Of a stretch of DNA of 64,000 nt, positions 1 through 64,000 are shown in pieces. The notes beneath the pieces were generated by a model. That model was not told the origin of the DNA, searched no databases, and saw only the letters and a program-made list of their open reading frames with translations. The first letter of the stretch is position 1. Each line of letters starts with the position of its first letter. Source of the stretch: a virus; the IMG/VR virus record IMGVR_UViG_3300020603_000005, positions 1 to 64,000 of that record; one strand, written 5' to 3'. Made by a program: the position numbers and the translations under genes.

Positions 1-103
1 GGTAAAGGTGATGGCTCGTGTCGAAAAAGAAGACGCCTTTGACGCAATCAGAAATGTTCTTACGGAAGACCTTGGTCTCTTCATAGAAGAAGCGAGAGGA
101 TAA
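1..103 (+). CDS. 3' end of an unrecognised gene
   Basis: Only the last 33 codons are in the window, reading in frame 2 and ending at TAA 101-103. The visible tail is helical and charged and ends in EEARG. The stop lies 2 bases before the next start, so it belongs to the same (+) operon. Too little is present to assign a function. Confidence 0.6.
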   Translation, partial: VKVMARVEKEDAFDAIRNVLTEDLGLFIEEARG

Positions 104-105
104 AC

Positions 106-933
106 ATGGCAAACTGCAGTGAAGATGAGCTCAAGAAAACCGATGTCGTGACCAAATTTATGGCTGCAAAAGCAGCAGAAGACCTGATTGCATCTGGAAA
201 GTCCTTCTCCTTTCCCATAGCGCTGTACATCGTCAATGAAGAAGACGTGGTCAGGGGCTTGGCAGAACCAGAACTGTACTTTGACAGTGCTGATCCCAAA
301 AAAATCCAAAATAGAAAAGTCATGGATTCTGTGAAGAGTGATTCTGGCAAATGTGTCTATAAAGTCTTCGGAACATACGAGGACAGATCACAATTTAAAG
401 GACTACTCGGCAGGTCTCAGTCGTTTGGCAAAAGGAGAGAACAGAGAGCAATCGAGCCAATAGACATGGGCAGGCGGTGGAACGCTCCACCTGGATTAAC
501 GCTTTCCATGACTAAGAAAGATTGGATCCGCATCGGCGAAAATGCGGGGTGGATAAAGTCAGCACAACAGCAGCAACCGATGATACCCATAGGACAAATG
601 GAGTCTCCGCAGGCCCAAGGGGTTGCCATGCAGGCCATGGAGACGAACGCAGAGCAAACCAAAAGAATTCAAGAGGCCCTAAGCGGAGGCAGCAAGAAGA
701 TGGCGGATCAACTGGCTGCTCTGCAACGACAACTGGCCTCCAAGCAGCAGGCATACAACGTCGGATGCAAGCAGGGAAATGAATCTCAAAGTCCTGATTG
801 CGTGGAGATTCAGAATGCAATGAACGAAATTCAGGAGCAAATGTCAACCATCCAACAACAAGCTGACAAAAACAAGTCAGACTTAGAACAGTTGTCCAAA
901 AACAACCTTATCGGAGGCTTCAGTTTAGCATGA
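106..933 (+). CDS. Unknown protein with W-I-R-I-G motif and coiled-coil tail
   Basis: 275 residues, family not recognised. The N-terminal part is mixed alpha/beta. Around residues 135-154 is the stretch MTKKDWIRIGENAGWIKSAQ, a motif seen with variations in three other proteins of this window (2402, 17932 and 18589). The C-terminal half is Gln/Ala-rich and predicted coiled coil, with a Cys pair in a short loop (VGCKQGNESQSPDCVE). The stop overlaps the next start by ATGA, so translation is probably coupled. A virion or assembly role is inferred only from the shared motif. Confidence 0.75.
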   Translation: MANCSEDELKKTDVVTKFMAAKAAEDLIASGKSFSFPIALYIVNEEDVVRGLAEPELYFDSADPKKIQNRKVMDSVKSDSGKCVYKVFGTYEDRSQFKGLLGRSQSFGKRREQRAIEPIDMGRRWNAPPGLTLSMTKKDWIRIGENAGWIKSAQQQQPMIPIGQMESPQAQGVAMQAMETNAEQTKRIQEALSGGSKKMADQLAALQRQLASKQQAYNVGCKQGNESQSPDCVEIQNAMNEIQEQMSTIQQQADKNKSDLEQLSKNNLIGGFSLA

Positions 934-2405
934 AAAATTCAAACAAGAATATAGAAGTTGTAGTTGCTCAGGTCAGCCCTGATTATGCACGTTCGCAAAT
1001 TCCGGGGGTGGCAACCGACATAGAGGGGCAGATTAGAGCAAAGGGAGGACAGGGCGTGGTGGTTCCCCTGTTCACAAGAAGCCTACATGAAATGACTGGG
1101 GGTGGAAAAGGAGTGCTTGCCGATTTGATCAGGCAGCATATGCCCTGGCTGCCTCCAAATCTAGAAAACCTCATGCTGCCTGCATGGTATTATTTGGAGC
1201 ACCATGAGTTCAAGGCGGCTCCGGGACCTAACGGCAGAGATGTATACTACTTCATATTGAAGCGGGAAAAAGATAAAAAAACTGGTGAAAAATTCACGAT
1301 ATTTGATATCACCAATCAGGAGATACGAACCATAGATGAGAACGATCCAATATTTACCCAAGCCAAAGATATACACATAAATACCGAAAAGATCAGAATG
1401 GAGGCGTTGAACATCTTAATAAAAAGGCACAATAGATTTATGGAAGGCCTTGAAGATGCTGGTCGTCGTGGCGGGATACCGGCGTGGTGCCAAATGGTGG
1501 GAGCTGCTCGAAAAATTGCTCAAGACAGAAAGACTCAGCTTGAAGCTCAGATTGCAGCGGCAGCAGCGAGACAGGGTGCGCCTGAAGCTGCGGGAAGAGT
1601 TGAATTGCAGAAAAATTTCTCTCGTGGTGCTGAAGCCGCATTTGCTGATGCATTAAAAAATGGAAGCATGTTCTCCACTTTTGAAAGTGTGATAGTGCGC
1701 ATTCTCTCAAATTCTGCTGGGCAAGAAGATGAGTTGGCGACACATATTAGGGCGAACGGACTAGACTTGAGCAACCTGGTCAGCAACCTCGTACAAAAGG
1801 GAGTAGATCGACAGGAGGCACAAAATCAGGTTGACGGCATGCTGGTGTTCATTGCCGATGTCGCAGAAAGAATAGTTCAGGAGCGACAAAGAAAAAGAGA
1901 TAGAGTTCAAACTCCCAGGGAGCCAGTTGATGCTGAGAATCTGAGGAGACAGGTTCCTAGCAGTATACCAGTACTCACAATCGATGATATGCCTGCTTTT
2001 GTTCATTCCAGATTGCAGGGGTACGCCCATATGAGGAATTATGAGGCGCAGGGAAGGGCCATGATGGCCGGAATAGAGACAGAACAAATTGAAGATGTCG
2101 ACAAGGTGATCAAACACATGGATGAAATCATCAGCATCGTGTGTAAAAACAGATATTTTTCCAAACTAGAAGAAATTAGTCAAAGCCAGCTTAGAGTGCA
2201 GACACTAAAGGCTGCCAAAGGTGGACTGCTTGACTTTTTCAAAAAGTATAATTCTGAAATGTTTGTCACCAACAAAGAAACTGGCGATTTGAGAATAAAC
2301 AAAACCAGGATAGGCGGCGGGCAGGGCAAAGAAGCCTTGGGCAATGTTAAACTGTGCATCTACCTTGTGCAGATATATGACAAGCTTGAAATGATGGGCA
2401 TATGA
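930..2405 (+). CDS. Unknown 491-residue protein
   Basis: Family not recognised. The N-terminal 170 residues look globular, with Pro and aromatic residues (HMPWLPPNLENLMLPAWYYL) followed by a beta-rich stretch (YYFILKREKDKKTGEKFTIF). The rest is mainly alpha-helical and Gln/Arg/Ala-rich. It starts in the ATGA overlap with the gene before and ends in an ATGA overlap with the gene after, so it is expressed with both. Length and position are compatible with a virion or assembly component, but nothing in the sequence proves it. Confidence 0.75.
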   Translation: MKNSNKNIEVVVAQVSPDYARSQIPGVATDIEGQIRAKGGQGVVVPLFTRSLHEMTGGGKGVLADLIRQHMPWLPPNLENLMLPAWYYLEHHEFKAAPGPNGRDVYYFILKREKDKKTGEKFTIFDITNQEIRTIDENDPIFTQAKDIHINTEKIRMEALNILIKRHNRFMEGLEDAGRRGGIPAWCQMVGAARKIAQDRKTQLEAQIAAAAARQGAPEAAGRVELQKNFSRGAEAAFADALKNGSMFSTFESVIVRILSNSAGQEDELATHIRANGLDLSNLVSNLVQKGVDRQEAQNQVDGMLVFIADVAERIVQERQRKRDRVQTPREPVDAENLRRQVPSSIPVLTIDDMPAFVHSRLQGYAHMRNYEAQGRAMMAGIETEQIEDVDKVIKHMDEIISIVCKNRYFSKLEEISQSQLRVQTLKAAKGGLLDFFKKYNSEMFVTNKETGDLRINKTRIGGGQGKEALGNVKLCIYLVQIYDKLEMMGI

Positions 2406-2848
2406 AGCATGTAAAGTTGTCGTATGCAGACTGGCTTAAGATCGGTCATGCGTTTGGCACGTCGAAAATTGCCCAAGATATTGGGGCTCCACTAGGCGGA
2501 GCCACTGGCGGTCCAGCTGGAGTCGCAGGCACCGTTTCAGGAATCGATGCGGCTCTTATTGACAAAGACACAAATAACGATGAAGATCATCTGAATAGAC
2601 TCAATGTGCTGTTCAGGAGGGCGCTCCGAAGCAGAAAGAATTCAGATGATCCAGTTGAAAGCGCACTCATGGATGCATGTCAGGCAGACGGCTCTAGACT
2701 ATTTCCATCGCAACTTGATGTAGATCTGACGCAGGATCCACCCGTGATACGTGGATGGTATGGTCTTGAGCTTGGGCCACAGACGCCAAAGCCTCCTACC
2801 CCCGCTGGCGAACCTCCAGGCGGAGCGGCTCCACCTACAGGAATGTGA
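2402..2848 (+). CDS. Unknown protein with W-L-K-I-G motif, Pro/Gly-rich end
   Basis: 148 residues. Residues 5-24 read LSYADWLKIGHAFGTSKIAQ, which combines the W-x-x-I-G motif of gene 106-933 with the K-I-A-Q motif seen across this genome. A Gly/Ala-rich segment (GAPLGGATGGPAGVAGTVSG) follows and could insert in membrane or act as a flexible hinge. The C-terminus is Pro/Gly-rich and disordered. The TGA stop directly abuts the ATG of the superoxide dismutase. Function unknown. Confidence 0.7.
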   Translation: MKHVKLSYADWLKIGHAFGTSKIAQDIGAPLGGATGGPAGVAGTVSGIDAALIDKDTNNDEDHLNRLNVLFRRALRSRKNSDDPVESALMDACQADGSRLFPSQLDVDLTQDPPVIRGWYGLELGPQTPKPPTPAGEPPGGAAPPTGM

Positions 2849-3475
2849 ATGCCAATCATAAAGCACACAATTCCACAATTGCCATATGGATATGGAGATT
2901 TGGACCCGCACATAGGTTCAGAAACCATGCGTCTCCACCATCAAAAACACCACAAGGCCTACTGCGACAAGCTCAATGAACTTCTTGCAGATGAACCGTC
3001 TCTGGTTGAACTGGACATAGAAAAGCTTATCGTCGAAGTTGGGTCGGCCGAAAACGGTAAATGGCTAAAAATCAGAAACAACGCAGGCGGCGTTTTCAAC
3101 CATCAGATATGGTGGCCTATGATGACACCCAATCCAGACAAGCCAGGAGACATGCTGAATAAAATGATTGAAGAATCATTTGGAAACATTGACGGCATGC
3201 AGTCTGAATTTGTTGATGCATGCTCTGATTCTTTCGGCAGTTCGTGGGTTTGGCTGGTGGTGCGGAACAAAACTCTTGACATAGTGCAGACCAAAATGCA
3301 AGACAATCCTCTTGGCCTCGGGATCGGCTACCCAGTGTTGGGATGCGACCTGTGGGAGCATGCGTATTATCTTGACAGGCGTAATCGTAAGAACGACTGG
3401 GTTAACAACTTCTGGGAGGTAATCAACTGGAAAGAAGTGGAAAACAGGATACTCATGTCGGAGGGAGAGGTATGA
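2849..3475 (+). CDS. sod: Fe/Mn-type superoxide dismutase
   Basis: 208 residues, close to the usual 190-210 for the SodA/SodB family, which converts superoxide to H2O2 and O2. All four metal ligands are present by alignment to the family: His30 (in MRLHHQKHH), His85 (in GGVFNHQIWW), Asp167 and His171 (in GCDLWEHAYYLD). Tyr38 and the FGSSWVWLV core are also conserved. Gly81 replaces the Gln typical of iron enzymes, while Gln151 in the TKMQDNPL loop sits where manganese enzymes carry theirs, so Mn or cambialistic use is more likely. No signal peptide is visible. It abuts the gene before and overlaps the gene after, so it is part of the phage operon and not a stray insertion. Confidence 0.95.
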   Translation: MPIIKHTIPQLPYGYGDLDPHIGSETMRLHHQKHHKAYCDKLNELLADEPSLVELDIEKLIVEVGSAENGKWLKIRNNAGGVFNHQIWWPMMTPNPDKPGDMLNKMIEESFGNIDGMQSEFVDACSDSFGSSWVWLVVRNKTLDIVQTKMQDNPLGLGIGYPVLGCDLWEHAYYLDRRNRKNDWVNNFWEVINWKEVENRILMSEGEV

Positions 3476-3735
3476 TAAACAACTGGTATCAGAGACAGTT
3501 GGAGAAGATAGCAGACATTCATGGATCCATGTCGGCAAAGTCTCCAAAAAGCATAAAGAAACTGATAGAAAACTGTGTCGGGATCAGCATATCCGATGAT
3601 GCCGCAATAAAGATTGCATCAGTTGTAGAGAATGCGAATGACGAGTCTGAGATATGTGCGGCTTTAAAAGAGACTGGGAAACTGCCGATTGCTGCTGCAA
3701 GATCTTTGGCGCATTCCATAATGCCAGTCCGATGA
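3472..3735 (+). CDS. Small unknown protein starting with NWY
   Basis: 87 residues, starting inside the ATGATAA overlap with the SOD stop. The N-terminus MINNWYQRQLEKIAD combines an N-W-Y opening, also seen in the 47-residue protein at 16224, with a K-I-A motif. The rest is a compact helical domain (IKKLIENCVGISISDDAAIKIASV). Its TGA stop (3733-3735) directly touches the reverse-strand stop of the next gene within TGATCA. Function unknown. Confidence 0.7.
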   Translation: MINNWYQRQLEKIADIHGSMSAKSPKSIKKLIENCVGISISDDAAIKIASVVENANDESEICAALKETGKLPIAAARSLAHSIMPVR

Positions 3736-5274
3736 TCATTTCTTATACAGCAATTTACTAAAAATCTTGGACCTAAAAGATCGGAATGCGCCGTATGATG
3801 CCGTCATGCTTTGGTATAGTTCTGATTGTGTGTGGCCAAAATAATCAGAAGGATCAATATCCCACAGGGTATGATTTAATAGGCGAATTGAATAAACAGC
3901 AGTATTGGCTAAATCTTGCTTCCATTTGGAAAAGTTGACCCTCTCTGATATCTGCGGTGTGTATAGCCACTTCGTTGTATCCCCACCAGCCCACCAGGGC
4001 TGGATGTTGTACTGTCTGAAATAAACATCAAAATTAGCGTTAGGCTCACCCTGATACTCGAGTATCAATATAAATTCTCTCCATGTCGGTGGCGGCAACG
4101 GAGATGGAGAGTTGCGTCTCATAACTGTACGAATGTGTGCGAATCCAGAAAAATAGTATGGCTCCTCTAAGGATGGTGTAGAAATGACATTATCAAAATC
4201 ATCTATATAAATGTACTCGCTCTGTGGGTGGTTATAACTCCCGCGACGTGAGTCTTTGCCACTTTGTGATATGTTGAATGTTTGACTATACATTTCTACA
4301 ACCATGCCAAATGATTCGCCTTCAACCTTTATTCTTGCGCCATCAAATTTATCAAAATTAATATTTACAGTCCCTGCTGGACCAAGCATATTGCTTTGTG
4401 TGGTTGATACACTGTGATTTGTTGATATAAGCTTCGTGTTGGAATTGCTTTTCGTTGCTGATGTAAAATGCCCTAAATTTATATTAAATCTCTTGCTCAT
4501 ACTGTTGTTAAGGCTCAAACCGAGCAAGTTTCCTGTCCCGTCAAGCAGGCGCCCATCAAGATCTTGCACCACTAGGTCGTTGCAGACAGAACTTAACTGA
4601 AGCATGTCTATTCCATGAAACTCTGCCTCTTCTCCGAAGAGGTCATCGACCCATCCGTCTGCCAATGCAGATACCGATGATGGGTTTTCTTCGCCAAAAG
4701 TAAGAGTGTTCAGATTTTGAATCTCTCCGAATTTGTGCAGAAGTCGGTTGGCGACCCAAGAGGCAAGAAACACTGTGTCTTTCATTTCTCCAAGGGCAGA
4801 TGTTGAAAAAACTCCTATACTGTCTAATCTTTCAACCTCTGCGCTCAAAGAAGTTCTGAAGTTAGGATCGGTTTCATCCATTCTATGAAGCAAGGCCCTG
4901 ATACTCAGAAGTATTGATGAAGAAAGCAGATCTGACCATCCTGAAAACACATGGAGGGAAGACGCCCCATTTTCGAGAAAGTCTAAAATAGTGTCTTCGT
5001 CTGCAGGTTTGCAGATTACAAGCAAAACATGTTTGTCGGGAGTGGCAAGTACTTTTAACGAATGTCCAGTAGGTCGCATCAGCCACCTGACTAGAGCCCT
5101 GCATTTGAGAACATCTGCATCGCTTGTGGCAGAGTCACATATCAGCAGACATTTAAGATCGGATGGCATATCAATCGAGGCCAGGACAACATCCGCCGAG
5201 CCAATTGTTGTGCCCCTGGTTTCATGCGGAAGAAGCAGAGCTTCAACCATTTCTTTTGTTTTGCCTAATACCAT
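3736..5274 (-). CDS. Unknown 512-residue protein, last gene of a reverse operon
   Basis: Family not recognised. The N-terminal 180 residues look like an alpha/beta domain (LKCLLICDSATSDADVLKCR; HVLLVICKPADEDTI) followed by helices. The central and C-terminal parts are beta-rich with many Ser/Thr/Asn and aromatic residues, as in surface-exposed phage proteins. It lies 6 bases downstream of the fibre-adaptor-like gene 5281-5862 on the same strand, which makes a tail or receptor-interacting role plausible but unproven. It converges stop-to-stop with the previous (+) gene, with no room for a terminator. Confidence 0.7.
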   Translation of the reverse strand: MVLGKTKEMVEALLLPHETRGTTIGSADVVLASIDMPSDLKCLLICDSATSDADVLKCRALVRWLMRPTGHSLKVLATPDKHVLLVICKPADEDTILDFLENGASSLHVFSGWSDLLSSSILLSIRALLHRMDETDPNFRTSLSAEVERLDSIGVFSTSALGEMKDTVFLASWVANRLLHKFGEIQNLNTLTFGEENPSSVSALADGWVDDLFGEEAEFHGIDMLQLSSVCNDLVVQDLDGRLLDGTGNLLGLSLNNSMSKRFNINLGHFTSATKSNSNTKLISTNHSVSTTQSNMLGPAGTVNINFDKFDGARIKVEGESFGMVVEMYSQTFNISQSGKDSRRGSYNHPQSEYIYIDDFDNVISTPSLEEPYYFSGFAHIRTVMRRNSPSPLPPPTWREFILILEYQGEPNANFDVYFRQYNIQPWWAGGDTTKWLYTPQISERVNFSKWKQDLANTAVYSIRLLNHTLWDIDPSDYFGHTQSELYQSMTASYGAFRSFRSKIFSKLLYKK

Positions 5275-5280
5275 GAGTTA

Positions 5281-5862
5281 TTAAAGGCTTGGGTTGTCAA
5301 ATGATTCTGTTTCCGTTATGAAGAAAACAGGATTTGAAGTTGAAGACTCCATGAAGCCAGCAATCTTAAAAGAAAGATATTTTGGCTGAGTGTACGGCAC
5401 GGTGGCAAATAATTCGTCATTTTCGTTCTTAAAATATATGGTGATGTCAGTGCCTGCAGATATGACCAGTCTAGTTTCAGCAAAAACTCCAGTGCCTGAT
5501 CCTGAAATGTCAGCCAAAGAAGTGAGAAAAACCTTCACCGTTGTTGTCGTTTCTCCGTCATCGTATCCATCGTATTTTATCAACTTTGCAGAATCGGTCG
5601 CAAGATCTATATTGAGAGTATCTGACAACTGATGAGTTTTTGATTCGCACATGTGCATCTGAGATACAAAAACTGCATTCGATGCCACTCCACCTCCGAA
5701 ATCAACTGAAACCTTGCCAGCTCCCAAACTGATGCCGGTGGCATTCCCTGCGCCATCCCTGACAGGAATATGCTCAGAGCTAGACACTCCATTGCCACCG
5801 TTGTCGACGTGCAGCAGATCTTTGTAACTTGCTGATGGTGTTTTGTCTTTTAAACTTGCCAT
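5281..5862 (-). CDS. Putative virion/tail-fibre-type structural protein
   Basis: 193 residues, beta-rich, no signal peptide. The opening (SYKDLLHVDNGGNG, then PVRDGAGNATGISLGAGKVSV) resembles a motif common at the N-terminus of marine phage fibre and virion-surface proteins, where a DLLxxDN stretch is followed by an I/V-x-DGxG segment. It overlaps the upstream reverse gene 5862-6263 by a single base. The structural assignment comes from that motif and composition only. Confidence 0.55.
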   Translation of the reverse strand: MASLKDKTPSASYKDLLHVDNGGNGVSSSEHIPVRDGAGNATGISLGAGKVSVDFGGGVASNAVFVSQMHMCESKTHQLSDTLNIDLATDSAKLIKYDGYDDGETTTTVKVFLTSLADISGSGTGVFAETRLVISAGTDITIYFKNENDELFATVPYTQPKYLSFKIAGFMESSTSNPVFFITETESFDNPSL

Positions 5863-6263
5863 TATCTTACTCCATATGAAGAGATTCTGAATTTACCAGG
5901 ATTGACTACAACAAGAGTACGAGGGGAACTGAACCAAATCCCATCGAAATCTCCATGTTTTACAAAAGCAGGAATCTCAGACCCGGGATCTAGTTTCATG
6001 CCTGAGGCGATTATGTTGCTCAACTTTTCATATTCATCACGAACATTGTCGTGAAGTATTCTTGGCTTACCAAGAATTTTTACCTTAAAAAATGACCCGC
6101 TCGACGGCGGGTTGAGACCCAAGTGGCAAACTATGCCATCTGGCATTTCTCTTCCAATATTGGCGTTCGAAGGCAGTGAAAGAGAGAACAATTCAACTGC
6201 ATTCCAGTTTGGAATAATTCTTCCAATACAATCTACTATTTTTGATTTTTTAGCCTCTTCCAT
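5862..6263 (-). CDS. Unknown 133-residue protein, first gene of reverse operon
   Basis: Family not recognised. It starts at ATG (complement of CAT 6261-6263) and leads the three-gene reverse run 6263-3736. Predicted mixed alpha/beta, with a beta-rich C-terminal half (GIWFSSPRTLVVVNPGKFRISSYG). The divergent gap 6264-6311 should hold the promoters for this run and for the (+) run, but no convincing -35/-10 pair could be picked. Confidence 0.6.
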   Translation of the reverse strand: MEEAKKSKIVDCIGRIIPNWNAVELFSLSLPSNANIGREMPDGIVCHLGLNPPSSGSFFKVKILGKPRILHDNVRDEYEKLSNIIASGMKLDPGSEIPAFVKHGDFDGIWFSSPRTLVVVNPGKFRISSYGVR

Positions 6264-6311
6264 ATCATATGATTTCCCTAATGAAGCATTATCACCTACT
6301 AGCCAGACAGG

Positions 6312-6584
6312 ATGTATCTAAATCTACGTGTATTTTACATTGTGGTCGTATGTGGTCGGAACAACTGGCCAAATCAGAGACAAGTGCTTTTTTATACACC
6401 TATAGGAAAGCCTGCGGACAGGTGCTCGTATCTGCTCGTGAAAAGTGGATTGGTTTTTGAGGTATGCGTTTGGGAAGACACTCCAATTTTGGTTGTTACT
6501 AGGCGGATGGAACTGCATGGAGAAATAGCAATAGAAAATTGGATACAAAGCATGAGGTATATGATCGATGCATATGAGTGGTGA
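6312..6584 (+). CDS. Small unknown protein
   Basis: 90 residues starting at ATG 6312, the first gene of the (+) run after the divergent gap. It looks like a small beta-rich fold (QVLFYTPIGKPADRCSYLL; LVFEVCVWEDTPILVVTRRM) ending in a helix (ENWIQSMRYMIDAYEW). It overlaps the next gene by about 17 bases. The start is uncertain because the Shine-Dalgarno is weak. Function unknown. Confidence 0.55.
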   Translation: MYLNLRVFYIVVVCGRNNWPNQRQVLFYTPIGKPADRCSYLLVKSGLVFEVCVWEDTPILVVTRRMELHGEIAIENWIQSMRYMIDAYEW

Positions 6585-6912
6585 AGATGTCATGTCGTTG
6601 TTTAGCTTTGCCGTGCTTGGGGTCGCTGGGGCCACGGTGCTTGTTGAAAAGCGCGACGAAGCGCCAGTGAGTTACATAAGTAATTTCATCCGATGGGCAA
6701 TGACAAAGATGCGCATTGGCTATGTAACAAAATTGCTAGAATGCACTGTTTGTTGTTCTTTTTGGATGGCAGGCATAATAGAAGTTATATGGGGATTATG
6801 GTTCTACCAAGAGCTAGCAGGGTGGCCATATTGGCCATTCAGCGGGCTAGTTGCCTCTGCCATAAGTTTCTATGTAATCGATTTTCTCAATACCATAGAT
6901 AAGAACGGCTAA
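6568..6912 (+). CDS. Small integral membrane protein, DUF1360-like
   Basis: 114 residues. Hydrophobic segments lie at about residues 9-27 (MSLFSFAVLGVAGATVLV) and 60-105, with the dipeptide-Cys pattern LLECTVCCSFWMAGIIEVIWG between them. A Cys-x-x-Cys followed by a Trp-containing membrane helix resembles the DUF1360 phage and bacterial membrane family, whose function is not established. It may start at ATG 6568 or at ATG 6574. A role in the host envelope is inferred from the membrane segments. Confidence 0.65.
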   Translation: MHMSGEDVMSLFSFAVLGVAGATVLVEKRDEAPVSYISNFIRWAMTKMRIGYVTKLLECTVCCSFWMAGIIEVIWGLWFYQELAGWPYWPFSGLVASAISFYVIDFLNTIDKNG

Positions 6913-6914
6913 CA

Positions 6915-7208
6915 ATGACAAAGATCATAATGATAATCATGGCAATGGCCATGAGTTCGTGCTATGCCTTGCCTGCCGAGGTGCAGGAATGCAAAACTGA
7001 ATCAAAGCAAGACGTAGTCGACAAGCAGATCATGCTGTCAGTTCAACATGTTCCTGAAGAGGAGCGTGTGCAAATACCGATGACAGAAGCAAAAGGATTG
7101 CAAAATGAATCCACTACGCAATGGGCATACTTAAATAGGGTCATTGTTGTTGCGTTGCTGGGCGCGGTTGGATTGGCAGCATGGAAGTTTTTGCCAAGAA
7201 AAGAGTGA
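6915..7208 (+). CDS. Small exported/membrane-anchored protein
   Basis: 97 residues. The N-terminus (KIIMIIMAMAMSSCYALPA) is a short hydrophobic signal-like segment with a Cys at about residue 16 that could be a poor lipobox or follow an AxA-type cleavage. A second transmembrane segment lies near the C-terminus (VIVVALLGAVGLAAWKFL) followed by basic residues. The middle is charged and soluble. With its neighbour 6568 it forms a small membrane pair. A lysis (spanin-like) role is possible, but no muralytic or holin partner is recognisable here. Confidence 0.6.
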   Translation: MTKIIMIIMAMAMSSCYALPAEVQECKTESKQDVVDKQIMLSVQHVPEEERVQIPMTEAKGLQNESTTQWAYLNRVIVVALLGAVGLAAWKFLPRKE

Positions 7209-7215
7209 CTTACAT

Positions 7216-8040
7216 TTGAAGACAACGCATCCAAAAAGAAGAGGGAATCGCGGCATTAGGCGGCAAGAAACGCCGCTTGATTGCTGGATAAAATTAAAAG
7301 AATTACGTGGGGCGGGCAGCGCATTCCAGTATGAATATATCATGCTTAGAAATCGCATAGCAGAAGAGAATTATGATCTTGTTAACAAATTGGCAGAATT
7401 GATGCATTACAAGCACCCAGAACACAGCAAAGAAGATCTAAAAAGTTACGCTGCGCACGGGCTTATGGATGCTATAAACAAATACGATCCAGGCAAGGGA
7501 AATAAGTTTGAGACATTCGCCACATATCGACTATTTGGATCGATGTATGATGAGATGAGGAAATCAACTTGGTCTCCAAGGCTAGTCAGACAGAGACAGG
7601 CGATATTGGATGTGCATAGGGAGAAGTTTGTGGCAGTGAACGGACGACAGCCAAATGAACACGAGCTCATTTGTGCACTGACAGAAGCAGGAGTTGAAAA
7701 GCCAGACAAGGTTGTGAAGGATGGGACTACGAGGGGATTGATTTCTATCTTTGTGCAAGATGAAAACAACAATGATTCTAAAGACATACTCATAAAAGCA
7801 GATATAAGGTCTGCCTGCGTTCAAACAGATGAATCAGAACAGATGTTTTCAAATATAAGCAGGGAGATAGGAATAATTGCCGGCAGGGTGTGTAGCATGA
7901 TATATGCAGAGAATATGTCCGAAGAAGAGGTGTCTAAAAAGTTAGAGATTGGTCTTTCTGATGTTGTCAAAATACACAAAAAGGCCCTGAAAAAACTTAA
8001 GACATCTGAGTATGTTAAGATGCTCGTCGATAGAGAATGA
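7216..8040 (+). CDS. Alternative sigma factor, FliA/sigma-28-like
   Basis: 274 residues if started at TTG 7216, 8 bases after the previous stop. An ATG at 7342 would remove a conserved-looking lead helix (CWIKLKELRG). Region 2 is clear: ENYDLVNKLAELM, then SYAAHGLMDAINKYDPGKGN, KFETFATYRLFGSMYDEMRK and SPRLVRQR, the core-binding, -10 and melting elements of sigma70-type factors. Region 3 follows (VNGRQPNEHELICAL), and the C-terminus has a region-4 helix-turn-helix (MSEEEVSKKLEIGLSDVVKI). Its expected role is to recruit host RNA polymerase to phage promoters, probably late ones. It lies just ahead of nucleotide metabolism genes. Confidence 0.88.
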   Translation: MKTTHPKRRGNRGIRRQETPLDCWIKLKELRGAGSAFQYEYIMLRNRIAEENYDLVNKLAELMHYKHPEHSKEDLKSYAAHGLMDAINKYDPGKGNKFETFATYRLFGSMYDEMRKSTWSPRLVRQRQAILDVHREKFVAVNGRQPNEHELICALTEAGVEKPDKVVKDGTTRGLISIFVQDENNNDSKDILIKADIRSACVQTDESEQMFSNISREIGIIAGRVCSMIYAENMSEEEVSKKLEIGLSDVVKIHKKALKKLKTSEYVKMLVDRE

Positions 8041-8043
8041 CAA

Positions 8044-8709
8044 ATGTCAACAAGACAGAATAAGATTACACTATCCAAATTGACTGGGATGTTTCATGAA
8101 ACACCATGCTTTATCATAGGAAATTCTCCTTCGCTTCTTGACATCAATCTAAACATGGTGGAGCCGTTTTTAACAATAGGAATTAACAGAGCCTACAGGG
8201 CTATGAAGCTTTCTTTTTTGATGTGGCAAGATCCTGAAATAATGAGAGATTGCAGGATGGATCTTGAAAGATTTGACGGTGTGTGTGCCTGCCCACCACA
8301 TGCAGATCCTGGAAACAGATTTTCTCATTTCACCATTCGAGGTAAAAAGTTTCACAAAAGTTCTGATCCTTCTGTGCTTTATGGAAGAGGATCAACAGGG
8401 CCATTGGCCGTGCAGTTTGCTGCAACTATAGGATGCAGACCAATTTTCATGATTGGGATGAATTGCAGGTCAAAAGGCCGCATGACAGACTTTTACGGCA
8501 ACAACAGAGACTGGAAGCCGCACACTCCAAGGCTATGTGCCGACGGGTTAAAATGGATATCCACAAACTTTACACATGAAGAAGTCGAAAACTTATCATC
8601 TAGTCCACATGCAGTTTACAATGCAACAAAGAAATTTGCTAAACATGCACTGGGGCGAGAGCAATATCTTTCGATGATCAGACGAAGATCTTCGTCTCTA
8701 AGATCGTAA
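8044..8709 (+). CDS. DUF115/MptE-like or sialyltransferase-like Rossmann protein
   Basis: 221 residues. The N-terminal block CFIIGNSPSLLDINLNMVEP, then LTIGINRAYRAM and LMWQDPEIM, matches the G-N-G/S-P-S and N-R...D pattern of DUF115-type proteins, a Rossmann-like family near GT42-type glycosyltransferases and 6-hydroxymethylpterin kinases. A second core block (GPLAVQFAATIGCRPIFMIGM) matches the family's second half. A role in transferring or making a surface sugar is plausible but not shown. It starts 3 bases after the sigma-factor stop. Confidence 0.6.
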   Translation: MSTRQNKITLSKLTGMFHETPCFIIGNSPSLLDINLNMVEPFLTIGINRAYRAMKLSFLMWQDPEIMRDCRMDLERFDGVCACPPHADPGNRFSHFTIRGKKFHKSSDPSVLYGRGSTGPLAVQFAATIGCRPIFMIGMNCRSKGRMTDFYGNNRDWKPHTPRLCADGLKWISTNFTHEEVENLSSSPHAVYNATKKFAKHALGREQYLSMIRRRSSSLRS

Positions 8710-8753
8710 TCTTGTATTAAGGACTCAAGCGGTCAAAAGAAATATGGAGAAAA

Positions 8754-11294
8754 ATGGAAAACGAAAACAAGTGCTGTGGCGGTGTTTCATGTGGTTCGTG
8801 CGAAAAGAATATATACTCCTATCAGGAGGCCCTTACTGCAAGCACGGCCTACTTCGGTGGAGACGACTTGTCTGCAAAAGTATTCGTGGACAAATATGCC
8901 CTCCGAGACAGAAAGAACAACCTGCTAGAGAAGTCTCCGAAGGACATGCACTGGAGGATCGCAAAAGAGTTCGCACGCATAGAGGCTAAAAAGTTCAAGA
9001 ATCCGTATTCTGCTGAATTTCTTTTCAGTCTGATGGATCACTTCAAGTACATAGTGCCGCAGGGATCTCCGATGTACGGGATTGGCAACAACCAGCAATA
9101 CATCAGCCTGAGCAACTGCTATGTCATTGCATCTCCGCACGATTCTTACGGCTCTATCATGTCCGCAGACGAATGCCTGGTTCAGATCAGCAAGCGTCGT
9201 GGCGGAGTTGGCTTGAATCTTTCCAATCTCAGACCGAACGGCAGCCCCACAAGGAATGCCGCCCGAACAAGCACTGGCGTGATATCTTTCGCAGAGCGCT
9301 TTTCAAATTCCATCAGAGAGGTTGGACAGGCAGGTCGACGCGGTGCCCTTATGTTGACCCTTGATGTCCACCACCCGGACATCGAAGAGTTTACGGTTAT
9401 GAAGCGAGACCTGACAAAAGTCACCGGAGCCAACATATCAGTCATGCTGTATGATGATTTCTTGGAGGCAGTTGATAAGGGAGAAAAGTATGAGCAGAGG
9501 TGGCCATGCAATTCGGACGAGCCACAGATCAGAAAGAATGTCGATGCCAAGAAGATATGGCGCTTGATTGTTGAAAATGCACACCACATGGCCGAGCCTG
9601 GTCTTCTGTTCTGGGACAACATCATCAAGGAAAGTCCTGCTGATTGCTATGCATCTGATGGATTTGAAACAATCAGCACGAATCCATGTTCAGAAATCCC
9701 GCTGTCTGCATTTGACTCTTGCCGTCTGATGCTTTTGAATGCCTTCAGCTATGTTGAAAATCCATTCACCAGCAAGGCCAAGTTCAACTTCAAATTGTTC
9801 TCTGAGCATGTTGCCGTGTGCCAGAGATTGATGGATGATTTGGTGGATCTTGAGATTGAATGCATCGACAGGATCATTGACAAGGTCAAGAAGGACCCCG
9901 AGGAGCCTAAATTCCGCCAGCGAGAACTTGAGTTGTGGAAAGACATAAGAAATGCTGCCTCGAGAGGCAGACGAACGGGAACGGGATTGACTGCTGTGGG
10001 AGACACCCTTGCAGCTTTGGGCATGCCATACACTTCAGATGAGGGAATATCCACAATCACCAAGATATACAAGACCATGAAATTGTCTGCCTACAGGAGC
10101 AGCGTTGACATGGCGATGGAGATTGGAGCCTTCCCAATTTGGGACGCAGATAAAGAGTCAGGCAATCCGTTCCTAAAACGAATGAAGTCTGAAGATCCAG
10201 AGCTTTATGCCGACATGCAGAAATACGGAAGGCGCAATATCGCTCTGCTAACTACGGCACCATGTGGATCAGTTTCTATCTTGACACAGACAAGTTCTGG
10301 GATTGAACCACAGTTCATGGTTGCTCCATACATCCGAAGAAAAAAGGGGAACCCAGGAGACATTGGATTCCGATCCGATTTTGTTGACCAAAACGGAGAT
10401 CACTGGATGGAGTTTAAAGTGTATCCGCCAAAGGTTAAGATGTGGGTTGATGTCACAGGAGAGGACGACATCACCAAAAGTCCATGGGCGGGCAGCACTG
10501 CATCTGAACTTGATTGGAAGAAGAGAGTCAAGTTACAGGCTTCGGCGCAGAAGCACATAGATCACGCCATCAGTTCCACCCTAAATCTGTCGGCCGATGC
10601 CACAGTCGAGGCAGTTGATGAGATTTATAGAACTGCCTGGAAGGCTGGCTGCAAAGGTATCACCATCTATCGCGATGGGTGTAGAACTGGGGTACTTGTT
10701 GATGAAAAGAAGGCATCTGCTGAAAAGAATGATGAAATCATCAACACCAAAGCCCCAAAGAGGCCGGAAACTCTCGCTTGCGATGTTCATCACATTCAGG
10801 TGAAGGGCTCTCCATTCGTGGTGTTTGTTGGTCTTCTAAAAAGCAAACCATATGAAGTCTTTGCCCTTCCAAACAAATCAGATGGAGACGATAAGGAACT
10901 GATGGTTTCCAAGTCTTTCACTTCGGGACTGACAACGAAGGAGGCTAGAGGCAAATACAGAATCGATCTCGTTGATAAATATGACAGTAGACTGTCAATC
11001 AGCAAAGTGAATGACAAGGAGACTGAGGACGAGGCTGCTCTCACGAGGATAATTTCGACTGCTTTGCGTCATGGTGCAGATATACAGTTCATTGTTCAGC
11101 AACTTGAGAAGGTTCAGGGAGACATGAATAACTTCAGCAGATCTGTTGCACGAGCTCTGAAAAAATATATTCCCGATGGCACCGAGGTCACAGGAGAGAC
11201 TTGTGCCAGCTGTGAGACAAAAGACAAATGCAGTCTGATCAGGCAGGAAGGTTGTGTAACCTGCAGATCTTGTGGATGGACCAAGTGCAACTGA
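8754..11294 (+). CDS. nrdJ: Ribonucleotide reductase, class II (adenosylcobalamin-dependent)
   Basis: 846 residues, typical for NrdJ of the class II family that reduces ribonucleotides to deoxyribonucleotides using B12 and no separate radical subunit. Key blocks: LSNCYVIASP (first active-site Cys, about residue 123), KRRGGVGLNLSNLRPNGS, NPCSEIPLSAFDS (radical Cys and catalytic Glu, about residue 307; Ser replaces the common Gly), TAPCGSVSILTQTSSGIEPQ (about 500) and KGITIYRDGCR. The C-terminus has a Cys-rich tail (CASC, then CVTCRSCGWTKC) typical of NrdJ redox tails. ATG 8754 follows a GGAGA Shine-Dalgarno. No nrdB-like gene is nearby, consistent with class II. The dUTPase follows 8 bases later. 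Confidence 0.95.
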   Translation: MENENKCCGGVSCGSCEKNIYSYQEALTASTAYFGGDDLSAKVFVDKYALRDRKNNLLEKSPKDMHWRIAKEFARIEAKKFKNPYSAEFLFSLMDHFKYIVPQGSPMYGIGNNQQYISLSNCYVIASPHDSYGSIMSADECLVQISKRRGGVGLNLSNLRPNGSPTRNAARTSTGVISFAERFSNSIREVGQAGRRGALMLTLDVHHPDIEEFTVMKRDLTKVTGANISVMLYDDFLEAVDKGEKYEQRWPCNSDEPQIRKNVDAKKIWRLIVENAHHMAEPGLLFWDNIIKESPADCYASDGFETISTNPCSEIPLSAFDSCRLMLLNAFSYVENPFTSKAKFNFKLFSEHVAVCQRLMDDLVDLEIECIDRIIDKVKKDPEEPKFRQRELELWKDIRNAASRGRRTGTGLTAVGDTLAALGMPYTSDEGISTITKIYKTMKLSAYRSSVDMAMEIGAFPIWDADKESGNPFLKRMKSEDPELYADMQKYGRRNIALLTTAPCGSVSILTQTSSGIEPQFMVAPYIRRKKGNPGDIGFRSDFVDQNGDHWMEFKVYPPKVKMWVDVTGEDDITKSPWAGSTASELDWKKRVKLQASAQKHIDHAISSTLNLSADATVEAVDEIYRTAWKAGCKGITIYRDGCRTGVLVDEKKASAEKNDEIINTKAPKRPETLACDVHHIQVKGSPFVVFVGLLKSKPYEVFALPNKSDGDDKELMVSKSFTSGLTTKEARGKYRIDLVDKYDSRLSISKVNDKETEDEAALTRIISTALRHGADIQFIVQQLEKVQGDMNNFSRSVARALKKYIPDGTEVTGETCASCETKDKCSLIRQEGCVTCRSCGWTKCN

Positions 11295-11302
11295 GGATAT
11301 AA

Positions 11303-11785
11303 ATGTATCATAACATCAATGTTGCTTTTGATCTGAAGCATGTCATAAAATTTGAACTTGAGGAGGGGGCAACGCCTCCTCAAAAGGCCCACCCAGACGA
11401 CGCAGGATGGGATCTAGTGGCTCTTGACGATGGAGAGGCGACATTTGGTCTTGATGGATCGGTAGACCTCATCAAATACAACACTGGCGTGAAATGCGAC
11501 CCGCATGGTGCATATTTGCTTCTGTTTCCGCGCAGCAGTGTTTGCAAAACAGATTTGGTGATGGGAAACTCCGTTGGTCTTATCGATCCTGGCTACAGGG
11601 GTAACATAATTGCCGCCTTCAGACCAATCAGAAATCAAAACAAACCTGAAATGATGAAGAAATACAAGAAAGGTGACCGAATTGCTCAACTTGTACCCAT
11701 GATGCCCATGGTGGCAGAATTTGTGCGTGATTCCGTTTCCCGATCAGGGAGGGGATCTGGAGGTTTTGGATCAACAGGTAGTTGA
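11303..11785 (+). CDS. dut: dUTP diphosphatase (trimeric dUTPase)
   Basis: 160 residues. The five motifs of trimeric dUTPases are in order: DAGWDL (1), PRSSV (2), GLIDPGYRGNI (3, with the uracil-binding region), GDRIAQL (4) and RGSGGFGSTG (5, the mobile C-terminal arm over the active site). The enzyme hydrolyses dUTP to dUMP and PPi, keeping uracil out of phage DNA and feeding dTMP synthesis. It sits directly behind the ribonucleotide reductase, and its stop overlaps the next start (TGATG). Confidence 0.95.
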   Translation: MYHNINVAFDLKHVIKFELEEGATPPQKAHPDDAGWDLVALDDGEATFGLDGSVDLIKYNTGVKCDPHGAYLLLFPRSSVCKTDLVMGNSVGLIDPGYRGNIIAAFRPIRNQNKPEMMKKYKKGDRIAQLVPMMPMVAEFVRDSVSRSGRGSGGFGSTGS

Positions 11786-13590
11786 TGCCCGAATATTCCA
11801 AGGTCATTGTTGGGTACAATGCGGCCGTTTCTGAAAGCAAAGAACTGGCGCAGTTATATATTGCTGCCCTTGGCGCTTCCTCATCTAGGACTGTTCCACT
11901 AGACTGTTCAACAGAGCCAATTCTAGATTCTTATGAAGAATTCAGAAACACTATAGAGACTCCACTGAGAAACGCAGGAAGAGAAGGAGTCAGTGCATTT
12001 GTGCTTGGATTTCGGGTGCCAGTCGCGTTTCTTCACAATGGTGGATATGTTTCGTCGTGCTCGCGTTTGTCAAGCCCATACCCATTGGAACCAGGCAAAA
12101 GAAATCCTGCTTTCCATGCTTCTGGGAACATCAGATCATCAAAGTTGTATGAACTTGGGATTATACCAGTGTCATCCCTGGACATGCCAACTGTGGCTCA
12201 ATCGAGAAAACTGATTGATCAGGTCGTATCAAATCTTGTTGGTGTTGATGTATATGGGATCCTGCTCCTTGATCCATATCCTCCTCGAGGTAAGACAAGC
12301 GATTATTTGTCTCGATCTTTAGAAGAGTTTGAAAATGGACTTGCGCCTGACATGTTTCCTTCATACAGAAGGTCGGTGGAACAGCCAATACCCTATGACT
12401 CTTCGTTTCCCTATGTTTCAGGAGACAGCTTCTTTTATGGTTGGGGTCTGCAGGAGGCCAATGAATCTTATTTCGTTAGTGGATTTGACAAGAGGGCCAT
12501 ATTCGTAAATGCTGATGGTGGATCGTTATCGAAAGTCAGACCGTCCGACGGAGGATTTTCCCCGTGTGTGTCTGCTGCGTCTGCTGGTTATGGCTTTGTG
12601 ATTGGATCCGTTGGGCCACCACCTGCAGACATGATTGATCCATATATTCAGCAGGATCCATATGGGCAATACGATGAGTTTGGAGGGGCTCCGCATCCAA
12701 CATCCCTGTTCATATCAGTCGCAAACAAGGAAACATGTGGGGAGTCTTGGTGTCTTTCATCTCCTGCGTTGGACACGTCGTTCGGATGTATAGGATGCCC
12801 ATTTGGAAAATTCACCGTCAATAGGTCTGTGGCAACCCAGAAGCTGAATAGTGTAGAAATGCTAGAAGAAACCATGTTCATGCTGTCACAAATTGTGGCC
12901 AAGATGAACAGGAGCGGAAAGAAGATAGATGCATACCTAAATAGTTTTTTCACACCATCAACAGATGTCTCAGACGCTCTTTTTAAATTAAAAATGAGAG
13001 AAATTGTTACACCTTTTTCAACAGATAATGGAGTCGTGAGTACTAAAGGTAGTCTTTCTTTTTTGATGATAGGTTACAATCATTTTGTATCACAGATATC
13101 ATATGGGCAGTCAAATTTAAATATCGAACCATCATTCGTTGAGTTCGTCAGTAATGCAAATCAAAAACTATCTGGATCTTTCTTATCTTACACTCCAGGA
13201 GGCCCACAACTGATTAAGGAAATATCTGCACTCAATGTGGAGAAGCCTGGAACTTGGACTGCAGAGTTCCCACTGCAGGACATGAACGGAATGCTTGGAT
13301 TTATACACTTCCAAGCGAAGGTATACAATGAGGACGGAGATCTGATCGACGAGTTGAAAAGTTACAACAACCAGAGTAGATGGAAGTATGAGATATATTC
13401 AGGAAGGATGAAAGAAATACCTCTTTTGGGAGTATTCTCTGGAAGGGTCGGTGCAAACATCAGGATGATATCAGGAAATTCTGGATCTAGTTTGAAAATA
13501 TCTGAAAGAGGTCGGGTTATGATCAGACAAATTCTTGACAGAACAACGGTAGGCGAGTGGTTTGAGACCACCACCATAGCAACCACATGA
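11785..13590 (+). CDS. Large unknown protein, possibly TIGR03790-like
   Basis: 601 residues from ATG 11785, overlapping the dUTPase stop. The opening (VIVGYNAAVSESKELAQLYI, then EEFRNTIETPLRNA) and a later VDVYGILLLDPYPPRGK segment recall the TIGR03790 family of uncharacterised bacterial proteins, in which an alpha/beta core begins with a Y-N-x(3)-S-x(3)-A-x-x-Y pattern. A Cys-rich loop (CGESWC, then FGCIGCPFG) lies at about residues 310-340. The C-terminal 200 residues look beta-rich, like a carbohydrate-binding or virion domain. Similarity was judged by eye only. Confidence 0.6.
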   Translation: MPEYSKVIVGYNAAVSESKELAQLYIAALGASSSRTVPLDCSTEPILDSYEEFRNTIETPLRNAGREGVSAFVLGFRVPVAFLHNGGYVSSCSRLSSPYPLEPGKRNPAFHASGNIRSSKLYELGIIPVSSLDMPTVAQSRKLIDQVVSNLVGVDVYGILLLDPYPPRGKTSDYLSRSLEEFENGLAPDMFPSYRRSVEQPIPYDSSFPYVSGDSFFYGWGLQEANESYFVSGFDKRAIFVNADGGSLSKVRPSDGGFSPCVSAASAGYGFVIGSVGPPPADMIDPYIQQDPYGQYDEFGGAPHPTSLFISVANKETCGESWCLSSPALDTSFGCIGCPFGKFTVNRSVATQKLNSVEMLEETMFMLSQIVAKMNRSGKKIDAYLNSFFTPSTDVSDALFKLKMREIVTPFSTDNGVVSTKGSLSFLMIGYNHFVSQISYGQSNLNIEPSFVEFVSNANQKLSGSFLSYTPGGPQLIKEISALNVEKPGTWTAEFPLQDMNGMLGFIHFQAKVYNEDGDLIDELKSYNNQSRWKYEIYSGRMKEIPLLGVFSGRVGANIRMISGNSGSSLKISERGRVMIRQILDRTTVGEWFETTTIATT

Positions 13591-14075
13591 TCAGGCTAAC
13601 AATAAAACCAAGAACATTTTGGGAATCTTTGAGCGCGGTTGCTGTTATCAAAGAAGAGATGGTAGATGTATTAGGCTATCTGCCAAGACTGATATCCACT
13701 GTCTACAAAACAGACACCAACTATCTCAATTTTAGGTCGAGGTCTTTCTTGACCGGAATAGCCACCTTAGGTAGCGATCTTCAGAGGAGGATAGACACCT
13801 CTGTTCCAAGGTCAGCACACCTTTTCAAGGTTTTTTCTAAATCAGTGAGATCTAGTCACAAAATATCTGTTGCTGAATTCATGCGTGAAAACTTCATTGC
13901 ATGTCCAGCACTGGTTGCAGAAACACTTGCAAGAGCTTCTATGGAAAAAGACTTACCGATTGGAGATTCGTCCGCAGAGTGGAAAGACCTAAATTGCGGG
14001 GCTTCTGATATCTCAGCAGGAGAGTTCTCTTCAAGACCACTATCATGGTCTTGGATAGGGTCGGTCAATACCTGA
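13587..14075 (+). CDS. Unknown protein ending inside a convergent gene
   Basis: 162 residues, family not recognised, mainly alpha-helical with many Ser/Arg residues. It starts in an ATGA overlap with the 601-residue gene, so it is translated with it. Its last 33 bases overlap the end of the reverse gene 14043-14513, leaving no space for a terminator. Function unknown. Confidence 0.6.
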   Translation: MIRLTIKPRTFWESLSAVAVIKEEMVDVLGYLPRLISTVYKTDTNYLNFRSRSFLTGIATLGSDLQRRIDTSVPRSAHLFKVFSKSVRSSHKISVAEFMRENFIACPALVAETLARASMEKDLPIGDSSAEWKDLNCGASDISAGEFSSRPLSWSWIGSVNT

Positions 14076-14513
14076 GTTTGTGAACGCGCTGTCAAGCCGC
14101 AGTATGCTCTCTGAAAGTTCCCTCATCGTGTCCGAACTGCATGCCCTGCCAGCTTCAATAGAGGCCTTCTTCGTGGCAGAGACAGCCTGCCGCATGGCTT
14201 GAGCAAGGTCTGTCCCCCTAGATGCTTCAGACCCCCTACCTAGTTTCTTGGCCATCTCTATGGCAGCCATGTCCTCAGGAACATATTCTTCCATGTACGT
14301 GGCAAGTTGATTGGCCTGATTCTTAAGTTTTTCTATTTCCGTAACAAGACCAACTATGGTCGACTGCATATGTTCATTTTTTATGATCATGGCAGCAGCT
14401 AATGATATGGCGCTTTTTGTGTTGCTGATGCTGTCTGCTATGATCTGAGATTCTGCAGAAATTGGGACATCATGTTGAGCCCTGACAAGTTTGGTGGCAT
14501 CATTTATGGACAA
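14043..14513 (-). CDS. Unknown helical protein
   Basis: 156 residues, almost entirely alpha-helical, with a coiled-coil-like centre (LVTEIEKLKNQANQLATYM) and a Thr/Lys/Ala-rich second half. The start is TTG 14513, supported by AGGAG 8 bases upstream and overlapping the previous stop. It is the last gene of the three-gene reverse run 15585-14043. Function unknown. Confidence 0.55.
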   Translation of the reverse strand: MSINDATKLVRAQHDVPISAESQIIADSISNTKSAISLAAAMIIKNEHMQSTIVGLVTEIEKLKNQANQLATYMEEYVPEDMAAIEMAKKLGRGSEASRGTDLAQAMRQAVSATKKASIEAGRACSSDTMRELSESILRLDSAFTNSGIDRPYPRP

Positions 14514-15091
14514 GGCGGGGCTCCTGGACTAGTGCCATTGGCAGCTGATATTCTGTTGCTGAGGTTGCGGACTGATTCAAATAGCAATGACATTTGTGAG
14601 TCTGCGAATTTCTCTGCTTTTTCGTCAACCTTGCCAATTTCATCGGTATGTTTGTTGATGTAGATATTGTACGCATGTGCGAATGGACCAAATTTATAAT
14701 CAAAAGTACTTAAGCACCACTGTCTCCATGTATTAGATTTGGTTTTATAACCTCGAAGCATACCAATGCCTTGGCTATGCATATTCTGCAGCGCGTCTTT
14801 AATAGACTCGGGTATCTTGTGGCAGTTCGGTTCAGTGGCATCTATAAGAGAAACCATGTCTCTGGTGACCGAGGCAAGTTCTCGACCTTCCCTGTCTGTC
14901 ACTCCAGCCCGCTCAAGAGACTGCAACCCCTGCCCAAGCAGACCTGATTTTGCGTCCAGGTGGGTTCCTTTCCAGAAACTTCCCCACAGCGGATGGCTTG
15001 TCATCCTGGAGAATATGTCAAAACCACGAGACATTGACTCGCCGAGAGATGCTTTCTTTTCTGAATATGATTTTGATCTGATTTCTTTCAT
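14504..15091 (-). CDS. Unknown protein, middle of reverse run
   Basis: 195 residues, family not recognised. Mixed helical, with a Trp/Phe-rich section (PLWGSFWKG; TWRQWCLSTFDYKFGPFAHA). The ATG overlaps the TGA of gene 15088-15585 (CGATGA), so the two are translationally coupled. The C-terminus is short and disordered (NGTSPGAPPCP). Function unknown. Confidence 0.6.
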   Translation of the reverse strand: MKEIRSKSYSEKKASLGESMSRGFDIFSRMTSHPLWGSFWKGTHLDAKSGLLGQGLQSLERAGVTDREGRELASVTRDMVSLIDATEPNCHKIPESIKDALQNMHSQGIGMLRGYKTKSNTWRQWCLSTFDYKFGPFAHAYNIYINKHTDEIGKVDEKAEKFADSQMSLLFESVRNLSNRISAANGTSPGAPPCP

Positions 15092-15585
15092 CGGGAAAAC
15101 CTTTCAACAGCCAATTTGAATTCTCTACATGCCCTGTCAACTAGTGCAGAACAATTTCTGACATGATCGACAAAGTCTTGCATTTCAATGATCTTAATAA
15201 TTTGACCCAAAGAGGCTATCTCCCCAGCAGTGGCACGCCTCTGGGGTTCGTACAGGCTTTTTATCTTCATGTCTTTAGCCTCGGGACAAGACTTCCTGTT
15301 CTTCTTTTTACCAAAAAATATTGCTGGTTTTTCAAGCCTGACTTCAGTCATAATCAATGATTCTTCAATTTTTTCAATGATATTTTGGATCAGGAAGGAC
15401 AGAAAACTTCTGTCGTAATCTGTTCCTTCCGAACCATGCAGGTTCAAATTGACAAGATCATCTCTAGGGGTAGGGGGCAGAGGGTTATGATTGAAGATAT
15501 CGATACCAGATTTAATATAAACGATGGCGTCGTTGGCAATCCGTATGCCCATTTCTGTCAAAGTGTCATCTATGTCGTTTGGCAT
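15088..15585 (-). CDS. Unknown protein, first of reverse run
   Basis: 165 residues, family not recognised, mainly helical with one basic patch (FFGKKKNRKSCPEAKDMKIK). It leads the reverse run. The 45 bases between its ATG and the divergent ATG at 15631 must carry promoter signals for at least one direction, but no clear -35/-10 pair is visible. Function unknown. Confidence 0.6.
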   Translation of the reverse strand: MPNDIDDTLTEMGIRIANDAIVYIKSGIDIFNHNPLPPTPRDDLVNLNLHGSEGTDYDRSFLSFLIQNIIEKIEESLIMTEVRLEKPAIFFGKKKNRKSCPEAKDMKIKSLYEPQRRATAGEIASLGQIIKIIEMQDFVDHVRNCSALVDRACREFKLAVERFSR

Positions 15586-15630
15586 GTTCTTCTAGAGGAA
15601 TTTTCGACCATTACTAGCAAAATACCTTGC

Positions 15631-16227
15631 ATGAGTATATATAGCATTTCAAAAATTGCGCAACAGCAACAGCAGGGCGATCCCACAATGATTGCTATAC
15701 AGCGTCAAATAGTACAGATTCAGATGCAGTTGGCCAACTTGTCCAAACAGCCCAAAAATCCAAATCCGCAACTTGAGCAGCAGAGGCAGCAACAGATAGA
15801 ACAGTTGAAGGCCCAGTATCGGCAGTTGTTTGAAAAGCAAAGCAATTTTTCAAGAATCATACAAGAGAGAACCAGGTCCAGTATCCAGGAACAGATCAGG
15901 GCAATACTTGAGGGAGATGATGCCGTCCTGTCACAAATGAATGCAGATGATTATATTGCTGCAAGAAGTGCCTTCTTGAAAACCGTGCCACCAATTCAGA
16001 GGGGTGAAACAATTGAAATGTATTCGGACAGGGTGAGGGAGTACATCTATCGGTACAACACAAAGGGTGATCTTGTTGAACCGTACACAAAAATGGTCAT
16101 TAACGATATCAATATCAAAGCCGGCGCCGACAGAGATAGGGCACAAAAAGAAAAGGAGAGAAAGGACAATGTTGCAGCAGTAAGGGCTGCAAGGCAAGCC
16201 CAGCAGTCAGCAGCGAGAAGACGATGA
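15631..16227 (+). CDS. Gln-rich coiled-coil protein with K-I-A-Q motif
   Basis: 198 residues from ATG 15631. An upstream in-frame ATG at 15385 would run antisense through gene 15088-15585 and is unlikely. The N-terminus reads MSIYSISKIAQQQQQGDP, carrying the K-I-A-Q motif. Residues 20-95 are a Gln-rich coiled coil (QRQIVQIQMQLANLSKQ; EQLKAQYRQLFEKQ). The C-terminus is basic and Ala/Arg-rich (VRAARQAQQSAARRR). A scaffold-like or DNA-proximal virion role would fit this composition but is inference. Confidence 0.7.
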   Translation: MSIYSISKIAQQQQQGDPTMIAIQRQIVQIQMQLANLSKQPKNPNPQLEQQRQQQIEQLKAQYRQLFEKQSNFSRIIQERTRSSIQEQIRAILEGDDAVLSQMNADDYIAARSAFLKTVPPIQRGETIEMYSDRVREYIYRYNTKGDLVEPYTKMVINDINIKAGADRDRAQKEKERKDNVAAVRAARQAQQSAARRR

Positions 16228-16367
16228 ATCACGGCAATTGGTATAAGCAGGCCAAGAAGAAGGAGTATGACCCAAATCCTTGGGCTGTTTGCACAGTATC
16301 TGTCGGCAGAGATGATAAAAAGAAATACGAACGTTGCGTTAAAGATGTGAAGAAGCAGAGCAAATAA
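16224..16367 (+). CDS. 47-residue conserved-type small protein (NWYKQA...NPWAVCT)
   Basis: ATG 16224 to TAA 16365-16367, 47 codons, overlapping the previous TGA by ATGA. The first half, MNHGNWYKQAKKKEYDPN, carries the N-W-Y-K-x-A start seen in phage structural genes. The second half has the pattern NPWAVCTVSVGRDDKKKYERCVKDVKK, with two Cys residues spaced as in short phage and metagenome peptides of unknown function. A strong terminator follows 20 bases later, so it is the last gene of this (+) pair. Confidence 0.7.
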   Translation: MNHGNWYKQAKKKEYDPNPWAVCTVSVGRDDKKKYERCVKDVKKQSK

Positions 16368-16387
16368 GCGAGATCATAAGAAACAAC

Positions 16388-16424
16388 AAAAAGGGCATCC
16401 CATCAGGGAGCCCTTTTTGTTTTT
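16388..16424. terminator. Bidirectional rho-independent terminator
   Basis: AAAAAGGGC (16388-16396) pairs with GCCCTTTTT (16410-16418), and the inner TCCC/GGGA arms (16398-16401/16406-16409) extend the stem around an ATCA loop with one bulged A. A T-run follows on the (+) side and an A-run precedes it, which is a T-run on the (-) side. It sits between the convergent ends of genes 16224-16367 (+) and 16438-17430 (-). Confidence 0.85.
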
Positions 16425-16437
16425 AACGGATAATATC

Positions 16438-17430
16438 TTAGGTGCCCTGAGCAGATGATTGCTGAACTGCCTGAGACGCCGCAGCAGGAACAGATGCATA
16501 CCTGCCACTGTACATGAATTGCCCAGCTTGACCGTTATACTCAATCTCTGCCCAGAAAATGTTCTGTCCACGCGCAAACGGTCCGTAAAAGCCAGTTTCT
16601 GACACCTCGTTGTTTGGGAACCAATATTGCGGCTGGTCTGCGACAATCATCTGGGCGAGAACCTGATCGGAAACCTTGGGCGCAGACGGCATCTTTTTGA
16701 TGGCATCGAGCACGACTGCCAGTCCTTGTTCAACGAGAGACAGAAGCCCCACACCAGAACCGCCCTGCTGACCAGGAGTCGCAGCCTTGGGCTTTCCACC
16801 TGCATCTGCCTGCTGAGTAGTGGCCCCCTTGCCGCCTGCCTTGTCTTTCGCAGCGGCGGTGGATTGCTGTGAGTCGCTTGCGTCAGTTGTGTTGACTGAT
16901 GATGGGGTTTCTTGGGCCTTGGGCTGCTTCTTACCTGCAGGTTGTCTTGAAGGCTGATGTGTCGGCTGCTGAGCAGGCTGCGTCGGCTGCTGAGCAGGCT
17001 GCTGTAGGGCAGACTGAATCCTTTCCAACTCATATTTCAGTATCTGGATAGCCTTCTGTTCCCTATTTTCCCCTAATGGTTTGAGTCGCGGCTGAAGCCT
17101 GAATGCATTATCTATGGCGGACTCCCTATTTGAAAACAGTCCAGTTTCTGACATTTTCTTGATGTAATACTCAAGTAACTTTTTCTTGCTTGCGGGGTCA
17201 AGAGATTCGTAGTGCGGACCACCGATGGCGATGTACCATTCCTTGCCTCCATCAAGCCAACTCTTGGCTTCGGCGGCTATGGCAGCATTCTCTTTATCAG
17301 CAGCCATCTGGTTAAAGGATTGTGCCTGCTTTGAGCGTGCAATATCCCTGAACATGTCGAGAACCATGCTTGCCTCATTTGGGTCTGTGAGGGTGGTCAG
17401 TGGTCCAAAGCCTGTGTAAATTTTATCCAT
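16438..17430 (-). CDS. Low-complexity Gln/Pro/Ala-rich virion-type protein
   Basis: 330 residues from ATG 17430, chosen over an upstream in-frame ATG because GGGAAC precedes it at proper distance and the upstream start would overlap the next gene. Residues 1-130 are helical. A disordered linker follows with repeated PAQQPTQ and Ala/Lys/Gly/Gln runs (about 130-230). A compact C-terminal domain closes it (YWFPNNEVSETGFYGPFARG; FWAEIEYNGQAGQFMYSGRY). The terminal fold has counterparts by eye in the next gene (EVWTGPHQYSGQPVDMKW), suggesting related small beta domains. Function unknown. Confidence 0.65.
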   Translation of the reverse strand: MDKIYTGFGPLTTLTDPNEASMVLDMFRDIARSKQAQSFNQMAADKENAAIAAEAKSWLDGGKEWYIAIGGPHYESLDPASKKKLLEYYIKKMSETGLFSNRESAIDNAFRLQPRLKPLGENREQKAIQILKYELERIQSALQQPAQQPTQPAQQPTHQPSRQPAGKKQPKAQETPSSVNTTDASDSQQSTAAAKDKAGGKGATTQQADAGGKPKAATPGQQGGSGVGLLSLVEQGLAVVLDAIKKMPSAPKVSDQVLAQMIVADQPQYWFPNNEVSETGFYGPFARGQNIFWAEIEYNGQAGQFMYSGRYASVPAAASQAVQQSSAQGT

Positions 17431-17431
17431 G

Positions 17432-17920
17432 TTAAGTTCCCTGCCCTTGGTGGGCTCTAAGTTCCTGTGTCGGCTGCCACTTTCCACCTGTCTGCAGCGA
17501 AATGACCCACTTCATGTCAACAGGCTGACCTGAATACTGATGTGGACCAGTCCAAACCTCATATGAATCCTCTCCGACCTGAGTCGGAGTGGTTACCTGT
17601 GCTGCATTTGGATTGTATTGCCACGCTGGTTGTGCAACAGCCTGTTGTCCTTGCGACTGCTGAACCATCCGCTGAGATGTACTAGGAGCTCCCCACTGAG
17701 ATGTATCAGGAACTGTGCCCATGTTGCCAAGCGGAGCTGCGGCCACATTGTCCCTGGATGTTGCAGAAGGCCCCCATGCACGAATCGAGCCTGCACCCCG
17801 GGCTGCCATGTCCCTTGCTGATGGGGCCACTGGCTGGGCAGCGCTGCCAGAAAGACCAACATCACGAGCCCTCATACGTTGGGCTCCAGACACTTCAGAT
17901 GACTGAGCAACCTTATCCAT
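17432..17920 (-). CDS. Low-complexity protein with beta C-terminus
   Basis: 162 residues. The N-terminus MDKVAQSSEVSG contains the K-V-A-Q motif. Residues 15-110 are disordered and Ala/Gln/Ser/Pro-rich. The C-terminal 40 residues form a probable small beta unit (SYEVWTGPHQYSGQPVDMKW, then VISLQTGGKW). It ends 1 base before the start codon region of gene 16438-17430. Function unknown. Confidence 0.55.
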   Translation of the reverse strand: MDKVAQSSEVSGAQRMRARDVGLSGSAAQPVAPSARDMAARGAGSIRAWGPSATSRDNVAAAPLGNMGTVPDTSQWGAPSTSQRMVQQSQGQQAVAQPAWQYNPNAAQVTTPTQVGEDSYEVWTGPHQYSGQPVDMKWVISLQTGGKWQPTQELRAHQGQGT

Positions 17921-17931
17921 AGTGAATTGAA

Positions 17932-18567
17932 TTAGGCTGCTAGAGCTCCTGGTGGCTTAGGAGCGGCTGCTGTGGCAGACTGATTTGGTGTTCCGCCAGT
18001 AGGCTTGACAGGGGCTTGTGGGTTGAAGTCTTTCGGCAGTTCGCCTCCAGGTCCCTTGCCAAGAGCGCCATACATCTGGGTCTTCTTCTGAATGTCCTCC
18101 AGCTGCTTCTTGTGTGCAGCGGTGGTTTCTTCCTCAAGTTGCTGACCGCCGAAAGAGGCAGAACCTCCTGCAACACCAATCTGTCGTGCCATGTCGTTCA
18201 TCTTGGCTGCCATTTCGACTTTTGCTGCCGTGACTGCCTGAGCAACACGCGGGGACATCGTGGACAACTTGTCAAGGTGACTCATGAGCAACTTGTAGTT
18301 CGTCTGGATCTGTTGAAATTTTTGTGGATTGATACCGTACCCGGAAAAAAGTTCTCCTAAACTACGATTGTCCGTGGCTTTGTTCCACAGCCATTTGCCA
18401 CCTTCCCACACAGCAGGTAGAGCAGCACCTACACCGAGGGCAGCAAGTGGTCCCAATGCTTCTTTACGAAGCATGACACCCTCGGGGCCTTTTGCGAGAT
18501 ACCCACGCTTGATGCCTGCTTCAATCCACTGACGGTCTGATATTTTTATCATTTTCTTGTCGTTCAT
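17932..18567 (-). CDS. Unknown protein with W-I-E-A-G motif
   Basis: 211 residues. The N-terminus MNDKKMIKISDRQWIEAGIK followed by RGYLAKGPEG is a variant of the W-x-x-x-G-x-x-x-G motif shared with genes 106, 2402 and 18589. A hydrophobic Ala/Gly/Leu stretch (GPLAALGVGAALPAVWEGG) follows, then coiled-coil helices (NYKLLMSHLDKLSTM; AAKVEMAAKMNDMAR) and a Pro/Ala-rich disordered tail. The layout matches gene 18589-19620 closely, so the two look like diverged paralogues. Confidence 0.65.
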   Translation of the reverse strand: MNDKKMIKISDRQWIEAGIKRGYLAKGPEGVMLRKEALGPLAALGVGAALPAVWEGGKWLWNKATDNRSLGELFSGYGINPQKFQQIQTNYKLLMSHLDKLSTMSPRVAQAVTAAKVEMAAKMNDMARQIGVAGGSASFGGQQLEEETTAAHKKQLEDIQKKTQMYGALGKGPGGELPKDFNPQAPVKPTGGTPNQSATAAAPKPPGALAA

Positions 18568-18588
18568 TTTTGTTCTTTCTGTTTCTGA

Positions 18589-19620
18589 TCAGCGTGTTGG
18601 AACAGGGGCGACTGGCAGACCAACGGGAGACTGAACCTGTGGACCTGTTGGGACAGGGGCGGCTGGCAGGCCAACGGGAGCCTGAACCTGTGGACCTGCC
18701 ATAGACTTCGCGTATGCGGCCTGAGCAGCAGCCTGAGCTGCTTGGGCATCTGCCAACTCTTTTGCCCTCTGCTCTTCAGGGGTGGTCACGGTTGGAGTCA
18801 TATTATTGTTCTGCATCTGCTGCATTGTCTGGATAGTGTCAGTCACGGCTGACGCTACGGTGTCAAGCTGCTTGTCAATGCTGCTAGACATACCCTTCAG
18901 CGTTGGAGCCAACTGGTTGAATTGATATATTGACCTCATGATTAACTTCTGCTTTGCCGGGTCGGTCATCAGTTCTGGGTTTGGAGCTGCATCGCCCTTG
19001 GATTTGTCCTTGAAGTAATCTATCAGGTACTTGCTGCCCAAGAAACCTCCGACGCCCGCAAGGGCTGGGAGAGCCATTCTTGCCGCGAAACCTCCTACGC
19101 CTTTTGCGACATTGCCAAACGTTGTTGCTGCGCCACCAACAGGTGCTCCACCAAATCCTCTGCCAAAGGCACTTCCAAGTCCACCAAGGGTTCCAGCGGT
19201 GCTCTGTCCGGCGCTCGCGAGACCAGAACCGACATTTTTGGCAAGGTTGGTGTACATGGCCCTGCCGCCCTGGGTGAGGAGGGGTGCGGCAGCAAGACCT
19301 GCAGCGGCAGTGGCAGCGGTACTACCCCAGCCTGGGCCTCCTGTGTCCTGACCGACCTGCTGAGCAGTCTTGATCAGCGAACTTCCTTCAAGGTTTTCTG
19401 CGATCTTTGCCATGATCTCTTCATTCTGCATGGCTTTCTTGATCGTTGTATAACTTGCCTTGCCAGGTTCGAGACCAGCAGACTTTGTAAGCTCTGCAGC
19501 GAATCTTGGAACTCGGGGATCAATTGAGAGCAGACCACGCTTCAAACCAATATCAATCCACTCCGGGGTGGACATTGAAATCTTCTGTGTCCCATTACTT
19601 GCTGTTTTGATATGAGCCAT
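18589..19620 (-). CDS. Unknown protein, paralogue-like to 17932, membrane-like centre
   Basis: 343 residues from ATG 19620, chosen because GAAAGGAAAC precedes it and the extended frame would overlap gene 19632. The N-terminus carries both shared motifs: MAHIKTASNGTQ (K-T-A), then SMSTPEWIDIGLKRGLLSID. Residues 100-220 are Gly/Ala-rich with possible membrane-inserting segments (STAATAAAGLAAAPLLTQGG; MALPALAGVGGFLGSKYLID). The C-terminus is coiled coil, then two Pro/Val/Gly repeats of the type GPQVQ(A/S)PVGLP. An injected or tape-like internal virion protein is one possibility but unproven. Confidence 0.65.
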   Translation of the reverse strand: MAHIKTASNGTQKISMSTPEWIDIGLKRGLLSIDPRVPRFAAELTKSAGLEPGKASYTTIKKAMQNEEIMAKIAENLEGSSLIKTAQQVGQDTGGPGWGSTAATAAAGLAAAPLLTQGGRAMYTNLAKNVGSGLASAGQSTAGTLGGLGSAFGRGFGGAPVGGAATTFGNVAKGVGGFAARMALPALAGVGGFLGSKYLIDYFKDKSKGDAAPNPELMTDPAKQKLIMRSIYQFNQLAPTLKGMSSSIDKQLDTVASAVTDTIQTMQQMQNNNMTPTVTTPEEQRAKELADAQAAQAAAQAAYAKSMAGPQVQAPVGLPAAPVPTGPQVQSPVGLPVAPVPTR

Positions 19621-19631
19621 TTTGTTTCCTT

Positions 19632-19967
19632 TCAGGGTAGTTTTGTTCCGCGACGCCATGCCTTGCATGACCAATACCTTGGCGTCGTGGGATCTTTTGC
19701 GGTGTCGCACTTGTGACGTGCAAGAAAATTATTCTGCCTGTCACTATTATTTCTCTTTATTGACATGGTCTTTTCGCCTCTAGCCTTGGCAGATGACCCG
19801 CCATGACCGAAGTTAATCTTCTTGACATTACCAGAGGACGGATCTTTTACATAGACCTTAAATTTCTTAACATCGCCAGGAAGTATATTCCTCAGCGTAA
19901 CCTCTTTGCCCTGATACTCTGCTGCCGTCTTTTTTATGTCGGCAGAATCAGAAACAAATTCCATCAT
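19632..19967 (-). CDS. Conserved-type phage protein with RHKCD...YWSCKAW signature
   Basis: 111 residues, preceded by GGAGG about 9 bases upstream of ATG 19967. A small N-terminal domain (YQGKEVTLRNILPGDVKKFK, then VYVKDPSSGNVKKINFG) is followed by a basic segment and a C-terminal RHKCDTAKDPTTPRYWSCKAW. This end signature is frequent in uncharacterised marine and freshwater phage proteins. The Cys/His content could bind a metal. Function unknown. Confidence 0.7.
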   Translation of the reverse strand: MMEFVSDSADIKKTAAEYQGKEVTLRNILPGDVKKFKVYVKDPSSGNVKKINFGHGGSSAKARGEKTMSIKRNNSDRQNNFLARHKCDTAKDPTTPRYWSCKAWRRGTKLP

Positions 19968-19985
19968 AGATGAAAATCCTCCAGG

Positions 19986-20672
19986 TTATACCTTTCTTGG
20001 TTTTTTTAAAACCCCCTCCAAAGAAGATAATGAATAGTCGGCGGAAATTGACACCGTCACCTCAAAAAAATGCTTTCTTTGCTCCACGTCAACAACCCAT
20101 TTGTACCTCGGATCCCCCTCCCGCTTCCTGCGGTCAACCACCTGCTGTATGGTCTCCCCAGTGCGCCCCTTCTCTCCAAATATATCCTCAGACACAGGTT
20201 GGGTTTCCTCACCCTGTGGCGCTGATTTTTTGATCACTAAGACACAGTCGTCTTCAGGTAGATCACTTATGTCTAAATCCGTGATTTGTATGTCATGGAG
20301 TGGTATTGCCTCTGGCGTGGCTCCACCCAATATTCTTTCCCTTATGGCTTCACGGATTTTATGGAGCATGTCGGTTTCTAGAATCTTGGATACTTCGTCT
20401 CTCCACCTGTCCATGGCTTGGACATCGTCGTCGCAAACATAACTAGTTTCAGACATGATTTGGATCAGATTTTTTATCACACCTGGCTTGCAGTCAAATC
20501 TGATCCATGTGTTTGCTTTACCCTTTGACTTCATCATCCCGTTGCTAACATCGAATTCGGCGATAATGCTGTCAGGCTGTATACCTCTATCCAATGCAGA
20601 AGTAATTATTTCTACCGCTGCCTTGTGTGGCTCAATTTCCGATAAAAGTTCTTGAAAGGTTTTCATCTGCAT
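19986..20672 (-). CDS. Unknown protein, divergent partner of the ATPase
   Basis: 228 residues from ATG 20672; ATG 20666 and TTG 20684 are alternatives. Family not recognised. Mixed alpha/beta, with acidic strands (IQITDLDISDLPEDDCVLVI) and a C-terminal beta region (YKWVVDVEQRKHFFEVTVSI). Its start codon lies on top of the start of the (+) ATPase gene 20671, so the two are transcribed head to head with interleaved ribosome sites. A functional link to the ATPase is possible but only positional. Confidence 0.6.
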   Translation of the reverse strand: MQMKTFQELLSEIEPHKAAVEIITSALDRGIQPDSIIAEFDVSNGMMKSKGKANTWIRFDCKPGVIKNLIQIMSETSYVCDDDVQAMDRWRDEVSKILETDMLHKIREAIRERILGGATPEAIPLHDIQITDLDISDLPEDDCVLVIKKSAPQGEETQPVSEDIFGEKGRTGETIQQVVDRRKREGDPRYKWVVDVEQRKHFFEVTVSISADYSLSSLEGVLKKPRKV

Positions 20673-21543
20673 GTATTGGCTCAAAAGTTTGAAGTTGAAG
20701 AATTTTTGTGGGTTGAAGGACGCAAGTTTTGACTTCTATCCAGAAAACAGACCGTTCTCCGTATTTTTCGGACCAAATGGCACGGGTAAGTCAACACTTA
20801 TGCATGCCATCAGGATTGTTTCCACCCCAAGAATGCTGAGGGGGCGTGATAATTCTATGCTGTTCAGAAAATTGACATACAATCCTGATTATGACCCAAC
20901 TATGGCTGCCTACATTCCATCTTCAGAGCCATGCAGTATGTATGCTGAATTTCTTCATGATGGTGGAGTATCGAATGTCTCCATCATAGGTGGAGAAATA
21001 GTTGAAAATGGGCTTGAAGAAGCCCCTTCAGGATCAGATGGTTGGGCTGCCTACTGTGATGCAGACCACCCCATGAATATGTACAAGTTTCAACTCCCAT
21101 CTCATTTGGGAGAAAGGTTTCTTAAACTTGCTGACGAGGTTTATGGGTTGCCTTGTGAACTCGGAAAGCTTGTGACAACAGCCGAATCAGGTGAAAGGGT
21201 GGATTTCTATCAGGATTTCTGTATCAGAAAAGGGTTCACTAGGGTTCACCACAAGAGAATGAGTGATGGAGAGAAAAAGATAGCAACATTGTTGCGTCAT
21301 CTTTGCATGAAGTTGTCTGATGACAGGAGTATGGCTTTAGTTGACAATCTTGAGATGCATGTCTATTTCCGTAGGCATCCACGATTGGTTAAGGCTTTGA
21401 ATATTCAATTCCCAAAAACACAGTTCCTGTGTACCACACATAGTGATGGAATCTTGAGGACTGTCCGTCAAATGTGGGGAGAATCATCCCTGATTGATAT
21501 GCAAAGTATGCATCCAGACTGGTCTGATGCATCCGCTGAATAA
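20671..21543 (+). CDS. RecF/SMC-type AAA ATPase
   Basis: 290 residues. The N-terminus LKSLKLKNFCGLKDASFDF is the usual opening strand pair of RecF/OLD/AAA_21-type ATPases. Walker A is FGPNGTGKSTLM (residues 33-43). The ABC-type signature is RMSDGEKKIATLL (about 196). Walker B is MALVDNLEMHVYFRRHP (about 221), where the usual D-E catalytic pair reads D-N. The switch His motif is CTTHSDGI (about 254). No long coiled-coil arms or TOPRIM domain are present, so it is a minimal version. Such proteins act in DNA repair, anti-host or anti-phage roles; which one applies here is not visible. It starts with GAAAGG 11 bases upstream. Confidence 0.85.
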   Translation: MYWLKSLKLKNFCGLKDASFDFYPENRPFSVFFGPNGTGKSTLMHAIRIVSTPRMLRGRDNSMLFRKLTYNPDYDPTMAAYIPSSEPCSMYAEFLHDGGVSNVSIIGGEIVENGLEEAPSGSDGWAAYCDADHPMNMYKFQLPSHLGERFLKLADEVYGLPCELGKLVTTAESGERVDFYQDFCIRKGFTRVHHKRMSDGEKKIATLLRHLCMKLSDDRSMALVDNLEMHVYFRRHPRLVKALNIQFPKTQFLCTTHSDGILRTVRQMWGESSLIDMQSMHPDWSDASAE

Positions 21544-21548
21544 ATAAA

Positions 21549-21560
21549 TGTTCATGAACA
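21549..21560. promoter_or_regulatory. Perfect 12-bp palindrome, possible operator
   Basis: TGTTCATGAACA is a perfect inverted repeat. It begins 6 bases after the ATPase stop codon and lies about 20 bases upstream of the candidate -35 box at 21579. That position would suit a regulator site, but no other copy was noticed. Confidence 0.35.
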
Positions 21561-21578
21561 CCTAGTTCAGGAAAGAAT

Positions 21579-21607
21579 TTGGCATTGCTCTTAAAAATAG
21601 GTATCAA
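21579..21607 (+). promoter_or_regulatory. Candidate sigma70-type promoter before the structured region
   Basis: TTGGCA (21579-21584) and TATCAA (21602-21607) are separated by exactly 17 bases. Both boxes differ from consensus, so this is a prediction. Transcription would begin near 21614 and run into the inverted-repeat-rich, gene-free region. Confidence 0.4.
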
Positions 21608-21613
21608 CTCAAT

Positions 21614-22145
21614 TGGGAATGACCATCAAGGCAGAATGGTGGTGCACAATCCTGGCTCCGCCGGATGTGCACCACAGCCGTTGGACCTTCGGCCCAACGG
21701 TGTATAGGTATATTATATATATACAGATTTACAACAACGACATACGACCCGTGATGTAGAGACAATAATCCCTTGTCTTTGCCACTCTTGCCAAGAACAT
21801 CTTGATACACCCAAACACTGGCAAGAGGTCATCCTCCATCAAGGTGTATCATCCCATCCGACCATGACTGATCGATATGTTTCATAAGCACACCTGGGAC
21901 GGTGCACGGGCAGACTTCCTGTAGACTGTAGAAACCCCATCGGTGACACACATGCGCCTTGTGGATGCATGATGCCTAATAGCTCCCGACTCCTGAGCAT
22001 ACTTGAGCTGTTGGACCAGACTTACGTCCGTCGGGGGCGATTGCTCAAAACCCATCAGGCGCCCCCAGAAGCGCCACACCAAGATTTTGGTCTCCGATAC
22101 AGGCGAGAGACCTATCTAATTATTCGTCCTACGGGTGGTCGGAAA
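21614..22145 (+). ncRNA. Candidate large structured non-coding RNA with two pseudoknots
   Basis: No credible gene lies between 21544 and 22238, yet complementary segments are dense. Hairpin 1 is 21640-21652/21663-21674 (12 bp, one bulge). Hairpin 2 is 21678-21687/21691-21700. A small hairpin is 21760-21765/21773-21778. Pseudoknot 1: 21785-21793 pairs with 21819-21827 (9 bp) and 21803-21811 pairs with 21843-21851 (9 bp), crossing each other. Pseudoknot 2: 22003-22008/22043-22048 crosses 22033-22039/22060-22066. GGTCTC 22090-22095 pairs with GAGACC 22107-22112. A long-range stem closes 21857-21865 on 22135-22143. The size is in the range of the ROOL and GOLLD phage RNA classes, but membership is not shown. 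Boundaries and strand are inferred from the promoter-like element and flanking (+) genes. Confidence 0.5.
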
Positions 22146-22238
22146 ACAAAAAATACTGAAAATTGTCAACTTATCTGCACGAAGAATTTTTTCAGATGGG
22201 GGGAAAGAACCAGTTTTTGTGAAACATCTTTTGTGGCT

Positions 22239-23165
22239 ATGTCTCCAAATGTTCCGATTTCCAGACTGAAAGATCTTGCTGATGTCGCAAGACATCAGCC
22301 ACAGGACGGCAATACGCTGGTTTGGAATCAGTCCCAGGGCAAATGGGTACCAGCCACTATTGTTAGACAGAAGACTGAAATATCCCCAACACAGCCCCCG
22401 TCGCCATCTTTAGGTGGGCGTTGGATAAATCCTATAACTGGTAGGGAGGCGGTATGGTACACAGATCCGCAGGGAAGGTCTGCATGGGTTGAGTTTGGTT
22501 CTGAGGGAGACTTTTTACAACTTTCTGCAGCCACCACAGCCATGGTCTTGATCCAGTCCCCAACCGTCAGTCAGATCATCATCCACGGCCGACGCAAGTG
22601 GCAGTGGGACGGCACAGCGTGGCGCCTGTTGTCGCCACCAAAGCTTGAGGGCCTGTCAAATCAGGACGGCACCATATCCGTGTCACTGTCCAATGGTGGA
22701 ACAGCAACAGTTTCCGTATCTTCCGTGCCATTGTCAAAAATAGCACAGAGCGGTGCAGCATCTGGACAGGTTCCCACATGGACTGGGTCTGCATGGGTTG
22801 CATCTTCTCCAGCTGGCGGTGCAGGCATCACAGACGGAGACAAGGGCGACATCACCGTCAGTGGTTCTGGCTCCACATGGACGATTGATTCCGAAGTGGT
22901 TTCAACATCTAAGCTCGGTGGAGATATTACGGCGGCAGGCAAAGCCCTGCTTGATGACCCCGATGCCAACACGCAACGAGCAACGCTAGGGCTAGGGACT
23001 GTTGTAACTAGAGATGTTGGCAACGGAGAAGGAAATGTTCCTGTCTTCGATAGTCTTCTCAGGTACCCATCTGGAGATGGGTCACTGATATATGGAGTTG
23101 ATGCTGATTATCTCGAGGGATACACAAGACAACAGATCACCAGGGCGGGTTTATTCAGTAACTAA
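22239..23165 (+). CDS. Tail-fibre/collar-type structural protein
   Basis: 308 residues from ATG 22239 (MSPNVPISRLKDLADV). The longer in-frame reading back to 21969 would pass through the structured RNA region and has no phage-like composition, so it is rejected. Residues 25-130 include segments common in phage fibre proteins (GNTLVWNQSQGKWVP; GGRWINPITGREAVWYTDPQ). Then come Ser/Thr/Gly-rich beta repeats (LSNGGTATVSVSSVPLSKIA; GDITVSGSGSTWTIDSEVV) and a typical end with LGLGTVVTRDVG. No strong Shine-Dalgarno is seen at this start. Confidence 0.75.
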   Translation: MSPNVPISRLKDLADVARHQPQDGNTLVWNQSQGKWVPATIVRQKTEISPTQPPSPSLGGRWINPITGREAVWYTDPQGRSAWVEFGSEGDFLQLSAATTAMVLIQSPTVSQIIIHGRRKWQWDGTAWRLLSPPKLEGLSNQDGTISVSLSNGGTATVSVSSVPLSKIAQSGAASGQVPTWTGSAWVASSPAGGAGITDGDKGDITVSGSGSTWTIDSEVVSTSKLGGDITAAGKALLDDPDANTQRATLGLGTVVTRDVGNGEGNVPVFDSLLRYPSGDGSLIYGVDADYLEGYTRQQITRAGLFSN

Positions 23166-23380
23166 TCTTGGTCTATAGAAGGCCATGCTACGATACTTGT
23201 TCTAGTAATTATCAGCATAGCAATTTCTGCGGTTTCTTTCCGTTTGTGCGACCTCCAAAGAGAAAATAATTAATAAATTCTATGATATAGTTGTGTATGT
23301 TGTATACACAGGTGTAGAGGTAACTTTTACCGAAAAACATATAGAATGAATCAGAAGCGCAAAATTAAAGGATAAAAACC
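23166..23380. other. AT-rich intergenic region with a 7-bp inverted repeat
   Basis: 215 bases without a gene between two fibre genes. TGTGTAT (23292-23298) and ATACACA (23304-23310) form an inverted repeat with a 5-base loop. The region is AT-rich before AAAGGAT, the ribosome site for the GTG start at 23381. It probably holds the promoter of the next fibre gene, but no clear -35/-10 pair stands out. Confidence 0.4.
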
Positions 23381-25435
23381 GTGCCAACATCGAGAGAATC
23401 ACTTATAACCGTCCTGTATGGTTCTTCTGCAACGACAGCCCCTTCTGATCTGTATGATGGCGAGTTAGCTTTTGCCAATGGGTCAGGCAGTAACAAGAAA
23501 CTCTTTGTAGGCTCTAACAGTAATAATACGGCGAACTGGGTGGGTGCGATCATTGAAGATCAAGCAACCATCGATTGGTCTAGCGTCAGCAGTGAAAACA
23601 ATAAGTTGGCAACCCAGTATGCCGTAAAAAGCCTAGCTGGAAATTATCTGCCGCTTTCCGGCGGATCGCTTACCGGGGACTTGAGTCTCGGGACAACAAG
23701 TGAAATAGTATTCACAGCCCGTGGCGGTGGTGGTGGAACGTTGACCCTTCAGGCGCCCACTGCCACCACTTCGAATGCAGCATATACATTCACCCTGCCG
23801 GCGAATGACGGCAATGCGTCCGAAGTTCTGACCACGGATGGCAGCGGTGTTCTCAGTTGGGGAGGAGTGGACACCGCCACGAATGTGAGCGTCACAAATG
23901 ACGATGCCACCACAACCGCATACATCGCATTCACAAATGCCACCTCTGGCGCCACCGCATTGAGGGTGGACAGTGATGGTCTGACCTACAATGCGGCGTC
24001 GGACTCCCTCAGCGTTGGAGGCGACATTTCTGTCGGAGGGGTAATCAGAACTAGTGCCGCGTCATTTAATTTTGTGACGGCTACAGCCACAACACTCAAT
24101 ATTGGCCTTGTCGCAACAGCCGTTTCAATTGGTGCTGCAACTGGTACAACAACAATCAATAATGCAGATACAGTGGTAACAGGCGACCTTGCTGTCAACG
24201 GCGGAGACATTACAACTACAGCTGCTGGTACAGCAACAGTATTCAATACAAATGCTACAACTCTAAACGTAGGTGGAGCGGCAACTACAGTCACAATTGG
24301 TGCTGGAGCTGGTACAACAACCACAATTAGGGGTGGTACACTTGTCGGGGGCACGCAGACACAGAATGTCTTTAATACCCTTGCATCAACTGTGAATGCT
24401 TTTGGTGCAGCCGCCACGGCGAACATCGGTTACAATGGCACTGCTGCTTCAACCACCAACATTTCGACTGGTGCTGCTGCTAGTTTAACCACCAAAACTC
24501 TAAACTTGGGCACTGGTGGTGCGGAGTTCTCTACCACTAATGTAAACATTGGTTCTGTTGAAGGCGGCACGACTACGGTAAACAGCCCTTTTCTGGTGGG
24601 TGCTTGTCCAATACAAGCTGTATTCAACACTACCGCAACAACCGTGAATGCTTTTGGTGCAGCAACCGCCATCACCATGGGTGCGACAAGTGGCACTACA
24701 ACCACAATTCGTGGTGGCACCCTTGTCGGGAACACGACGACACAGAACCTTTTCAACACCACGGCAACGACCCTGAATCTTGGCGGTGCAGCCACCGCCA
24801 TCACCATGGGTGATTCGACAACAGCCACCACCACTATCCGTGGCGGCACACTTGTCGGAAACACGACGACACAGAATGTGTTTGACAGCACCGCAACAAC
24901 CGTCAACGCGTTTGGCGCAGCCACCACAGCAAGCTTCGGGTACGATGGGGCATCTGGTGCAACCACTGGAATTGCCAATGGCGCGACGGGAAGTGGATCC
25001 ACCAACACCATAAATATAGGTGCAATTGGAGAATCTGGGTCAACCACAAATGTCAACATAGGATCTTCTGCAGGCGGCACCGTTGCGCTTGGCTACAACG
25101 CCACGGTTGGCAACAACTTGACCGTGACTGGTGATCTGACTGTCAACGGAACAACCGTCACAGTTAACACCTCGACCCTATCGGTTGAGGACCCGCTCAT
25201 AAAACTCGCCAATGGCAACAGCACCGCTGACAGTGTTGACATCGGTTTCTACGGCCTCTATGACACAAGTGGATCGCAGGACCTGTATTGCGGTCTTATC
25301 CGCGATGCTTCGGACGGAAAGTTTAGACTTTTTGTGGATTCACAATCGGAACCCACCACCACCGTCAACACTGGTGCAACAGGATACTCGGTTGGAACAC
25401 TTGTTGCCAACATCAGGGGTGGAACCTTCACCTGA
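23381..25435 (+). CDS. Long repetitive tail-fibre protein
   Basis: 684 residues, starting at GTG 23381 with AAAGGAT just upstream. The N-terminus PTSRESLITVLYGSSATTAP, then DLYDGELAFANGSGSNKKLF, is a common fibre attachment module and is shared with gene 25476. Residues 85-250 are Thr/Ala/Ser/Gly beta repeats. Residues 312-520 hold at least four units of about 42 residues of the type TTTIRGGTLVGNTTTQNVF. The end (GDLTVNGTTVTVNTSTLSVE, then DPLIKLANGNSTADSVDIGF) is the well-known fibre tip-proximal block before a head domain. A host-contact fibre is a confident reading; the receptor is unknown. Confidence 0.88.
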   Translation: MPTSRESLITVLYGSSATTAPSDLYDGELAFANGSGSNKKLFVGSNSNNTANWVGAIIEDQATIDWSSVSSENNKLATQYAVKSLAGNYLPLSGGSLTGDLSLGTTSEIVFTARGGGGGTLTLQAPTATTSNAAYTFTLPANDGNASEVLTTDGSGVLSWGGVDTATNVSVTNDDATTTAYIAFTNATSGATALRVDSDGLTYNAASDSLSVGGDISVGGVIRTSAASFNFVTATATTLNIGLVATAVSIGAATGTTTINNADTVVTGDLAVNGGDITTTAAGTATVFNTNATTLNVGGAATTVTIGAGAGTTTTIRGGTLVGGTQTQNVFNTLASTVNAFGAAATANIGYNGTAASTTNISTGAAASLTTKTLNLGTGGAEFSTTNVNIGSVEGGTTTVNSPFLVGACPIQAVFNTTATTVNAFGAATAITMGATSGTTTTIRGGTLVGNTTTQNLFNTTATTLNLGGAATAITMGDSTTATTTIRGGTLVGNTTTQNVFDSTATTVNAFGAATTASFGYDGASGATTGIANGATGSGSTNTINIGAIGESGSTTNVNIGSSAGGTVALGYNATVGNNLTVTGDLTVNGTTVTVNTSTLSVEDPLIKLANGNSTADSVDIGFYGLYDTSGSQDLYCGLIRDASDGKFRLFVDSQSEPTTTVNTGATGYSVGTLVANIRGGTFT
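24315..24945 (+). repeat. In-gene tandem protein repeats of the tail fibre
   Basis: About four imperfect units of some 126 bases (42 residues) begin with a T-I-R-G-G-T-L-V-G core at about 24322, 24700 and 24826; a divergent copy reads VNSPFLVGACPIQ at about 24580. They probably form a repeating beta-solenoid or trimeric shaft, and fibre length could vary by recombination between units. Confidence 0.65.
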
Positions 25436-25475
25436 TCTGATCGTATAATGTTATGTAGAAAGTGATGGCTATGTC

Positions 25476-26675
25476 GTGCCAGTGACTAGAGAGAGTATCA
25501 TTCAGCATTTGTACTCGACATCTGCTTCTGCGCAGCCGGATACTTCTCTAGAACTTGGTGAAATTGCAATAAATGCCGCTGACGAGGCACTCTTCATCAA
25601 GAACACCAGTGGCACTGTGAAGAAGTTATCGGCAACGACCGATTTGGCAACAAATCTTGTCACCCTATCCACCACACAGACCGTTACGGGCGACAAGATA
25701 TTTTCAGGGAATATCACCTTCAACAACGGCATTGTTTTTGAGGGGGCAACAGTAGATAACAAAGACACCACTCTGACCGTTCAGGATCCCACCTCCAACA
25801 GGACTATAACACTTCCTGACGCCTCTGGTACGGTTGCGATTATTTCTGGTTCTGATACACAAATAATGTTTAACGATGGTGGTTCTGCTCTTGGCGGAGA
25901 TGCAGGACTTACCTACAACAAAACCACTGACTCATTAACCATTTCTGGGGACCTTGCTGTAAATGGCGGGGATATAACTACTTCATCGTCAACCCTCAAT
26001 ATTGCAGCAGGCACCACAACCGTAAATATAGCCACAGGATCTGGAACCGCCCAAAGCCTTACGATGGGTTCTGAAGTCAGCGGTAGTACATTTAAATTGT
26101 TTGGTTCTGGAAATAAGTTTTCCGGAACTTACAGTGCTGTGAAGAGCTACCATAGTTTGTATTTTTCTACTGACGTGCATTTCTTTGGCTTATTCGGCGC
26201 AACTGATTTTATGGGCTATGGCTGTATGGGGACTACTGTCATTGGAGACTGGGACGGCGGCGCCAACGGTACTACCATTACAGTAGACGACAGCGCAAGT
26301 GGAATCACTTTTTCTGCACTTTCAATAAACTTCGGTGCACCTGGGGGCAGTACATTCAGCGGACCCATTCAGTCAACTCGTCTTGCTCGTTTTACATCTG
26401 CTGCATTTGAAACAAAGACAGCATCTTGGTCAGTAACAGATTCTGATGACGGAAAGATTTTCATATCTAATCCTGCCAGTGGAAAAGCAACTCTAACTTG
26501 TACTATAAACGGATTAAGCACTGGGGTTCATTTCAAAATACTGGTAAAGAGCGGTACTCTTGCTTTCTCGTCATCAGGAACCCTAACAAACGAAAATTTC
26601 GGCTCTACCTCTACGACCAGTGTAACCGTATACTGCACTGGGTCTAGTTCTTACCATGTTACCAAGTCAGCGTGA
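25476..26675 (+). CDS. Second tail-fibre protein
   Basis: 399 residues, starting at GTG 25476. Its N-terminus (PVTRESIIQHLYSTSASAQP, then SLELGEIAINAADEALFIKN) is homologous to that of gene 23381, so both may attach to the same tail site. The shaft includes TLTVQDPTSNRTITLPDASG and GDLAVNGGDITTSSSTLNIA. The C-terminal 200 residues differ from the first fibre and end in a beta-rich head (FKILVKSGTLAFSSSGTLTN). The Shine-Dalgarno is weak. The last 20 bases overlap the following methyltransferase. Confidence 0.85.
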   Translation: MPVTRESIIQHLYSTSASAQPDTSLELGEIAINAADEALFIKNTSGTVKKLSATTDLATNLVTLSTTQTVTGDKIFSGNITFNNGIVFEGATVDNKDTTLTVQDPTSNRTITLPDASGTVAIISGSDTQIMFNDGGSALGGDAGLTYNKTTDSLTISGDLAVNGGDITTSSSTLNIAAGTTTVNIATGSGTAQSLTMGSEVSGSTFKLFGSGNKFSGTYSAVKSYHSLYFSTDVHFFGLFGATDFMGYGCMGTTVIGDWDGGANGTTITVDDSASGITFSALSINFGAPGGSTFSGPIQSTRLARFTSAAFETKTASWSVTDSDDGKIFISNPASGKATLTCTINGLSTGVHFKILVKSGTLAFSSSGTLTNENFGSTSTTSVTVYCTGSSSYHVTKSA

Positions 26676-27246
26676 TCCCCATACTCTTGAAACAGTTTAC
26701 ACAAAGCCAGCCGAAAATGGTTATGGCAAGCCTTTTGCATATCAACGATTTGAAATTCTGAAACTGTTTGATTTTAATTCGGTCTTGGATGTTGGCAGCG
26801 GTGCTTGTTTTCTTCTTGACTGGTTAAAGGAGAATAATATTAAAACCGATTATGAAGCCGTGGATATAAGACCTCAAGCACTTGCGCTGTGTGACTGCCA
26901 AACATACACACAAATACCAAAAAACAAAGTATACGATTTGGTGTGTTTATTCGGAACCGTAACTTACAATTTAGATTACGACAACGAAAAGAACAAACAA
27001 ACTCTTGTCTCGCTTTTACAGGAGTCTATACAAGCAAGCAAAAAGTATTTGTTATTTACAGTTATGAAAAATGAGATAAATCATCCCGTGGTGATTGAGG
27101 CAAATCGTTTTCTATACTACACCAAGCAAGATGTGGTGAACCTATTGACAGATTTGAAAGTAACAAAATATGAAATCATAGAAAACGACAACTACGATAG
27201 AGAGGAGTATTTTGTTGTAATCCACCGAAAAGTAGGAGAATCTTGA
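26656..27246 (+). CDS. SAM-dependent methyltransferase, tandem copy 1
   Basis: 196 residues from ATG 26656, inside the end of the fibre gene. Class I methyltransferase fold: motif I SVLDVGSGACFLLDWL (about residue 41), acidic loop YEAVDIRPQ (about 69) and YDLVCLFGTVTYN (about 95). It is clearly homologous along its full length to the next gene, including the lead NGYGKPFAYQRFEIL. No DNA-methylase D/N-PP-Y motif is seen, so a small-molecule, sugar or protein target is more likely. Its base composition is more AT-rich than the fibre genes, hinting at separate acquisition. Confidence 0.8.
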   Translation: MLPSQRDPHTLETVYTKPAENGYGKPFAYQRFEILKLFDFNSVLDVGSGACFLLDWLKENNIKTDYEAVDIRPQALALCDCQTYTQIPKNKVYDLVCLFGTVTYNLDYDNEKNKQTLVSLLQESIQASKKYLLFTVMKNEINHPVVIEANRFLYYTKQDVVNLLTDLKVTKYEIIENDNYDREEYFVVIHRKVGES

Positions 27247-27815
27247 ATAAGCATAATATCAAAGGTCTGTACGATATCTATCCAGAGCCTATTAGTAATG
27301 GCTATGGTAAAGATTTAGCCAAAAAGAGATTCGAGATACTTAAAGGGCACAAGTTTAAGTCTGTACTGGATGTTGGATCTGGACCATGCTACTTACACGA
27401 GTGGTTAGAGGAGAACAACTTAGACTCCACCTATGAGGCGGTAGACATACGCCCGGAGACGCTAAAGTTGTGCAGTTGTTCGGTATATATAACAATCCCT
27501 ACCACAGGCAGTTATGATCTAGTGTGTCTGTTCGGTACGGTTACCTACAACATTGATGGTGACGAGCTCAAGAATAAGCTTCTTTTAAAGAAGCTGTTAG
27601 AACAGTCTTTAAAGGTTTGTAGATCCCTACTCGTCTTTACAGTATTTAAGGAAAGCGTAAAAAAAGAACTAAAAGTTTTTCAGCAAGATCGATTTGTATA
27701 CTTTAGTGAAATAGAACTCCGTAACCTTTTATTGGGTCTAGGGGTTAGTAATTTTACTATTGATAAGAACAACAAGATAGATAAAAACGAGTACTTTGTA
27801 ATCTGCCATATGTAG
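27243..27815 (+). CDS. SAM-dependent methyltransferase, tandem copy 2
   Basis: 190 residues, starting at TTG 27243 in a TTGA overlap with the previous stop; AGGAGAATC directly upstream supports this start. It is a paralogue of 26656-27246: YPEPISNGYGKDLAKKRFEI, SVLDVGSGPCYLHEWL, YEAVDIRPETL and YDLVCLFGTVTYN align block by block. The shared overlap and order suggest a tandem duplication. The target is unknown; location behind fibre genes suggests modification of fibre or surface sugars, as inference only. Confidence 0.8.
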   Translation: MNKHNIKGLYDIYPEPISNGYGKDLAKKRFEILKGHKFKSVLDVGSGPCYLHEWLEENNLDSTYEAVDIRPETLKLCSCSVYITIPTTGSYDLVCLFGTVTYNIDGDELKNKLLLKKLLEQSLKVCRSLLVFTVFKESVKKELKVFQQDRFVYFSEIELRNLLLGLGVSNFTIDKNNKIDKNEYFVICHM

Positions 27816-28283
27816 ATTACACCATTTTTAGATTTGTACTATCATTACCATGATTTTTGAAGTCAACGCAATCGATATAGATAGACCTAAAACTTTGAAG
27901 TCAGATGCCTATGTTTGGTACTAATATACATTATAGGTTAGTCATCTATGGTATTATCTAGTATTGTATACGGAAGTAATTTAGAAGCGCAGCATCTCAC
28001 ACTATGCATATTGCTGCTAGCAGTATCTATGGTACATGATTAAGTACAATTCCTTCTTTTTGTGGGTCGGCGAGAGTATGTTTATGTCAAGTTCTCTTAT
28101 TTTGCGGTCTATAAGCCATTCAATTATCTGATGTGAATAGTGTGCGCTATGGTGTATGTGTGACACAGATGTGACACTAAGAGTTTTCTAGTCTGTAGAA
28201 GAGTTAGTATGATTGACGTTTTGTTTTTGTGAAGGTATTATTGTCGTTTGTTGGTAAATATCTTTGTGGATAGGAGGTGTCTC
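27816..28283. other. AT-rich intergenic region before the packaging module
   Basis: 468 bases with no convincing gene. It contains a 24-codon reading frame at 27850-27924 of no recognisable type, a 10-bp palindrome CTGCTAGCAG (28014-28023) and a near-repeat TGTGTGACACAGATGTGACAC around 28158. It separates the AT-rich methyltransferase pair from the terminase operon, so the promoter of that operon probably lies here. TAGGAGGT at 28271-28278 is the strong ribosome site of the next gene. Confidence 0.5.
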
Positions 28284-28634
28284 ATGGATATTTTCCATGT
28301 GGTGATTCCTCTGAAGCAGGCAGAAATTGTGAAGTCTGCCATCTCCACCAAAATGGCTGATAGAGACGACATATTTGCTTGGTCTTGTGTCCCAGAGTCA
28401 AATGTAGAACCCATATGCGCTGCCTGCGAAGGCATACCAGAATATTTGATGAAATATGTTTATATGGTGGATCCTGAGCGCTTGAGTAGGTTCTTTTTCT
28501 GGCGTATTGATGGAGAAACAGGAGTTCTTTTGGAGACAAATGCAGCAACATCGATGAAACATGTAGGACAAGAGGTCGACTTCAAGTTGTGTATAGCATC
28601 TGTTGGGTATAGAGTGAGGAGATTTGATGGCTAA
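28284..28634 (+). CDS. Small protein before terminase
   Basis: 116 residues from ATG 28284, with a near-perfect TAGGAGGT ribosome site 5 bases upstream. The fold looks alpha/beta, with Cys residues (FAWSCVPESNVEPICAACEG) and a beta end. The last 8 bases overlap the terminase start. Position suggests a small terminase subunit or packaging helper, but no DNA-binding helix-turn-helix is evident and the length is short, so this stays open. Confidence 0.65.
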   Translation: MDIFHVVIPLKQAEIVKSAISTKMADRDDIFAWSCVPESNVEPICAACEGIPEYLMKYVYMVDPERLSRFFFWRIDGETGVLLETNAATSMKHVGQEVDFKLCIASVGYRVRRFDG

Positions 28635-30510
28635 GCGCGGTCGCCCTCGCAAGACCAATCCACTCCTCGCCAAGTTGACAGCTTTCAGGGAGTCACTCGA
28701 AAACGAGGCAGGCGGTCAAGTTGCTTCGTCTGGTAAGATACCCTCAATAGTCGAATTTATTGAGAGTCGTGAATACTTGGGGATGGGTTATTACGAACCA
28801 ACCCCGATTGAGTTGTTCCCATTCCAGAGGATTGCACTCAAAGCCTTCTATAGGGGCACTAAGGGGAATGAAGATCTGAAGTTGACTGATGAAGAGATTG
28901 AGTTGTGTAAGAAATATGATCTTGACGACCCCGACTTCGAAAATGGTGACCTTCTAAAGAAATACGAAAGCGGAAATCTGTTTCAGGAGTTAGTGCTAGT
29001 GTGGGGGCGTCGTTCTGGCAAGGATTTTGTTATATCCATTTTGGCACTTTATGAGGCTCTAAAGTTGATTGAGTCCCCGGGTGGAGATCCGCATGCCATG
29101 TATGGTCTGAGTACAGGTGCTCCATTTACCATTCTCACCATTGCAAACTCTTCTAAGCAGGCAGAAATCTTGTTTCAAGAGATCAGGGATAAAGTTGTGA
29201 AGAGTATTTATTTCTCTGACAAAATCAGCCCAGAAGGAATGCTTCAGGATACGATGTACATCATGACTCCTGCAGACAGGAAGAGAAACGAAGAGATGAC
29301 GGCAAGAGGTCTGCCTATTTCTCCTGGCTCTGTGGTCATCCGATCAGGTCACTCAAACTCTGACTCTCTTGCAGGTATAGGTTGTTATTGTCTCATGCTT
29401 GACGAGGTTGGTCTCTACAGGCAGACCCCCGGGTCTAGCGGTGGAGAGGCAATATATAGAACTCTAGCGCCCGCGACATCCACATACGTTCGCCAAGAGA
29501 AATACATCGACGAAGAAGGGGTGGAGCGGGAAAGGTTTATTTACGATGGCAAGATCATATGTATCTCAAGTCCGCGTGGTAAAGAAGGTGTGTTCTACGA
29601 CCTGTTCAGAACTTCTCCAACAGTTCCACAAAGGTTGTCTATGCGGCTGCCGACGTGGGTGGTCAACACCAGGCAGAATCGAGATGGCCTTCGCCAAATG
29701 TTTTCCCAAATGCAGGATGAAGAGTTTGAGATGGAGTTTGGTGCCGAATTCACAGGAACGGCTGGATATTCGTTCTTTCCAAGGGACATAGTCGAGGCTT
29801 GTTTCAAGCCATCCTTACAGTTGAAAGAATATGGTGAGCCTGGCCAGTTTTATTTCTGTCATCTTGACCCAGCTACTTCAAGCCATAATTATGCCCTCGT
29901 GGTCTGCCATAGAGAACAATTTATAAAAAAGGACACTGGCAAGATGGATTTCAGGGTAGTGGTTGACCACATAAAGTTTTGGCAACCCAGTAAGGACAAG
30001 CCCATAGTCAATGAGGAGATAGAGTCATATATAGCAAAACTGAGCAGAAGATTCTATTTGTCTCAGGTGTCATTCGACCAGTGGAACTCGGCAGCAAGCA
30101 TAAAAGGGCTGCAGGCGAAGGGGATACCAGCAAAATTGACGCGCTTCACCAAACGCTACAAGATTATCATTTACGACTATCTTTATGACTTGGCTTCTAG
30201 TGGGAAATTATATATTCCTTATCACGAACCGATGAAGAATGAAATGCTATATTTACAGCGTAAATACATGCCCACAGGCTATCGTGTTTTTGCCAAGAGG
30301 GACGGTACAGTCAGGACAGACGATCTTGTCGATGCCCTTGCCGGGGCCTGTTTTTCTACATTTAAGCAAGATGAATCTAGGTTGCCGCAAGGTAGACTGG
30401 CTAGATTGTCAGTAACTATGGGTGAGGATCAGACTATGTGGAGGTCCATGCAGGGTATTCCGTATGGTGTTGGCTCAGGTCAAAGGGTAGCAAAGGATAT
30501 GAGGAGCTGA
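28627..30510 (+). CDS. terL: Terminase large subunit
   Basis: 627 residues from ATG 28627 with GAGGAG upstream. The packaging ATPase part has Walker A VWGRRSGKDFVIS (about residue 124), Walker B CYCLMLDEVGLY (about 252) and a coupling segment ICISSPRGKEGVFY (about 315). The nuclease part starts at HLDPATSSHNYALVV (Asp, about 412), followed by SFDQWNSAASIKGL (about 484) and a final acidic TDDLVDALAGA (about 565). It pumps DNA through the portal and cuts concatemers. It heads a tightly packed operon leading to the portal at 38134. Confidence 0.95.
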   Translation: MAKRGRPRKTNPLLAKLTAFRESLENEAGGQVASSGKIPSIVEFIESREYLGMGYYEPTPIELFPFQRIALKAFYRGTKGNEDLKLTDEEIELCKKYDLDDPDFENGDLLKKYESGNLFQELVLVWGRRSGKDFVISILALYEALKLIESPGGDPHAMYGLSTGAPFTILTIANSSKQAEILFQEIRDKVVKSIYFSDKISPEGMLQDTMYIMTPADRKRNEEMTARGLPISPGSVVIRSGHSNSDSLAGIGCYCLMLDEVGLYRQTPGSSGGEAIYRTLAPATSTYVRQEKYIDEEGVERERFIYDGKIICISSPRGKEGVFYDLFRTSPTVPQRLSMRLPTWVVNTRQNRDGLRQMFSQMQDEEFEMEFGAEFTGTAGYSFFPRDIVEACFKPSLQLKEYGEPGQFYFCHLDPATSSHNYALVVCHREQFIKKDTGKMDFRVVVDHIKFWQPSKDKPIVNEEIESYIAKLSRRFYLSQVSFDQWNSAASIKGLQAKGIPAKLTRFTKRYKIIIYDYLYDLASSGKLYIPYHEPMKNEMLYLQRKYMPTGYRVFAKRDGTVRTDDLVDALAGACFSTFKQDESRLPQGRLARLSVTMGEDQTMWRSMQGIPYGVGSGQRVAKDMRS

Positions 30511-30512
30511 AA

Positions 30513-31205
30513 ATGTTCAACTTTTTGAGACGTATGGGTTTGATTAAATCTGCATCAAGAGAACAATTTTTGGAGCAGAACAGGGAAGACAACAAGACAT
30601 CGTCCATGGACGACATGAGTCTTCCTCGGGCAATAGATGAGTCTCATGGCGACGAAGCTGACAAGTCTGTTGCTCAGAGGCTGGCAGAGCGGGATGAGAC
30701 ATATGCCACAAGAGTTGTTGAAGCACGCCTTGATGAGGCTGATTCAGGATATGACAGTAATCTTGTTTATCGAAAATCTCGCGAGTCCTCTCCTGTTTCT
30801 GACATAAACATGGCAAGTGAGGCCTTTGACCAAAAATTCAGGAAGGCATACGCAGAGGCAGAGAAGGGTGAGAGAGACCTGTTTTCCCTACACTTCAACA
30901 CAGGTAAACCTAATGTTGATCCTGTGGATGCAGACGATTCTCTTGTTGTCAACAGGGCAGGGCGCATCGAGAACACTGGCCATCTCCCAGTTGAAGATGC
31001 GCCATCCAACCTAAAGAACATAAACAAAGATGTTGTCATCAAAGAAGCTCAGTCCAATCTGTTTGCGATCGACAGAAGGCTTTTTGAAATCAGGCTAGCT
31101 GCTGCTTCAGAGGAAAGACAGTTGCATAGAGACGAAGTGTCTGAAATATCAGAGCTTAACAGTCGCAAGAAAACCATATTGTCTTCCTATATGGTTATTG
31201 GGTAA
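30513..31205 (+). CDS. Unknown virion-type protein with K-S-A motif
   Basis: 230 residues from ATG 30513, with GAGGAG 6 bases upstream. The N-terminus MFNFLRRMGLIKSASREQF has a short helix followed by the K-x-A motif. The rest is charged and largely helical, with a disordered acidic centre. It ends 3 bases before gene 31209. Family not recognised; its position between terminase and portal suggests a head or packaging component. Confidence 0.7.
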   Translation: MFNFLRRMGLIKSASREQFLEQNREDNKTSSMDDMSLPRAIDESHGDEADKSVAQRLAERDETYATRVVEARLDEADSGYDSNLVYRKSRESSPVSDINMASEAFDQKFRKAYAEAEKGERDLFSLHFNTGKPNVDPVDADDSLVVNRAGRIENTGHLPVEDAPSNLKNINKDVVIKEAQSNLFAIDRRLFEIRLAAASEERQLHRDEVSEISELNSRKKTILSSYMVIG

Positions 31206-31208
31206 CTG

Positions 31209-31655
31209 ATGCTCCGCCTTGAGAGCCACAGTTGGCTGGTCAAGGTTGCCAACCTCGGCACAACTGTGCCGAACACGCTTCTTCGCCCTTTTGATAGGGT
31301 TGATCCATATAAATTGCATCGGGGCCCCAATAGCGGAGAGGGTTATAAATTTACAACGCCTATGTCTCAGGGTGTTGCCGGAGAACCTCCTGACATGGCC
31401 TCTGACTTTTTGCTTTGGGAGCAGGGCATTGGCGATCATGAGTACAGATATAATCATGATTTTGACTATGGTGACCCAGAGGATCCGTTCTCTGGTCGAG
31501 AAAGACTTGAAGGCGAGACTGAATATCAAGAGGGAACTAATGACGGAACATGGGCAGACCCATCGTCTCCAGTTTCTCGTGGAAGAACCATATTTGAGGG
31601 TGCTCCCAATTCGGGCAGCATGGAAAAAATGTTACACAGGAGAAGAAAGATATGA
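31209..31655 (+). CDS. Unknown virion-type protein with K-V-A motif
   Basis: 148 residues. Near the N-terminus is SWLVKVANLGTTVPN, again K-x-A. The rest is acidic, Tyr/Gly/Asp-rich and probably disordered (DHEYRYNHDFDYGDPEDPFS), ending in a short basic tail (MLHRRRKI). The stop overlaps the next ATG (ATGA). Function unknown. Confidence 0.65.
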   Translation: MLRLESHSWLVKVANLGTTVPNTLLRPFDRVDPYKLHRGPNSGEGYKFTTPMSQGVAGEPPDMASDFLLWEQGIGDHEYRYNHDFDYGDPEDPFSGRERLEGETEYQEGTNDGTWADPSSPVSRGRTIFEGAPNSGSMEKMLHRRRKI

Positions 31656-32173
31656 AAGTAATAGTTTCTGAAACACTAAAAGGTGAATTGGTTTTGTCTT
31701 CGATCAAGAATAAGTTCAAGCCTGGTACTGTTGTTGATTTGCCAGACGAATTTGCATTTCATCCAAGTGTACTGTGGGCGAAGAAGAAGGGCTACATATC
31801 ATTCGATTCTGCGAATGAAGATATATCTAGTAAGACATCCGAGGACGAAGTAGAGTTCTCGAATGCCAAGAGTGGCGGCCTAACGATCTCTTTTTTGAAG
31901 AGAACACTAGCTCCCAAGCAGTGTTTCATTTTGAAGAAGTCTGATCCTAACATAGAGACTGCCATGAAACTTGTGAGTGCTGGACATTTGTCATGCTCTT
32001 CTTTGGTGGCTTCAGTTTCTTCCGATGCGGCCAGTGACCAGAAAATCGCAAAGAAAGACAAGCCATCACGGTCAGAAAAGAAGGTCACGCGCAAAGTGTC
32101 TAGAACTAAGAAATCCAAGGAAGCAGTTGTTGATGATTCCATATTTGGGATTATGAACACGGAGATAGGCTGA
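31652..32173 (+). CDS. Small beta-domain protein with Lys-rich tail
   Basis: 173 residues. The first 50 residues (LSSIKNKFKPGTVVDLPDEF, then HPSVLWAKKKGYISF) look like a small beta fold that recurs in genes 58726 and, as an N-terminal domain, 49564. A Ser-rich helical middle follows, and a highly basic segment (KKDKPSRSEKKVTRKVSRTK) precedes the C-terminus, which could bind DNA or an acidic partner. Function unknown. Confidence 0.65.
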   Translation: MKVIVSETLKGELVLSSIKNKFKPGTVVDLPDEFAFHPSVLWAKKKGYISFDSANEDISSKTSEDEVEFSNAKSGGLTISFLKRTLAPKQCFILKKSDPNIETAMKLVSAGHLSCSSLVASVSSDAASDQKIAKKDKPSRSEKKVTRKVSRTKKSKEAVVDDSIFGIMNTEIG

Positions 32174-32335
32174 ATGGTTAGAATTGCAACGGACAAATTC
32201 ACGCGTGTACTTAAGAATCTTAGGACGAAAAACCGCAAGAAATTGTGCCGTTATTTTACTCTGCTCTATGACAGTGGCTATGCCAGTTCGCTGGTGGGAG
32301 CAAAATGCGATGGCAACTCCAACAATAAGTCCTGA
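32174..32335 (+). CDS. 53-residue basic protein overlapping the next gene
   Basis: The ATG 32174 directly follows the previous TGA, and the frame runs to TGA 32333-32335. The product (MVRIATDKFTRVLKNLRTKN, then RKKLCRYFTLLYDSGYAS) is basic and helical. The next gene's ATG 32310 lies inside it, in another frame. Its existence fits the unbroken stop-start spacing of this operon. Function unknown. Confidence 0.5.
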   Translation: MVRIATDKFTRVLKNLRTKNRKKLCRYFTLLYDSGYASSLVGAKCDGNSNNKS

Positions 32336-33065
32336 TCATGCAAAGATAGAACTCGCACGACTCGGCGTTAAGGTTGGCGTCGATGTTGTTTTTGATCCAC
32401 AGATTCAGATGCAGGTTCTTGCCTCAGATTATCAACCAGCTCTTTCCAAGAGGGCTGATGAATTGGCCATTGTGCTTGAAGATCTTTGGACAGCACTTTG
32501 TAACGTGCTTGAATCTATTCCTTCTGCCGGTTCGTGTTCTGTAGTCGGCTCAAGGATGGCGGTATGTGCTCTTGAAGGATTGTGCACCATGTCAGCCAAG
32601 GATCGGTTGAATGATCAGGTGAAGCATGAAATCATAAGAAACTTCATGGCTTCATTCGATGTGGCAAAACTTCCCACTCCTGCTTGTTCGGAAATATCTG
32701 CGCTGCTTTCCAAAATATCTCTTCATGAGTACATGATTGCGCGCCTTTCGTATAAGCACAGGTTGTTCACTGCTTCGTTATCTAAAAAGATTGCTTCCGT
32801 GATGGATGGCCCGTGGGGTCGCCTAGATCTTCCAATGGGTGATCGTGTGATCCCCTGGAGGGACATAGAGGAGAGCATTGAGGGTGATTCGATCGCTCGC
32901 AAGAGCCAACACAGATATCGCTCTTGGACTGAGGCATATAATGAGCCTCGTTTCAGACCCGGATTCTACTGGAGAGAGTTGGCAACAGAGCCATATCTTA
33001 TAGATAATGCGAAGAATGAAAGTCCGTACAAGTACAGGGAATACCTTTGGAAACACTTGGGATGA
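32310..33065 (+). CDS. Unknown 251-residue helical protein
   Basis: Start at ATG 32310, preceded by GGGAGC; the longer in-frame start at 32184 is GC-poor in signal and would bury the 53-residue gene. The product is helical, with a Cys-containing middle (IPSAGSCSVVGSRMAVCALE) and a C-terminal Trp/Tyr/Arg-rich section (HRYRSWTEAYNEPRFRPGFY). Family not recognised. The last four bases overlap the next start (ATGA). Confidence 0.65.
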   Translation: MATPTISPDHAKIELARLGVKVGVDVVFDPQIQMQVLASDYQPALSKRADELAIVLEDLWTALCNVLESIPSAGSCSVVGSRMAVCALEGLCTMSAKDRLNDQVKHEIIRNFMASFDVAKLPTPACSEISALLSKISLHEYMIARLSYKHRLFTASLSKKIASVMDGPWGRLDLPMGDRVIPWRDIEESIEGDSIARKSQHRYRSWTEAYNEPRFRPGFYWRELATEPYLIDNAKNESPYKYREYLWKHLG

Positions 33066-33409
33066 ATCTAAAAACCGCAAACAGTTCTATACTTGATTTC
33101 ATCATGCGCGAGAGGTCGGGGTCTGCAATATCTGGACTTGGCGACCCTAAGGGCAAGGCGGCAAAGGTTTTGTATTCACTTTTCAAGTCTGGAGAAGCTG
33201 GGATAGAGCCCCTTACGTTTAAAAGGCCGTTTGGTTTGAGAACTGATGAACTCATCAATCTCGAGAGTTTGGGATTTGCAGAATGGCATGGGGAAACAAT
33301 AAAGATTACCGCAAACGGTAAGCGGCTTCTAGAAGCGGTCATTCTGAATGACGACGACTGTGTTTTTGCTATCAAGAACACAGTCAAAACTGGGATTGCA
33401 CGCCGATGA
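33062..33409 (+). CDS. Small protein, possible winged-helix fold
   Basis: 115 residues from ATG 33062, overlapping the previous TGA. The order helix-helix-helix then strand pair (PKGKAAKVLYSLFKSGEAG; GLRTDELINLESLGFAEWHG; ETIKITANGKRLLEAV) is compatible with a winged helix-turn-helix, and AEWHGETIKITANG resembles a wing. It may be a regulator or a DNA-binding packaging factor. Low specificity; no family was matched. Confidence 0.55.
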   Translation: MNLKTANSSILDFIMRERSGSAISGLGDPKGKAAKVLYSLFKSGEAGIEPLTFKRPFGLRTDELINLESLGFAEWHGETIKITANGKRLLEAVILNDDDCVFAIKNTVKTGIARR

Positions 33410-33624
33410 GAGTTTGCATACTGAAAGACAGACCCACAAGACCTTCAGGTTCTTTTGAGCGCTCCTGGAGTCTAGATGAGGCGCTTAGGCGGGCTCGCGG
33501 CGTTGGGGCCGATGTTTTTCGTCACGGATCTGGATATCGCCTAGAATTTGATGACGAGAATGAGTGCGAGGACTTCGCAGATCGTCTTGTCCGTGGGGGC
33601 TTTCGTGTCTCCGAGTATGAATAA
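33406..33624 (+). CDS. Small unknown protein
   Basis: 72 residues starting in an ATGA overlap. It looks like a compact alpha/beta unit: LDEALRRARGVGADVFRHGS, GYRLEFDDENECEDFADRLV, GGFRVSEYE. Two charge-rich halves are separated by a Gly-rich turn. Function unknown. The next ATG lies inside its last codons. Confidence 0.6.
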   Translation: MRVCILKDRPTRPSGSFERSWSLDEALRRARGVGADVFRHGSGYRLEFDDENECEDFADRLVRGGFRVSEYE

Positions 33625-34459
33625 CCAATTTTCTCGAGTTGTGGTTGAATTGGCAGATAAGCCACATCTCAGAGAAAGAGGTTTGATGTTCAGGCATGAG
33701 CTAGAAGACGGGCATGGCATGGCTTTTGTATTTGACAGGCCAGAGCGACATAGTTTTTGGGGTATGAACACATTTCTGCCATTGGACATAGCTTTTGTAA
33801 ATCCATTTGGTAAAATTGTCACAGTTGGCAGGATAAGACCTCATGATTTGACATCGGTTTCGTCTTCTGAGCCGTGTAGTTTGGTCGTTGAGTTGCCCGA
33901 TGGCTGGCTTTCCAAGAATGGATTCAGGGTTGGCGATGAGTGTCATCTCAATACAGATGGCGTCCAACCCTGCTGCATATTTAACAGAAGCTATAAACTC
34001 GCCCAAAAGATGCCACTGACGTCCTTGGACCCAGATCGTGTTGATTTTGCAGAGATCAGACAATCGTCAGAAGGGGAGGATGTTGCTTCGACCCCGCCTC
34101 CTCAGGCAGATGAGGTTCCCGCAGATAGAGCCCAAATAGTCACGGATCCAGCCAGGTCTGCAGCAGATTCTCAGGTTTCTATATCTGTTGCAGTCCCAAA
34201 TTTTTCAGGAGTTGGTGATGCAGTCAGGTGGTCTGTGGCAAACAGGCAGTCTATGCTTATAGAATATTTGACAGAGGGCGGCAAAATTATTTCAAGGGAG
34301 ATTGAACCTCACGATATGCATTTTTCTGAAGCCAGCCGCAGACAGGTGGTTGTTTCATGGGACACAACGGTTGGAGCGCCTAGAAATTATTTATTGACCA
34401 GAATAGTCAGATTTTCTTTCCCGAGCAGGACATTTACGCGTAAATTCGTAGTTACTTGA
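33617..34459 (+). CDS. DUF192 domain protein with C-terminal extension
   Basis: 280 residues from ATG 33617. Residues 1-115 fit the DUF192 fold: KPHLRERGLMFRHELEDGHG, FVFDRPERHSFWGMNTFLPL, DIAFVNPFGKIVTVGRI, then a closing strand before FRVGDECHL. DUF192 proteins are small beta-barrels of unknown biochemical role, usually single-domain. Here an extra 165 residues follow: a Pro/Ala/Asp-rich linker, then a beta-rich domain (SVAVPNFSGVGDAVRWSV; ISREIEPHDMHFSEASRRQV). The location in the packaging operon makes a structural role likely, as inference. Confidence 0.75.
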   Translation: MNNQFSRVVVELADKPHLRERGLMFRHELEDGHGMAFVFDRPERHSFWGMNTFLPLDIAFVNPFGKIVTVGRIRPHDLTSVSSSEPCSLVVELPDGWLSKNGFRVGDECHLNTDGVQPCCIFNRSYKLAQKMPLTSLDPDRVDFAEIRQSSEGEDVASTPPPQADEVPADRAQIVTDPARSAADSQVSISVAVPNFSGVGDAVRWSVANRQSMLIEYLTEGGKIISREIEPHDMHFSEASRRQVVVSWDTTVGAPRNYLLTRIVRFSFPSRTFTRKFVVT

Positions 34460-34463
34460 AGTC

Positions 34464-35054
34464 ATGGAACTATCAAATATCATCAAGGACATTGTTCTCA
34501 TTGCCAACGGACTTGACGCTAATGGTAATCATCCACAGGCGGTTAGACTTGACGATATTGCGTCTGACCTCTCTATGGTCAAAACCGCTCAGTACATGGG
34601 CATACAAGGGGTGGCTGTGCGCAACAGCAGGTGCTGGCAGGGATGTTTTAGACACAAGCGTGCACAGGGCATGCGTCCACAGGAGGCGTGGAGCGAGTGT
34701 CACAGTGAATATGTATCTGCAATTTCTGGCGACGTGAAGACCTGGAACAAGTACGCATCTTCTGATGGTTCATGGGAAAAAGAACCAATGGGTGGGGATT
34801 TCAATCTTCAGACCATAATTGAAGCAAAGATGGCTTCTGGAACTCCAGAGAGGATTGCCATTCCAGAGGCAGTTGCAGAGCACGCAATAGCCATTCCGGA
34901 CAGACTGGTTCGATGTTCAAACGAAATGGGAAAAGTTGCCTCTTCCATACAATCGAAAGATCCTTCGACAGCAGGCAGGCTGCGTGTGGCAGCTTCTTGC
35001 TTGAGAGATGAGGCGTGGGAAATTACCAAAGCATCACTCCCTGACGAGGTGTGA
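34464..35054 (+). CDS. Unknown protein with Cys/Trp-rich centre
   Basis: 196 residues, 4 bases after the previous stop. The N-terminal helix (LSNIIKDIVLIANGLDANG) leads to SMVKTAQYMGIQGVAVRNSR with the K-T-A-Q motif, then a conserved-looking CWQGCFRHKRAQGMRPQEAW, SECHSEY. The Cys spacing could bind a metal or form a small globular core. The C-terminal half is helical. Function unknown. Confidence 0.65.
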   Translation: MELSNIIKDIVLIANGLDANGNHPQAVRLDDIASDLSMVKTAQYMGIQGVAVRNSRCWQGCFRHKRAQGMRPQEAWSECHSEYVSAISGDVKTWNKYASSDGSWEKEPMGGDFNLQTIIEAKMASGTPERIAIPEAVAEHAIAIPDRLVRCSNEMGKVASSIQSKDPSTAGRLRVAASCLRDEAWEITKASLPDEV

Positions 35055-35091
35055 TTAGGGTTTAAGAGAAAAGAACAACAAAGGAGCAAAT

Positions 35092-35703
35092 ATGAAGTTC
35101 TTCAGCAATAAAATATCAGTCAATGGGCCGTCCCGAAGTTTTAATGACATCATTCGGGATGTTACAGGTGGGATGAGTAAGCAGGCATCTGCAGTCGATG
35201 CGCCAGAAGTCCTAGAGAAGGAGGCTAAGAAAGAATTGCCTGCCTTCATCAAGGACAAGATCAATGAGCGCAAAAAGAAGCCCAAGGAAGCCGAATCCGA
35301 TGGCTTCAGCAAGATTGCCGACGTGATCAAGGTAAATGACGACGAGGTCTTGCTCGTTCTTGCCAATTCCAGCGATGACGAGACCGATGTGGATATTGAA
35401 GACGACCACGCTGATGAAGAGATCACAGAGGCCATGGGTGCTGTTGCTGCCGCTGGCTGCGGTTATGGCACAAAGGAGTCAGACTCATCCTGCGCATCTG
35501 ATTCTGGTGGCGAGGAAGAGGAGATAGGAAATGCCTACAGGCCGCATAGCAATCCTCCTCGTCGGCCGAAGACTTCATCTGAGCATCCGAAGTTTGTCAA
35601 GATAGCCAATCTCACCGACAAGCAGAAGGGCAAGTTCCGTTCATACTGGTCCAACATTTGGCCCAAGGACTTCATAGACGCCGTTCTTGACACGGAGAAC
35701 TGA
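35092..35703 (+). CDS. Acidic virion-type protein with repeated K-x-A motifs
   Basis: 203 residues, preceded by AAAGGAGC. K-x-A-type motifs occur three times: GGMSKQASAV, DGFSKIADVI and KFVKIANLTDK. The middle is acidic (DDETDVDIEDDHADEEI) and Cys-containing (CGYGTKESDSSC). The C-terminus (KGKFRSYWSNIWPKDFIDAV) is helical and aromatic. The spread of the motif suggests proteolytic processing or binding sites. Function unknown. Confidence 0.7.
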   Translation: MKFFSNKISVNGPSRSFNDIIRDVTGGMSKQASAVDAPEVLEKEAKKELPAFIKDKINERKKKPKEAESDGFSKIADVIKVNDDEVLLVLANSSDDETDVDIEDDHADEEITEAMGAVAAAGCGYGTKESDSSCASDSGGEEEEIGNAYRPHSNPPRRPKTSSEHPKFVKIANLTDKQKGKFRSYWSNIWPKDFIDAVLDTEN

Positions 35704-35706
35704 ACG

Positions 35707-36315
35707 ATGTCTTTCCTGCCGGTGGGCCGACGCAGGCATATGCAGAGCCAGCTTTTTAAGTTGGCAGACGAGCAGATCCCTCAGCCTGAAATGGGGTCTG
35801 TATACATGGATACGGGCAGTTCAGCTCCTCTGCCCGCCCCGTCACAGGATCAGGCGCCTGCATCGAATGAGGGCAGAGAGAAGTCTTTGAGGGAGTATGT
35901 TTTTGCAGTCTTGGAAGGTCTTGGTGTTGAACCAAGACATTTGACAGACCCGAAGGTCTCTAAGAAAATCTTTCGGCAGATATCTTCGATTGGGTCAGGT
36001 GAGTTAAGTGGATCTTTCATGATACCTTCAGCGACTGCAAAATCTCGTATCACAGAGTCTCATGCTTCACAAATTGCAGGTCAGATCTGTGAGGCATTTG
36101 GCTTGGAGGGAAATATGAGTCATGAGGGTCGTAACTATATAGTCAATTTCAGCAGCAAAAAGCCCAAAGCCGTCCAGCCTTCCACCGAAAACGATTCGTT
36201 TGCAGATCTTGCAGGAGATGCCATCGCAAAGGCTGCTTCGGCACATCATGATGCCTTCATGATGAGGAAATCTGCCATGGCAGATGCCCTGAAGAAAGCA
36301 GGTTTCCGCATATGA
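35707..36315 (+). CDS. Unknown 202-residue protein
   Basis: Opens with a basic segment, FLPVGRRRHMQSQLFKLADE, carrying the K-L-A variant of the shared motif. After a Pro-rich linker comes a folded helical domain (LREYVFAVLEGLGVEPRHLT; RITESHASQIAGQICEAFGL) and a beta strand (RNYIVNFSSKKP). The C-terminal ALKKAGFRI overlaps the next ATG. Function unknown. Confidence 0.65.
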   Translation: MSFLPVGRRRHMQSQLFKLADEQIPQPEMGSVYMDTGSSAPLPAPSQDQAPASNEGREKSLREYVFAVLEGLGVEPRHLTDPKVSKKIFRQISSIGSGELSGSFMIPSATAKSRITESHASQIAGQICEAFGLEGNMSHEGRNYIVNFSSKKPKAVQPSTENDSFADLAGDAIAKAASAHHDAFMMRKSAMADALKKAGFRI

Positions 36316-36953
36316 GAATTTTCAAAAATCAAAATGAGGGTCGGTCTGAACTTTTTGGGAACAAAGTTGAAAAGCTAGCAGAAGAAGCTTCTCGGCCTTC
36401 TTGGCTTGAAAACTTTGCTCGTAAAGTGGCTGGCTCTCCTGAGACCGAGGTTTCCGAGGGAGGATTGCTCCGTAATAGGCTTTTAGGCTCACACACAATT
36501 GATGCAGGTGGGCATGTTGGGAGCCTTGGAGTAAAGGCCGCATCAGACACCCTATTTGGGCTTAAGGACCCACCTGCTCCACGGGTGGCTGCCGATAGTG
36601 TGAATGAGCATGCTGTCAAGGAGGAAGAACCCTTGCCCACCTCTGCGGAGCGGATGGCCGCTCATGTCTCATCTCTTTCTGGCAAATCTGGCGGCAGAGG
36701 TCTCATTCGCAACGACTCTGTTAGCATCTTTGACAAGGAGGCATTCTCCCACATCAAGGATGCTCCGATGGTTGCCAAGCCAACTGTTGAATGTGAGGTG
36801 GCTCAGCCGAAGTCTCCAGTCAACAGCAGAGATATGGCTGCTTCCATGTTTGACTCTTTGGCATCAAAGCATGCATCAAGAAGGCCTTCGTCTTCTGATG
36901 TTAGTGCCGTCACAAGAATGTTCGAAGCGCTTAAAGGTAAACAATTCAAGTGA
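36312..36953 (+). CDS. Unknown low-complexity virion-type protein
   Basis: 213 residues, ATGA overlap with the previous stop. Early residues include NKVEKLAEEASRPSWLENFA and RKVAGSPETEV, variants of the K-x-A theme. The remainder is disordered and Ser/Ala/Glu-rich, with scattered short helices. Its stop overlaps the GTG start of the next gene. Function unknown. Confidence 0.6.
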   Translation: MRIFKNQNEGRSELFGNKVEKLAEEASRPSWLENFARKVAGSPETEVSEGGLLRNRLLGSHTIDAGGHVGSLGVKAASDTLFGLKDPPAPRVAADSVNEHAVKEEEPLPTSAERMAAHVSSLSGKSGGRGLIRNDSVSIFDKEAFSHIKDAPMVAKPTVECEVAQPKSPVNSRDMAASMFDSLASKHASRRPSSSDVSAVTRMFEALKGKQFK

Positions 36954-37921
36954 AATTCAATCTTTCCAAAGTTGCGCAGATAAGAACGACGGAAGCAGAG
37001 CAGTTGCTTGTGCCTGAGGCCCCACTTGTCATGGATCCAGTTGCCCCACAGACTGCGGGCTTGGCGCAAGTGGAGTTGCCGTCATTCTCAAACCACACGG
37101 AAATGTTTGAATTCCTGAATAGTTTCAGGAGGGATGGTGAGCCTGGATCTGGCTACAATGAGGTGTGGAATGGTTTTTTCGCACCCCGTCTCGGCACATC
37201 ACCTAACGCCTCCATGTTTGAAGAGGCTCTTCAAGATTTTTATCAACAGGACGAGGATTCAGAAAATTCTGCCGATATTGCTGACAGGGCATTCCAAATA
37301 TATTCTGATGTGATTGCTCCATCTGTTGTTCCGGTGGACGCAGTTGAGAAGGCAGCTGCCAGCCTAGACAGGATTGTGGAGGCTTCAGACGAGCAGATCA
37401 GCCTACTTGCCGAGCGGTTTTCTAAGATTACAAAAACAGTTAAGACTGCTTCTAAGAAAAATGTTTTCAACTTGACTAAGCAGGCCTCACATGGTAACAT
37501 GGAGAACATCATATTGTTTGGCCCAGGGCAAACAAGGCCAAGCCCCTTCATTAGAGATGTGGAGAGTAATATTTCTGCTCTTGAACGCAACAAGAACAAC
37601 CAGTTCTTCTTTGGCGGAATCTACGACATAGATTTTGAAACATTGTGGCGTGGCAATGTCATGGACAAATATTATCGTCCTTTCGATGGAGCTCACGGTC
37701 TGTCGGGCGGTGGTTACATTGAGGATCGTTTTGAAGTTAACAAAGTCGTTCCAGTTGGCAACGATCTGCGCGTTCCAACTGACGGCAGTCCGCGCCCATT
37801 CATCCCTGAATTTAGTTCTCTAGAATCTAGAATGGCTGCAGCACGTGGTGATTTGAAGGGGAATAATGGTCGCGTCACTTTTGCCCCATTCAACATTTCG
37901 GCATCAAAAAAAAAGAGTTGA
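36950..37921 (+). CDS. Unknown 323-residue virion-type protein
   Basis: GTG start at 36950 in a GTGA overlap. The N-terminus KFNLSKVAQIRTTEAEQLLV has the K-V-A-Q motif; a second cluster (KTVKTASKKNVFNLTKQASH) lies at about residue 165. The first half includes an acidic helical domain. The C-terminal third is beta-rich with Asn/Gly/Phe (NNQFFFGGIYDIDFETLWRG). It precedes the zinc-ribbon gene and portal, so it is most likely a head protein. Confidence 0.65.
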   Translation: MKFNLSKVAQIRTTEAEQLLVPEAPLVMDPVAPQTAGLAQVELPSFSNHTEMFEFLNSFRRDGEPGSGYNEVWNGFFAPRLGTSPNASMFEEALQDFYQQDEDSENSADIADRAFQIYSDVIAPSVVPVDAVEKAAASLDRIVEASDEQISLLAERFSKITKTVKTASKKNVFNLTKQASHGNMENIILFGPGQTRPSPFIRDVESNISALERNKNNQFFFGGIYDIDFETLWRGNVMDKYYRPFDGAHGLSGGGYIEDRFEVNKVVPVGNDLRVPTDGSPRPFIPEFSSLESRMAAARGDLKGNNGRVTFAPFNISASKKKS

Positions 37922-38103
37922 CGGCATCTAAAACTGCCGCATTCGACCCCCTCTCGACCCCGTTCAGAGATGGTGAGAAGAAAAAGCCAATGGCAGGCTG
38001 GAAGAAAAATTGTCCAGTTTGTAGGAGCTGTAACAACGCAACAGCGTCTAATTGTGTTAACTGTGGAGCGTCTCTAGCTCAAGTTGTTGCCGTGCAGGCA
38101 TGA
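37918..38103 (+). CDS. Small zinc-ribbon protein
   Basis: 61 residues with TTG start 37918 overlapping the previous TGA; ATG 37990 is an alternative shorter start. The C-terminal half has CPVCRSCNNATASNCVNCGA, giving C-x2-C and C-x2-C pairs of a double zinc-ribbon knuckle. The N-terminus again has SKTAAF (K-T-A). It probably binds one zinc and may bind a partner protein or nucleic acid. It lies 30 bases before the portal gene. Confidence 0.65.
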   Translation: MTASKTAAFDPLSTPFRDGEKKKPMAGWKKNCPVCRSCNNATASNCVNCGASLAQVVAVQA

Positions 38104-38133
38104 TGACGAAAAACCACTATAGGACATCATCTC

Positions 38134-40347
38134 ATGGCAACCAAGAAAAACGCAAGTAGTGAATCGATGGTGGACAACAAGACATATGCAAACGGAACTA
38201 TAGTTCCGCTGCCGCTGACCAAGGCGGCTCAATATGTTGGTGGGAATGTGTCCACCATATTCACCCAGCCGATGTTTTTCTCTCCTCTGCACACTCCGCA
38301 GAGTTGGCAGATAGCAAGCAGACGCAAGGAAGTGTACCAGTGGGCGCGTTTCTATTACGAAAACGAGCCAAAGGCTGCTGGTGGTATAGATTTCTATGCA
38401 ACATTCCCCATGAATGGATTCAAACTGGAGTGCAGAGATCGAAAGGTCTTGAACTATTTTGAGCACATGGTTGAAAAACTCAACCTTGATCACTGGTTCA
38501 GAAAGATATCGCACGAATATTTTTTGCTTGGTGATGTTTTCGTGTTTTTGGAAATAGACTGCCCAGTGTGCGGAGGTAGGACAAACCTTCCTGACGGCAC
38601 GATATGCAACCATCCGGGCGGAACATTCAAAAGACTGATGATCCTCAATCCAGATTTCGTTGAGGTTCAAAACACGCAACTTGCCGACCACCCAACAATT
38701 GCCATGTTGCCAGATGATGATCTACGCAGAGTGGTGCAGCAGAAGAAGCCAAAGGATATCTATGACAAGATATCTCCGCAGGTTCGTGACCTTGTTGCCG
38801 CCGGGCAGGCCATACCTCTTAGTCCGCGCTGCGTGAGTCATTTGCGACATAAGGGGAGTCCTTATGGAACTTATGGAGAGTCATTGCTGCGTCGACTCTT
38901 CATGACGATTGCATACAAAACCAAGTTGATGACAGCGAACTGGATCGTGGCAGAGCGTCATATATTGCCAATAAGAATAGTAAAGGTTGGCACTGCCGAG
39001 CGCCCTGCAAATGAGATGGATATTGCAGATGTGCAGGCTCAACTTGCTGCAGTGGCAAATGATCCAAATTTGACCATTGTTACTCACCATGCATTCGAGA
39101 TGACTTGGGAGGGTGCAACTGGCAAAATCCACGATATAAGCAATCAGCTCGAATATGTCGGCAAGGAGATGCTTGACGGTCTAATGCTCAACCAGACCTT
39201 GCTCAACGGAGAGATGCAGGCTTATTCTGGTGCTGCTGTTGGCGTGGAGACCCTCATCAGAAGACTTGAAACCTGGCGTATGGAGTTGGCACAGTGGGCA
39301 GAAAGAAACATATTCTTACCCGTTGCTCAAATGCAGGGTTTTGTTGACACAGTAAAATCGAAGCAGTTGAACGAAACTGTATGGCTGTATCCAAGAATAA
39401 AATGGAACGATCTTCGTCTTCGTGACAACTCTGAATCGTTGAACAAGATTATTCAGTTGTATGACAAGCAGGTTATCAGCAGGCAAAAGTTGCTTGATAC
39501 ATTTGATATAGACTTTGATATTGAGGTTGCACGCATCAGGGAAGAACAGGTTATGGCGGGTACTGGAGGTCAGGTTCTTGGCGGACAGCCTGGTGGCGGC
39601 GGTGGCGGCGGCGGAATCGGAGACCTAGGAAGCATAATGGGCGGATTGGGAGGTGCTGGTGGTGGTGCGCCGCCTGCTCCAGCCCCCATGGGCGGAGGTG
39701 CACCGCCGATGGATTTGGGGATGTCTCCGCCTGGTGGTGCTCCATCGGCAATTCCTGCCATGGGTGGCAACCCTGGTGCTCCGCCCATGGCGGCAGCCGC
39801 ATCTATTTTGTCAGGAAAGATATTTAAGAAGGGCAAGGGGCCAAAGGCAAAAGATATGCCCAAACCTCCACAGCCTACGAAGATATTTTTGACAAAGCCG
39901 GAGCAGAAGTTGGCATCGATCCTCAACCAACTTGCGGTTCCGTACCCACTTTTTGCACAATTCCAGCAGTACATGCCAGGTCAGAGACAGCCATTCCTTC
40001 TAGATTTTGCATATCCTCAAATCGGAGTTGATGTGGAGGCAGATGGAGAAATGTGGCATTCAGATCCCGAAGCCATTGAGCGTGACCGAGCAAGAGACAT
40101 GAAACTTGCACAACTTGGTTGGCGGGTTATAAGGATAAAAGAGGGTGCCCTCAACAGTCGGGTGGACGAAGTTGCTCAAGTTGTGATGTCAAATATTAGA
40201 GAAGCGATAGAAGAGCGGAGGATTTTGGGCAAAACTTCGGCATCTTTATCTGATGGAGAGCCTCGTGTCATTTCCACAGATGTGGCCGACATTTTCTTAC
40301 CAACAGGTGCATCCCATGCTGAAGATTTCAGCACGCAGGATACGTGA
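38134..40347 (+). CDS. Portal protein fused to a DUF559/Vsr-like nuclease domain
   Basis: 737 residues. Residues 1-470 are portal-like: an N-terminal arm with LTKAAQYVGG, then YQWARFYYENEPKAAGGIDF, a Cys cluster (DCPVCGG...CNHPGG, possible zinc site at about 150), LLRRLFMTIAYKTKLMTANW and helices with WRMELAQWAERNIFLPVAQM. Residues 475-580 are a Gly/Pro/Ala linker. Residues 585-695 form a second domain: PEQKLASILNQL, FLLDFAYPQIGVDVEADGEM, W-H, then RDRARDMKLAQLGWRVIRIK. This is the pattern of the DUF559/Vsr type of PD-(D/E)xK nucleases (E, D, E-x-D, D...R, G-W-x-V-x-R). The portal assignment follows from the position after terminase and before protease and capsid, and from length and composition. 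Confidence 0.85.
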   Translation: MATKKNASSESMVDNKTYANGTIVPLPLTKAAQYVGGNVSTIFTQPMFFSPLHTPQSWQIASRRKEVYQWARFYYENEPKAAGGIDFYATFPMNGFKLECRDRKVLNYFEHMVEKLNLDHWFRKISHEYFLLGDVFVFLEIDCPVCGGRTNLPDGTICNHPGGTFKRLMILNPDFVEVQNTQLADHPTIAMLPDDDLRRVVQQKKPKDIYDKISPQVRDLVAAGQAIPLSPRCVSHLRHKGSPYGTYGESLLRRLFMTIAYKTKLMTANWIVAERHILPIRIVKVGTAERPANEMDIADVQAQLAAVANDPNLTIVTHHAFEMTWEGATGKIHDISNQLEYVGKEMLDGLMLNQTLLNGEMQAYSGAAVGVETLIRRLETWRMELAQWAERNIFLPVAQMQGFVDTVKSKQLNETVWLYPRIKWNDLRLRDNSESLNKIIQLYDKQVISRQKLLDTFDIDFDIEVARIREEQVMAGTGGQVLGGQPGGGGGGGGIGDLGSIMGGLGGAGGGAPPAPAPMGGGAPPMDLGMSPPGGAPSAIPAMGGNPGAPPMAAAASILSGKIFKKGKGPKAKDMPKPPQPTKIFLTKPEQKLASILNQLAVPYPLFAQFQQYMPGQRQPFLLDFAYPQIGVDVEADGEMWHSDPEAIERDRARDMKLAQLGWRVIRIKEGALNSRVDEVAQVVMSNIREAIEERRILGKTSASLSDGEPRVISTDVADIFLPTGASHAEDFSTQDT

Positions 40348-40729
40348 CCGTAACATCAATTGGGAAGAGGTATACACTGAGCGTACCGAGCCTCTCAAGA
40401 AGAGATACGAGAGGGAAATTGGTTCTGGGGCATACCACAGATGGCAAGGCCACGACTACACCACCAACTCAGACTATTATGTTGTATGCTCGCCAGCGAG
40501 AACCAAAGATCTCAAGAAGGCATTTTTTGCAGGTATCAAAAAGTTGCCATCCAACTGGATGAAATTTGAGTCTAAAGTCTACAGCCCGTATGGAAAATAT
40601 TTTACTAACATTGCTTCGGCCCTGTCTTTCCTTTCAGATAAATACAGAATACCATATCCTAAGAATCAGTTCAACTATACATTGACCCATTTGGCTAATG
40701 TAAGAATCCCGAGGACAGTGAGGGCATGA
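40316..40729 (+). CDS. Unknown basic protein overlapping the portal end
   Basis: 137 residues from ATG 40316, starting inside the last codons of the portal gene in another frame; a longer start at 40253 would overlap it more. The product is basic and aromatic (RDRNINWEEVYTERTEPLKK; AYHRWQGHDYTTNSDYYVVC). It ends in an ATGA overlap with the giant protease gene. Function unknown; a head assembly role is inferred from position. Confidence 0.65.
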   Translation: MLKISARRIRDRNINWEEVYTERTEPLKKRYEREIGSGAYHRWQGHDYTTNSDYYVVCSPARTKDLKKAFFAGIKKLPSNWMKFESKVYSPYGKYFTNIASALSFLSDKYRIPYPKNQFNYTLTHLANVRIPRTVRA

Positions 40730-43700
40730 TTCCAAGCAAGTTTTCCATTTCAGGGTCGAGGCAGGTTACTGCTCTTAATGTTCCCGAGGATTGGGATGAG
40801 TTTAACACGGAAGCACTGCAGAAACAGGCGGCCAAGGTTGGTACTGACCTGAACGGATTCGACATAACTGCAGCCGTCAAGGAACACCCCGATCATTTAT
40901 TTGTTAAGGTATTTGCAATAAAGAAGAATGAGGTCAATGACAACGGCGACTGGTTCAGTGAGACTGAGTTAAAGCGTGCCGCCAAAACGTTCATCGGGGT
41001 TCCGGTCTTTGTCAACCACCAAAATGACGACATCGAGAAGGCAAGGGGCAAGGTTGTACACGCATGGTACGACGATTCCACTGGCGGTATATATACAATT
41101 AACATGGTTGACCGCGTGGCCTTCCCTAGGCTTGCTAGGGGCATAGAGCAGGGATACGTGAACGGCACATCCATGGGCTGTCAAGTACAGTACTCATGCT
41201 GCAGCATATGCCATCACAGAGCTGCAACTGCAAAAGAATTTTGCTCACATATCAAAGAGCGCAAGAAGAAGCGCTTCAATGGCGATCATGTCTGTAAGTA
41301 TCATGAGTCTCCCAATGCTGGCGACGAGCCCTGTCCAGTTTGCGGTTGCAAAAAGGGCGAAAAGAAGATCCACACACATAAAGATCAACAAATTTTTGAA
41401 CACAATTTTGGTGTCAAATTTATCGAAGATAGTTTTGTGGTCAATCCAGCATGCCATGATTGCCTCGTGCAAGAAATACTCAACCCCGAAGGCGTCCGCA
41501 AAAAGATTGCTAGCCTTGTTGAGAGGGTCAGGGCTGTAAACGAGGGGTTTAGCAAGGTGGCAGAGGAATCATTCTGCAAGGACGGGGTTTGCGGAATGAA
41601 AAAAGTGGCAGGTCGACAAGAAATTGGAGAGTTGAATGAAGCAATGAACCTGCTTGAGCGTGTTGCCAGGTCCATGATGGCACAAAAACAGGCAGTTTCT
41701 ATGGAATATGTCAGCGATCTTGTTAAGGTCATGTCGAATGTGCAAAAAACCACAGATGAACTTATAGAAATGGGTTATGCACAGTTGCCATCTCCATCTT
41801 CTGAACAGATGGCAAGGGGGACATCGGCACCAGCATCGCCTGTCGATGGTGGAAAGATATCACAAACCACCCCATCTGCAATGGCGCCTGCAACAGCGGC
41901 CCCAATGTCTATGCCTCAGCAACCCTCCCCAAGACCCCCATCTTTGGGAACCCCGTCTTTTCAGGATGTGGGTGACGACATAGGCAGGGTTACCAAGCCA
42001 ACTTTTATTCCAAGGTCAGCTTTTGGGGAGGAGATTTGGAAAAAAAACAATATTAGAGGCAAGGGACTTGCCATCCGCGTGGAAGATGGCGAGTATTTCC
42101 CCTCGGAGGATTTTTTGGCACAGAACCAAATCATTGCAAAGGTCGCGTCAGCCAACTGTTCTGTTGTGATATCCGCCGACTCTGACGGCGAATCGTTTAT
42201 AACAGAAGTTGTTGACGGTCGTGTCGTCAGAGCATCATCTGCAGACGCGTTTCCTCATAACTTGAGGAGTGCAATCGCTGAAGATCCAGAAGGCGCAGCC
42301 CTCATCATCCTTGCATCCCTTGAAAAACAAGAAAACATCAACTCTAGTAAGGAGCCTGAATTGGACATTAACAACCGCACCGTTAAAACAGCTTCAAACC
42401 GCACCGACAACTCTCCTTCCACCATAATCGAAGGGCAGTTTGTCGAAGGCAATGGCATGGGCGCACGTACCGGTGCGGAGTACACCGAAATCATCGAGTC
42501 AGACAGCCGTCTTGGTGCATCCAAGCCTGCGTTCAAAGATGTGTCTAGTGCATCACCGCAGGTGAGGTCTGGATCATCCGAAGGCACGACAGAGATGCAA
42601 CTAGCTAGCGGATCCAACGGATTCATGGCACGTTGGAACTCTTTCCCAGAAACGATCACAGAGGGTCAGTGGGGTGATGCAACCCGCGAGATCCTTGCCA
42701 AGATACCAGCAGACTGGACAGACCATGTTCAGTCTGCCCAACTCGACATTCTCCGTAAGGATCACAAGTGGGTCGATCCAACTGCAATTACAGAGGCTCA
42801 ACTCGGATCGATGGCCAAGAAGGCAAGTACAGTTGACCTTGTCAAGATTGCAACCCGTTCTATTGCTGATGGCATTGCAATCTATGGTCTAGATCCCGTC
42901 GACATCTCCAAGGTTGCGCAGTACATATCAGCCAAGCCATCAAGACATGCCAAGGCTGCCTTCATGGTTTCTATTAATGCAGCCCCTTGGACTGTGTCTC
43001 AGCGTCGTGAAGTTGCCGAAAGAAACTCTGAGATGACCAAGGGTGCTTCTGCAGGTCTCATGGCCGAGCCCATCGACCTTGTTTTGGCCTCCATCGCAGA
43101 TAATGCCAAGAATGTCACTGCCGAGGATGCCATCCAGGCGTTCATCCACTGCGCGAACAATGACCTAGCTGTCGAGCAGGCCACCAAGATGGCAACTGAT
43201 GCTTCTGAAACCCTGGCAAAGGATGCCTCATTTGAGGACGCGATCCGCCAGGCCTTCCGTCCTGAAGATGGTCTCTACAAGGTTTGCTGCACTGTTGGCG
43301 AGGACATTTCAGCAGACCCATCAGATAAGATTAACTTTATAGCGGAGGTCACCAAGTTTGCTCAGGGCATGATCTCTAGTCGCTTCCCTGGTGTTGATGT
43401 TGTACCGATGTCAATAGATTTCGACGATGCCAATGGCATTGTTGAGGCAGTGGTCAAGGAGGCAAAAATGCTCACTTCTGCAGAGGAAGAGGCATACCAC
43501 AAGTTTGCATCCGATGTGGAGAGCACTATGAAGAAAGCCCCCAAGACAAAGGTCGCGGTCGCATCTTCTGAGACTTATGATTCTCGAGAAGACAGGATAT
43601 CTCGTCGTGCCAAGTTGCTTGAGGAGATTGAGCGACTTGAGAAGAAGGCTCAAGTTGGAGGCGCCATGCCCAGCGCCCTAAATCCAGCAGGCATGGGTGC

Positions 43701-46371
43701 TGGTGTTGCGGTTCCAGGTGCCATGCCTCCCGGCATGCCTGGCGCAGAGGCGCTGACTGGCGCTCCGCCAGCACCAGGGGCCCCCGCTGGTATGCCTGGA
43801 GCTCCCGCTTCGGCGCCAACAGACCCTCTTGGTCTCGACACAGACACCCTCGGCAAGGCCAAGCCACCAGCTGCGGTTTGCGTCGTGTGTGGCAACCAGG
43901 ATGTTGATGTTGCTGGCGGCAAGAGCCAGTGCAAAGGCCCGGGTTGCGGCAGTGGATTCACCATCAAGGTTATTCCAGATGCATCTCTTCTTGACAATAT
44001 CACTGACGGAGATATTGACAAAGAGGATGTTGGCGGCGACAACCCTGCAGAGCCAGATAAGGGTCTTGGCGGGATTGGCGCCGAACTGCCACCCGGCATG
44101 CCACCCCTAGGGGCACCAGGGCTTCCTCCTGTTGCTGCATCCACCCGCATCACTCCAGAAACACTCAGGAAGATCGCCAGCAAGGGTGCTCTAGGATCTG
44201 TGAGCCCAATCACTGGCGAGAGAAATACCGTCAAACTTGACAACGAAACATGGATGTGCTTGGACTCTGGTCAGATGTACAAGGTTCGTCTTGCCGCGTC
44301 GACCACCTCTCCTAAGGATGTGTATGCTCAGTGGGAATGGGTGCCAGAGTTTAAGAAGGCATCATGCAGCAGCTGCGCCCGTAAGCGTGCATCTATTAAT
44401 TCTGCCCTGAATGAAGTTGGCGTTGATCGTGCAACATTCGACGGCATGTCTGTTGTCAAGAAGGCCGAAGTTTTGAACGAAGCCCTCAGCAAGGGTGCCG
44501 TAAAGCAGGTCAAGATAGCTTCTGAAGATGAGACTGCAATTGGCTCATTCAAGAAGGCATTCACCATGCATGGTGAATTCCCAATGAATGAGTGCGTGGA
44601 AAAACTCGCCAGGAGGTATGGCGCTGATTCCGTGGCGCTCAGCGGTCCTTGCCGTGGAAACAGCCTTCCAGATTGCGTGTGCAGCAAACTTGCCGGTGCG
44701 AATGTGTACAGCACAATCGTGGCTGACAAGGTTGCCTCATCTTGGGCGCAGCCGGATCCTATGTGCGAGTGCGTAGAGGACCTTGTCCGCGAAGGCATGG
44801 GTCTCAAGCAGGCTTCCAATGCTTGTGAGATGATCAAAGCTGCCTATGCAGAGGACGAGGAGTATCTCGCCGATGATCTCGCAGATGGCGACGGAGAGAC
44901 TGACTTGTCACAGCAGGATGAAACGGAAGAATCCGATCCATTCGATGGCGAGGATGATTCTGAATCTGGTGACAAAAAGACCATTTCCGTCACTCTCGAT
45001 GTGACCCCAGAAGTTCTTGAGCAGATTGACGAGCAGATACAGAAGGCTCTAACTAAGGCTTGGAGTGAAGATGAGAGTGATATGGACACAGAGGTCGACA
45101 TGGGGGCTGAGATGTCTGATGATGTTGGCACGGATGTGCCTGAAGATTCCGTTGAGGTCGACGACATCGACGATGTCGAAGACGTGGATGAAGAAGAGTC
45201 AGTCGAGGTGTCACCTACTGTTGAAGACGAAGACTCTTCTGACGAAGACTCTTCTGACGAAGACTCTTCTGACGATAATCCGAATGGAGAAACAGAAGAG
45301 AAAGATGCAGTCATGGAAAAGACAGCTCCAAATTATGCCAAATCCAAGTCAAACGAGACCTTCGACATTGAGAAGGAGGCCATGGCCCTCCGTCGTGGCA
45401 GAGTTGTTGGCGTAGGCAAGTTGGAACTTGACATATCACGTCTTGCATCTGCCCTGACCAAGGAGGCAGGAGAGAAGGCTGTCGAGATAGGTCATGCACA
45501 GAAGCAGCCAGAACTTGGTACCGTCATGACGGGCAAGGCTGGTCTGAAATCGCCAAAGGTCGTTGAGAACGGCGGCAAGCCGCTCAGCAGAGAGCACGGC
45601 GAAGGCTTCGATGCAGACATGCCCAAGGTTCCCGTTGATGGTCCTAGCTTCAGTGGCGACAAGATCAAGGGAGAGAAGGGCAATATGGCCACTGGCGGTG
45701 TCCAAGGAGCAGGTAAATCTGCCTCTGGCAAGCTTCATAACCAGAAGGCTGCATTCTCCGATTCATTGGCCAAGCTTGCCTCTGAGCTTGGTCTCAAGAC
45801 CGAGTTGGTGCAGAACCAGGAAGATCTTGGCGACGTGGGCACCTCTGAAGGTCTTGAAGGCATGGGAGAACTTGAAGTTCCAGAGGGTAACGAGTCTGCA
45901 GGTCTGAGCCTGCCTTCCATACCGGTTGGCGGTCAGGACGGTGCAGAGAAGCAGAATCTAATGACAGGCGGCCAGGTTGGATCGGGTAAGTCCGGTCCAG
46001 TTGGCGGCTATGCAAAGAAGAAGGCTGGTGAAGATTCCAGCGAGTTGGCTCTCAAGGTTGCTGGCAAGATGGTTGCTGCAGGGATGATCTCTGCAGACAG
46101 TCTGCCTGCAAAAGCCAAAGAGTTGATGGGCTACAAGGTGGCTCAGCTCGTGGACCTTGAGAAGGCAATGTTCGCAGAGGGTGTCGTCGCCAAGGGCCTG
46201 AAGACGGCCTCGGCAGGGTCAGAAACGGCTTTTGTGATCCCCGAGCAGAAGAGTGAGCGTAATGCGTATGGAGATCTCAAGTCCAAGATCTCGTCCATGT
46301 TCCGACTGCAGCAGCAGGTGGAGTTGGCAGATCAGACTGAGACCAACGTACTGCGTCGGGTCTTCAAGTGA
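40726..46371 (+). CDS. Giant head protein with N-terminal prohead protease
   Basis: 1881 residues. Residues 55-265 match the T4 gp21/S78-like prohead protease fold: VKVFAIKKNEVNDNGDWFS, TFIGVPVFVNHQNDDIEKA with putative catalytic His98, and GYVNGTSMGCQVQYS with putative Ser149. A Cys/His-rich insert (CSICHHRAATAKEFCSHI; EPCPVCGCKK, residues 158-208) may bind zinc. Then follow helices, a Pro-rich linker (about 350-405), large helical regions, a zinc-ribbon-like CVVCGNQDV...CKGPGC (about 1045-1080), an acidic stretch with DEDSS repeats (about 1500-1515) and two related C-terminal blocks (NMATGGVQGAGKSASGKL; NLMTGGQVGSGKSGPVGG). K-x-A motifs occur throughout. It may combine protease, scaffold and internal-protein roles and process itself. 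Confidence 0.85.
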   Translation: MIPSKFSISGSRQVTALNVPEDWDEFNTEALQKQAAKVGTDLNGFDITAAVKEHPDHLFVKVFAIKKNEVNDNGDWFSETELKRAAKTFIGVPVFVNHQNDDIEKARGKVVHAWYDDSTGGIYTINMVDRVAFPRLARGIEQGYVNGTSMGCQVQYSCCSICHHRAATAKEFCSHIKERKKKRFNGDHVCKYHESPNAGDEPCPVCGCKKGEKKIHTHKDQQIFEHNFGVKFIEDSFVVNPACHDCLVQEILNPEGVRKKIASLVERVRAVNEGFSKVAEESFCKDGVCGMKKVAGRQEIGELNEAMNLLERVARSMMAQKQAVSMEYVSDLVKVMSNVQKTTDELIEMGYAQLPSPSSEQMARGTSAPASPVDGGKISQTTPSAMAPATAAPMSMPQQPSPRPPSLGTPSFQDVGDDIGRVTKPTFIPRSAFGEEIWKKNNIRGKGLAIRVEDGEYFPSEDFLAQNQIIAKVASANCSVVISADSDGESFITEVVDGRVVRASSADAFPHNLRSAIAEDPEGAALIILASLEKQENINSSKEPELDINNRTVKTASNRTDNSPSTIIEGQFVEGNGMGARTGAEYTEIIESDSRLGASKPAFKDVSSASPQVRSGSSEGTTEMQLASGSNGFMARWNSFPETITEGQWGDATREILAKIPADWTDHVQSAQLDILRKDHKWVDPTAITEAQLGSMAKKASTVDLVKIATRSIADGIAIYGLDPVDISKVAQYISAKPSRHAKAAFMVSINAAPWTVSQRREVAERNSEMTKGASAGLMAEPIDLVLASIADNAKNVTAEDAIQAFIHCANNDLAVEQATKMATDASETLAKDASFEDAIRQAFRPEDGLYKVCCTVGEDISADPSDKINFIAEVTKFAQGMISSRFPGVDVVPMSIDFDDANGIVEAVVKEAKMLTSAEEEAYHKFASDVESTMKKAPKTKVAVASSETYDSREDRISRRAKLLEEIERLEKKAQVGGAMPSALNPAGMGAGVAVPGAMPPGMPGAEALTGAPPAPGAPAGMPGAPASAPTDPLGLDTDTLGKAKPPAAVCVVCGNQDVDVAGGKSQCKGPGCGSGFTIKVIPDASLLDNITDGDIDKEDVGGDNPAEPDKGLGGIGAELPPGMPPLGAPGLPPVAASTRITPETLRKIASKGALGSVSPITGERNTVKLDNETWMCLDSGQMYKVRLAASTTSPKDVYAQWEWVPEFKKASCSSCARKRASINSALNEVGVDRATFDGMSVVKKAEVLNEALSKGAVKQVKIASEDETAIGSFKKAFTMHGEFPMNECVEKLARRYGADSVALSGPCRGNSLPDCVCSKLAGANVYSTIVADKVASSWAQPDPMCECVEDLVREGMGLKQASNACEMIKAAYAEDEEYLADDLADGDGETDLSQQDETEESDPFDGEDDSESGDKKTISVTLDVTPEVLEQIDEQIQKALTKAWSEDESDMDTEVDMGAEMSDDVGTDVPEDSVEVDDIDDVEDVDEEESVEVSPTVEDEDSSDEDSSDEDSSDDNPNGETEEKDAVMEKTAPNYAKSKSNETFDIEKEAMALRRGRVVGVGKLELDISRLASALTKEAGEKAVEIGHAQKQPELGTVMTGKAGLKSPKVVENGGKPLSREHGEGFDADMPKVPVDGPSFSGDKIKGEKGNMATGGVQGAGKSASGKLHNQKAAFSDSLAKLASELGLKTELVQNQEDLGDVGTSEGLEGMGELEVPEGNESAGLSLPSIPVGGQDGAEKQNLMTGGQVGSGKSGPVGGYAKKKAGEDSSELALKVAGKMVAAGMISADSLPAKAKELMGYKVAQLVDLEKAMFAEGVVAKGLKTASAGSETAFVIPEQKSERNAYGDLKSKISSMFRLQQQVELADQTETNVLRRVFK
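45226..45270 (+). repeat. Three exact 15-bp tandem repeats coding for DEDSS
   Basis: GACGAAGACTCTTCT occurs three times without change, coding DEDSS-DEDSS-DEDSS inside the giant head protein. It lies in an acidic disordered region. Exact copies suggest recent expansion by slippage, so copy number may vary between strains. Confidence 0.9.
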
Positions 46372-46423
46372 AGACCGACGGCTTGAGAGGATTTTTCACC
46401 AAAGAAGGGTAAAGGAACCCAAC

Positions 46424-47005
46424 ATGGCACTGATTCCAGTTCATCACACAATCGCAACACAGTTTGCCGTCGCTAGTGGCAGCGGCAACATCACAGAGGG
46501 CATGGGCGTAGCTCTGGCCGTAGACACCGCAAGTGATCTGCGTCCCTATGTCAAACTGCCAGACACTTCCGGTGGTTTCACCATTGGTTTGGCCGGTGAC
46601 AGCAAGCTCGCCAGCACCAGCGGCAACGCATACTCTGCGTCTGTCGTTGTCAACGGTTCTGGTAGCACCCGCACCACCAGCAATCGCGTAAGCGATATGT
46701 TCGACGAGACCCTTGCTTCTGGCAAGATCACCGTCTACACGGGCGCGGGCGAGTTCTTGACTGACCAGTATGTCTCCACTGAGTTCGACGCCGCAAGCGA
46801 CAACGCCGCAGGCGTTGCTGTCTATGTCGGGCAGGCTACTAACTCTGGCAAAATCACGACCACCGCCACCAACAACGGCAACAAGGTCGGTTTTCTGATT
46901 GCTGCACAGAATATGTATCCAAGCGGTATTCCTGGTACCGATCTTGATGGTCATGCATCGCTGGGCAACTTCATTCGAATTGCCTTGAACGTCCAATCTG
47001 CCTAA
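46424..47005 (+). CDS. Putative capsid accessory/decoration protein
   Basis: 193 residues from ATG 46424, with AAAGGAACCC just upstream; the longer frame back to 46253 overlaps the giant gene and is rejected. The product is beta-rich, Gly/Ser/Thr/Ala-rich with few charged residues (HHTIATQFAVASGSGNITEG; TIGLAGDSKLASTSGNAYSA), like head decoration or fibre proteins. It lies directly before the major capsid gene, where decoration proteins often sit. The codon pattern is strongly C-ending, as in the capsid gene, suggesting high expression. Confidence 0.7.
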   Translation: MALIPVHHTIATQFAVASGSGNITEGMGVALAVDTASDLRPYVKLPDTSGGFTIGLAGDSKLASTSGNAYSASVVVNGSGSTRTTSNRVSDMFDETLASGKITVYTGAGEFLTDQYVSTEFDAASDNAAGVAVYVGQATNSGKITTTATNNGNKVGFLIAAQNMYPSGIPGTDLDGHASLGNFIRIALNVQSA

Positions 47006-47069
47006 TGAATCTTCCGACTTACCACCCTGATGCGTGAATCAGGGGGTGTCGGAGAAAGGAAAAAACACA

Positions 47070-47939
47070 ATGAGCATCAACAAAGATGGTTTGACTTACG
47101 ATGAGAAAGAGGCCGTGATCGCACAGGCCTTGTCGACTGAGGAGGGGCGCGTTGCCCTTGCCCAGGCGATGGTGGAGCCGATTCGGCGTTCCCTGGAGTA
47201 CCAGGCCGTCGGTCGCAAGCTCCTGATGGTGGACGAGCTCCCACAGGGCGCTCTTCCCCGCTACGAGCGCGATGTTGCCTCCGTGGCAGTAGTCGTTGCC
47301 CGTCAGGGTGCAGTGCCTGATCAGATCACCGAGGGTGAGGAAGTTCTTGTCCCCACATTCGAGATCGCAGCACACCCCACCATCCGTTTGTCCGAGATCA
47401 AAGCACGTCGCTTCTACATCGTTGACCGTGCCCAGATCAAGGCAAAAGAGGCAATCCAGAAGGAAGAGGATCGCAATATCTTCAACGCTCTGATTGCTGC
47501 TACTACATCATCTAACGAGATCACCAACAGCGGCACTTTGGAGACTGCGTCTCTGAACTCTGCCTACAAGAACATTGAGACCCACGATCTGGTGGCCTCA
47601 AAGGTGGTCATGCACCCTGAGTCCTATTCGGCAGTTCGCAGCTTCGGTAAAGACTTCTATGATGAGGCCACCACACGTGAGATCCTCACCACTGGTCTTT
47701 ACGGTCACCTGTGGACGGCTGATATCCATGTGTCCAGCCAACTCGATGACAGCAAGGTCATCGTTACTGCAAGTCCCGACACCGTGGGCGCCTTCCCCAT
47801 CCGCCAGGACATCACTGTCCTTCCCGCTGATGATCCGAAGAAGTTGCGTCTTGGTTGGGTGATCTACGAGGAAGTCGGCATCGTGGTCATGAACGACTAC
47901 GCTGTGTCCGTCATCACCGTGGAGGCTACAACCACCTGA
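47070..47939 (+). CDS. Major capsid protein (HK97 fold)
   Basis: 289 residues from ATG 47070, with GGAGAAAGG about 10 bases upstream; the in-frame ATG at 47034 has no such site. The N-terminal helix (LTYDEKEAVIAQALSTEEGR) is followed by LPQGALPRYERDVASVAVVV and a long beta/alpha core (FEIAAHPTIRLSEIKARRFY; EDRNIFNALIAATT). The P-domain/A-domain style end (LRLGWVIYEEVGIVVMNDYA) matches HK97-type capsids. Position after protease and decoration genes supports it. A strong terminator follows, and codon use is more biased than in the neighbours, consistent with high expression. Confidence 0.9.
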   Translation: MSINKDGLTYDEKEAVIAQALSTEEGRVALAQAMVEPIRRSLEYQAVGRKLLMVDELPQGALPRYERDVASVAVVVARQGAVPDQITEGEEVLVPTFEIAAHPTIRLSEIKARRFYIVDRAQIKAKEAIQKEEDRNIFNALIAATTSSNEITNSGTLETASLNSAYKNIETHDLVASKVVMHPESYSAVRSFGKDFYDEATTREILTTGLYGHLWTADIHVSSQLDDSKVIVTASPDTVGAFPIRQDITVLPADDPKKLRLGWVIYEEVGIVVMNDYAVSVITVEATTT

Positions 47940-47965
47940 TAGGTTCGGGTGAATTTTGAAGCACG

Positions 47966-48000
47966 ACTGCCCACCCCGAAAGGGGTGGGCAGTTCTTTTT
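47966..48000 (+). terminator. Strong rho-independent terminator after capsid gene
   Basis: ACTGCCCACCCC (47966-47977) pairs over 12 bp with GGGGTGGGCAGT (47982-47993) around a GAAA tetraloop, followed by a T-rich run ending in TTTTT (47996-48000). It sits 26 bases after the capsid stop and closes the head operon. The reverse gene 48015-48974 ends just beyond it. Confidence 0.95.
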
Positions 48001-48014
48001 ATATCATCTGATAA

Positions 48015-48974
48015 TCAGACGCTGTCTATGTTAACGGTTATTGTTTGGATGGCGGAATTGTCGCTAATGTTTTTCACAGTAAATATATGTGTGGTTGGAA
48101 CTTCTTGTCCCCAATTCTCGTTAAATTTAGGTGAACCTTCAAAAAATTCTGACCAAGGGCTGACTGTAAGTAGTATATCCGTTCCAAATTCCTTATCTGG
48201 CAAAATTGTCACTGTCGACCCGCTCGGGCTCGAAATGTCTGGAACTATATCCGTCCACGTTGTTCCTCCATTGGTACTGACCTCAAAATATATTTGGTTC
48301 GTGGCGGTATCGCTTGTATTTTGCAGCCAAATTTGTATCCCGTCAGGGCATGGAACTAGTGGATCAAATGTTGTTGTCAAAACTGTTCTTGTGTATGATG
48401 ATGAGTTCTGCAGAACAATACTATTTGCCAGTTGAGGATTTATTGTGCTCTGGGCGCATGATGTGAAACGAGAATAGATTGCTATACCCCAATAATTGCC
48501 GAACCTACCCAAGGTGACCCTTTTAGACCCAATCATTGCTTCTTTAGTCTCTTCTGGGATGCCCTTGTTCACCGTCAGGATTCTGCCTAATATGTCGATG
48601 CTTATCCTGCCACCTCCGATCCACACATAATTATTAGTTGTATCGTTCTCCCTAGAGTATGATATATTGTATGAACAAAGTGCTTTGTAATTTGTATCTG
48701 ACACTATTTCAAACTTGAGACCACGCCAGTGTGTCTCTTCTAAATTGTTTGTAGACATGTTTGGAGTGAACACCCACAGTGCTCTGTCTGATCCAAAAGT
48801 AGCCGTGCCTATTTGAAACCCACCTAAAGATATGTAAGAATTTCCATCTGGTGTATATATTGTTGAGACTGGTTCTAGCCTGCAGGTGCCTGTGGTTCCA
48901 ATATCAATAAGTAACTTCCCAGCACCCCCAATGTTTTTTTCTTCAGAAGTGTATCCAGTATTTGTGATTTCCAT
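48015..48974 (-). CDS. Unknown surface-type protein, intact tandem copy
   Basis: 319 residues from ATG 48974 (MEITNTGYTSEEKN); the longer frame back to 49052 only translates the end of the upstream paralogue in another frame. The first 165 residues (CRLEPVSTIYTPDGNSYISL, GGFQIGTATFGSDRALWV, YNISYSREN, WIGGGRISIDILGRIL, RVTLGRFGNYWGIAIYS) are homologous to the gene 49055-49540. The rest is a beta domain (YFEVSTNGGTTWTDIVPDIS). It could be a fibre, head-surface or secreted protein. The pair is the only reverse-strand insertion in the late (+) region. Confidence 0.65.
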   Translation of the reverse strand: MEITNTGYTSEEKNIGGAGKLLIDIGTTGTCRLEPVSTIYTPDGNSYISLGGFQIGTATFGSDRALWVFTPNMSTNNLEETHWRGLKFEIVSDTNYKALCSYNISYSRENDTTNNYVWIGGGRISIDILGRILTVNKGIPEETKEAMIGSKRVTLGRFGNYWGIAIYSRFTSCAQSTINPQLANSIVLQNSSSYTRTVLTTTFDPLVPCPDGIQIWLQNTSDTATNQIYFEVSTNGGTTWTDIVPDISSPSGSTVTILPDKEFGTDILLTVSPWSEFFEGSPKFNENWGQEVPTTHIFTVKNISDNSAIQTITVNIDSV

Positions 48975-49054
48975 TGTTAATTTTTTCCACTCACCATTCG
49001 CCTTCGGACAGGATAGAGTGAGAATAGAGAGATACTGCCCACATATCGTCAAAT

Positions 49055-49540
49055 CTACCTAGCGTTATTAGTCATAGAACCTATGACCGCCTCTTTGAAT
49101 TCTCGTGGTCGTCCTTGACTTCCTTCTTGATCTGCGAACAAAACTCTTCCTGAAGCATCGACAGATATGTTGCCCCCTCCTATTCTGATCATATTATTAG
49201 ACGTGGGCGTTTCTGAACTGTAAGATATCGTATAGGAGCAAAAAGATTTATTATTAGCGTTTGTTGCAACTTCAAATTTTAGTCCATTCCACACTGTTTC
49301 ATAGACATTATCTAAAGACATCTCTTCTGGACGATACACCCACATTGCCCTCCCTTGTCCGTAGGTTGATGTCCCTATTCTGAACCCCCCTAGTGATATG
49401 TAAGAATATCCGTCAGGCGTGGTATCTGTGCACAATGGTTCTAGTCTGCATGTGTTCGATAACCCAACGCTCAATCTGAGCTTTCCAAGTCCGCCAAGGC
49501 CTCTGATTTGATAACTATACCCTGTTTGGCTAAGAATCAT
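49055..49540 (-). CDS. Paralogue of 48015-48974, cut short by a frameshift
   Basis: 161 residues as read. It aligns with the intact copy (CRLEPLCTDTTPDGYSYISL, GGFRIGTSTYGQGRAMWV, YTISYSSET, RIGGGNISVDASGRVL) to AVIGSM, then ends TNNAR-stop. Skipping one base after the ATG codon of that block (about 49069-49075) restores the homologous continuation ITLGRFDDMWAVSLYSHS, which then runs to a stop at 48991-48993. The continuation is conserved, so the break is either a recent +1 frameshift mutation, a programmed frameshift or a sequencing error. If shifted, the gene spans 48991-49540. Confidence 0.7.
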   Translation of the reverse strand: MILSQTGYSYQIRGLGGLGKLRLSVGLSNTCRLEPLCTDTTPDGYSYISLGGFRIGTSTYGQGRAMWVYRPEEMSLDNVYETVWNGLKFEVATNANNKSFCSYTISYSSETPTSNNMIRIGGGNISVDASGRVLFADQEGSQGRPREFKEAVIGSMTNNAR

Positions 49541-49563
49541 GTGTTTCTCTCCGATAACATACT

Positions 49564-50907
49564 ATGATCGTAAGAAACGCCCTTGGTATACCCGTATATG
49601 TTCCCGAATGGGATGACCGCATCCCCGCTGGTGATGATGGTGATAAATTTGAGATACCGTCAGATCGGGTGAGATCCGCGCCATCTCTTCGTTCGGCGGT
49701 TGCAAAGGGCTATGTTGTTGTGGTAGATCACGATCAGACCGACGGCATAGAGGTCGCGCTAGCAAAAATGTCATCGAAAGCGAAGAAGCCATCTGGTGAT
49801 GCCATGTTTGATGATGTCGTTGTCAGGGGTCAATTTTTAGACTACTCAGGATATGGCAAGGTGAACAGAGGTTTGGTTAGGGTACTTACGGCAAAAAACA
49901 TTTCAGTAAGCGTTGACCCAGTAGACCTTGGTAAGCCTCAGCTTTTGTACGAAGACGCACGATGCGGATTACCAATAAGGCCAAGATGTCAAGGCATGCT
50001 TGACATACATAGTGTGGTTCCTACATTTGGTTCGCCAGGCCAATCTGGCATTAGAGTCCTCTATACGACTGTTGAATCAGAGACCCTTAATGATGCTGTT
50101 GTGACCTCTGCCAAGAAGTATGAAAAGGTTTGGTGCGTAAGCAAATTCTGCTGTGACACTTTCAGAAAGTACGGAATTGATGCCAAAGTCTTGAGCCCAC
50201 ACATTAACGACGGTGTTTTTTGCACCAAAGGCGCAGAATATCAATTCTCACATCCTCTACCAAGTTTCAAGTTCTTTACGATATTCGGGATGAGCCCTAG
50301 AAAGGTTGGAACCAATGTAATCGAGTCATTTCTTAATGAATTTGACCCATCAGATGATGTCTGTCTCATCGTGGCGCATAGAGATAAGCGCGGAGAAGAT
50401 GCTCAAAAACGATTCGCAAACACGGTTTCTGATTTGGTGTCAAAGTGTGGCAAGAAGCATCCGCCCCTTGTGGTCAGGATATCCAAAAATATTACTGAAG
50501 CAGATCTTGCTAAATTGTACAGATCTGTGGATGCATGCGTGCTAGCTGCTCGAGGAGAGGGATTTTGTCTTCCTTATGCAGAAGCCGCCATGTGCGGCAT
50601 ACCTTCAGTTGCCCCAAGGTTTGGCGGTCAACTCGATTTTCTCGATGATTCTTCAGCCTTTTTGGTTGATGTTAATAAGAACACCATTAAGCCTGGCATA
50701 ACTGGCACAATTTTATGGGATGGGACGGTTATGGCGGATACAGTTGGTGTAGAATTTATCCAAAGATTTGGAGAATCTATGAGAGCATGTTGGTCTGCAT
50801 CTGACAAAAAGAGAAATTTGATGGCTTTAAGGGCAGCATCAAAATTAACTGATATCTGCTCTGCAGACGCCGTTATTTCGCAATTCAAAGGCCTAGTGAC
50901 AAGATGA
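49564..50907 (+). CDS. GT4-type glycosyltransferase with N-terminal beta domain
   Basis: 447 residues. Residues 1-60 (NALGIPVYVPEWDDRIPAGD; SAPSLRSAVAKGYVVVVD) form a small domain like those of genes 31652 and 58726. Residues 85 onward are a GT-B fold: GQFLDYSGYGKVNRGLVRV (sugar-nucleotide loop), VWCVSKFCCDTFRKYGI, FTIFGMSPRKVGTNVIESFL and the C-terminal ARGEGFCLPYAEAAMCGIPS (E-x7-E retaining GT motif). It transfers a sugar, but donor and acceptor are unknown. The fused capsid-type domain suggests it could ride on or act near the virion. Confidence 0.85.
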   Translation: MIVRNALGIPVYVPEWDDRIPAGDDGDKFEIPSDRVRSAPSLRSAVAKGYVVVVDHDQTDGIEVALAKMSSKAKKPSGDAMFDDVVVRGQFLDYSGYGKVNRGLVRVLTAKNISVSVDPVDLGKPQLLYEDARCGLPIRPRCQGMLDIHSVVPTFGSPGQSGIRVLYTTVESETLNDAVVTSAKKYEKVWCVSKFCCDTFRKYGIDAKVLSPHINDGVFCTKGAEYQFSHPLPSFKFFTIFGMSPRKVGTNVIESFLNEFDPSDDVCLIVAHRDKRGEDAQKRFANTVSDLVSKCGKKHPPLVVRISKNITEADLAKLYRSVDACVLAARGEGFCLPYAEAAMCGIPSVAPRFGGQLDFLDDSSAFLVDVNKNTIKPGITGTILWDGTVMADTVGVEFIQRFGESMRACWSASDKKRNLMALRAASKLTDICSADAVISQFKGLVTR

Positions 50908-51506
50908 TGAAAGCATTTTATGACAGAGATTTTAACAGGGTTGTGTTTATGGGAGAAAAGGTTTATTCTCTTCCCGTTGATAGGGTGGTGGTTCATCCCG
51001 AACTGATGAACGTGCCAGTCGTGGTTGATGGTGGTTTGATGACTCTCAAAGATGTGGTCTTGGGGAATCACTCTGTTTCGCAGACTGTTTCTCTTCCTGT
51101 GTTTGCAGGCGTTGTTTCTTCTGCCCATCAGGCATCACAAGAGAAAGACCTTATAGCTTCGACTAAGGATGGATGCTTGATATTAACCAATCTTAAGCCT
51201 CCTTTAAAGTTTGATGGCAAAACAGATGGTAAGTCTTTATCCTTGATTAAAAAAGAATATGGAGACATTCCGGCCCAGGTGTTGTCTTTAATATCATCAG
51301 GTCGTCTGATCAGGTTGTCTAGACAGGAATTGTCAGCCATATGTCAGGCACACAACGAGCAACTGAAACTCAAGAAAGAAGCTCAAGCAGCAAGTAAGAA
51401 ATCTCGACGCTCTGTGCGTAGGAGAGATAGTGATGATATGGTAGCTGATGATGACGATGATGTTTTGCCCGGCGGGATCAGAAACGCTGCCGAAATAAGG
51501 CTATAA
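50904..51506 (+). CDS. Unknown protein with basic/acidic tail
   Basis: 200 residues, starting in an ATGATGA overlap with the glycosyltransferase. A beta-rich N-terminal domain (RVVFMGEKVYSLPVDRVVVH; VVVDGGLMTLKDVVLG) is followed by helices (ELSAICQAHNEQLKLKKEAQ), a basic stretch (KKSRRSVRRRD) and an acidic run (DDDDD). Family not recognised. The tail may be a disordered linker or DNA/RNA contact region. Confidence 0.6.
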   Translation: MMKAFYDRDFNRVVFMGEKVYSLPVDRVVVHPELMNVPVVVDGGLMTLKDVVLGNHSVSQTVSLPVFAGVVSSAHQASQEKDLIASTKDGCLILTNLKPPLKFDGKTDGKSLSLIKKEYGDIPAQVLSLISSGRLIRLSRQELSAICQAHNEQLKLKKEAQAASKKSRRSVRRRDSDDMVADDDDDVLPGGIRNAAEIRL

Positions 51507-51507
51507 A

Positions 51508-52233
51508 ATGAAAAAGATATGTTTGATTCCGCCTCCATCTGAATGGGGCATACTCATCACCTCTTCAGTGCTTCAGATCATGAAGCGTATACATGATGGG
51601 CGGTGTGAACTTACTGTTTCTTCCTCAGCGGGATGGGAGGATGGGCTTCAGCAGATGCTTCCAACTAAGCCATCTTTTGCTAATCTGCACACTGTTTCTA
51701 GGGGGCAGTTTGATGAGGTTATATGCGTTTCAGATTCCATGGTTGACTGCCGTCATGCGTTTAGTCTTGATGCTTCTGGTTTTGTGCTTGATCGTGGATC
51801 TATAGTGGCAACAGAAGCAAGATTTTCTCACATACTTTCTGCGTACCTTGAGGATCAGTCTGTTCTATCTTCTCTGTCTAAGGCGTTTCATTTTGACGAT
51901 GTTGTGCTGCCAAGTTTTTATACTCAGTTTTCTCCCAAAATGCACGACAGGCAGGGTGTTTCAATTTCTAATGACTCCCTCCGCATGGCTATCAAGTCAA
52001 AGTTTTTCGAGACAGGCAGGCTTTGGCACGTGCCTGTCCGCAAGAGTTTAGTGAAGAGAATCGAAGAGAGTAGAACCGTGTGTGCGCTGGTAACAGATGA
52101 CCCTGTATGCGCATGGGGCTGTGCCTCGGGTGGTGGCAGAGCTCTTCTGCTAAGGTCTTCAATGGCCCGCAGTCCTGTTTTTGGTTTTGCGGACATGGTT
52201 GAAGAGGAGGTTCTGCCCGATGGTGTTGGGTAA
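51508..52233 (+). CDS. Unknown alpha/beta protein, possibly GT-B-like
   Basis: 241 residues. The opening (KKICLIPPPSEWGILITSSV, then RCELTVSSSAGWEDGLQQML) and FDEVICVSDSM recall the N-terminal Rossmann half of glycosyltransferases of the heptosyltransferase type, but catalytic signatures are not clear. The C-terminal part is Ser/Arg-rich. It overlaps the start of the subtilase gene. The GT-like call is weak. Confidence 0.5.
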   Translation: MKKICLIPPPSEWGILITSSVLQIMKRIHDGRCELTVSSSAGWEDGLQQMLPTKPSFANLHTVSRGQFDEVICVSDSMVDCRHAFSLDASGFVLDRGSIVATEARFSHILSAYLEDQSVLSSLSKAFHFDDVVLPSFYTQFSPKMHDRQGVSISNDSLRMAIKSKFFETGRLWHVPVRKSLVKRIEESRTVCALVTDDPVCAWGCASGGGRALLLRSSMARSPVFGFADMVEEEVLPDGVG

Positions 52234-52981
52234 TTTTCCTCCGGATAGAAGACTGAGAATATCGCCCAGGGTTAGGAAGGTTGTCTTGCCAGCACATGGC
52301 GGCTTCAGAGTTGAGAGGGCTGACTGCTCATCTCTCAAGATCGGGGTTGTAGACACTGGGGCTCCCATACACAGGGATATCAAGTTGAATAATAGTAGCA
52401 GGCAAGTGAGCATGGTTGATGACGAAGAGCCATACGACCGAGATGGCCACGGGACTTCTGTATCCGGCATTTTATCTTCTTCTCATGCCTCTGGCATGCC
52501 AGGTCTTTGTCATGAAGCTAGTTTCTTTCACGCCAAGTGTGCAAAGTCGGATGGGTCAGGAGACATATCTGCTCTTGTTGGAGGACTTTTGTGGTGCATG
52601 GCTTCCCAATGTGACATGGTGGTTTGTAGTATTACATCTTCTGAAGAAGAACATCTCGCCTCAGAGGTGATAAAAAAGTTGCTTTCAAAGGACATACTAA
52701 TATTTTCTGCAGTTCCTGACACACGCTCTTATGCCTTCCCATCCTCGGATTCTGGGGTTATTTCAGTGGCAGTAGGCGGTGTTAACTCCCCATCTGCTGA
52801 CGGCATCAGGATAACTATGCCAAATTGGACATATGACACGATGACTGTTGGAGACAGATTTATGGATTCTAGAGGCTCTAGTTTTGCCAACGCCTTTGTT
52901 GCCGGAGTTGCTGCAAATATGATTGCTTTTGGCGTCGATCCTAATCCAAGAGGCATAGTTGACAAAATGATGGAAACATAA
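52220..52981 (+). CDS. Subtilisin-like serine protease (S8 family)
   Basis: 253 residues from ATG 52220, with GAGGAGG upstream; no signal peptide. The catalytic triad fits S8 peptidases: Asp45 in KIGVVDTGAP, His77 in DRDGHGTSVSGIL and Ser221 in SRGSSFANAFVAGVAA (S-S-F-A in place of the usual T-S-M-A). The oxyanion-hole Asn block normally reading A-A-G-N is here IFSAVPDTRS, so that Asn is missing or replaced. It may process virion proteins or act on host surface proteins during entry. It sits in the structural region, so a virion role is favoured over general proteolysis. Confidence 0.88.
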   Translation: MVLGNFPPDRRLRISPRVRKVVLPAHGGFRVERADCSSLKIGVVDTGAPIHRDIKLNNSSRQVSMVDDEEPYDRDGHGTSVSGILSSSHASGMPGLCHEASFFHAKCAKSDGSGDISALVGGLLWCMASQCDMVVCSITSSEEEHLASEVIKKLLSKDILIFSAVPDTRSYAFPSSDSGVISVAVGGVNSPSADGIRITMPNWTYDTMTVGDRFMDSRGSSFANAFVAGVAANMIAFGVDPNPRGIVDKMMET

Positions 52982-52984
52982 GTC

Positions 52985-53758
52985 ATGCCGTCATTTTCGG
53001 TGAGATTTATTGCACCAAGACAATCTGTTTTTTACTGTATATGCACATCAGAAGATGGTCTAAAGCTAAACCCGTCTTCAGGCATTTTTTCATCTGCCAT
53101 AACACATTCTGCTGCAGTCATAACTTTGGATTTGCTCCATTTCCCGATGTATGCGGCTTCAGTAGTGGCTGACGGCATTAAAAATGATAAAGTGAATGTC
53201 TGCATCTATGAGATGATGGGAGCTTCGCCAGCTGCTGATGATCTGCTTATGTCTCATGAGGAGTTGTTGTGGGATCCTGTTCTTGGCGTGGCTATTCGCG
53301 GGAACGATCCTTCGCAAATCGCTTTGCGAGCCTTTTCATCTGACGAAAACAGTAGGTTTGACAACTTTTTTATGTCTGGATCTAGGGCTGGATCTGCATC
53401 GGTTTTCTATCCTTTCAATGATAAAGTTGTATACGCCAAGGTGTCCGCAGGAACATCTACTGCGCAGGTCAGCAGAGTTTCACTGCGTACAGTAGATGCA
53501 GGTCTAAGAACCACACAAGACCTCAGGCGAGTTTCTTATAGTCCGCCATATGGATCTTTGAAGTTTACTGAATTGACTGATGCCATGGTGGTGGCGATAA
53601 AATCCGGAATGTATGCCTTGTGTTTTGAATCTCCTTCTGGAGCAGTTGTCGGTTTTGGCTCTCCTATGCCTAGTGTTCAGGTTTCTCAAGCAGGTATTCC
53701 CGGTCGTATTGAAGTAACATCAACAGGAAGAACCTCGCAAGACTTGAGGAAATTCTGA
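52985..53758 (+). CDS. Unknown beta-rich virion-type protein
   Basis: 257 residues, 3 bases after the protease stop. Strand-rich with a repeated motif: AGLRTTQDLRRVS and later TGRTSQDLRKF, each T-x-Q-D-L-R, suggesting two related subdomains. It has no clear match. The stop overlaps the next start (TGATGG). A neck or surface protein is likely from position. Confidence 0.65.
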   Translation: MPSFSVRFIAPRQSVFYCICTSEDGLKLNPSSGIFSSAITHSAAVITLDLLHFPMYAASVVADGIKNDKVNVCIYEMMGASPAADDLLMSHEELLWDPVLGVAIRGNDPSQIALRAFSSDENSRFDNFFMSGSRAGSASVFYPFNDKVVYAKVSAGTSTAQVSRVSLRTVDAGLRTTQDLRRVSYSPPYGSLKFTELTDAMVVAIKSGMYALCFESPSGAVVGFGSPMPSVQVSQAGIPGRIEVTSTGRTSQDLRKF

Positions 53759-54756
53759 TGGCACTAAGTCAATCGACAGAGTCTCAAGGAACATTTACCC
53801 AAGGCACTTCAAACAGTTTGTTCCTGTGTTTGACATCTCTCAACTCTCAGCCCGTCGCAGCCACTGATGTGTCTGTGACTCTGACCAGTCCGTCTGGAGA
53901 GGTTGATGTCGATGCAGACACCGCAATTACGATATCTGACGGTTATTATGCATACATATGGTCGGTTGCATCTGATGCAGAAGTTGGTCGTTGGGATTTA
54001 ACCTGGTCATATAATGATGGGATTGAAACAAACACGATTACGCAAGAGGTTGTCATAAATGAGAGACCAGATCCAGAAGGTGTTTACTTTGGGCAGGTTA
54101 GGGATCTTATAGTTGCTCTTGAATACCACATAAGACCAACCATGAACATACCTGTGTATTTTGAGCAGGGTCGTACATCAAAAGACAACGCCACTTTCGC
54201 CTTTTCTTTCCCGAGGTGGAATCAGTCAGCAGGCGTCATAATCTACAGAAACAATAACATCGTAGACGAGGGCTTTTCTACGAATTATTTTCGTGGTACA
54301 GTTACATTTGACATACCATTGACATCATATGACATTGTGAATGCCGACTACAATTTCAGATGGTTTTCCAATGATCAGTTGTACAGATTTTTGGCGAATG
54401 CACTTGGCAAGTTCAATTTTTATCCACCCAGAAGCAACTACAGTCTTTTTTCAGTGCCAAGCGAGATTGTCCCAGCTGTTCTTTACGGCGCCGCAGCCGA
54501 TGCCATAAGAGAGATGATGCTGTCTTTGGCTTTTCAGGAGCCGCAACTTGTTTTTGGCGGTGCTGAGCGTGCGTCAAATCTTTCGAGCAGTCTAGACACT
54601 TTGAAAAAGAATTATGAAGAGAGTGTAAAAGGCTTCTTGGATGGCAAGAAACTTGGCCCATATCCCAAGAGTAGAAATATTGTCACTCCTGAATACACTT
54701 TACCTGGCGGCAGGAGTAGATGGTTTAGGTACATATTTACAGGTGGTGGTGTATGA
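53758..54756 (+). CDS. Neck/baseplate-type structural protein with Ig-like N-terminus
   Basis: 332 residues. Residues 10-105 resemble an Ig-like or BppU-like beta sandwich (LFLCLTSLNSQPVAATDVSV, SPSGEVDV, DGYYAYIWSVASDAEVGRWD). A linker (DPEGVYFGQVRDLIV) is followed by a mixed domain (NIPVYFEQGRTSKDNATFAF), then helices (YGAAADAIREMMLSLAFQEP; LSSSLDTLKKNYEESVKGFL). A connector or tail-proximal role fits the position before neck genes. The next gene starts in an ATGA overlap. Confidence 0.6.
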   Translation: MALSQSTESQGTFTQGTSNSLFLCLTSLNSQPVAATDVSVTLTSPSGEVDVDADTAITISDGYYAYIWSVASDAEVGRWDLTWSYNDGIETNTITQEVVINERPDPEGVYFGQVRDLIVALEYHIRPTMNIPVYFEQGRTSKDNATFAFSFPRWNQSAGVIIYRNNNIVDEGFSTNYFRGTVTFDIPLTSYDIVNADYNFRWFSNDQLYRFLANALGKFNFYPPRSNYSLFSVPSEIVPAVLYGAAADAIREMMLSLAFQEPQLVFGGAERASNLSSSLDTLKKNYEESVKGFLDGKKLGPYPKSRNIVTPEYTLPGGRSRWFRYIFTGGGV

Positions 54757-55049
54757 TCGTAAACAAGAAAGTTTTGCGAGAGTTGCTTGACAAGGTTGCA
54801 GGGGAGGATGATTGTTTCTTTTACGCCCTTGCCACTGAAGAGATGAAAAATCACATCATCAACAATGATGATCCTGCAGTGAATAGGATAACTCAAAATT
54901 TTAGAAACATTTTGCTTTCAGGGAGGGGTATTGCTCTTGACAACGGACTTTTGGTTAAGTTCGCTGCTGGCGAATCAGATGCTGATACCACCCATGTGTT
55001 GAACATGTGTCGCATCATGCTCAACGCCCCCTTGAGCATCAGGACATGA
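54753..55049 (+). CDS. Small unknown protein
   Basis: 98 residues, ATGA overlap on both sides. Helical, with a short hydrophobic centre (NFRNILLSGRGIALDNGLLV) and an acidic middle. No motif is recognised. Position in the neck region suggests a small structural or assembly factor. Confidence 0.6.
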   Translation: MIVNKKVLRELLDKVAGEDDCFFYALATEEMKNHIINNDDPAVNRITQNFRNILLSGRGIALDNGLLVKFAAGESDADTTHVLNMCRIMLNAPLSIRT

Positions 55050-55471
55050 AACGAAAAAAGACGCAAGACGTACCCATTTTCGAATCATATCCAGAATTTT
55101 GCAGATTGACCCGTCTTCTCAATGCCGAGCAGTTGGCTCATCTGCGAGAGTCAATGGGCTACGATCAGATAGATTATTTGAGGCGTTCAAGAGACGAATC
55201 TGGTTTTTGGCAGTTAGAATTGGCTAATGAATTTGACGACTTTTTAGTACAGGTTGAGTCGTTGACAGACTTTAACCCAATAAAAATAAGACTGCAGTTA
55301 CTTGAAGGGAGGCGTATCCGCCTCCCTTCGCCTGTTTGGGACGTAATCGTATCACGTATGGGAGAGTTGGACTCTTTCTACGGCTCAATGCTCACGGACG
55401 GTATTGTGTGCCGCCGTGATTCTCGTTCGTCTGGTTTTGTAATTCTAACGCTAGGAGGAAAGGCGACATGA
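55046..55471 (+). CDS. Small unknown protein before phoH
   Basis: 141 residues from ATG 55046, overlapping the previous TGA; the longer in-frame start at 55007 would overlap more. Mixed alpha/beta, with a helical N-terminal half (AEQLAHLRESMGYDQIDYLR) and a beta half (IRLPSPVWDVIVSRMGELDS). Its stop overlaps the phoH start. Function unknown. Confidence 0.6.
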   Translation: MKRKKTQDVPIFESYPEFCRLTRLLNAEQLAHLRESMGYDQIDYLRRSRDESGFWQLELANEFDDFLVQVESLTDFNPIKIRLQLLEGRRIRLPSPVWDVIVSRMGELDSFYGSMLTDGIVCRRDSRSSGFVILTLGGKAT

Positions 55472-56157
55472 GCAACAAGTCTAGGCGCAAGCAGTTGGTT
55501 GAGGACAATCGTTCTGGGCCCCACATAGCATTCAAACCACTTGATGATCATCAGAAGAAGGCTATTAAAATTATTGAGGACAGCGCGGTGACTATGTTAT
55601 ATGGAATGGCAGGAACAGGTAAGACAACCATTGCCACTGGTATGGCCCTGCGGATGTTGAGTGAAAAAAGAATCAGTAAAATTGTCTTGACGCGTCCCTA
55701 TGTCAGTGCGGGTGAAAGGCTAGGATATCTTCCTGGGTCTCTTGAGCAAAAGTTTGATCCTTTTGTTTCTCCGGTCAGAATGATTATGGAGAAGATACTT
55801 GGTAAGAGCACGGCTGGCAGAATGATGGCATCTGATCAGATTGAAATACTACCTCTTGCCTTCATGCGTGGCGTCACGTTTGAAAACACTTTCATGATCA
55901 TGGACGAGGCTCAAAATAGCACTCCCGAGCAGATGCACCTATTCCTGACCAGGCTTGGCAAGTCATCTAAGGCAGTTGTTGCTGGGGACGAATTTCAGTG
56001 CGACCTAGACTGCAGGTCGTCTAGGAATGGTCTTACAGACGCCCTGAGAAGACTCAAGGGCCTGGGCGGGGTGGGTTATTTTGAATTCCCACCAGAATCT
56101 TGTCAGCGACATGGTCTTGTTTCCCAGATAGACCTCAAATACAAGGAAAAAAACTGA
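55468..56157 (+). CDS. phoH: PhoH-like ATPase
   Basis: 229 residues. P-loop NTPase of the PhoH family: FKPLDDHQKKAIKIIEDSAV, Walker A YGMAGTGKTTIATG (about residue 46), SKIVLTRPYVSAGERLGYLP, Walker B FMIMDEAQNSTPEQM (about 143) and AVVAGDEFQCDLD. PhoH-type proteins are common in phages and are linked to RNA metabolism and stress, but their exact phage role is unsettled. It is unusual to find it between neck-type genes; here it overlaps them on both sides. The 94-base gap after it contains an imperfect hairpin around ACACCAC/GTGGTGT (56156-56181). Confidence 0.95.
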   Translation: MSNKSRRKQLVEDNRSGPHIAFKPLDDHQKKAIKIIEDSAVTMLYGMAGTGKTTIATGMALRMLSEKRISKIVLTRPYVSAGERLGYLPGSLEQKFDPFVSPVRMIMEKILGKSTAGRMMASDQIEILPLAFMRGVTFENTFMIMDEAQNSTPEQMHLFLTRLGKSSKAVVAGDEFQCDLDCRSSRNGLTDALRRLKGLGGVGYFEFPPESCQRHGLVSQIDLKYKEKN

Positions 56158-56265
56158 CACCACCGTGGCGGCGTGTGGTGTTGGGCGGGGCGCATGTTCT
56201 CCTCACACCTCCTCACAAGGATAGGTCGTGATAAGTCAGAAATACCATTTATGGGAAAAGACATC

Positions 56266-58521
56266 ATGTTTTCACAGAAATTTCAAAAAACCGCAGCTGG
56301 ATCTTGCGAGTCGGCGACTCGTAAACTCAATTATATATATAGTCGCAACAGGGAATTACATGCATACCTAACTGGCGTGATCACAAGCATGGAGCAGGCT
56401 GCCAATAACGCTGATAGGTCTGTTGATGTTCGGCGGGAGGAGTTGAATCGCCTGTCTGAGGAGGCTTATGTAAAAATTAATGAATACGAGGATGACAGTC
56501 GTGTTGCCGATGAAGCACAAGATATTTTGTCTGAAAGTTTAACATGTTTGCAAGAGTGGTTGAAGTCCCCCGAGGCGAACATGCAGGATCAGGGTGATGC
56601 CCAGATTGTCCAGGATGGAATTGTGCTCCCAAGGCAGATGAGAGCAGTTCCAGGCGTAAATCAGGACGAGTCTCCATGTTCAACGTTCCCCGAAGGCGGA
56701 GATGACCTGCTAAGCATCATCGCACACCTGAATGACGTGATATCCAAAGGTGGTTTGCCAGCATTTGGCAAGGCAGCTCTTGTTAACCAACAAAGTGCTG
56801 CTCGTGCAGCATGTGTCAGGAATGGTTTGAATGCTGAATGGTTTAGGCAAAGATCAAACCTAGCATATACCGTATACCTAGATGAGATTGAGGGCGGAAG
56901 AAACGCCATAGAGATTTCTGACTTTCAGGCCTCTAGGGGCAACTTCGTATATAGTTTCTTTAATCGTCATCGTGAGAAGATGCCACAGCGTGTCCAAAGT
57001 GTTTTGAATGAGTCTGGCAAGACCAATGTTCAGACAGTATCTAACAGAACTATTGCACAGATGCCAGGAACGTCATCTGCTTTTGATGTTGTTGGCATCA
57101 CGCTGCTGTGCAGGCTTGTTAATCTTCTACAGGGTGGCGACGAAGATGCGACTGCACATATGTTTGCATATGTGGTTGACAAGCGTAGGCGTGAACTCGG
57201 AGTTAACGAGTTCGCGCAGGATGAGTACGACTCCGCTCGGGCTCTAGGAGAAGTGGATCCAGAGAAACGAGGTCTTGATGTAGTTCCGGATAGTTCAGCA
57301 ACTACAACTTCCGAAGACTTTGCTGCAAACATTCATAGTGGGATTGAGCAACTTCAGTCTCAGGCTCCTACTCAATACAACGATAAGGCTATCAGAATTC
57401 TTGAAGGATTCAAGAATGATGTCGCCATCAAACTTGACACCCATATTGGCTCTTTGAGCAGCATACTTGATAAACTTTCCATTGAGGCGATTGGTGCTGA
57501 GCAGATGAAGAGCCAACAGGCGGCCGTAGAGCCCATGAGAAATATTTTGCAGCAGTCTCTCGAAGATGCAACGAACGCACGTAATAGGATCATCAACGGG
57601 CTTGATGCGCTTATAGATGTTGCGCAGCGTGGCCATTCAATTCCTGCACTTATCCACCTGAAGTCGCTGTTTGGTAGAAAGAAGACAGCGTATGTCAACC
57701 ACAATCACGCTCAAATTGTAATCACCACAGAAAGTGGTGAAATTAATGAGGGCATCAGGGTTTTGACTGCAATTGTCAGGGCAAATAGGGCTAATCCTCC
57801 GTTGGACTGGACGAATTTTGCACCTGATGATTTCGAAAGATCTGATCTTCACAGTCTTCAGCAGGCTCAACCGAGAGCTCTTTCCAAAAAAGAAGAGGCT
57901 AAGCGTCGCTGCAGATATGTGCTTGTGCACACATTGGCCCCAAGAATTTCTGGTCTTCCTTTTGAAGATAAGGTGCAGGAGATCAAGGGTGCCATCAACA
58001 GTGAAGAAATGGCTAAGTGCATGATGCAGTTGTTGAAAGACAATACGAACAGAACTGTTGAGCGCATTCCCGCTCGTGGACCTAATGAGGTTCAGTTGAT
58101 ATACCAAAAACTGAAGCAAGATGGCGGCATATTCAATCCTGCGGCATGGATAGCATCGTTGACAAATGCCGATCCTCAAGAGCAGAAAAAGTTAGACAAT
58201 GCTCTTGTGGCAGCATTCGATAGGGCGACAAATAGATACAAAGATAAATACAATGCTGCAAGAGTGATTGCCGGCTTGGCTTGGCAACTCAACCAGTCGG
58301 TCATCATAAACAATGAAGAAGCTGTTGCACTTATGAACTTCATTGGAGAAGAACCTGATATCAAGAGTTGGCGAGATAGCGGTCTTGGCACGGCAAGACG
58401 CGCTCGAGAGCAAAGAATGGCATTTATAGATGATGTTCCATTTTTCAAAGAGGCAGGATGTTCTTACGAAGATGTAAGGGATTACATGTTGAAATTGGCA
58501 AGGAGTTTGTTCCTTGCCTAA
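56266..58521 (+). CDS. Large unknown helical protein
   Basis: 751 residues from ATG 56266, preceded by GGGAAAAG; ATG 56251 is five codons upstream, and a still longer frame from 56173 has a Cys/Trp-rich lead that looks non-coding. The N-terminus MFSQKFQKTAAGSCESATRK contains K-T-A. The body is almost entirely helical and Ala/Gln/Asn/Arg-rich (SILDKLSIEAIGAEQMKSQQ; ILQQSLEDATNARNRIINGL). It could be an internal virion protein, a tape-like protein or an ejection protein. Family not recognised. Confidence 0.7.
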   Translation: MFSQKFQKTAAGSCESATRKLNYIYSRNRELHAYLTGVITSMEQAANNADRSVDVRREELNRLSEEAYVKINEYEDDSRVADEAQDILSESLTCLQEWLKSPEANMQDQGDAQIVQDGIVLPRQMRAVPGVNQDESPCSTFPEGGDDLLSIIAHLNDVISKGGLPAFGKAALVNQQSAARAACVRNGLNAEWFRQRSNLAYTVYLDEIEGGRNAIEISDFQASRGNFVYSFFNRHREKMPQRVQSVLNESGKTNVQTVSNRTIAQMPGTSSAFDVVGITLLCRLVNLLQGGDEDATAHMFAYVVDKRRRELGVNEFAQDEYDSARALGEVDPEKRGLDVVPDSSATTTSEDFAANIHSGIEQLQSQAPTQYNDKAIRILEGFKNDVAIKLDTHIGSLSSILDKLSIEAIGAEQMKSQQAAVEPMRNILQQSLEDATNARNRIINGLDALIDVAQRGHSIPALIHLKSLFGRKKTAYVNHNHAQIVITTESGEINEGIRVLTAIVRANRANPPLDWTNFAPDDFERSDLHSLQQAQPRALSKKEEAKRRCRYVLVHTLAPRISGLPFEDKVQEIKGAINSEEMAKCMMQLLKDNTNRTVERIPARGPNEVQLIYQKLKQDGGIFNPAAWIASLTNADPQEQKKLDNALVAAFDRATNRYKDKYNAARVIAGLAWQLNQSVIINNEEAVALMNFIGEEPDIKSWRDSGLGTARRAREQRMAFIDDVPFFKEAGCSYEDVRDYMLKLARSLFLA

Positions 58522-58729
58522 AAGAGAGGAGGTGACCCATGAGCATGAGGTGTTCAGAGTGGTGTGTCCAGCGTGCTTCTCTAGTACGGCGGCTCGTGGC
58601 AATGTGGAGATTAACTTCTCGCAGGGCACAATACACATGGTTTGCCCATCGTGTAAAAAGAGTTCGACGATGATTATAGACCCATCAAAAAATTTCAAAC
58701 CTCTACCTCGAACCAGATTGCACGGATGA
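58514..58729 (+). CDS. Zinc-ribbon protein
   Basis: 71 residues from TTG 58514, with AAGGAG 8 bases upstream. Cys pairs CPACFSS and CPSCKKSS flank a beta hairpin (VEINFSQGTIHMV), a classic zinc ribbon. A perfect AGGAGGTGA at 58527-58535 sits before a different frame (ATG 58539, 43 codons, no domain). GTG 58550 would be a late start for the zinc-ribbon frame. The TTG start is preferred because it keeps the overlap with the previous stop. Function unknown; zinc ribbons often bind nucleic acid or partners. Confidence 0.7.
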   Translation: MPKREEVTHEHEVFRVVCPACFSSTAARGNVEINFSQGTIHMVCPSCKKSSTMIIDPSKNFKPLPRTRLHG

Positions 58730-59256
58730 TGTTTTTAGTGGTAAATACAACTAGGCAGCATTTGTCACTCGGAGACCTGAAGGTGGTGCTATCTCCAAGT
58801 CAGTCTATAGATCTTGACAGTGTTGCTGACAGGAGAATTGTCGAGGCAAGCCCATCAGTAAAAAAGGCCGTGGTTGCTGGATATCTAAGGGTAGTATCAA
58901 AAGATACTAACCATGGTCGTCAGAATGCCATAGACATGGACGCATTGAGAAAAATAGTTAGAGAAGAGAATGATGGTAAGGCCATATCCGCAATTGCAGA
59001 ATCACTAGTAGAGTTAAAAAAAATGCTATCTTCCATGCCTGCCCCTCAGGTTGTTCATGTCTCCTCACAGGTTGAAAATGTTGATGTCATTAAATCAATA
59101 TCTGAGCCGCAAGCCGAAAACCTTATAGCCATACATGAAAAAGTTGTTTCACGCATGGCATCCAACCTTTCCACAAATATAGAGCCTAAAAAAGGCAAAT
59201 CTAAGGACGCATCCGATATGAAGAAAAAACTAGATGAATTGGAGGGTCTTCTCTAA
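58726..59256 (+). CDS. Protein with small beta domain and helical tail
   Basis: 176 residues in an ATGA overlap with the zinc ribbon. Residues 1-60 (HLSLGDLKVVLSPSQSIDLD, then ASPSVKKAVVAGYLRVVS) resemble the domain at the start of genes 31652 and 49564. The rest is helical (IRE-type helix DMDALRKIVREENDGK; AIAESLVELKKMLS) with a Lys-rich tail. It overlaps the actin-like gene by one base. A virion or assembly adaptor is plausible. Confidence 0.65.
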   Translation: MMFLVVNTTRQHLSLGDLKVVLSPSQSIDLDSVADRRIVEASPSVKKAVVAGYLRVVSKDTNHGRQNAIDMDALRKIVREENDGKAISAIAESLVELKKMLSSMPAPQVVHVSSQVENVDVIKSISEPQAENLIAIHEKVVSRMASNLSTNIEPKKGKSKDASDMKKKLDELEGLL

Positions 59257-60416
59257 TGAACGCCCACCACAAAGCCGTGCAGAATGTTTCTTCCTTAAAA
59301 CGGTCGTCGTCGTTGGCGAACGCTCCCGCGAAATCTGTGAATAGTTTTGAAGAAGAAAAACCAAGCACCCGAGCCATTGGCGTGGATGTGGGAACTATGT
59401 TTTTTCAGACAGCGGAACTAGTGGGTGACAACATAAGCGTATCTTCGGTCAGGAACGCGTTTGTAGAAATACCATATTCATCAGAACTGGAAGAGATCTT
59501 GACTAGAAATGGTTGGAGATATGTAAAAGATGGCATGCAGTACTTTGTCGTTGGAGATGACTCAATGCAGGTTGCCAAGTTATTTCCAGGGTCGGTTGAG
59601 ATTCGCCGCCCACTTCAGGACGGAGTCCTCAACAGAGACGAGCCAAAGAAGAGTTTGGTTCTTTCTGGAGTCATAGAATCTTCTATTGGCAAGGCTCCTG
59701 ATGAAAATTCAGTTGTTTGCATATGTGTGTCCAGTCCATGCGCGGATGCTGGTCAGGACAGCATTTTTCATTCGGCTCGTCTCAAGGCCATGTTTACCCG
59801 CCTTAATTGGAATGTTAAGGTCATAGAGGAAGGTCTTGCTGTCATTCTCAGCGAGAGGCCGTCTGTGGTTCTAGATGACGGCACAGAAGTCCCTTTCAGT
59901 GGAATAGGAATGTCATTTGGTGCCGGCAGGGCAAATTGCGTTGTAGCATACAAAGGTATGCAGATTCTTGGCATGTCTGTTAGCAGGAGCGGAGATTGGG
60001 TTGACAGACAAGTTTCAGAGCAGACTGCGGTGCCAGTGTCTCAGGTGATAGATTTCAAGGAGCGGGTTCTTGACTTTGAAAACATCGATGAAGATAATGA
60101 CATAGCTTTTGCGCTTGACGCATATTATGATGCCATGCTCCGTCATGTCGTCGGTTTGTTTGCCAAGAAGTTCATAGAAGTTAAGAGTCAGTTTGACAAG
60201 CCTCTTGATGTGGTGATCGCCGGTGGAACTTCTATGCCAAACGGCTTTGAGAATAAATTGGCAAGAATCATGTCTTCCATACAACTGCCATTCAAGATTG
60301 GGGATGTCCGCAAGGCGGCAGACCCACTAAACGCAGTTTGCTCTGGACTGTTAACATCTGCGCAGATTGTAAAGAACAGACTTCTTAATGGAATTATAAC
60401 TAGGGATCAGGTCTGA
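59256..60416 (+). CDS. Actin-like ATPase (ParM/MreB/FtsA superfamily)
   Basis: 386 residues. After a Ser-rich 38-residue lead comes AIGVDVGTMFFQTAEL (phosphate-1 loop), EIRRPLQDGVLN (connect-1-like), GIGMSFGAGRANCVVAYKG (phosphate-2, about residue 214) and DVVIAGGTSMPNGFENKL (adenosine motif, about 318). The order and spacing fit the actin/Hsp70/ParM superfamily, with length close to ParM and plasmid or phage Alp proteins. It could build a filament that positions DNA or virions, or act as an assembly or host-manipulating ATPase. It lies amid neck genes and overlaps both neighbours, so it is co-expressed with virion assembly. Confidence 0.88.
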   Translation: MNAHHKAVQNVSSLKRSSSLANAPAKSVNSFEEEKPSTRAIGVDVGTMFFQTAELVGDNISVSSVRNAFVEIPYSSELEEILTRNGWRYVKDGMQYFVVGDDSMQVAKLFPGSVEIRRPLQDGVLNRDEPKKSLVLSGVIESSIGKAPDENSVVCICVSSPCADAGQDSIFHSARLKAMFTRLNWNVKVIEEGLAVILSERPSVVLDDGTEVPFSGIGMSFGAGRANCVVAYKGMQILGMSVSRSGDWVDRQVSEQTAVPVSQVIDFKERVLDFENIDEDNDIAFALDAYYDAMLRHVVGLFAKKFIEVKSQFDKPLDVVIAGGTSMPNGFENKLARIMSSIQLPFKIGDVRKAADPLNAVCSGLLTSAQIVKNRLLNGIITRDQV

Positions 60417-61141
60417 TGGGATACGCAACGAGAGATCTCTGCAAGCGTGTTTTTGCCCAGTCTTTTACGACCGCGACAGATCCAACGCTCACACAGAAAG
60501 GTAGTCTCATAAATTTTGGCAATAGCCTCAAGGGTAATGTGATAACTGATGAGATTCTTGATCAGCACATCGCGCTTGCTGACGAGTACATAAACTCTAT
60601 TTTGAGCTCCATGTACAGCACTCCACTGAAAGAGATAAGTGATGTCGAATTTGAACTCGTGGTGGATATTGATCCATACAACACAGATATCGTCATCATG
60701 AGCCCCAATGCAAATGTATTCGTACCGGGTGATATAATTGTTCTGACAAACGGTTTTCTAAATGAGAGAAGGACAGTTGCTAATATTGCGAACGGTACAA
60801 CCCTTATCGTTAATGACCCTTTCTTGGTTGATTTTGCGGCAGCAGAATCACGATTGCTGCGAGTAAAATTCCCCGACCCAGTCCCGGGAGCATCAGCGCG
60901 TCTTTGTGTTGCCAGCCTGTTTGACAGACATTTCTCTGCCATGAGCGGCACAGAGAAGAACGAGTATGGCAAGGGGTTGAGAAATCAGGCACGCGTCATG
61001 TTGATGAACATATTGAACGGAAGAACTATTCTTCATGGTCAGACCAGAATCTCAAGTAGATTTGCCAATCCTACGCTTTTGGGCAGATATTCACTACCCA
61101 ATACTGATCAGGATTCGACTAGAGACATTCCAGATATGTGA
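60416..61141 (+). CDS. Head-tail connector-type protein
   Basis: 241 residues in an overlap with the actin-like gene. The first 80 residues (YATRDLCKRVFAQSFT; ITDEILDQHIALADEYINSI) match the helical head-tail adaptor (DUF1320-like) pattern. An inserted beta section (ANVFVPGDIIVLTNGFLNER; VANIANGTTLIVNDPF) is followed by a helical end (GTEKNEYGKGLRNQARVMLM). It probably binds under the portal. The beta insert also occurs in form in gene 61401. Confidence 0.75.
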   Translation: MGYATRDLCKRVFAQSFTTATDPTLTQKGSLINFGNSLKGNVITDEILDQHIALADEYINSILSSMYSTPLKEISDVEFELVVDIDPYNTDIVIMSPNANVFVPGDIIVLTNGFLNERRTVANIANGTTLIVNDPFLVDFAAAESRLLRVKFPDPVPGASARLCVASLFDRHFSAMSGTEKNEYGKGLRNQARVMLMNILNGRTILHGQTRISSRFANPTLLGRYSLPNTDQDSTRDIPDM

Positions 61142-61143
61142 TC

Positions 61144-61401
61144 ATGGAAGCAATTGGAGACATTGTGAGCTCGGCTCTGGCGCAGATCAATGCCATAAAA
61201 GATGGGTCTGCCGAGTCTTCGAGCGCTCCATCTCGCATATATGCTGGAACCAGAATATTCTCTTCAAGAGAAGAGGCAACTCAAGATGCTGCAGTAAGAA
61301 GTGCTTCGTCCGAAGATGCTGTCAAGATGGACAAGATAAATGCTATTGTGGAAGATATGATTGATAGGGTTGTTGACAAAATAATGAAATATCCACTTTG
61401 A
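61144..61401 (+). CDS. Small helical protein of the neck region
   Basis: 85 residues from ATG 61144 (GTG 61138 possible). Two helices (EAIGDIVSSALAQINAIKDG; DKINAIVEDMIDRVVDKIMK) with a short Ser-rich linker. The stop overlaps the next start (TTGATG). Function unknown. Confidence 0.6.
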   Translation: MEAIGDIVSSALAQINAIKDGSAESSSAPSRIYAGTRIFSSREEATQDAAVRSASSEDAVKMDKINAIVEDMIDRVVDKIMKYPL

Positions 61402-62309
61402 TGTATAAGGTTCTCACTAGTCTTCGGCAAATCATACACAGATGGGTCAGTTCTGAATCCCCAATAACTGAACCCATCGCTGTTGGTGACCGTGTTTTGA
61501 CACTGAGAACCTCTAATCGCTTTAAAGTCGGAGATGATGTACTGATCACCGATGGTACTGAATTTGAATATCCGCATGTTATTACGGAGGTTCCCGATGA
61601 GACGCATGTAGTTCTTCAAGAGGGGGTCAGGTTTTCTGATTGGAACGTTGGGAGTTGCAATTTGCGAAAGGCTGTCAAGGGGCAATTTGTTCAGGGCATA
61701 TATCTTGGAGATCCAGACAACATCATAAAATATCCTGCAATAACAATAAATGGTAAGAGCAAGAATTCTGAGTGGATTGGCTTGGAGGTCAGCAACGAAA
61801 CATACGAGGTTGACATCACTTGTTATGTTGCAGATGCAACACAGGAGGAGGGCTACGAGTATCTAATGCATCTTGCCAACATCGTAGAAACTGGTCTCAA
61901 GAAGAACCCTGTTGCAATTGCAGGCGATAAGGGATACGTGTCAGTCTTATCGAATATCGAGCAGGGTGATGTTTTTGTGAGACTTTCAGATACAGACGGT
62001 ATTACTGCGGGTCAGTTCATCTTGCTAGACAGTGTATTCATATCTGAAGATTGCCATGTGGCTGAGGTTGTTGACGGTCAGGTGATCAGGTTATCTGAGC
62101 CAGCAAAAAACGAGTATCTCGTGGCAAATGATCCTAAAGTCATTCTCGTTGAACGATTCTTGTACAAGTGCTGGCCAAAAAGCATAGATTATGGCTTCGT
62201 CCATAAGGGCACGTTGTTGAAGGCTGCCAGGATCAGTTGGAGTGCAACCGAAGCTCAGAATCACCACCCATATGGATTTGGTGATTCTTGGAGGCAACCG
62301 CCAGGATGA
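61401..62309 (+). CDS. Tail-completion/terminator-type protein
   Basis: 302 residues from ATG 61401. A central alpha/beta part (YPAITINGKSKNSEWIGLEV; EVDITCYVADATQEEGYEYL; HLANIVETGLKKNP) fits tail-terminator (tail completion) proteins. Two beta inserts frame it: ITEPIAVGDRVLTLRTSNRF and GYVSVLSNIEQGDVFVRLSD, similar to the insert in the connector 60416. It would cap the tail tube and join the head. The stop overlaps the next start. Confidence 0.7.
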   Translation: MYKVLTSLRQIIHRWVSSESPITEPIAVGDRVLTLRTSNRFKVGDDVLITDGTEFEYPHVITEVPDETHVVLQEGVRFSDWNVGSCNLRKAVKGQFVQGIYLGDPDNIIKYPAITINGKSKNSEWIGLEVSNETYEVDITCYVADATQEEGYEYLMHLANIVETGLKKNPVAIAGDKGYVSVLSNIEQGDVFVRLSDTDGITAGQFILLDSVFISEDCHVAEVVDGQVIRLSEPAKNEYLVANDPKVILVERFLYKCWPKSIDYGFVHKGTLLKAARISWSATEAQNHHPYGFGDSWRQPPG

Positions 62310-63391
62310 TTATTGCAGTCACAGGGTGCAGCCCCCACCTGTTGACCGCCAATTCAAGGATTGGCGATGTCATATGGCGACATATTCAAAAATCTTTTCC
62401 AGAACACATCGGAGTGTTTTTTGACCTTTCTACTGACTCAGGCATCCCAAGGTGCTTGCCACTGCCTAGGGGGGTTGCAGCCGCAGTTAATTTTGGCGTA
62501 TTTTGTGAATCAGCGAAGCCAGATTTGGTTATCTCCTTTGGAGATGATGCAGATGCCGCCCATGTTGCTGCCTGTCGGGTTGTTGGTATACACGATTTTG
62601 GATGGCTGCACATCTTGAACGACTGCGAAAGATATGTTGATCGACCCTATGAGTCGTGTCTTTTGGCTGATGCCGTCATAGCTTGTAGTATGGTGGCAGC
62701 AAATCAGGCTGTTCGATCTGGTGTTAAAAATATTCAAGTTTCCACACCGTTTACTGCTCTGTTTTTGCAAAATGTTCAAGAAATCAAGAGGGGCAAGTAT
62801 TTTTTTGCCCCCATGAGAAACTTTGAGTCTAACAATTTTTCATACCTTCTGTCGGAATGGGAGAAGTCTGGTCTGTATGAAAGCGGATGGGAGCTCGTTA
62901 TCGGGACAAACGGAGCCGACCCAGGCGACTTTGACCTAGGCAGAGGGGTGCTTCCAGCAGGCTCTAGGCAGGCTTGGGCGGCCTCCTCTGTGGAATATGG
63001 GGTTGACGACCTCCTGTACGCGCAGACGCTTGCCGGAGCTTGGGCGGCGGTTTTTCCTGTCCTCTGTCCGTCTTCTGCGGTTTCTGTTGTTGAGGCTGTA
63101 AGGTTCGGGGTTGACTCAGTGGTGACCGACTGCCCTATTTTCCGAGCCATTGGATGTAGTCATCTCCTGCCATCTACCCCGTTTATGTCTGCATCAGGCA
63201 AACTGCTTCACATACCTGTCCCAGGGGCCCTTGCAGAGACTCTAGTGACCCTGTCGTCCCTATCAGAACCTTCGCGACCTTGTGATTTGAATGACACTCC
63301 TAGCCACCTAGATATTTTTATTAAATTGATGCCACTAATCTCGAGAAGGGAAGCAAGGAAACTTGATGTAGAAAGTGTAACACCATTATGA
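62306..63391 (+). CDS. Glycosyltransferase-like protein
   Basis: 361 residues in an ATGA overlap. GT-B-like: IIAVTGCSPHLLTANSRIGD, PDLVISFGDDADAAHVAACR, DFGWLHILNDCERYVDRPYE, ADAVIACSMVAANQAVRSGV (first domain), then SSAVSVVEAVRFGVDSVVTD (second-domain E/D-rich motif like the GT4 nucleotide-sugar site). It lies among tail-completion genes, so its co-expression with the virion is clear. Target unknown. Confidence 0.7.
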   Translation: MIIAVTGCSPHLLTANSRIGDVIWRHIQKSFPEHIGVFFDLSTDSGIPRCLPLPRGVAAAVNFGVFCESAKPDLVISFGDDADAAHVAACRVVGIHDFGWLHILNDCERYVDRPYESCLLADAVIACSMVAANQAVRSGVKNIQVSTPFTALFLQNVQEIKRGKYFFAPMRNFESNNFSYLLSEWEKSGLYESGWELVIGTNGADPGDFDLGRGVLPAGSRQAWAASSVEYGVDDLLYAQTLAGAWAAVFPVLCPSSAVSVVEAVRFGVDSVVTDCPIFRAIGCSHLLPSTPFMSASGKLLHIPVPGALAETLVTLSSLSEPSRPCDLNDTPSHLDIFIKLMPLISRREARKLDVESVTPL

Positions 63392-63407
63392 ACTATCGGA
63401 GGAGCAA

Positions 63408-63773
63408 ATGGCAGTAATTTCAGCAGCAGAATACAAGAATCTTTCGGACTATATTGCACAGTGTAAGGCAACCTTGTTGCTGGCCAAGGATTCCGTGTAT
63501 AGCGCTGTGTACGAGATTGCGCTGTTTGACTCGGTCCAGCCGTCAATTGACCTGTTGTCTCCTTTCTTTAACAGCTATGAAGCAGTCACCGCTAGCACGC
63601 AGTCAACCTCGACGCTTAATTCTGCCGTGGCAGCCCTAAACAATCATGTGTTGCGCAGGACAAATGCCTCTCTTGACAGTTTCTTGGACGCAGGAGACAT
63701 TCAGGTTGACCCAGTTTTTGCGCAGATGAGCGCCAATTTAGGCTTCACCATCAGTGCAGAAAATATTGAGTGA
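63408..63773 (+). CDS. Small helical virion-type protein
   Basis: 121 residues with GGAGGAGC upstream. Mainly helical (EYKNLSDYIAQCKATLLLAK; STLNSAVAALNNHVLRRTNA). Its position between tail terminator and tail tube suggests a tail component. Function unknown. Confidence 0.65.
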   Translation: MAVISAAEYKNLSDYIAQCKATLLLAKDSVYSAVYEIALFDSVQPSIDLLSPFFNSYEAVTASTQSTSTLNSAVAALNNHVLRRTNASLDSFLDAGDIQVDPVFAQMSANLGFTISAENIE

Positions 63774-63820
63774 ACATGATGAATTTGTTCTCGCGATTAT
63801 CGACGAGATGAGGTAAAATA

Positions 63821-64000
63821 ATGCCATCATTTGAGAATCCGATTGATAACCAAAACCTTCCCGTTCGTGCTGGATTCCCTGGCGTGGTGGCCATCAACGG
63901 GGCAATCCTGCGTGCAACGAGTTGCAGCATCAAGGGCGAACAGTCAATTGAGCCAGTTGAGGACATCGACGGCAGTATTGACATGACCAGATACAAGATG
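63821..64000 (+). CDS. Probable tail-tube protein (5' part)
   Basis: Runs off the window after 60 codons, from ATG 63821. The start (NLPVRAGFPGVVAINGAILR, then ATSCSIKGEQSIEPVEDIDG) has the pattern of tail-tube-type proteins, in which an I-L-R-A-x-S-C strand is followed by a D-G-S-I-D loop. Order (connector, terminator, tube) supports this. No sheath gene is visible between terminator and this gene. Confidence 0.6.
   Translation, partial: MPSFENPIDNQNLPVRAGFPGVVAINGAILRATSCSIKGEQSIEPVEDIDGSIDMTRYKM

Follow-up and report, generated by a model that had tools for sequence, protein, structure and literature searches.

A phage portal protein fused to a predicted Vsr-like nuclease domain with a conserved active site

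Portals are usually regarded as channels and pressure sensors. What, then, might a nuclease domain be doing at the end of one? The question is raised by a single ORF in a 64,000-nucleotide stretch of viral DNA (the window), which was taken from an IMG/VR virus record of 100,465 bases (IMGVR_UViG_3300020603_000005). A preliminary description of the sequence had claimed that this ORF encodes a portal with a Gly/Pro linker and then a nuclease domain, and Pfam, PHROG, the identity to the portal of phage G and the predicted fold all bear this out (Table 1). The nuclease region to which it pointed, positions 39880-40230, encodes approximately residues 583-699 of the 737-residue plus-strand product. 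From sequence comparison and structure prediction it is very probable that the protein is a portal plus a nuclease with an intact active site, held under purifying selection.

Table 1. Coordinates of the portal ORF, its parts and the neighbouring genes in the window.
Feature	Position	Strand	Basis or remark
Portal-nuclease ORF	38134-40347	+	737 aa, single reading frame
Portal core, aa 1-478	38134-39567	+	Portal_Mu, phrog_16240, identity to phage G portal
Gly/Pro/Met/Ala-rich tether, aa 479-583	39568-39882	+	Sequence; pLDDT < 50 for 472-583
Basic motif KIFKKGKGPK, aa 562-571, end of tether	39817-39846	+	Alignment; conserved
Predicted Vsr-like/DUF559 PD-(D/E)xK nuclease domain, aa 584-700	39883-40233	+	Pfam, predicted fold, conservation
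E590, acidic, first helix	39901-39903	+	77/77 and 49/49 distinct sequences
D624	40003-40005	+	77/77 and 49/49 distinct sequences
E635-A-D637, E-x-D motif	40036-40044	+	E635 77/77, 49/49; D637 74/76 (two Glu), 49/49
H642	40057-40059	+	76/76 readable and 49/49
Short variable C-terminal tail, aa 701-737	40234-40344	+	K-x-[AS]-type motif (GKTSAS) at start of tail
Terminase large subunit (TerL)	28624-30510	+	phrog_2 2.1e-27; nuclease-type motifs by eye
Small ORF overlapping the end of the portal ORF	40253-40729	+	Conserved part from ~40319; ATG just before, 40316
1881-aa protein, head maturation protease match near N-terminus	40726-46371	+	phrog_18299 3e-14; many K-x-A motifs
Major head protein	47034-47939	+	phrog_2522 2.8e-66

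The ORF matched the Pfam family Portal_Mu with 33.3 bits (cut-off 23.9) and the PHROG family phrog_16240, 'portal protein', at 2.1e-40, and residues 31-472 are 31% identical to gp14 of Bacillus phage G, which is annotated as a portal. With a terminase, a protease and a head protein encoded nearby, the profile match identifies it as the portal of a tailed phage. The translation of TerL contains LDPA, FDQW and DDLVDALA, which we take to be nuclease-type motifs, and the best match of the 1881-residue protein with the protease match is phrog_2774, a family of unknown function. The full-length model of the portal had a mean pLDDT of 51.7, too poor to show the position of the nuclease domain, and a Foldseek search with it gave only weak portal matches; among the matches listed from the viral structure library none contained both domains together, the portal matches being phage G gp14 and a few others. 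Across 111 distinct fused portals, Gly, Pro, Ala and Met make up a median fraction of 0.64 of the stretch that joins core and nuclease, and within the basic motif G567 is invariant in all 30 aligned sequences.

Taken alone, the C-terminus scored 29.3 bits against DUF559 (PF04480, cut-off 20.6) and the whole protein 26.6, and against REase_MTES_1575 (PF18741, cut-off 38.2) the corresponding scores were 38.0 and 35.1. Both families were matched at E ≤ 0.001 by each of the 30 aligned sequences, the window's included, and the Pfam family Vsr by one of the 30 at the same threshold. Comparison of the family profile with solved structures gave I-Bth0305I (3r3p) at 3.7e-6 and 3hrl at 1.9e-4, with Vsr at 0.34 or worse. 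An AlphaFold model of the domain, built from 30 sequences, had a mean pLDDT of 83, with values mostly above 90 within the domain, and shows the alpha-beta-beta-beta-alpha-beta core which, together with the catalytic acids, places it in the PD-(D/E)xK fold. The closest solved fold was the catalytic domain of I-Bth0305I (Z 12.4 over 96 residues, 2.2 Å); 3hrl (Z 11.9, 92 residues, 1.7 Å) and Vsr in complex with DNA (1cw0; Z 10.6, 107 residues, 2.4 Å) were also matched, and Foldseek agreed with these results and added PvuRts1I. The preliminary description had proposed a DUF559/Vsr-like domain of the PD-(D/E)xK type and had named a restriction-endonuclease fold as the thing to look for. Such a fold was found both by Pfam and in the AlphaFold model, DUF559 scoring above its cut-off and the predicted fold lying near those of I-Bth0305I and Vsr. 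The domain is not Vsr proper, for which TIGR00632 gave 24.7 bits against a cut-off of 97.85.

E590, D624 and E635 were present in all 111 distinct domain sequences, while D637 was Asp in 108 of the 110 that could be read at this position and Glu in two (from the loci L069 and L084; L numbers denote retrieved loci). D624 is presumably, by homology, the metal-site aspartate. Residues were also counted in two overlapping sets. In a set of 77 distinct sequences E590, Q609, D624, A626, P628 and E635 were invariant, D637 was Asp in 74 of 76 readable sequences, and G638, H642, D651, R654, D655, G662, W663 and R667 were invariant in 76 of 76; in 49 distinct sequences from later loci E590, Q609, D624, E635, D637, G638, H642, D651, R654 and D655 were kept without exception. 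A strict residue pattern was passed by 100 of the 111, the remaining 11 being accounted for by Ser next to D624 (two), an insertion in the E-x-D motif (five), truncation within that motif (one), Glu for D637 (two) and, in L099, one residue fewer before the His. The E, D and E-x-D positions that had been claimed as conserved are invariant or nearly so, and a search for variation among the acids, proposed beforehand as a check, turned up only the two Glu residues at D637. Such conservation bears on a reading in which the domain is a catalytically idle, DNA-binding or structural module that would hold on to the DNA end or act as a gate in the channel. In T4 the crown and wing are in contact with DNA, and the barrel of P22 guides it (PMC9958956; PMC4493910, from the available parts of these papers), and the Glu at D637 in two sequences might be taken in the same sense, but three acids kept throughout 111 sequences make an idle domain very unlikely.

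In the comparison of the window with L003, dN/dS was 0.051 for the domain, 0.076 for the core, 0.22 for the tether and 0.455 for the tail. The domain value is thus no higher than that of the core in this comparison. For L028 against L030 the values were 0.083 for the domain and 0.04 for the core, and in the remaining three pairs the domain had reached saturation at synonymous sites. Identities in the core and in the domain were correlated among 17 sequences (r 0.878, 0 of 2000 permutations), and as far as the sequences tell, core and domain are inherited together, vertically. Since nearly all close relatives examined retain the domain, it is probably needed by the phages, and by its residues and its model it looks like a working DNA-cutting enzyme.

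Six portals carry an insertion exactly after E635 (E635^C636). In four of them the ends read E/C...HN/C-D-G, where the slashes mark the insertion boundaries; in L116 the insertion ends in FN, and the sixth, in L109, is cut off after E635 by the contig end. Two of the six, those of L054 and L111, were scanned with Pfam. The insertion of L054 matched LAGLIDADG above the cut-off and Intein_splicing under the cut-off, the latter match ending at the last residues of the insertion, and that of L111 matched Hint_2, under the cut-off, starting at its first residues. That the L054 insertion is an intein is well founded, and from the shared ends we infer the same for the other five. Inteins favour conserved sites of needed proteins.

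The fusion was found in at least 253 ORFs in IMG/VR, with at least 111 distinct domain sequences, overlapping loci and the window's own ORF being included. The queries were portal cores, the domain, the portal of phage G in full, and the complete alignment combined with patterns derived from the core; the whole-alignment scan took in the best 80 of 90 loci, one domain scan the best 80 of 170 and one portal-core scan the best 80 of 190, and the counts of relatives are lower bounds. Scans with the domain favour fused portals, because the query is the domain itself. In another scan, with the portal core as the only query, 36 of 41 loci were fused, four were cut by contig ends and one was frameshifted with the domain present. 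Loci L001-L200 held 180 fused ORFs and 31 with the core only. The latter comprise seven portals from named phage records (L055-L061: phage G, LR745208, which is unannotated, Rctr197k, Myrna, Finch, Skog and Phrappuccino), nine truncated at contig ends, and 15 fragments of a single frameshifted portal, which spans three overlapping loci (L051, L117, L166) and has the domain in another frame. A further 91 later loci gave 73 fused portals, seven cut by contig ends, ten of the phage G clade without the domain, and L255, in which an in-frame TGA lies within the tether and the domain continues in the same frame. The stop codon of L255 is an observation that speaks against a packaging role for the domain. 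It might also be taken as a sign that the fusion is an assembly artefact or a chance in-frame joining of two genes, but this idea is refuted, because contigs from many different IMG/VR accessions share the same fusion.

The most distant fused portals compared with that of the window are 42-44% identical to it in the core and 40-42% in the domain, and the longest fused contigs measure 547,943 and 494,120 bases. The phage collection, which may omit records close to the window's genome, gave no fused match, with 80% query coverage reached in 0 of 216 records for the window's portal and in 0 of 222 for that of L199. One scan of genome_contigs, made with the host in mind, found no relative.

The fold match raises the possibility that the domain is a Vsr-like homing endonuclease of the EDxHD type, domesticated or still selfish, which was fused to a portal and persists there as a genetic parasite. 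I-Bth0305I, the best fold match, is a homing endonuclease, and the domain alone as query found 13 records in the phage collection, seven of them Rhizobium phage genes annotated as homing endonucleases; in three of the 13 (a 735-kb uncultured phage, Microcystis phage MaeS and a Rhizobium phage) no portal-core match was found in the stretch examined. EDxHD homing endonucleases are mobile, intron-borne or free-standing genes with a patchy distribution. Here, however, DUF559 lies on the portal in all eight large fused contigs, being the sole copy in seven and accompanied by one free-standing copy in the eighth (the window's record also has one copy), and the domain is inherited with the core under purifying selection, so that it cannot be classed with them. 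The domain is moreover itself invaded by intein-like insertions, and no closely related portals with and without it at an intact empty site were seen. A homing parasite is thus unlikely as an account of the fusion, and present-day selfish behaviour in particular is unlikely, although an origin from a homing endonuclease is possible.

Where on the virion would the nuclease sit? In T4 the C-terminal crown is the most internal part of the portal (PMC4493910), and C-terminal GFP fusions to the T4 portal were located within the capsid (PMC3012670; both papers are drawn on in part). By analogy, the nuclease is probably placed at the DNA entry and exit point, on the inner side: the tether of about 105 residues would start at the crown, so that the nuclease would hang at the end of the channel that faces the head; about twelve copies may be presumed, as follows from the portal family. 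In this position the enzyme would come up against the packaged DNA and would have to be restrained from destroying it, a point that weighs against a part in packaging.

Our leading reading, to which we give a probability of roughly 0.4, is that the nuclease has a housekeeping role, processing DNA during packaging or head maturation. It would belong permanently to the packaging machine, its active site being intact to judge from sequence and model, and would act on DNA passing or sitting at the portal, from which it would remove structures, stretches with damage, or ends, whether in the DNA that enters or in that packaged last. Trimming of ends, clearing of stalled DNA and attack on DNA in the cell, the roles suggested in the preliminary description, are candidates. 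The near-total conservation, the low copy number, the absence of domain swapping among the relatives retrieved and the insertions in the active site all fit this role. In T4 the resolvase gp49 binds the portal (PMC3012670; PMC9958956) and gp4, a DNase of the REase fold, is required for packaging (PMC7824862), according to the portions of these papers available.

Two narrower versions of a packaging function were set aside. The domain need not replace the nuclease of TerL, because TerL keeps its nuclease-type motifs. Replacement of a missing Holliday resolvase was not supported by a search of eight fused contigs (300-548 kb, possibly fragments) together with phage G, since six of the eight had some resolvase match, three of them above the cut-off. 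RuvC was present in phage G and in none of the eight; RusA was found in four, two above the cut-off, endonuclease VII in one, above the cut-off, and Phage_endo_I in one, weakly and under the cut-off, with no match to RecU or Hjc in any of the nine records. Searches for Pox_A22 and for the T4 gp4-like TnsA nuclease (PF08722) gave no match, and no control match either.

It is also possible, and this is the main alternative, that the domain sits on the portal inside the head, is cut free by the prohead protease (at K/R-x-A-S/Q sites, in those portals that have them) and leaves with the genome to cleave the DNA of the host or of rivals, the phage's own DNA being spared by modification or specificity. 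The inside position fits, the protein has an enzymatic domain on the portal as portal-fused effectors do, and for enzymes fused to portals or to MuF proteins delivery has been predicted (PMC5512222; PMC5576092, in the sections available). The domain matches the nuclease parts of the anti-phage proteins ProA (8e-6) and Hhe (6.5e-4), far below the whole-protein cut-offs, and its fold resembles those of the 5hmC-dependent PvuRts1I/AbaSI. Putative protease sites, sought with a K-x-A motif chosen after inspection and compared with shuffles that ignore the relatedness of the sequences, were frequent: [KR]xA[SAQ] occurs in 45 of 111 core-to-domain stretches (shuffle mean 20.3, maximum 33) and a stricter form in 43 (mean 4.7, maximum 12), [LIVMF][TSV][KR]xA precedes the core in 45 of 61 portals (shuffle mean 1.8), and [KR]x[AS] follows the nuclease in 65 of 70 (shuffle mean 18.4), 61 and 70 being those of the 77 sequences with the needed flanks. 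In the window's protease-bearing protein no spaced pair is more enriched than K.A (46 occurrences, 15.3 expected), and K.A ranks in the top four in 27 of 59 long ORFs behind portals, a set of mixed orthology that includes the window's own, with no such enrichment in the L189-L200 lineage. Putative sites beside the domain, seen in many relatives, would fit release or delivery better than packaging.

Against delivery, the window's own tether has no [KR]xA[SAQ] site, the domains are not swapped among the relatives retrieved, unlike those of polymorphic toxins, and there is no constant partner gene. Of 180 locus entries (a contig may have several), 168 have a homologue of the small gene behind the portal, and the gene was absent behind the nuclease-bearing portals of L189, L196 and L199, all of the L189-L200 lineage. 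It is not an obligatory partner, because it is absent from these loci. No partner gene of the kind expected for a toxin-immunity pair was common to all lineages examined; immunity genes are hard to recognise. Classification as a MuF polymorphic toxin is not supported by the portal and the two ORFs behind it, in which no match to the MuF family was found. In a further-reaching form of the delivery reading, which we consider less likely than not, the clade as a whole would carry a DNase in the portal ring that comes free within the head, released by the prohead protease in those members that have sites, and is injected along with the genome to destroy host or competing phage DNA; the portal would then double as the carrier of the first weapon.

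A covalent portal nuclease that is found clade-wide, and whose active site hosts intein-like insertions, would suggest that these phages have a constant need for cutting at the portal. How a phage can keep a DNase next to its own packaged genome becomes a testable question, and the fusion offers a marker for finding and naming a large clade of uncultured phages.

Phage G gp14 has a homologous core and a Gly/Pro-rich C-terminal tail, but none of the ten loci of the phage G clade has the nuclease domain, and the phage G genome gave no DUF559 match. I-Bth0305I and Vsr share the fold and a sequence-profile match with the portal nuclease domain; they are intron-borne or free-standing enzymes with roles in homing or mismatch repair. 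Endonuclease VII of T4, gp49, is to our understanding unrelated in sequence to the portal domain. Bound to gp20, it too puts a nuclease at the portal, in that case for packaging, but it is a separate protein that releases packaging stalled on branched DNA (PMC3012670; PMC9958956, in part). MuF polymorphic toxins also have a nuclease-type domain at the C-terminus of a head protein located at the portal, yet according to the available text they are encoded by a separate gene beside the portal gene, vary in their toxins, are expected to have an immunity gene, and carry toxins only in temperate phages (PMC5576092). Here, by contrast, it is the portal itself that bears one invariant domain, with no constant partner gene. 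No description of a portal-DUF559/Vsr fusion was found in the titles and abstract beginnings of the open-licence literature; a single paper, a review of phages of thermophilic Bacillus-group bacteria, contained both 'portal protein' and 'DUF559' (PMC10969951). The statement in the preliminary description that no characterised portal has this fusion holds to that extent, and has to be set beside portal fusions to other enzymes. Iyer et al (2017) described portals fused to PBECR (an RNase), 2H phosphoesterase and InPase, and lysozyme domains in portals (PMC5512222). Like the protein described here, these 'polyvalent' phage proteins carry, on a portal domain, an enzymatic domain predicted to be in the virion, and the available part of that paper differs in making no mention of DUF559 or REase domains or of a fusion fixed across a clade (PMC5512222).

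By scanning relatives of the fused portal we found that, among the matches listed, 44 of the 111 distinct fused portals carry one or more insertions of more than 80 aa in the portal core. These recur at a few places, at profile positions of about 80-110, 330-340 and 370-390. Six further intein-like insertions, additional to those in the core, lie in the active site of the nuclease. In a Pfam scan, three of the insertion-bearing portals, L049, L054 and L111, gave intein, Hint or LAGLIDADG matches. In this clade, the portal gene is a hot spot for intein-like insertions.

In one relative, L255, the portal and the nuclease are split by an in-frame TGA, which may reflect a sequencing error, a split gene or readthrough. 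In many portals of the L189-L200 lineage and of its relatives among L204-L267, core and nuclease lie further apart, separated by about 170-205 aa that contain one or more copies of [KR]xA[SA]. One glycine of the basic motif in the window is invariant (30/30 aligned sequences).

Features in and around the portal gene and in its relatives
Feature	Position or locus	Remark
Portals exemplifying insertions	L049, L054, L111, L116	
In-frame TGA	L255:7555-7557	in Gly/Pro tether
Protein close to head genes	33548-34459	
Basic motif KIFKKGKGPK	39817-39846	precedes nuclease; from alignment
Small gene	40253-40729	conserved part from about 40319; overlaps end of portal gene
1881-aa protein	40726-46371	head maturation protease match near N-terminus

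A DUF192 domain scoring 87.2 bits lies in the protein close to the head genes, which also matches WYL, barely above the cut-off (22.0 versus 21.8). The small gene is strongly conserved among near relatives, and searches against Pfam and PHROG gave no significant match for it. In the 1881-aa protein behind the portal K-x-A is the top spaced pair, occurring 46 times where 15.3 would be expected, and these motifs are candidate recognition sites for the prohead protease.
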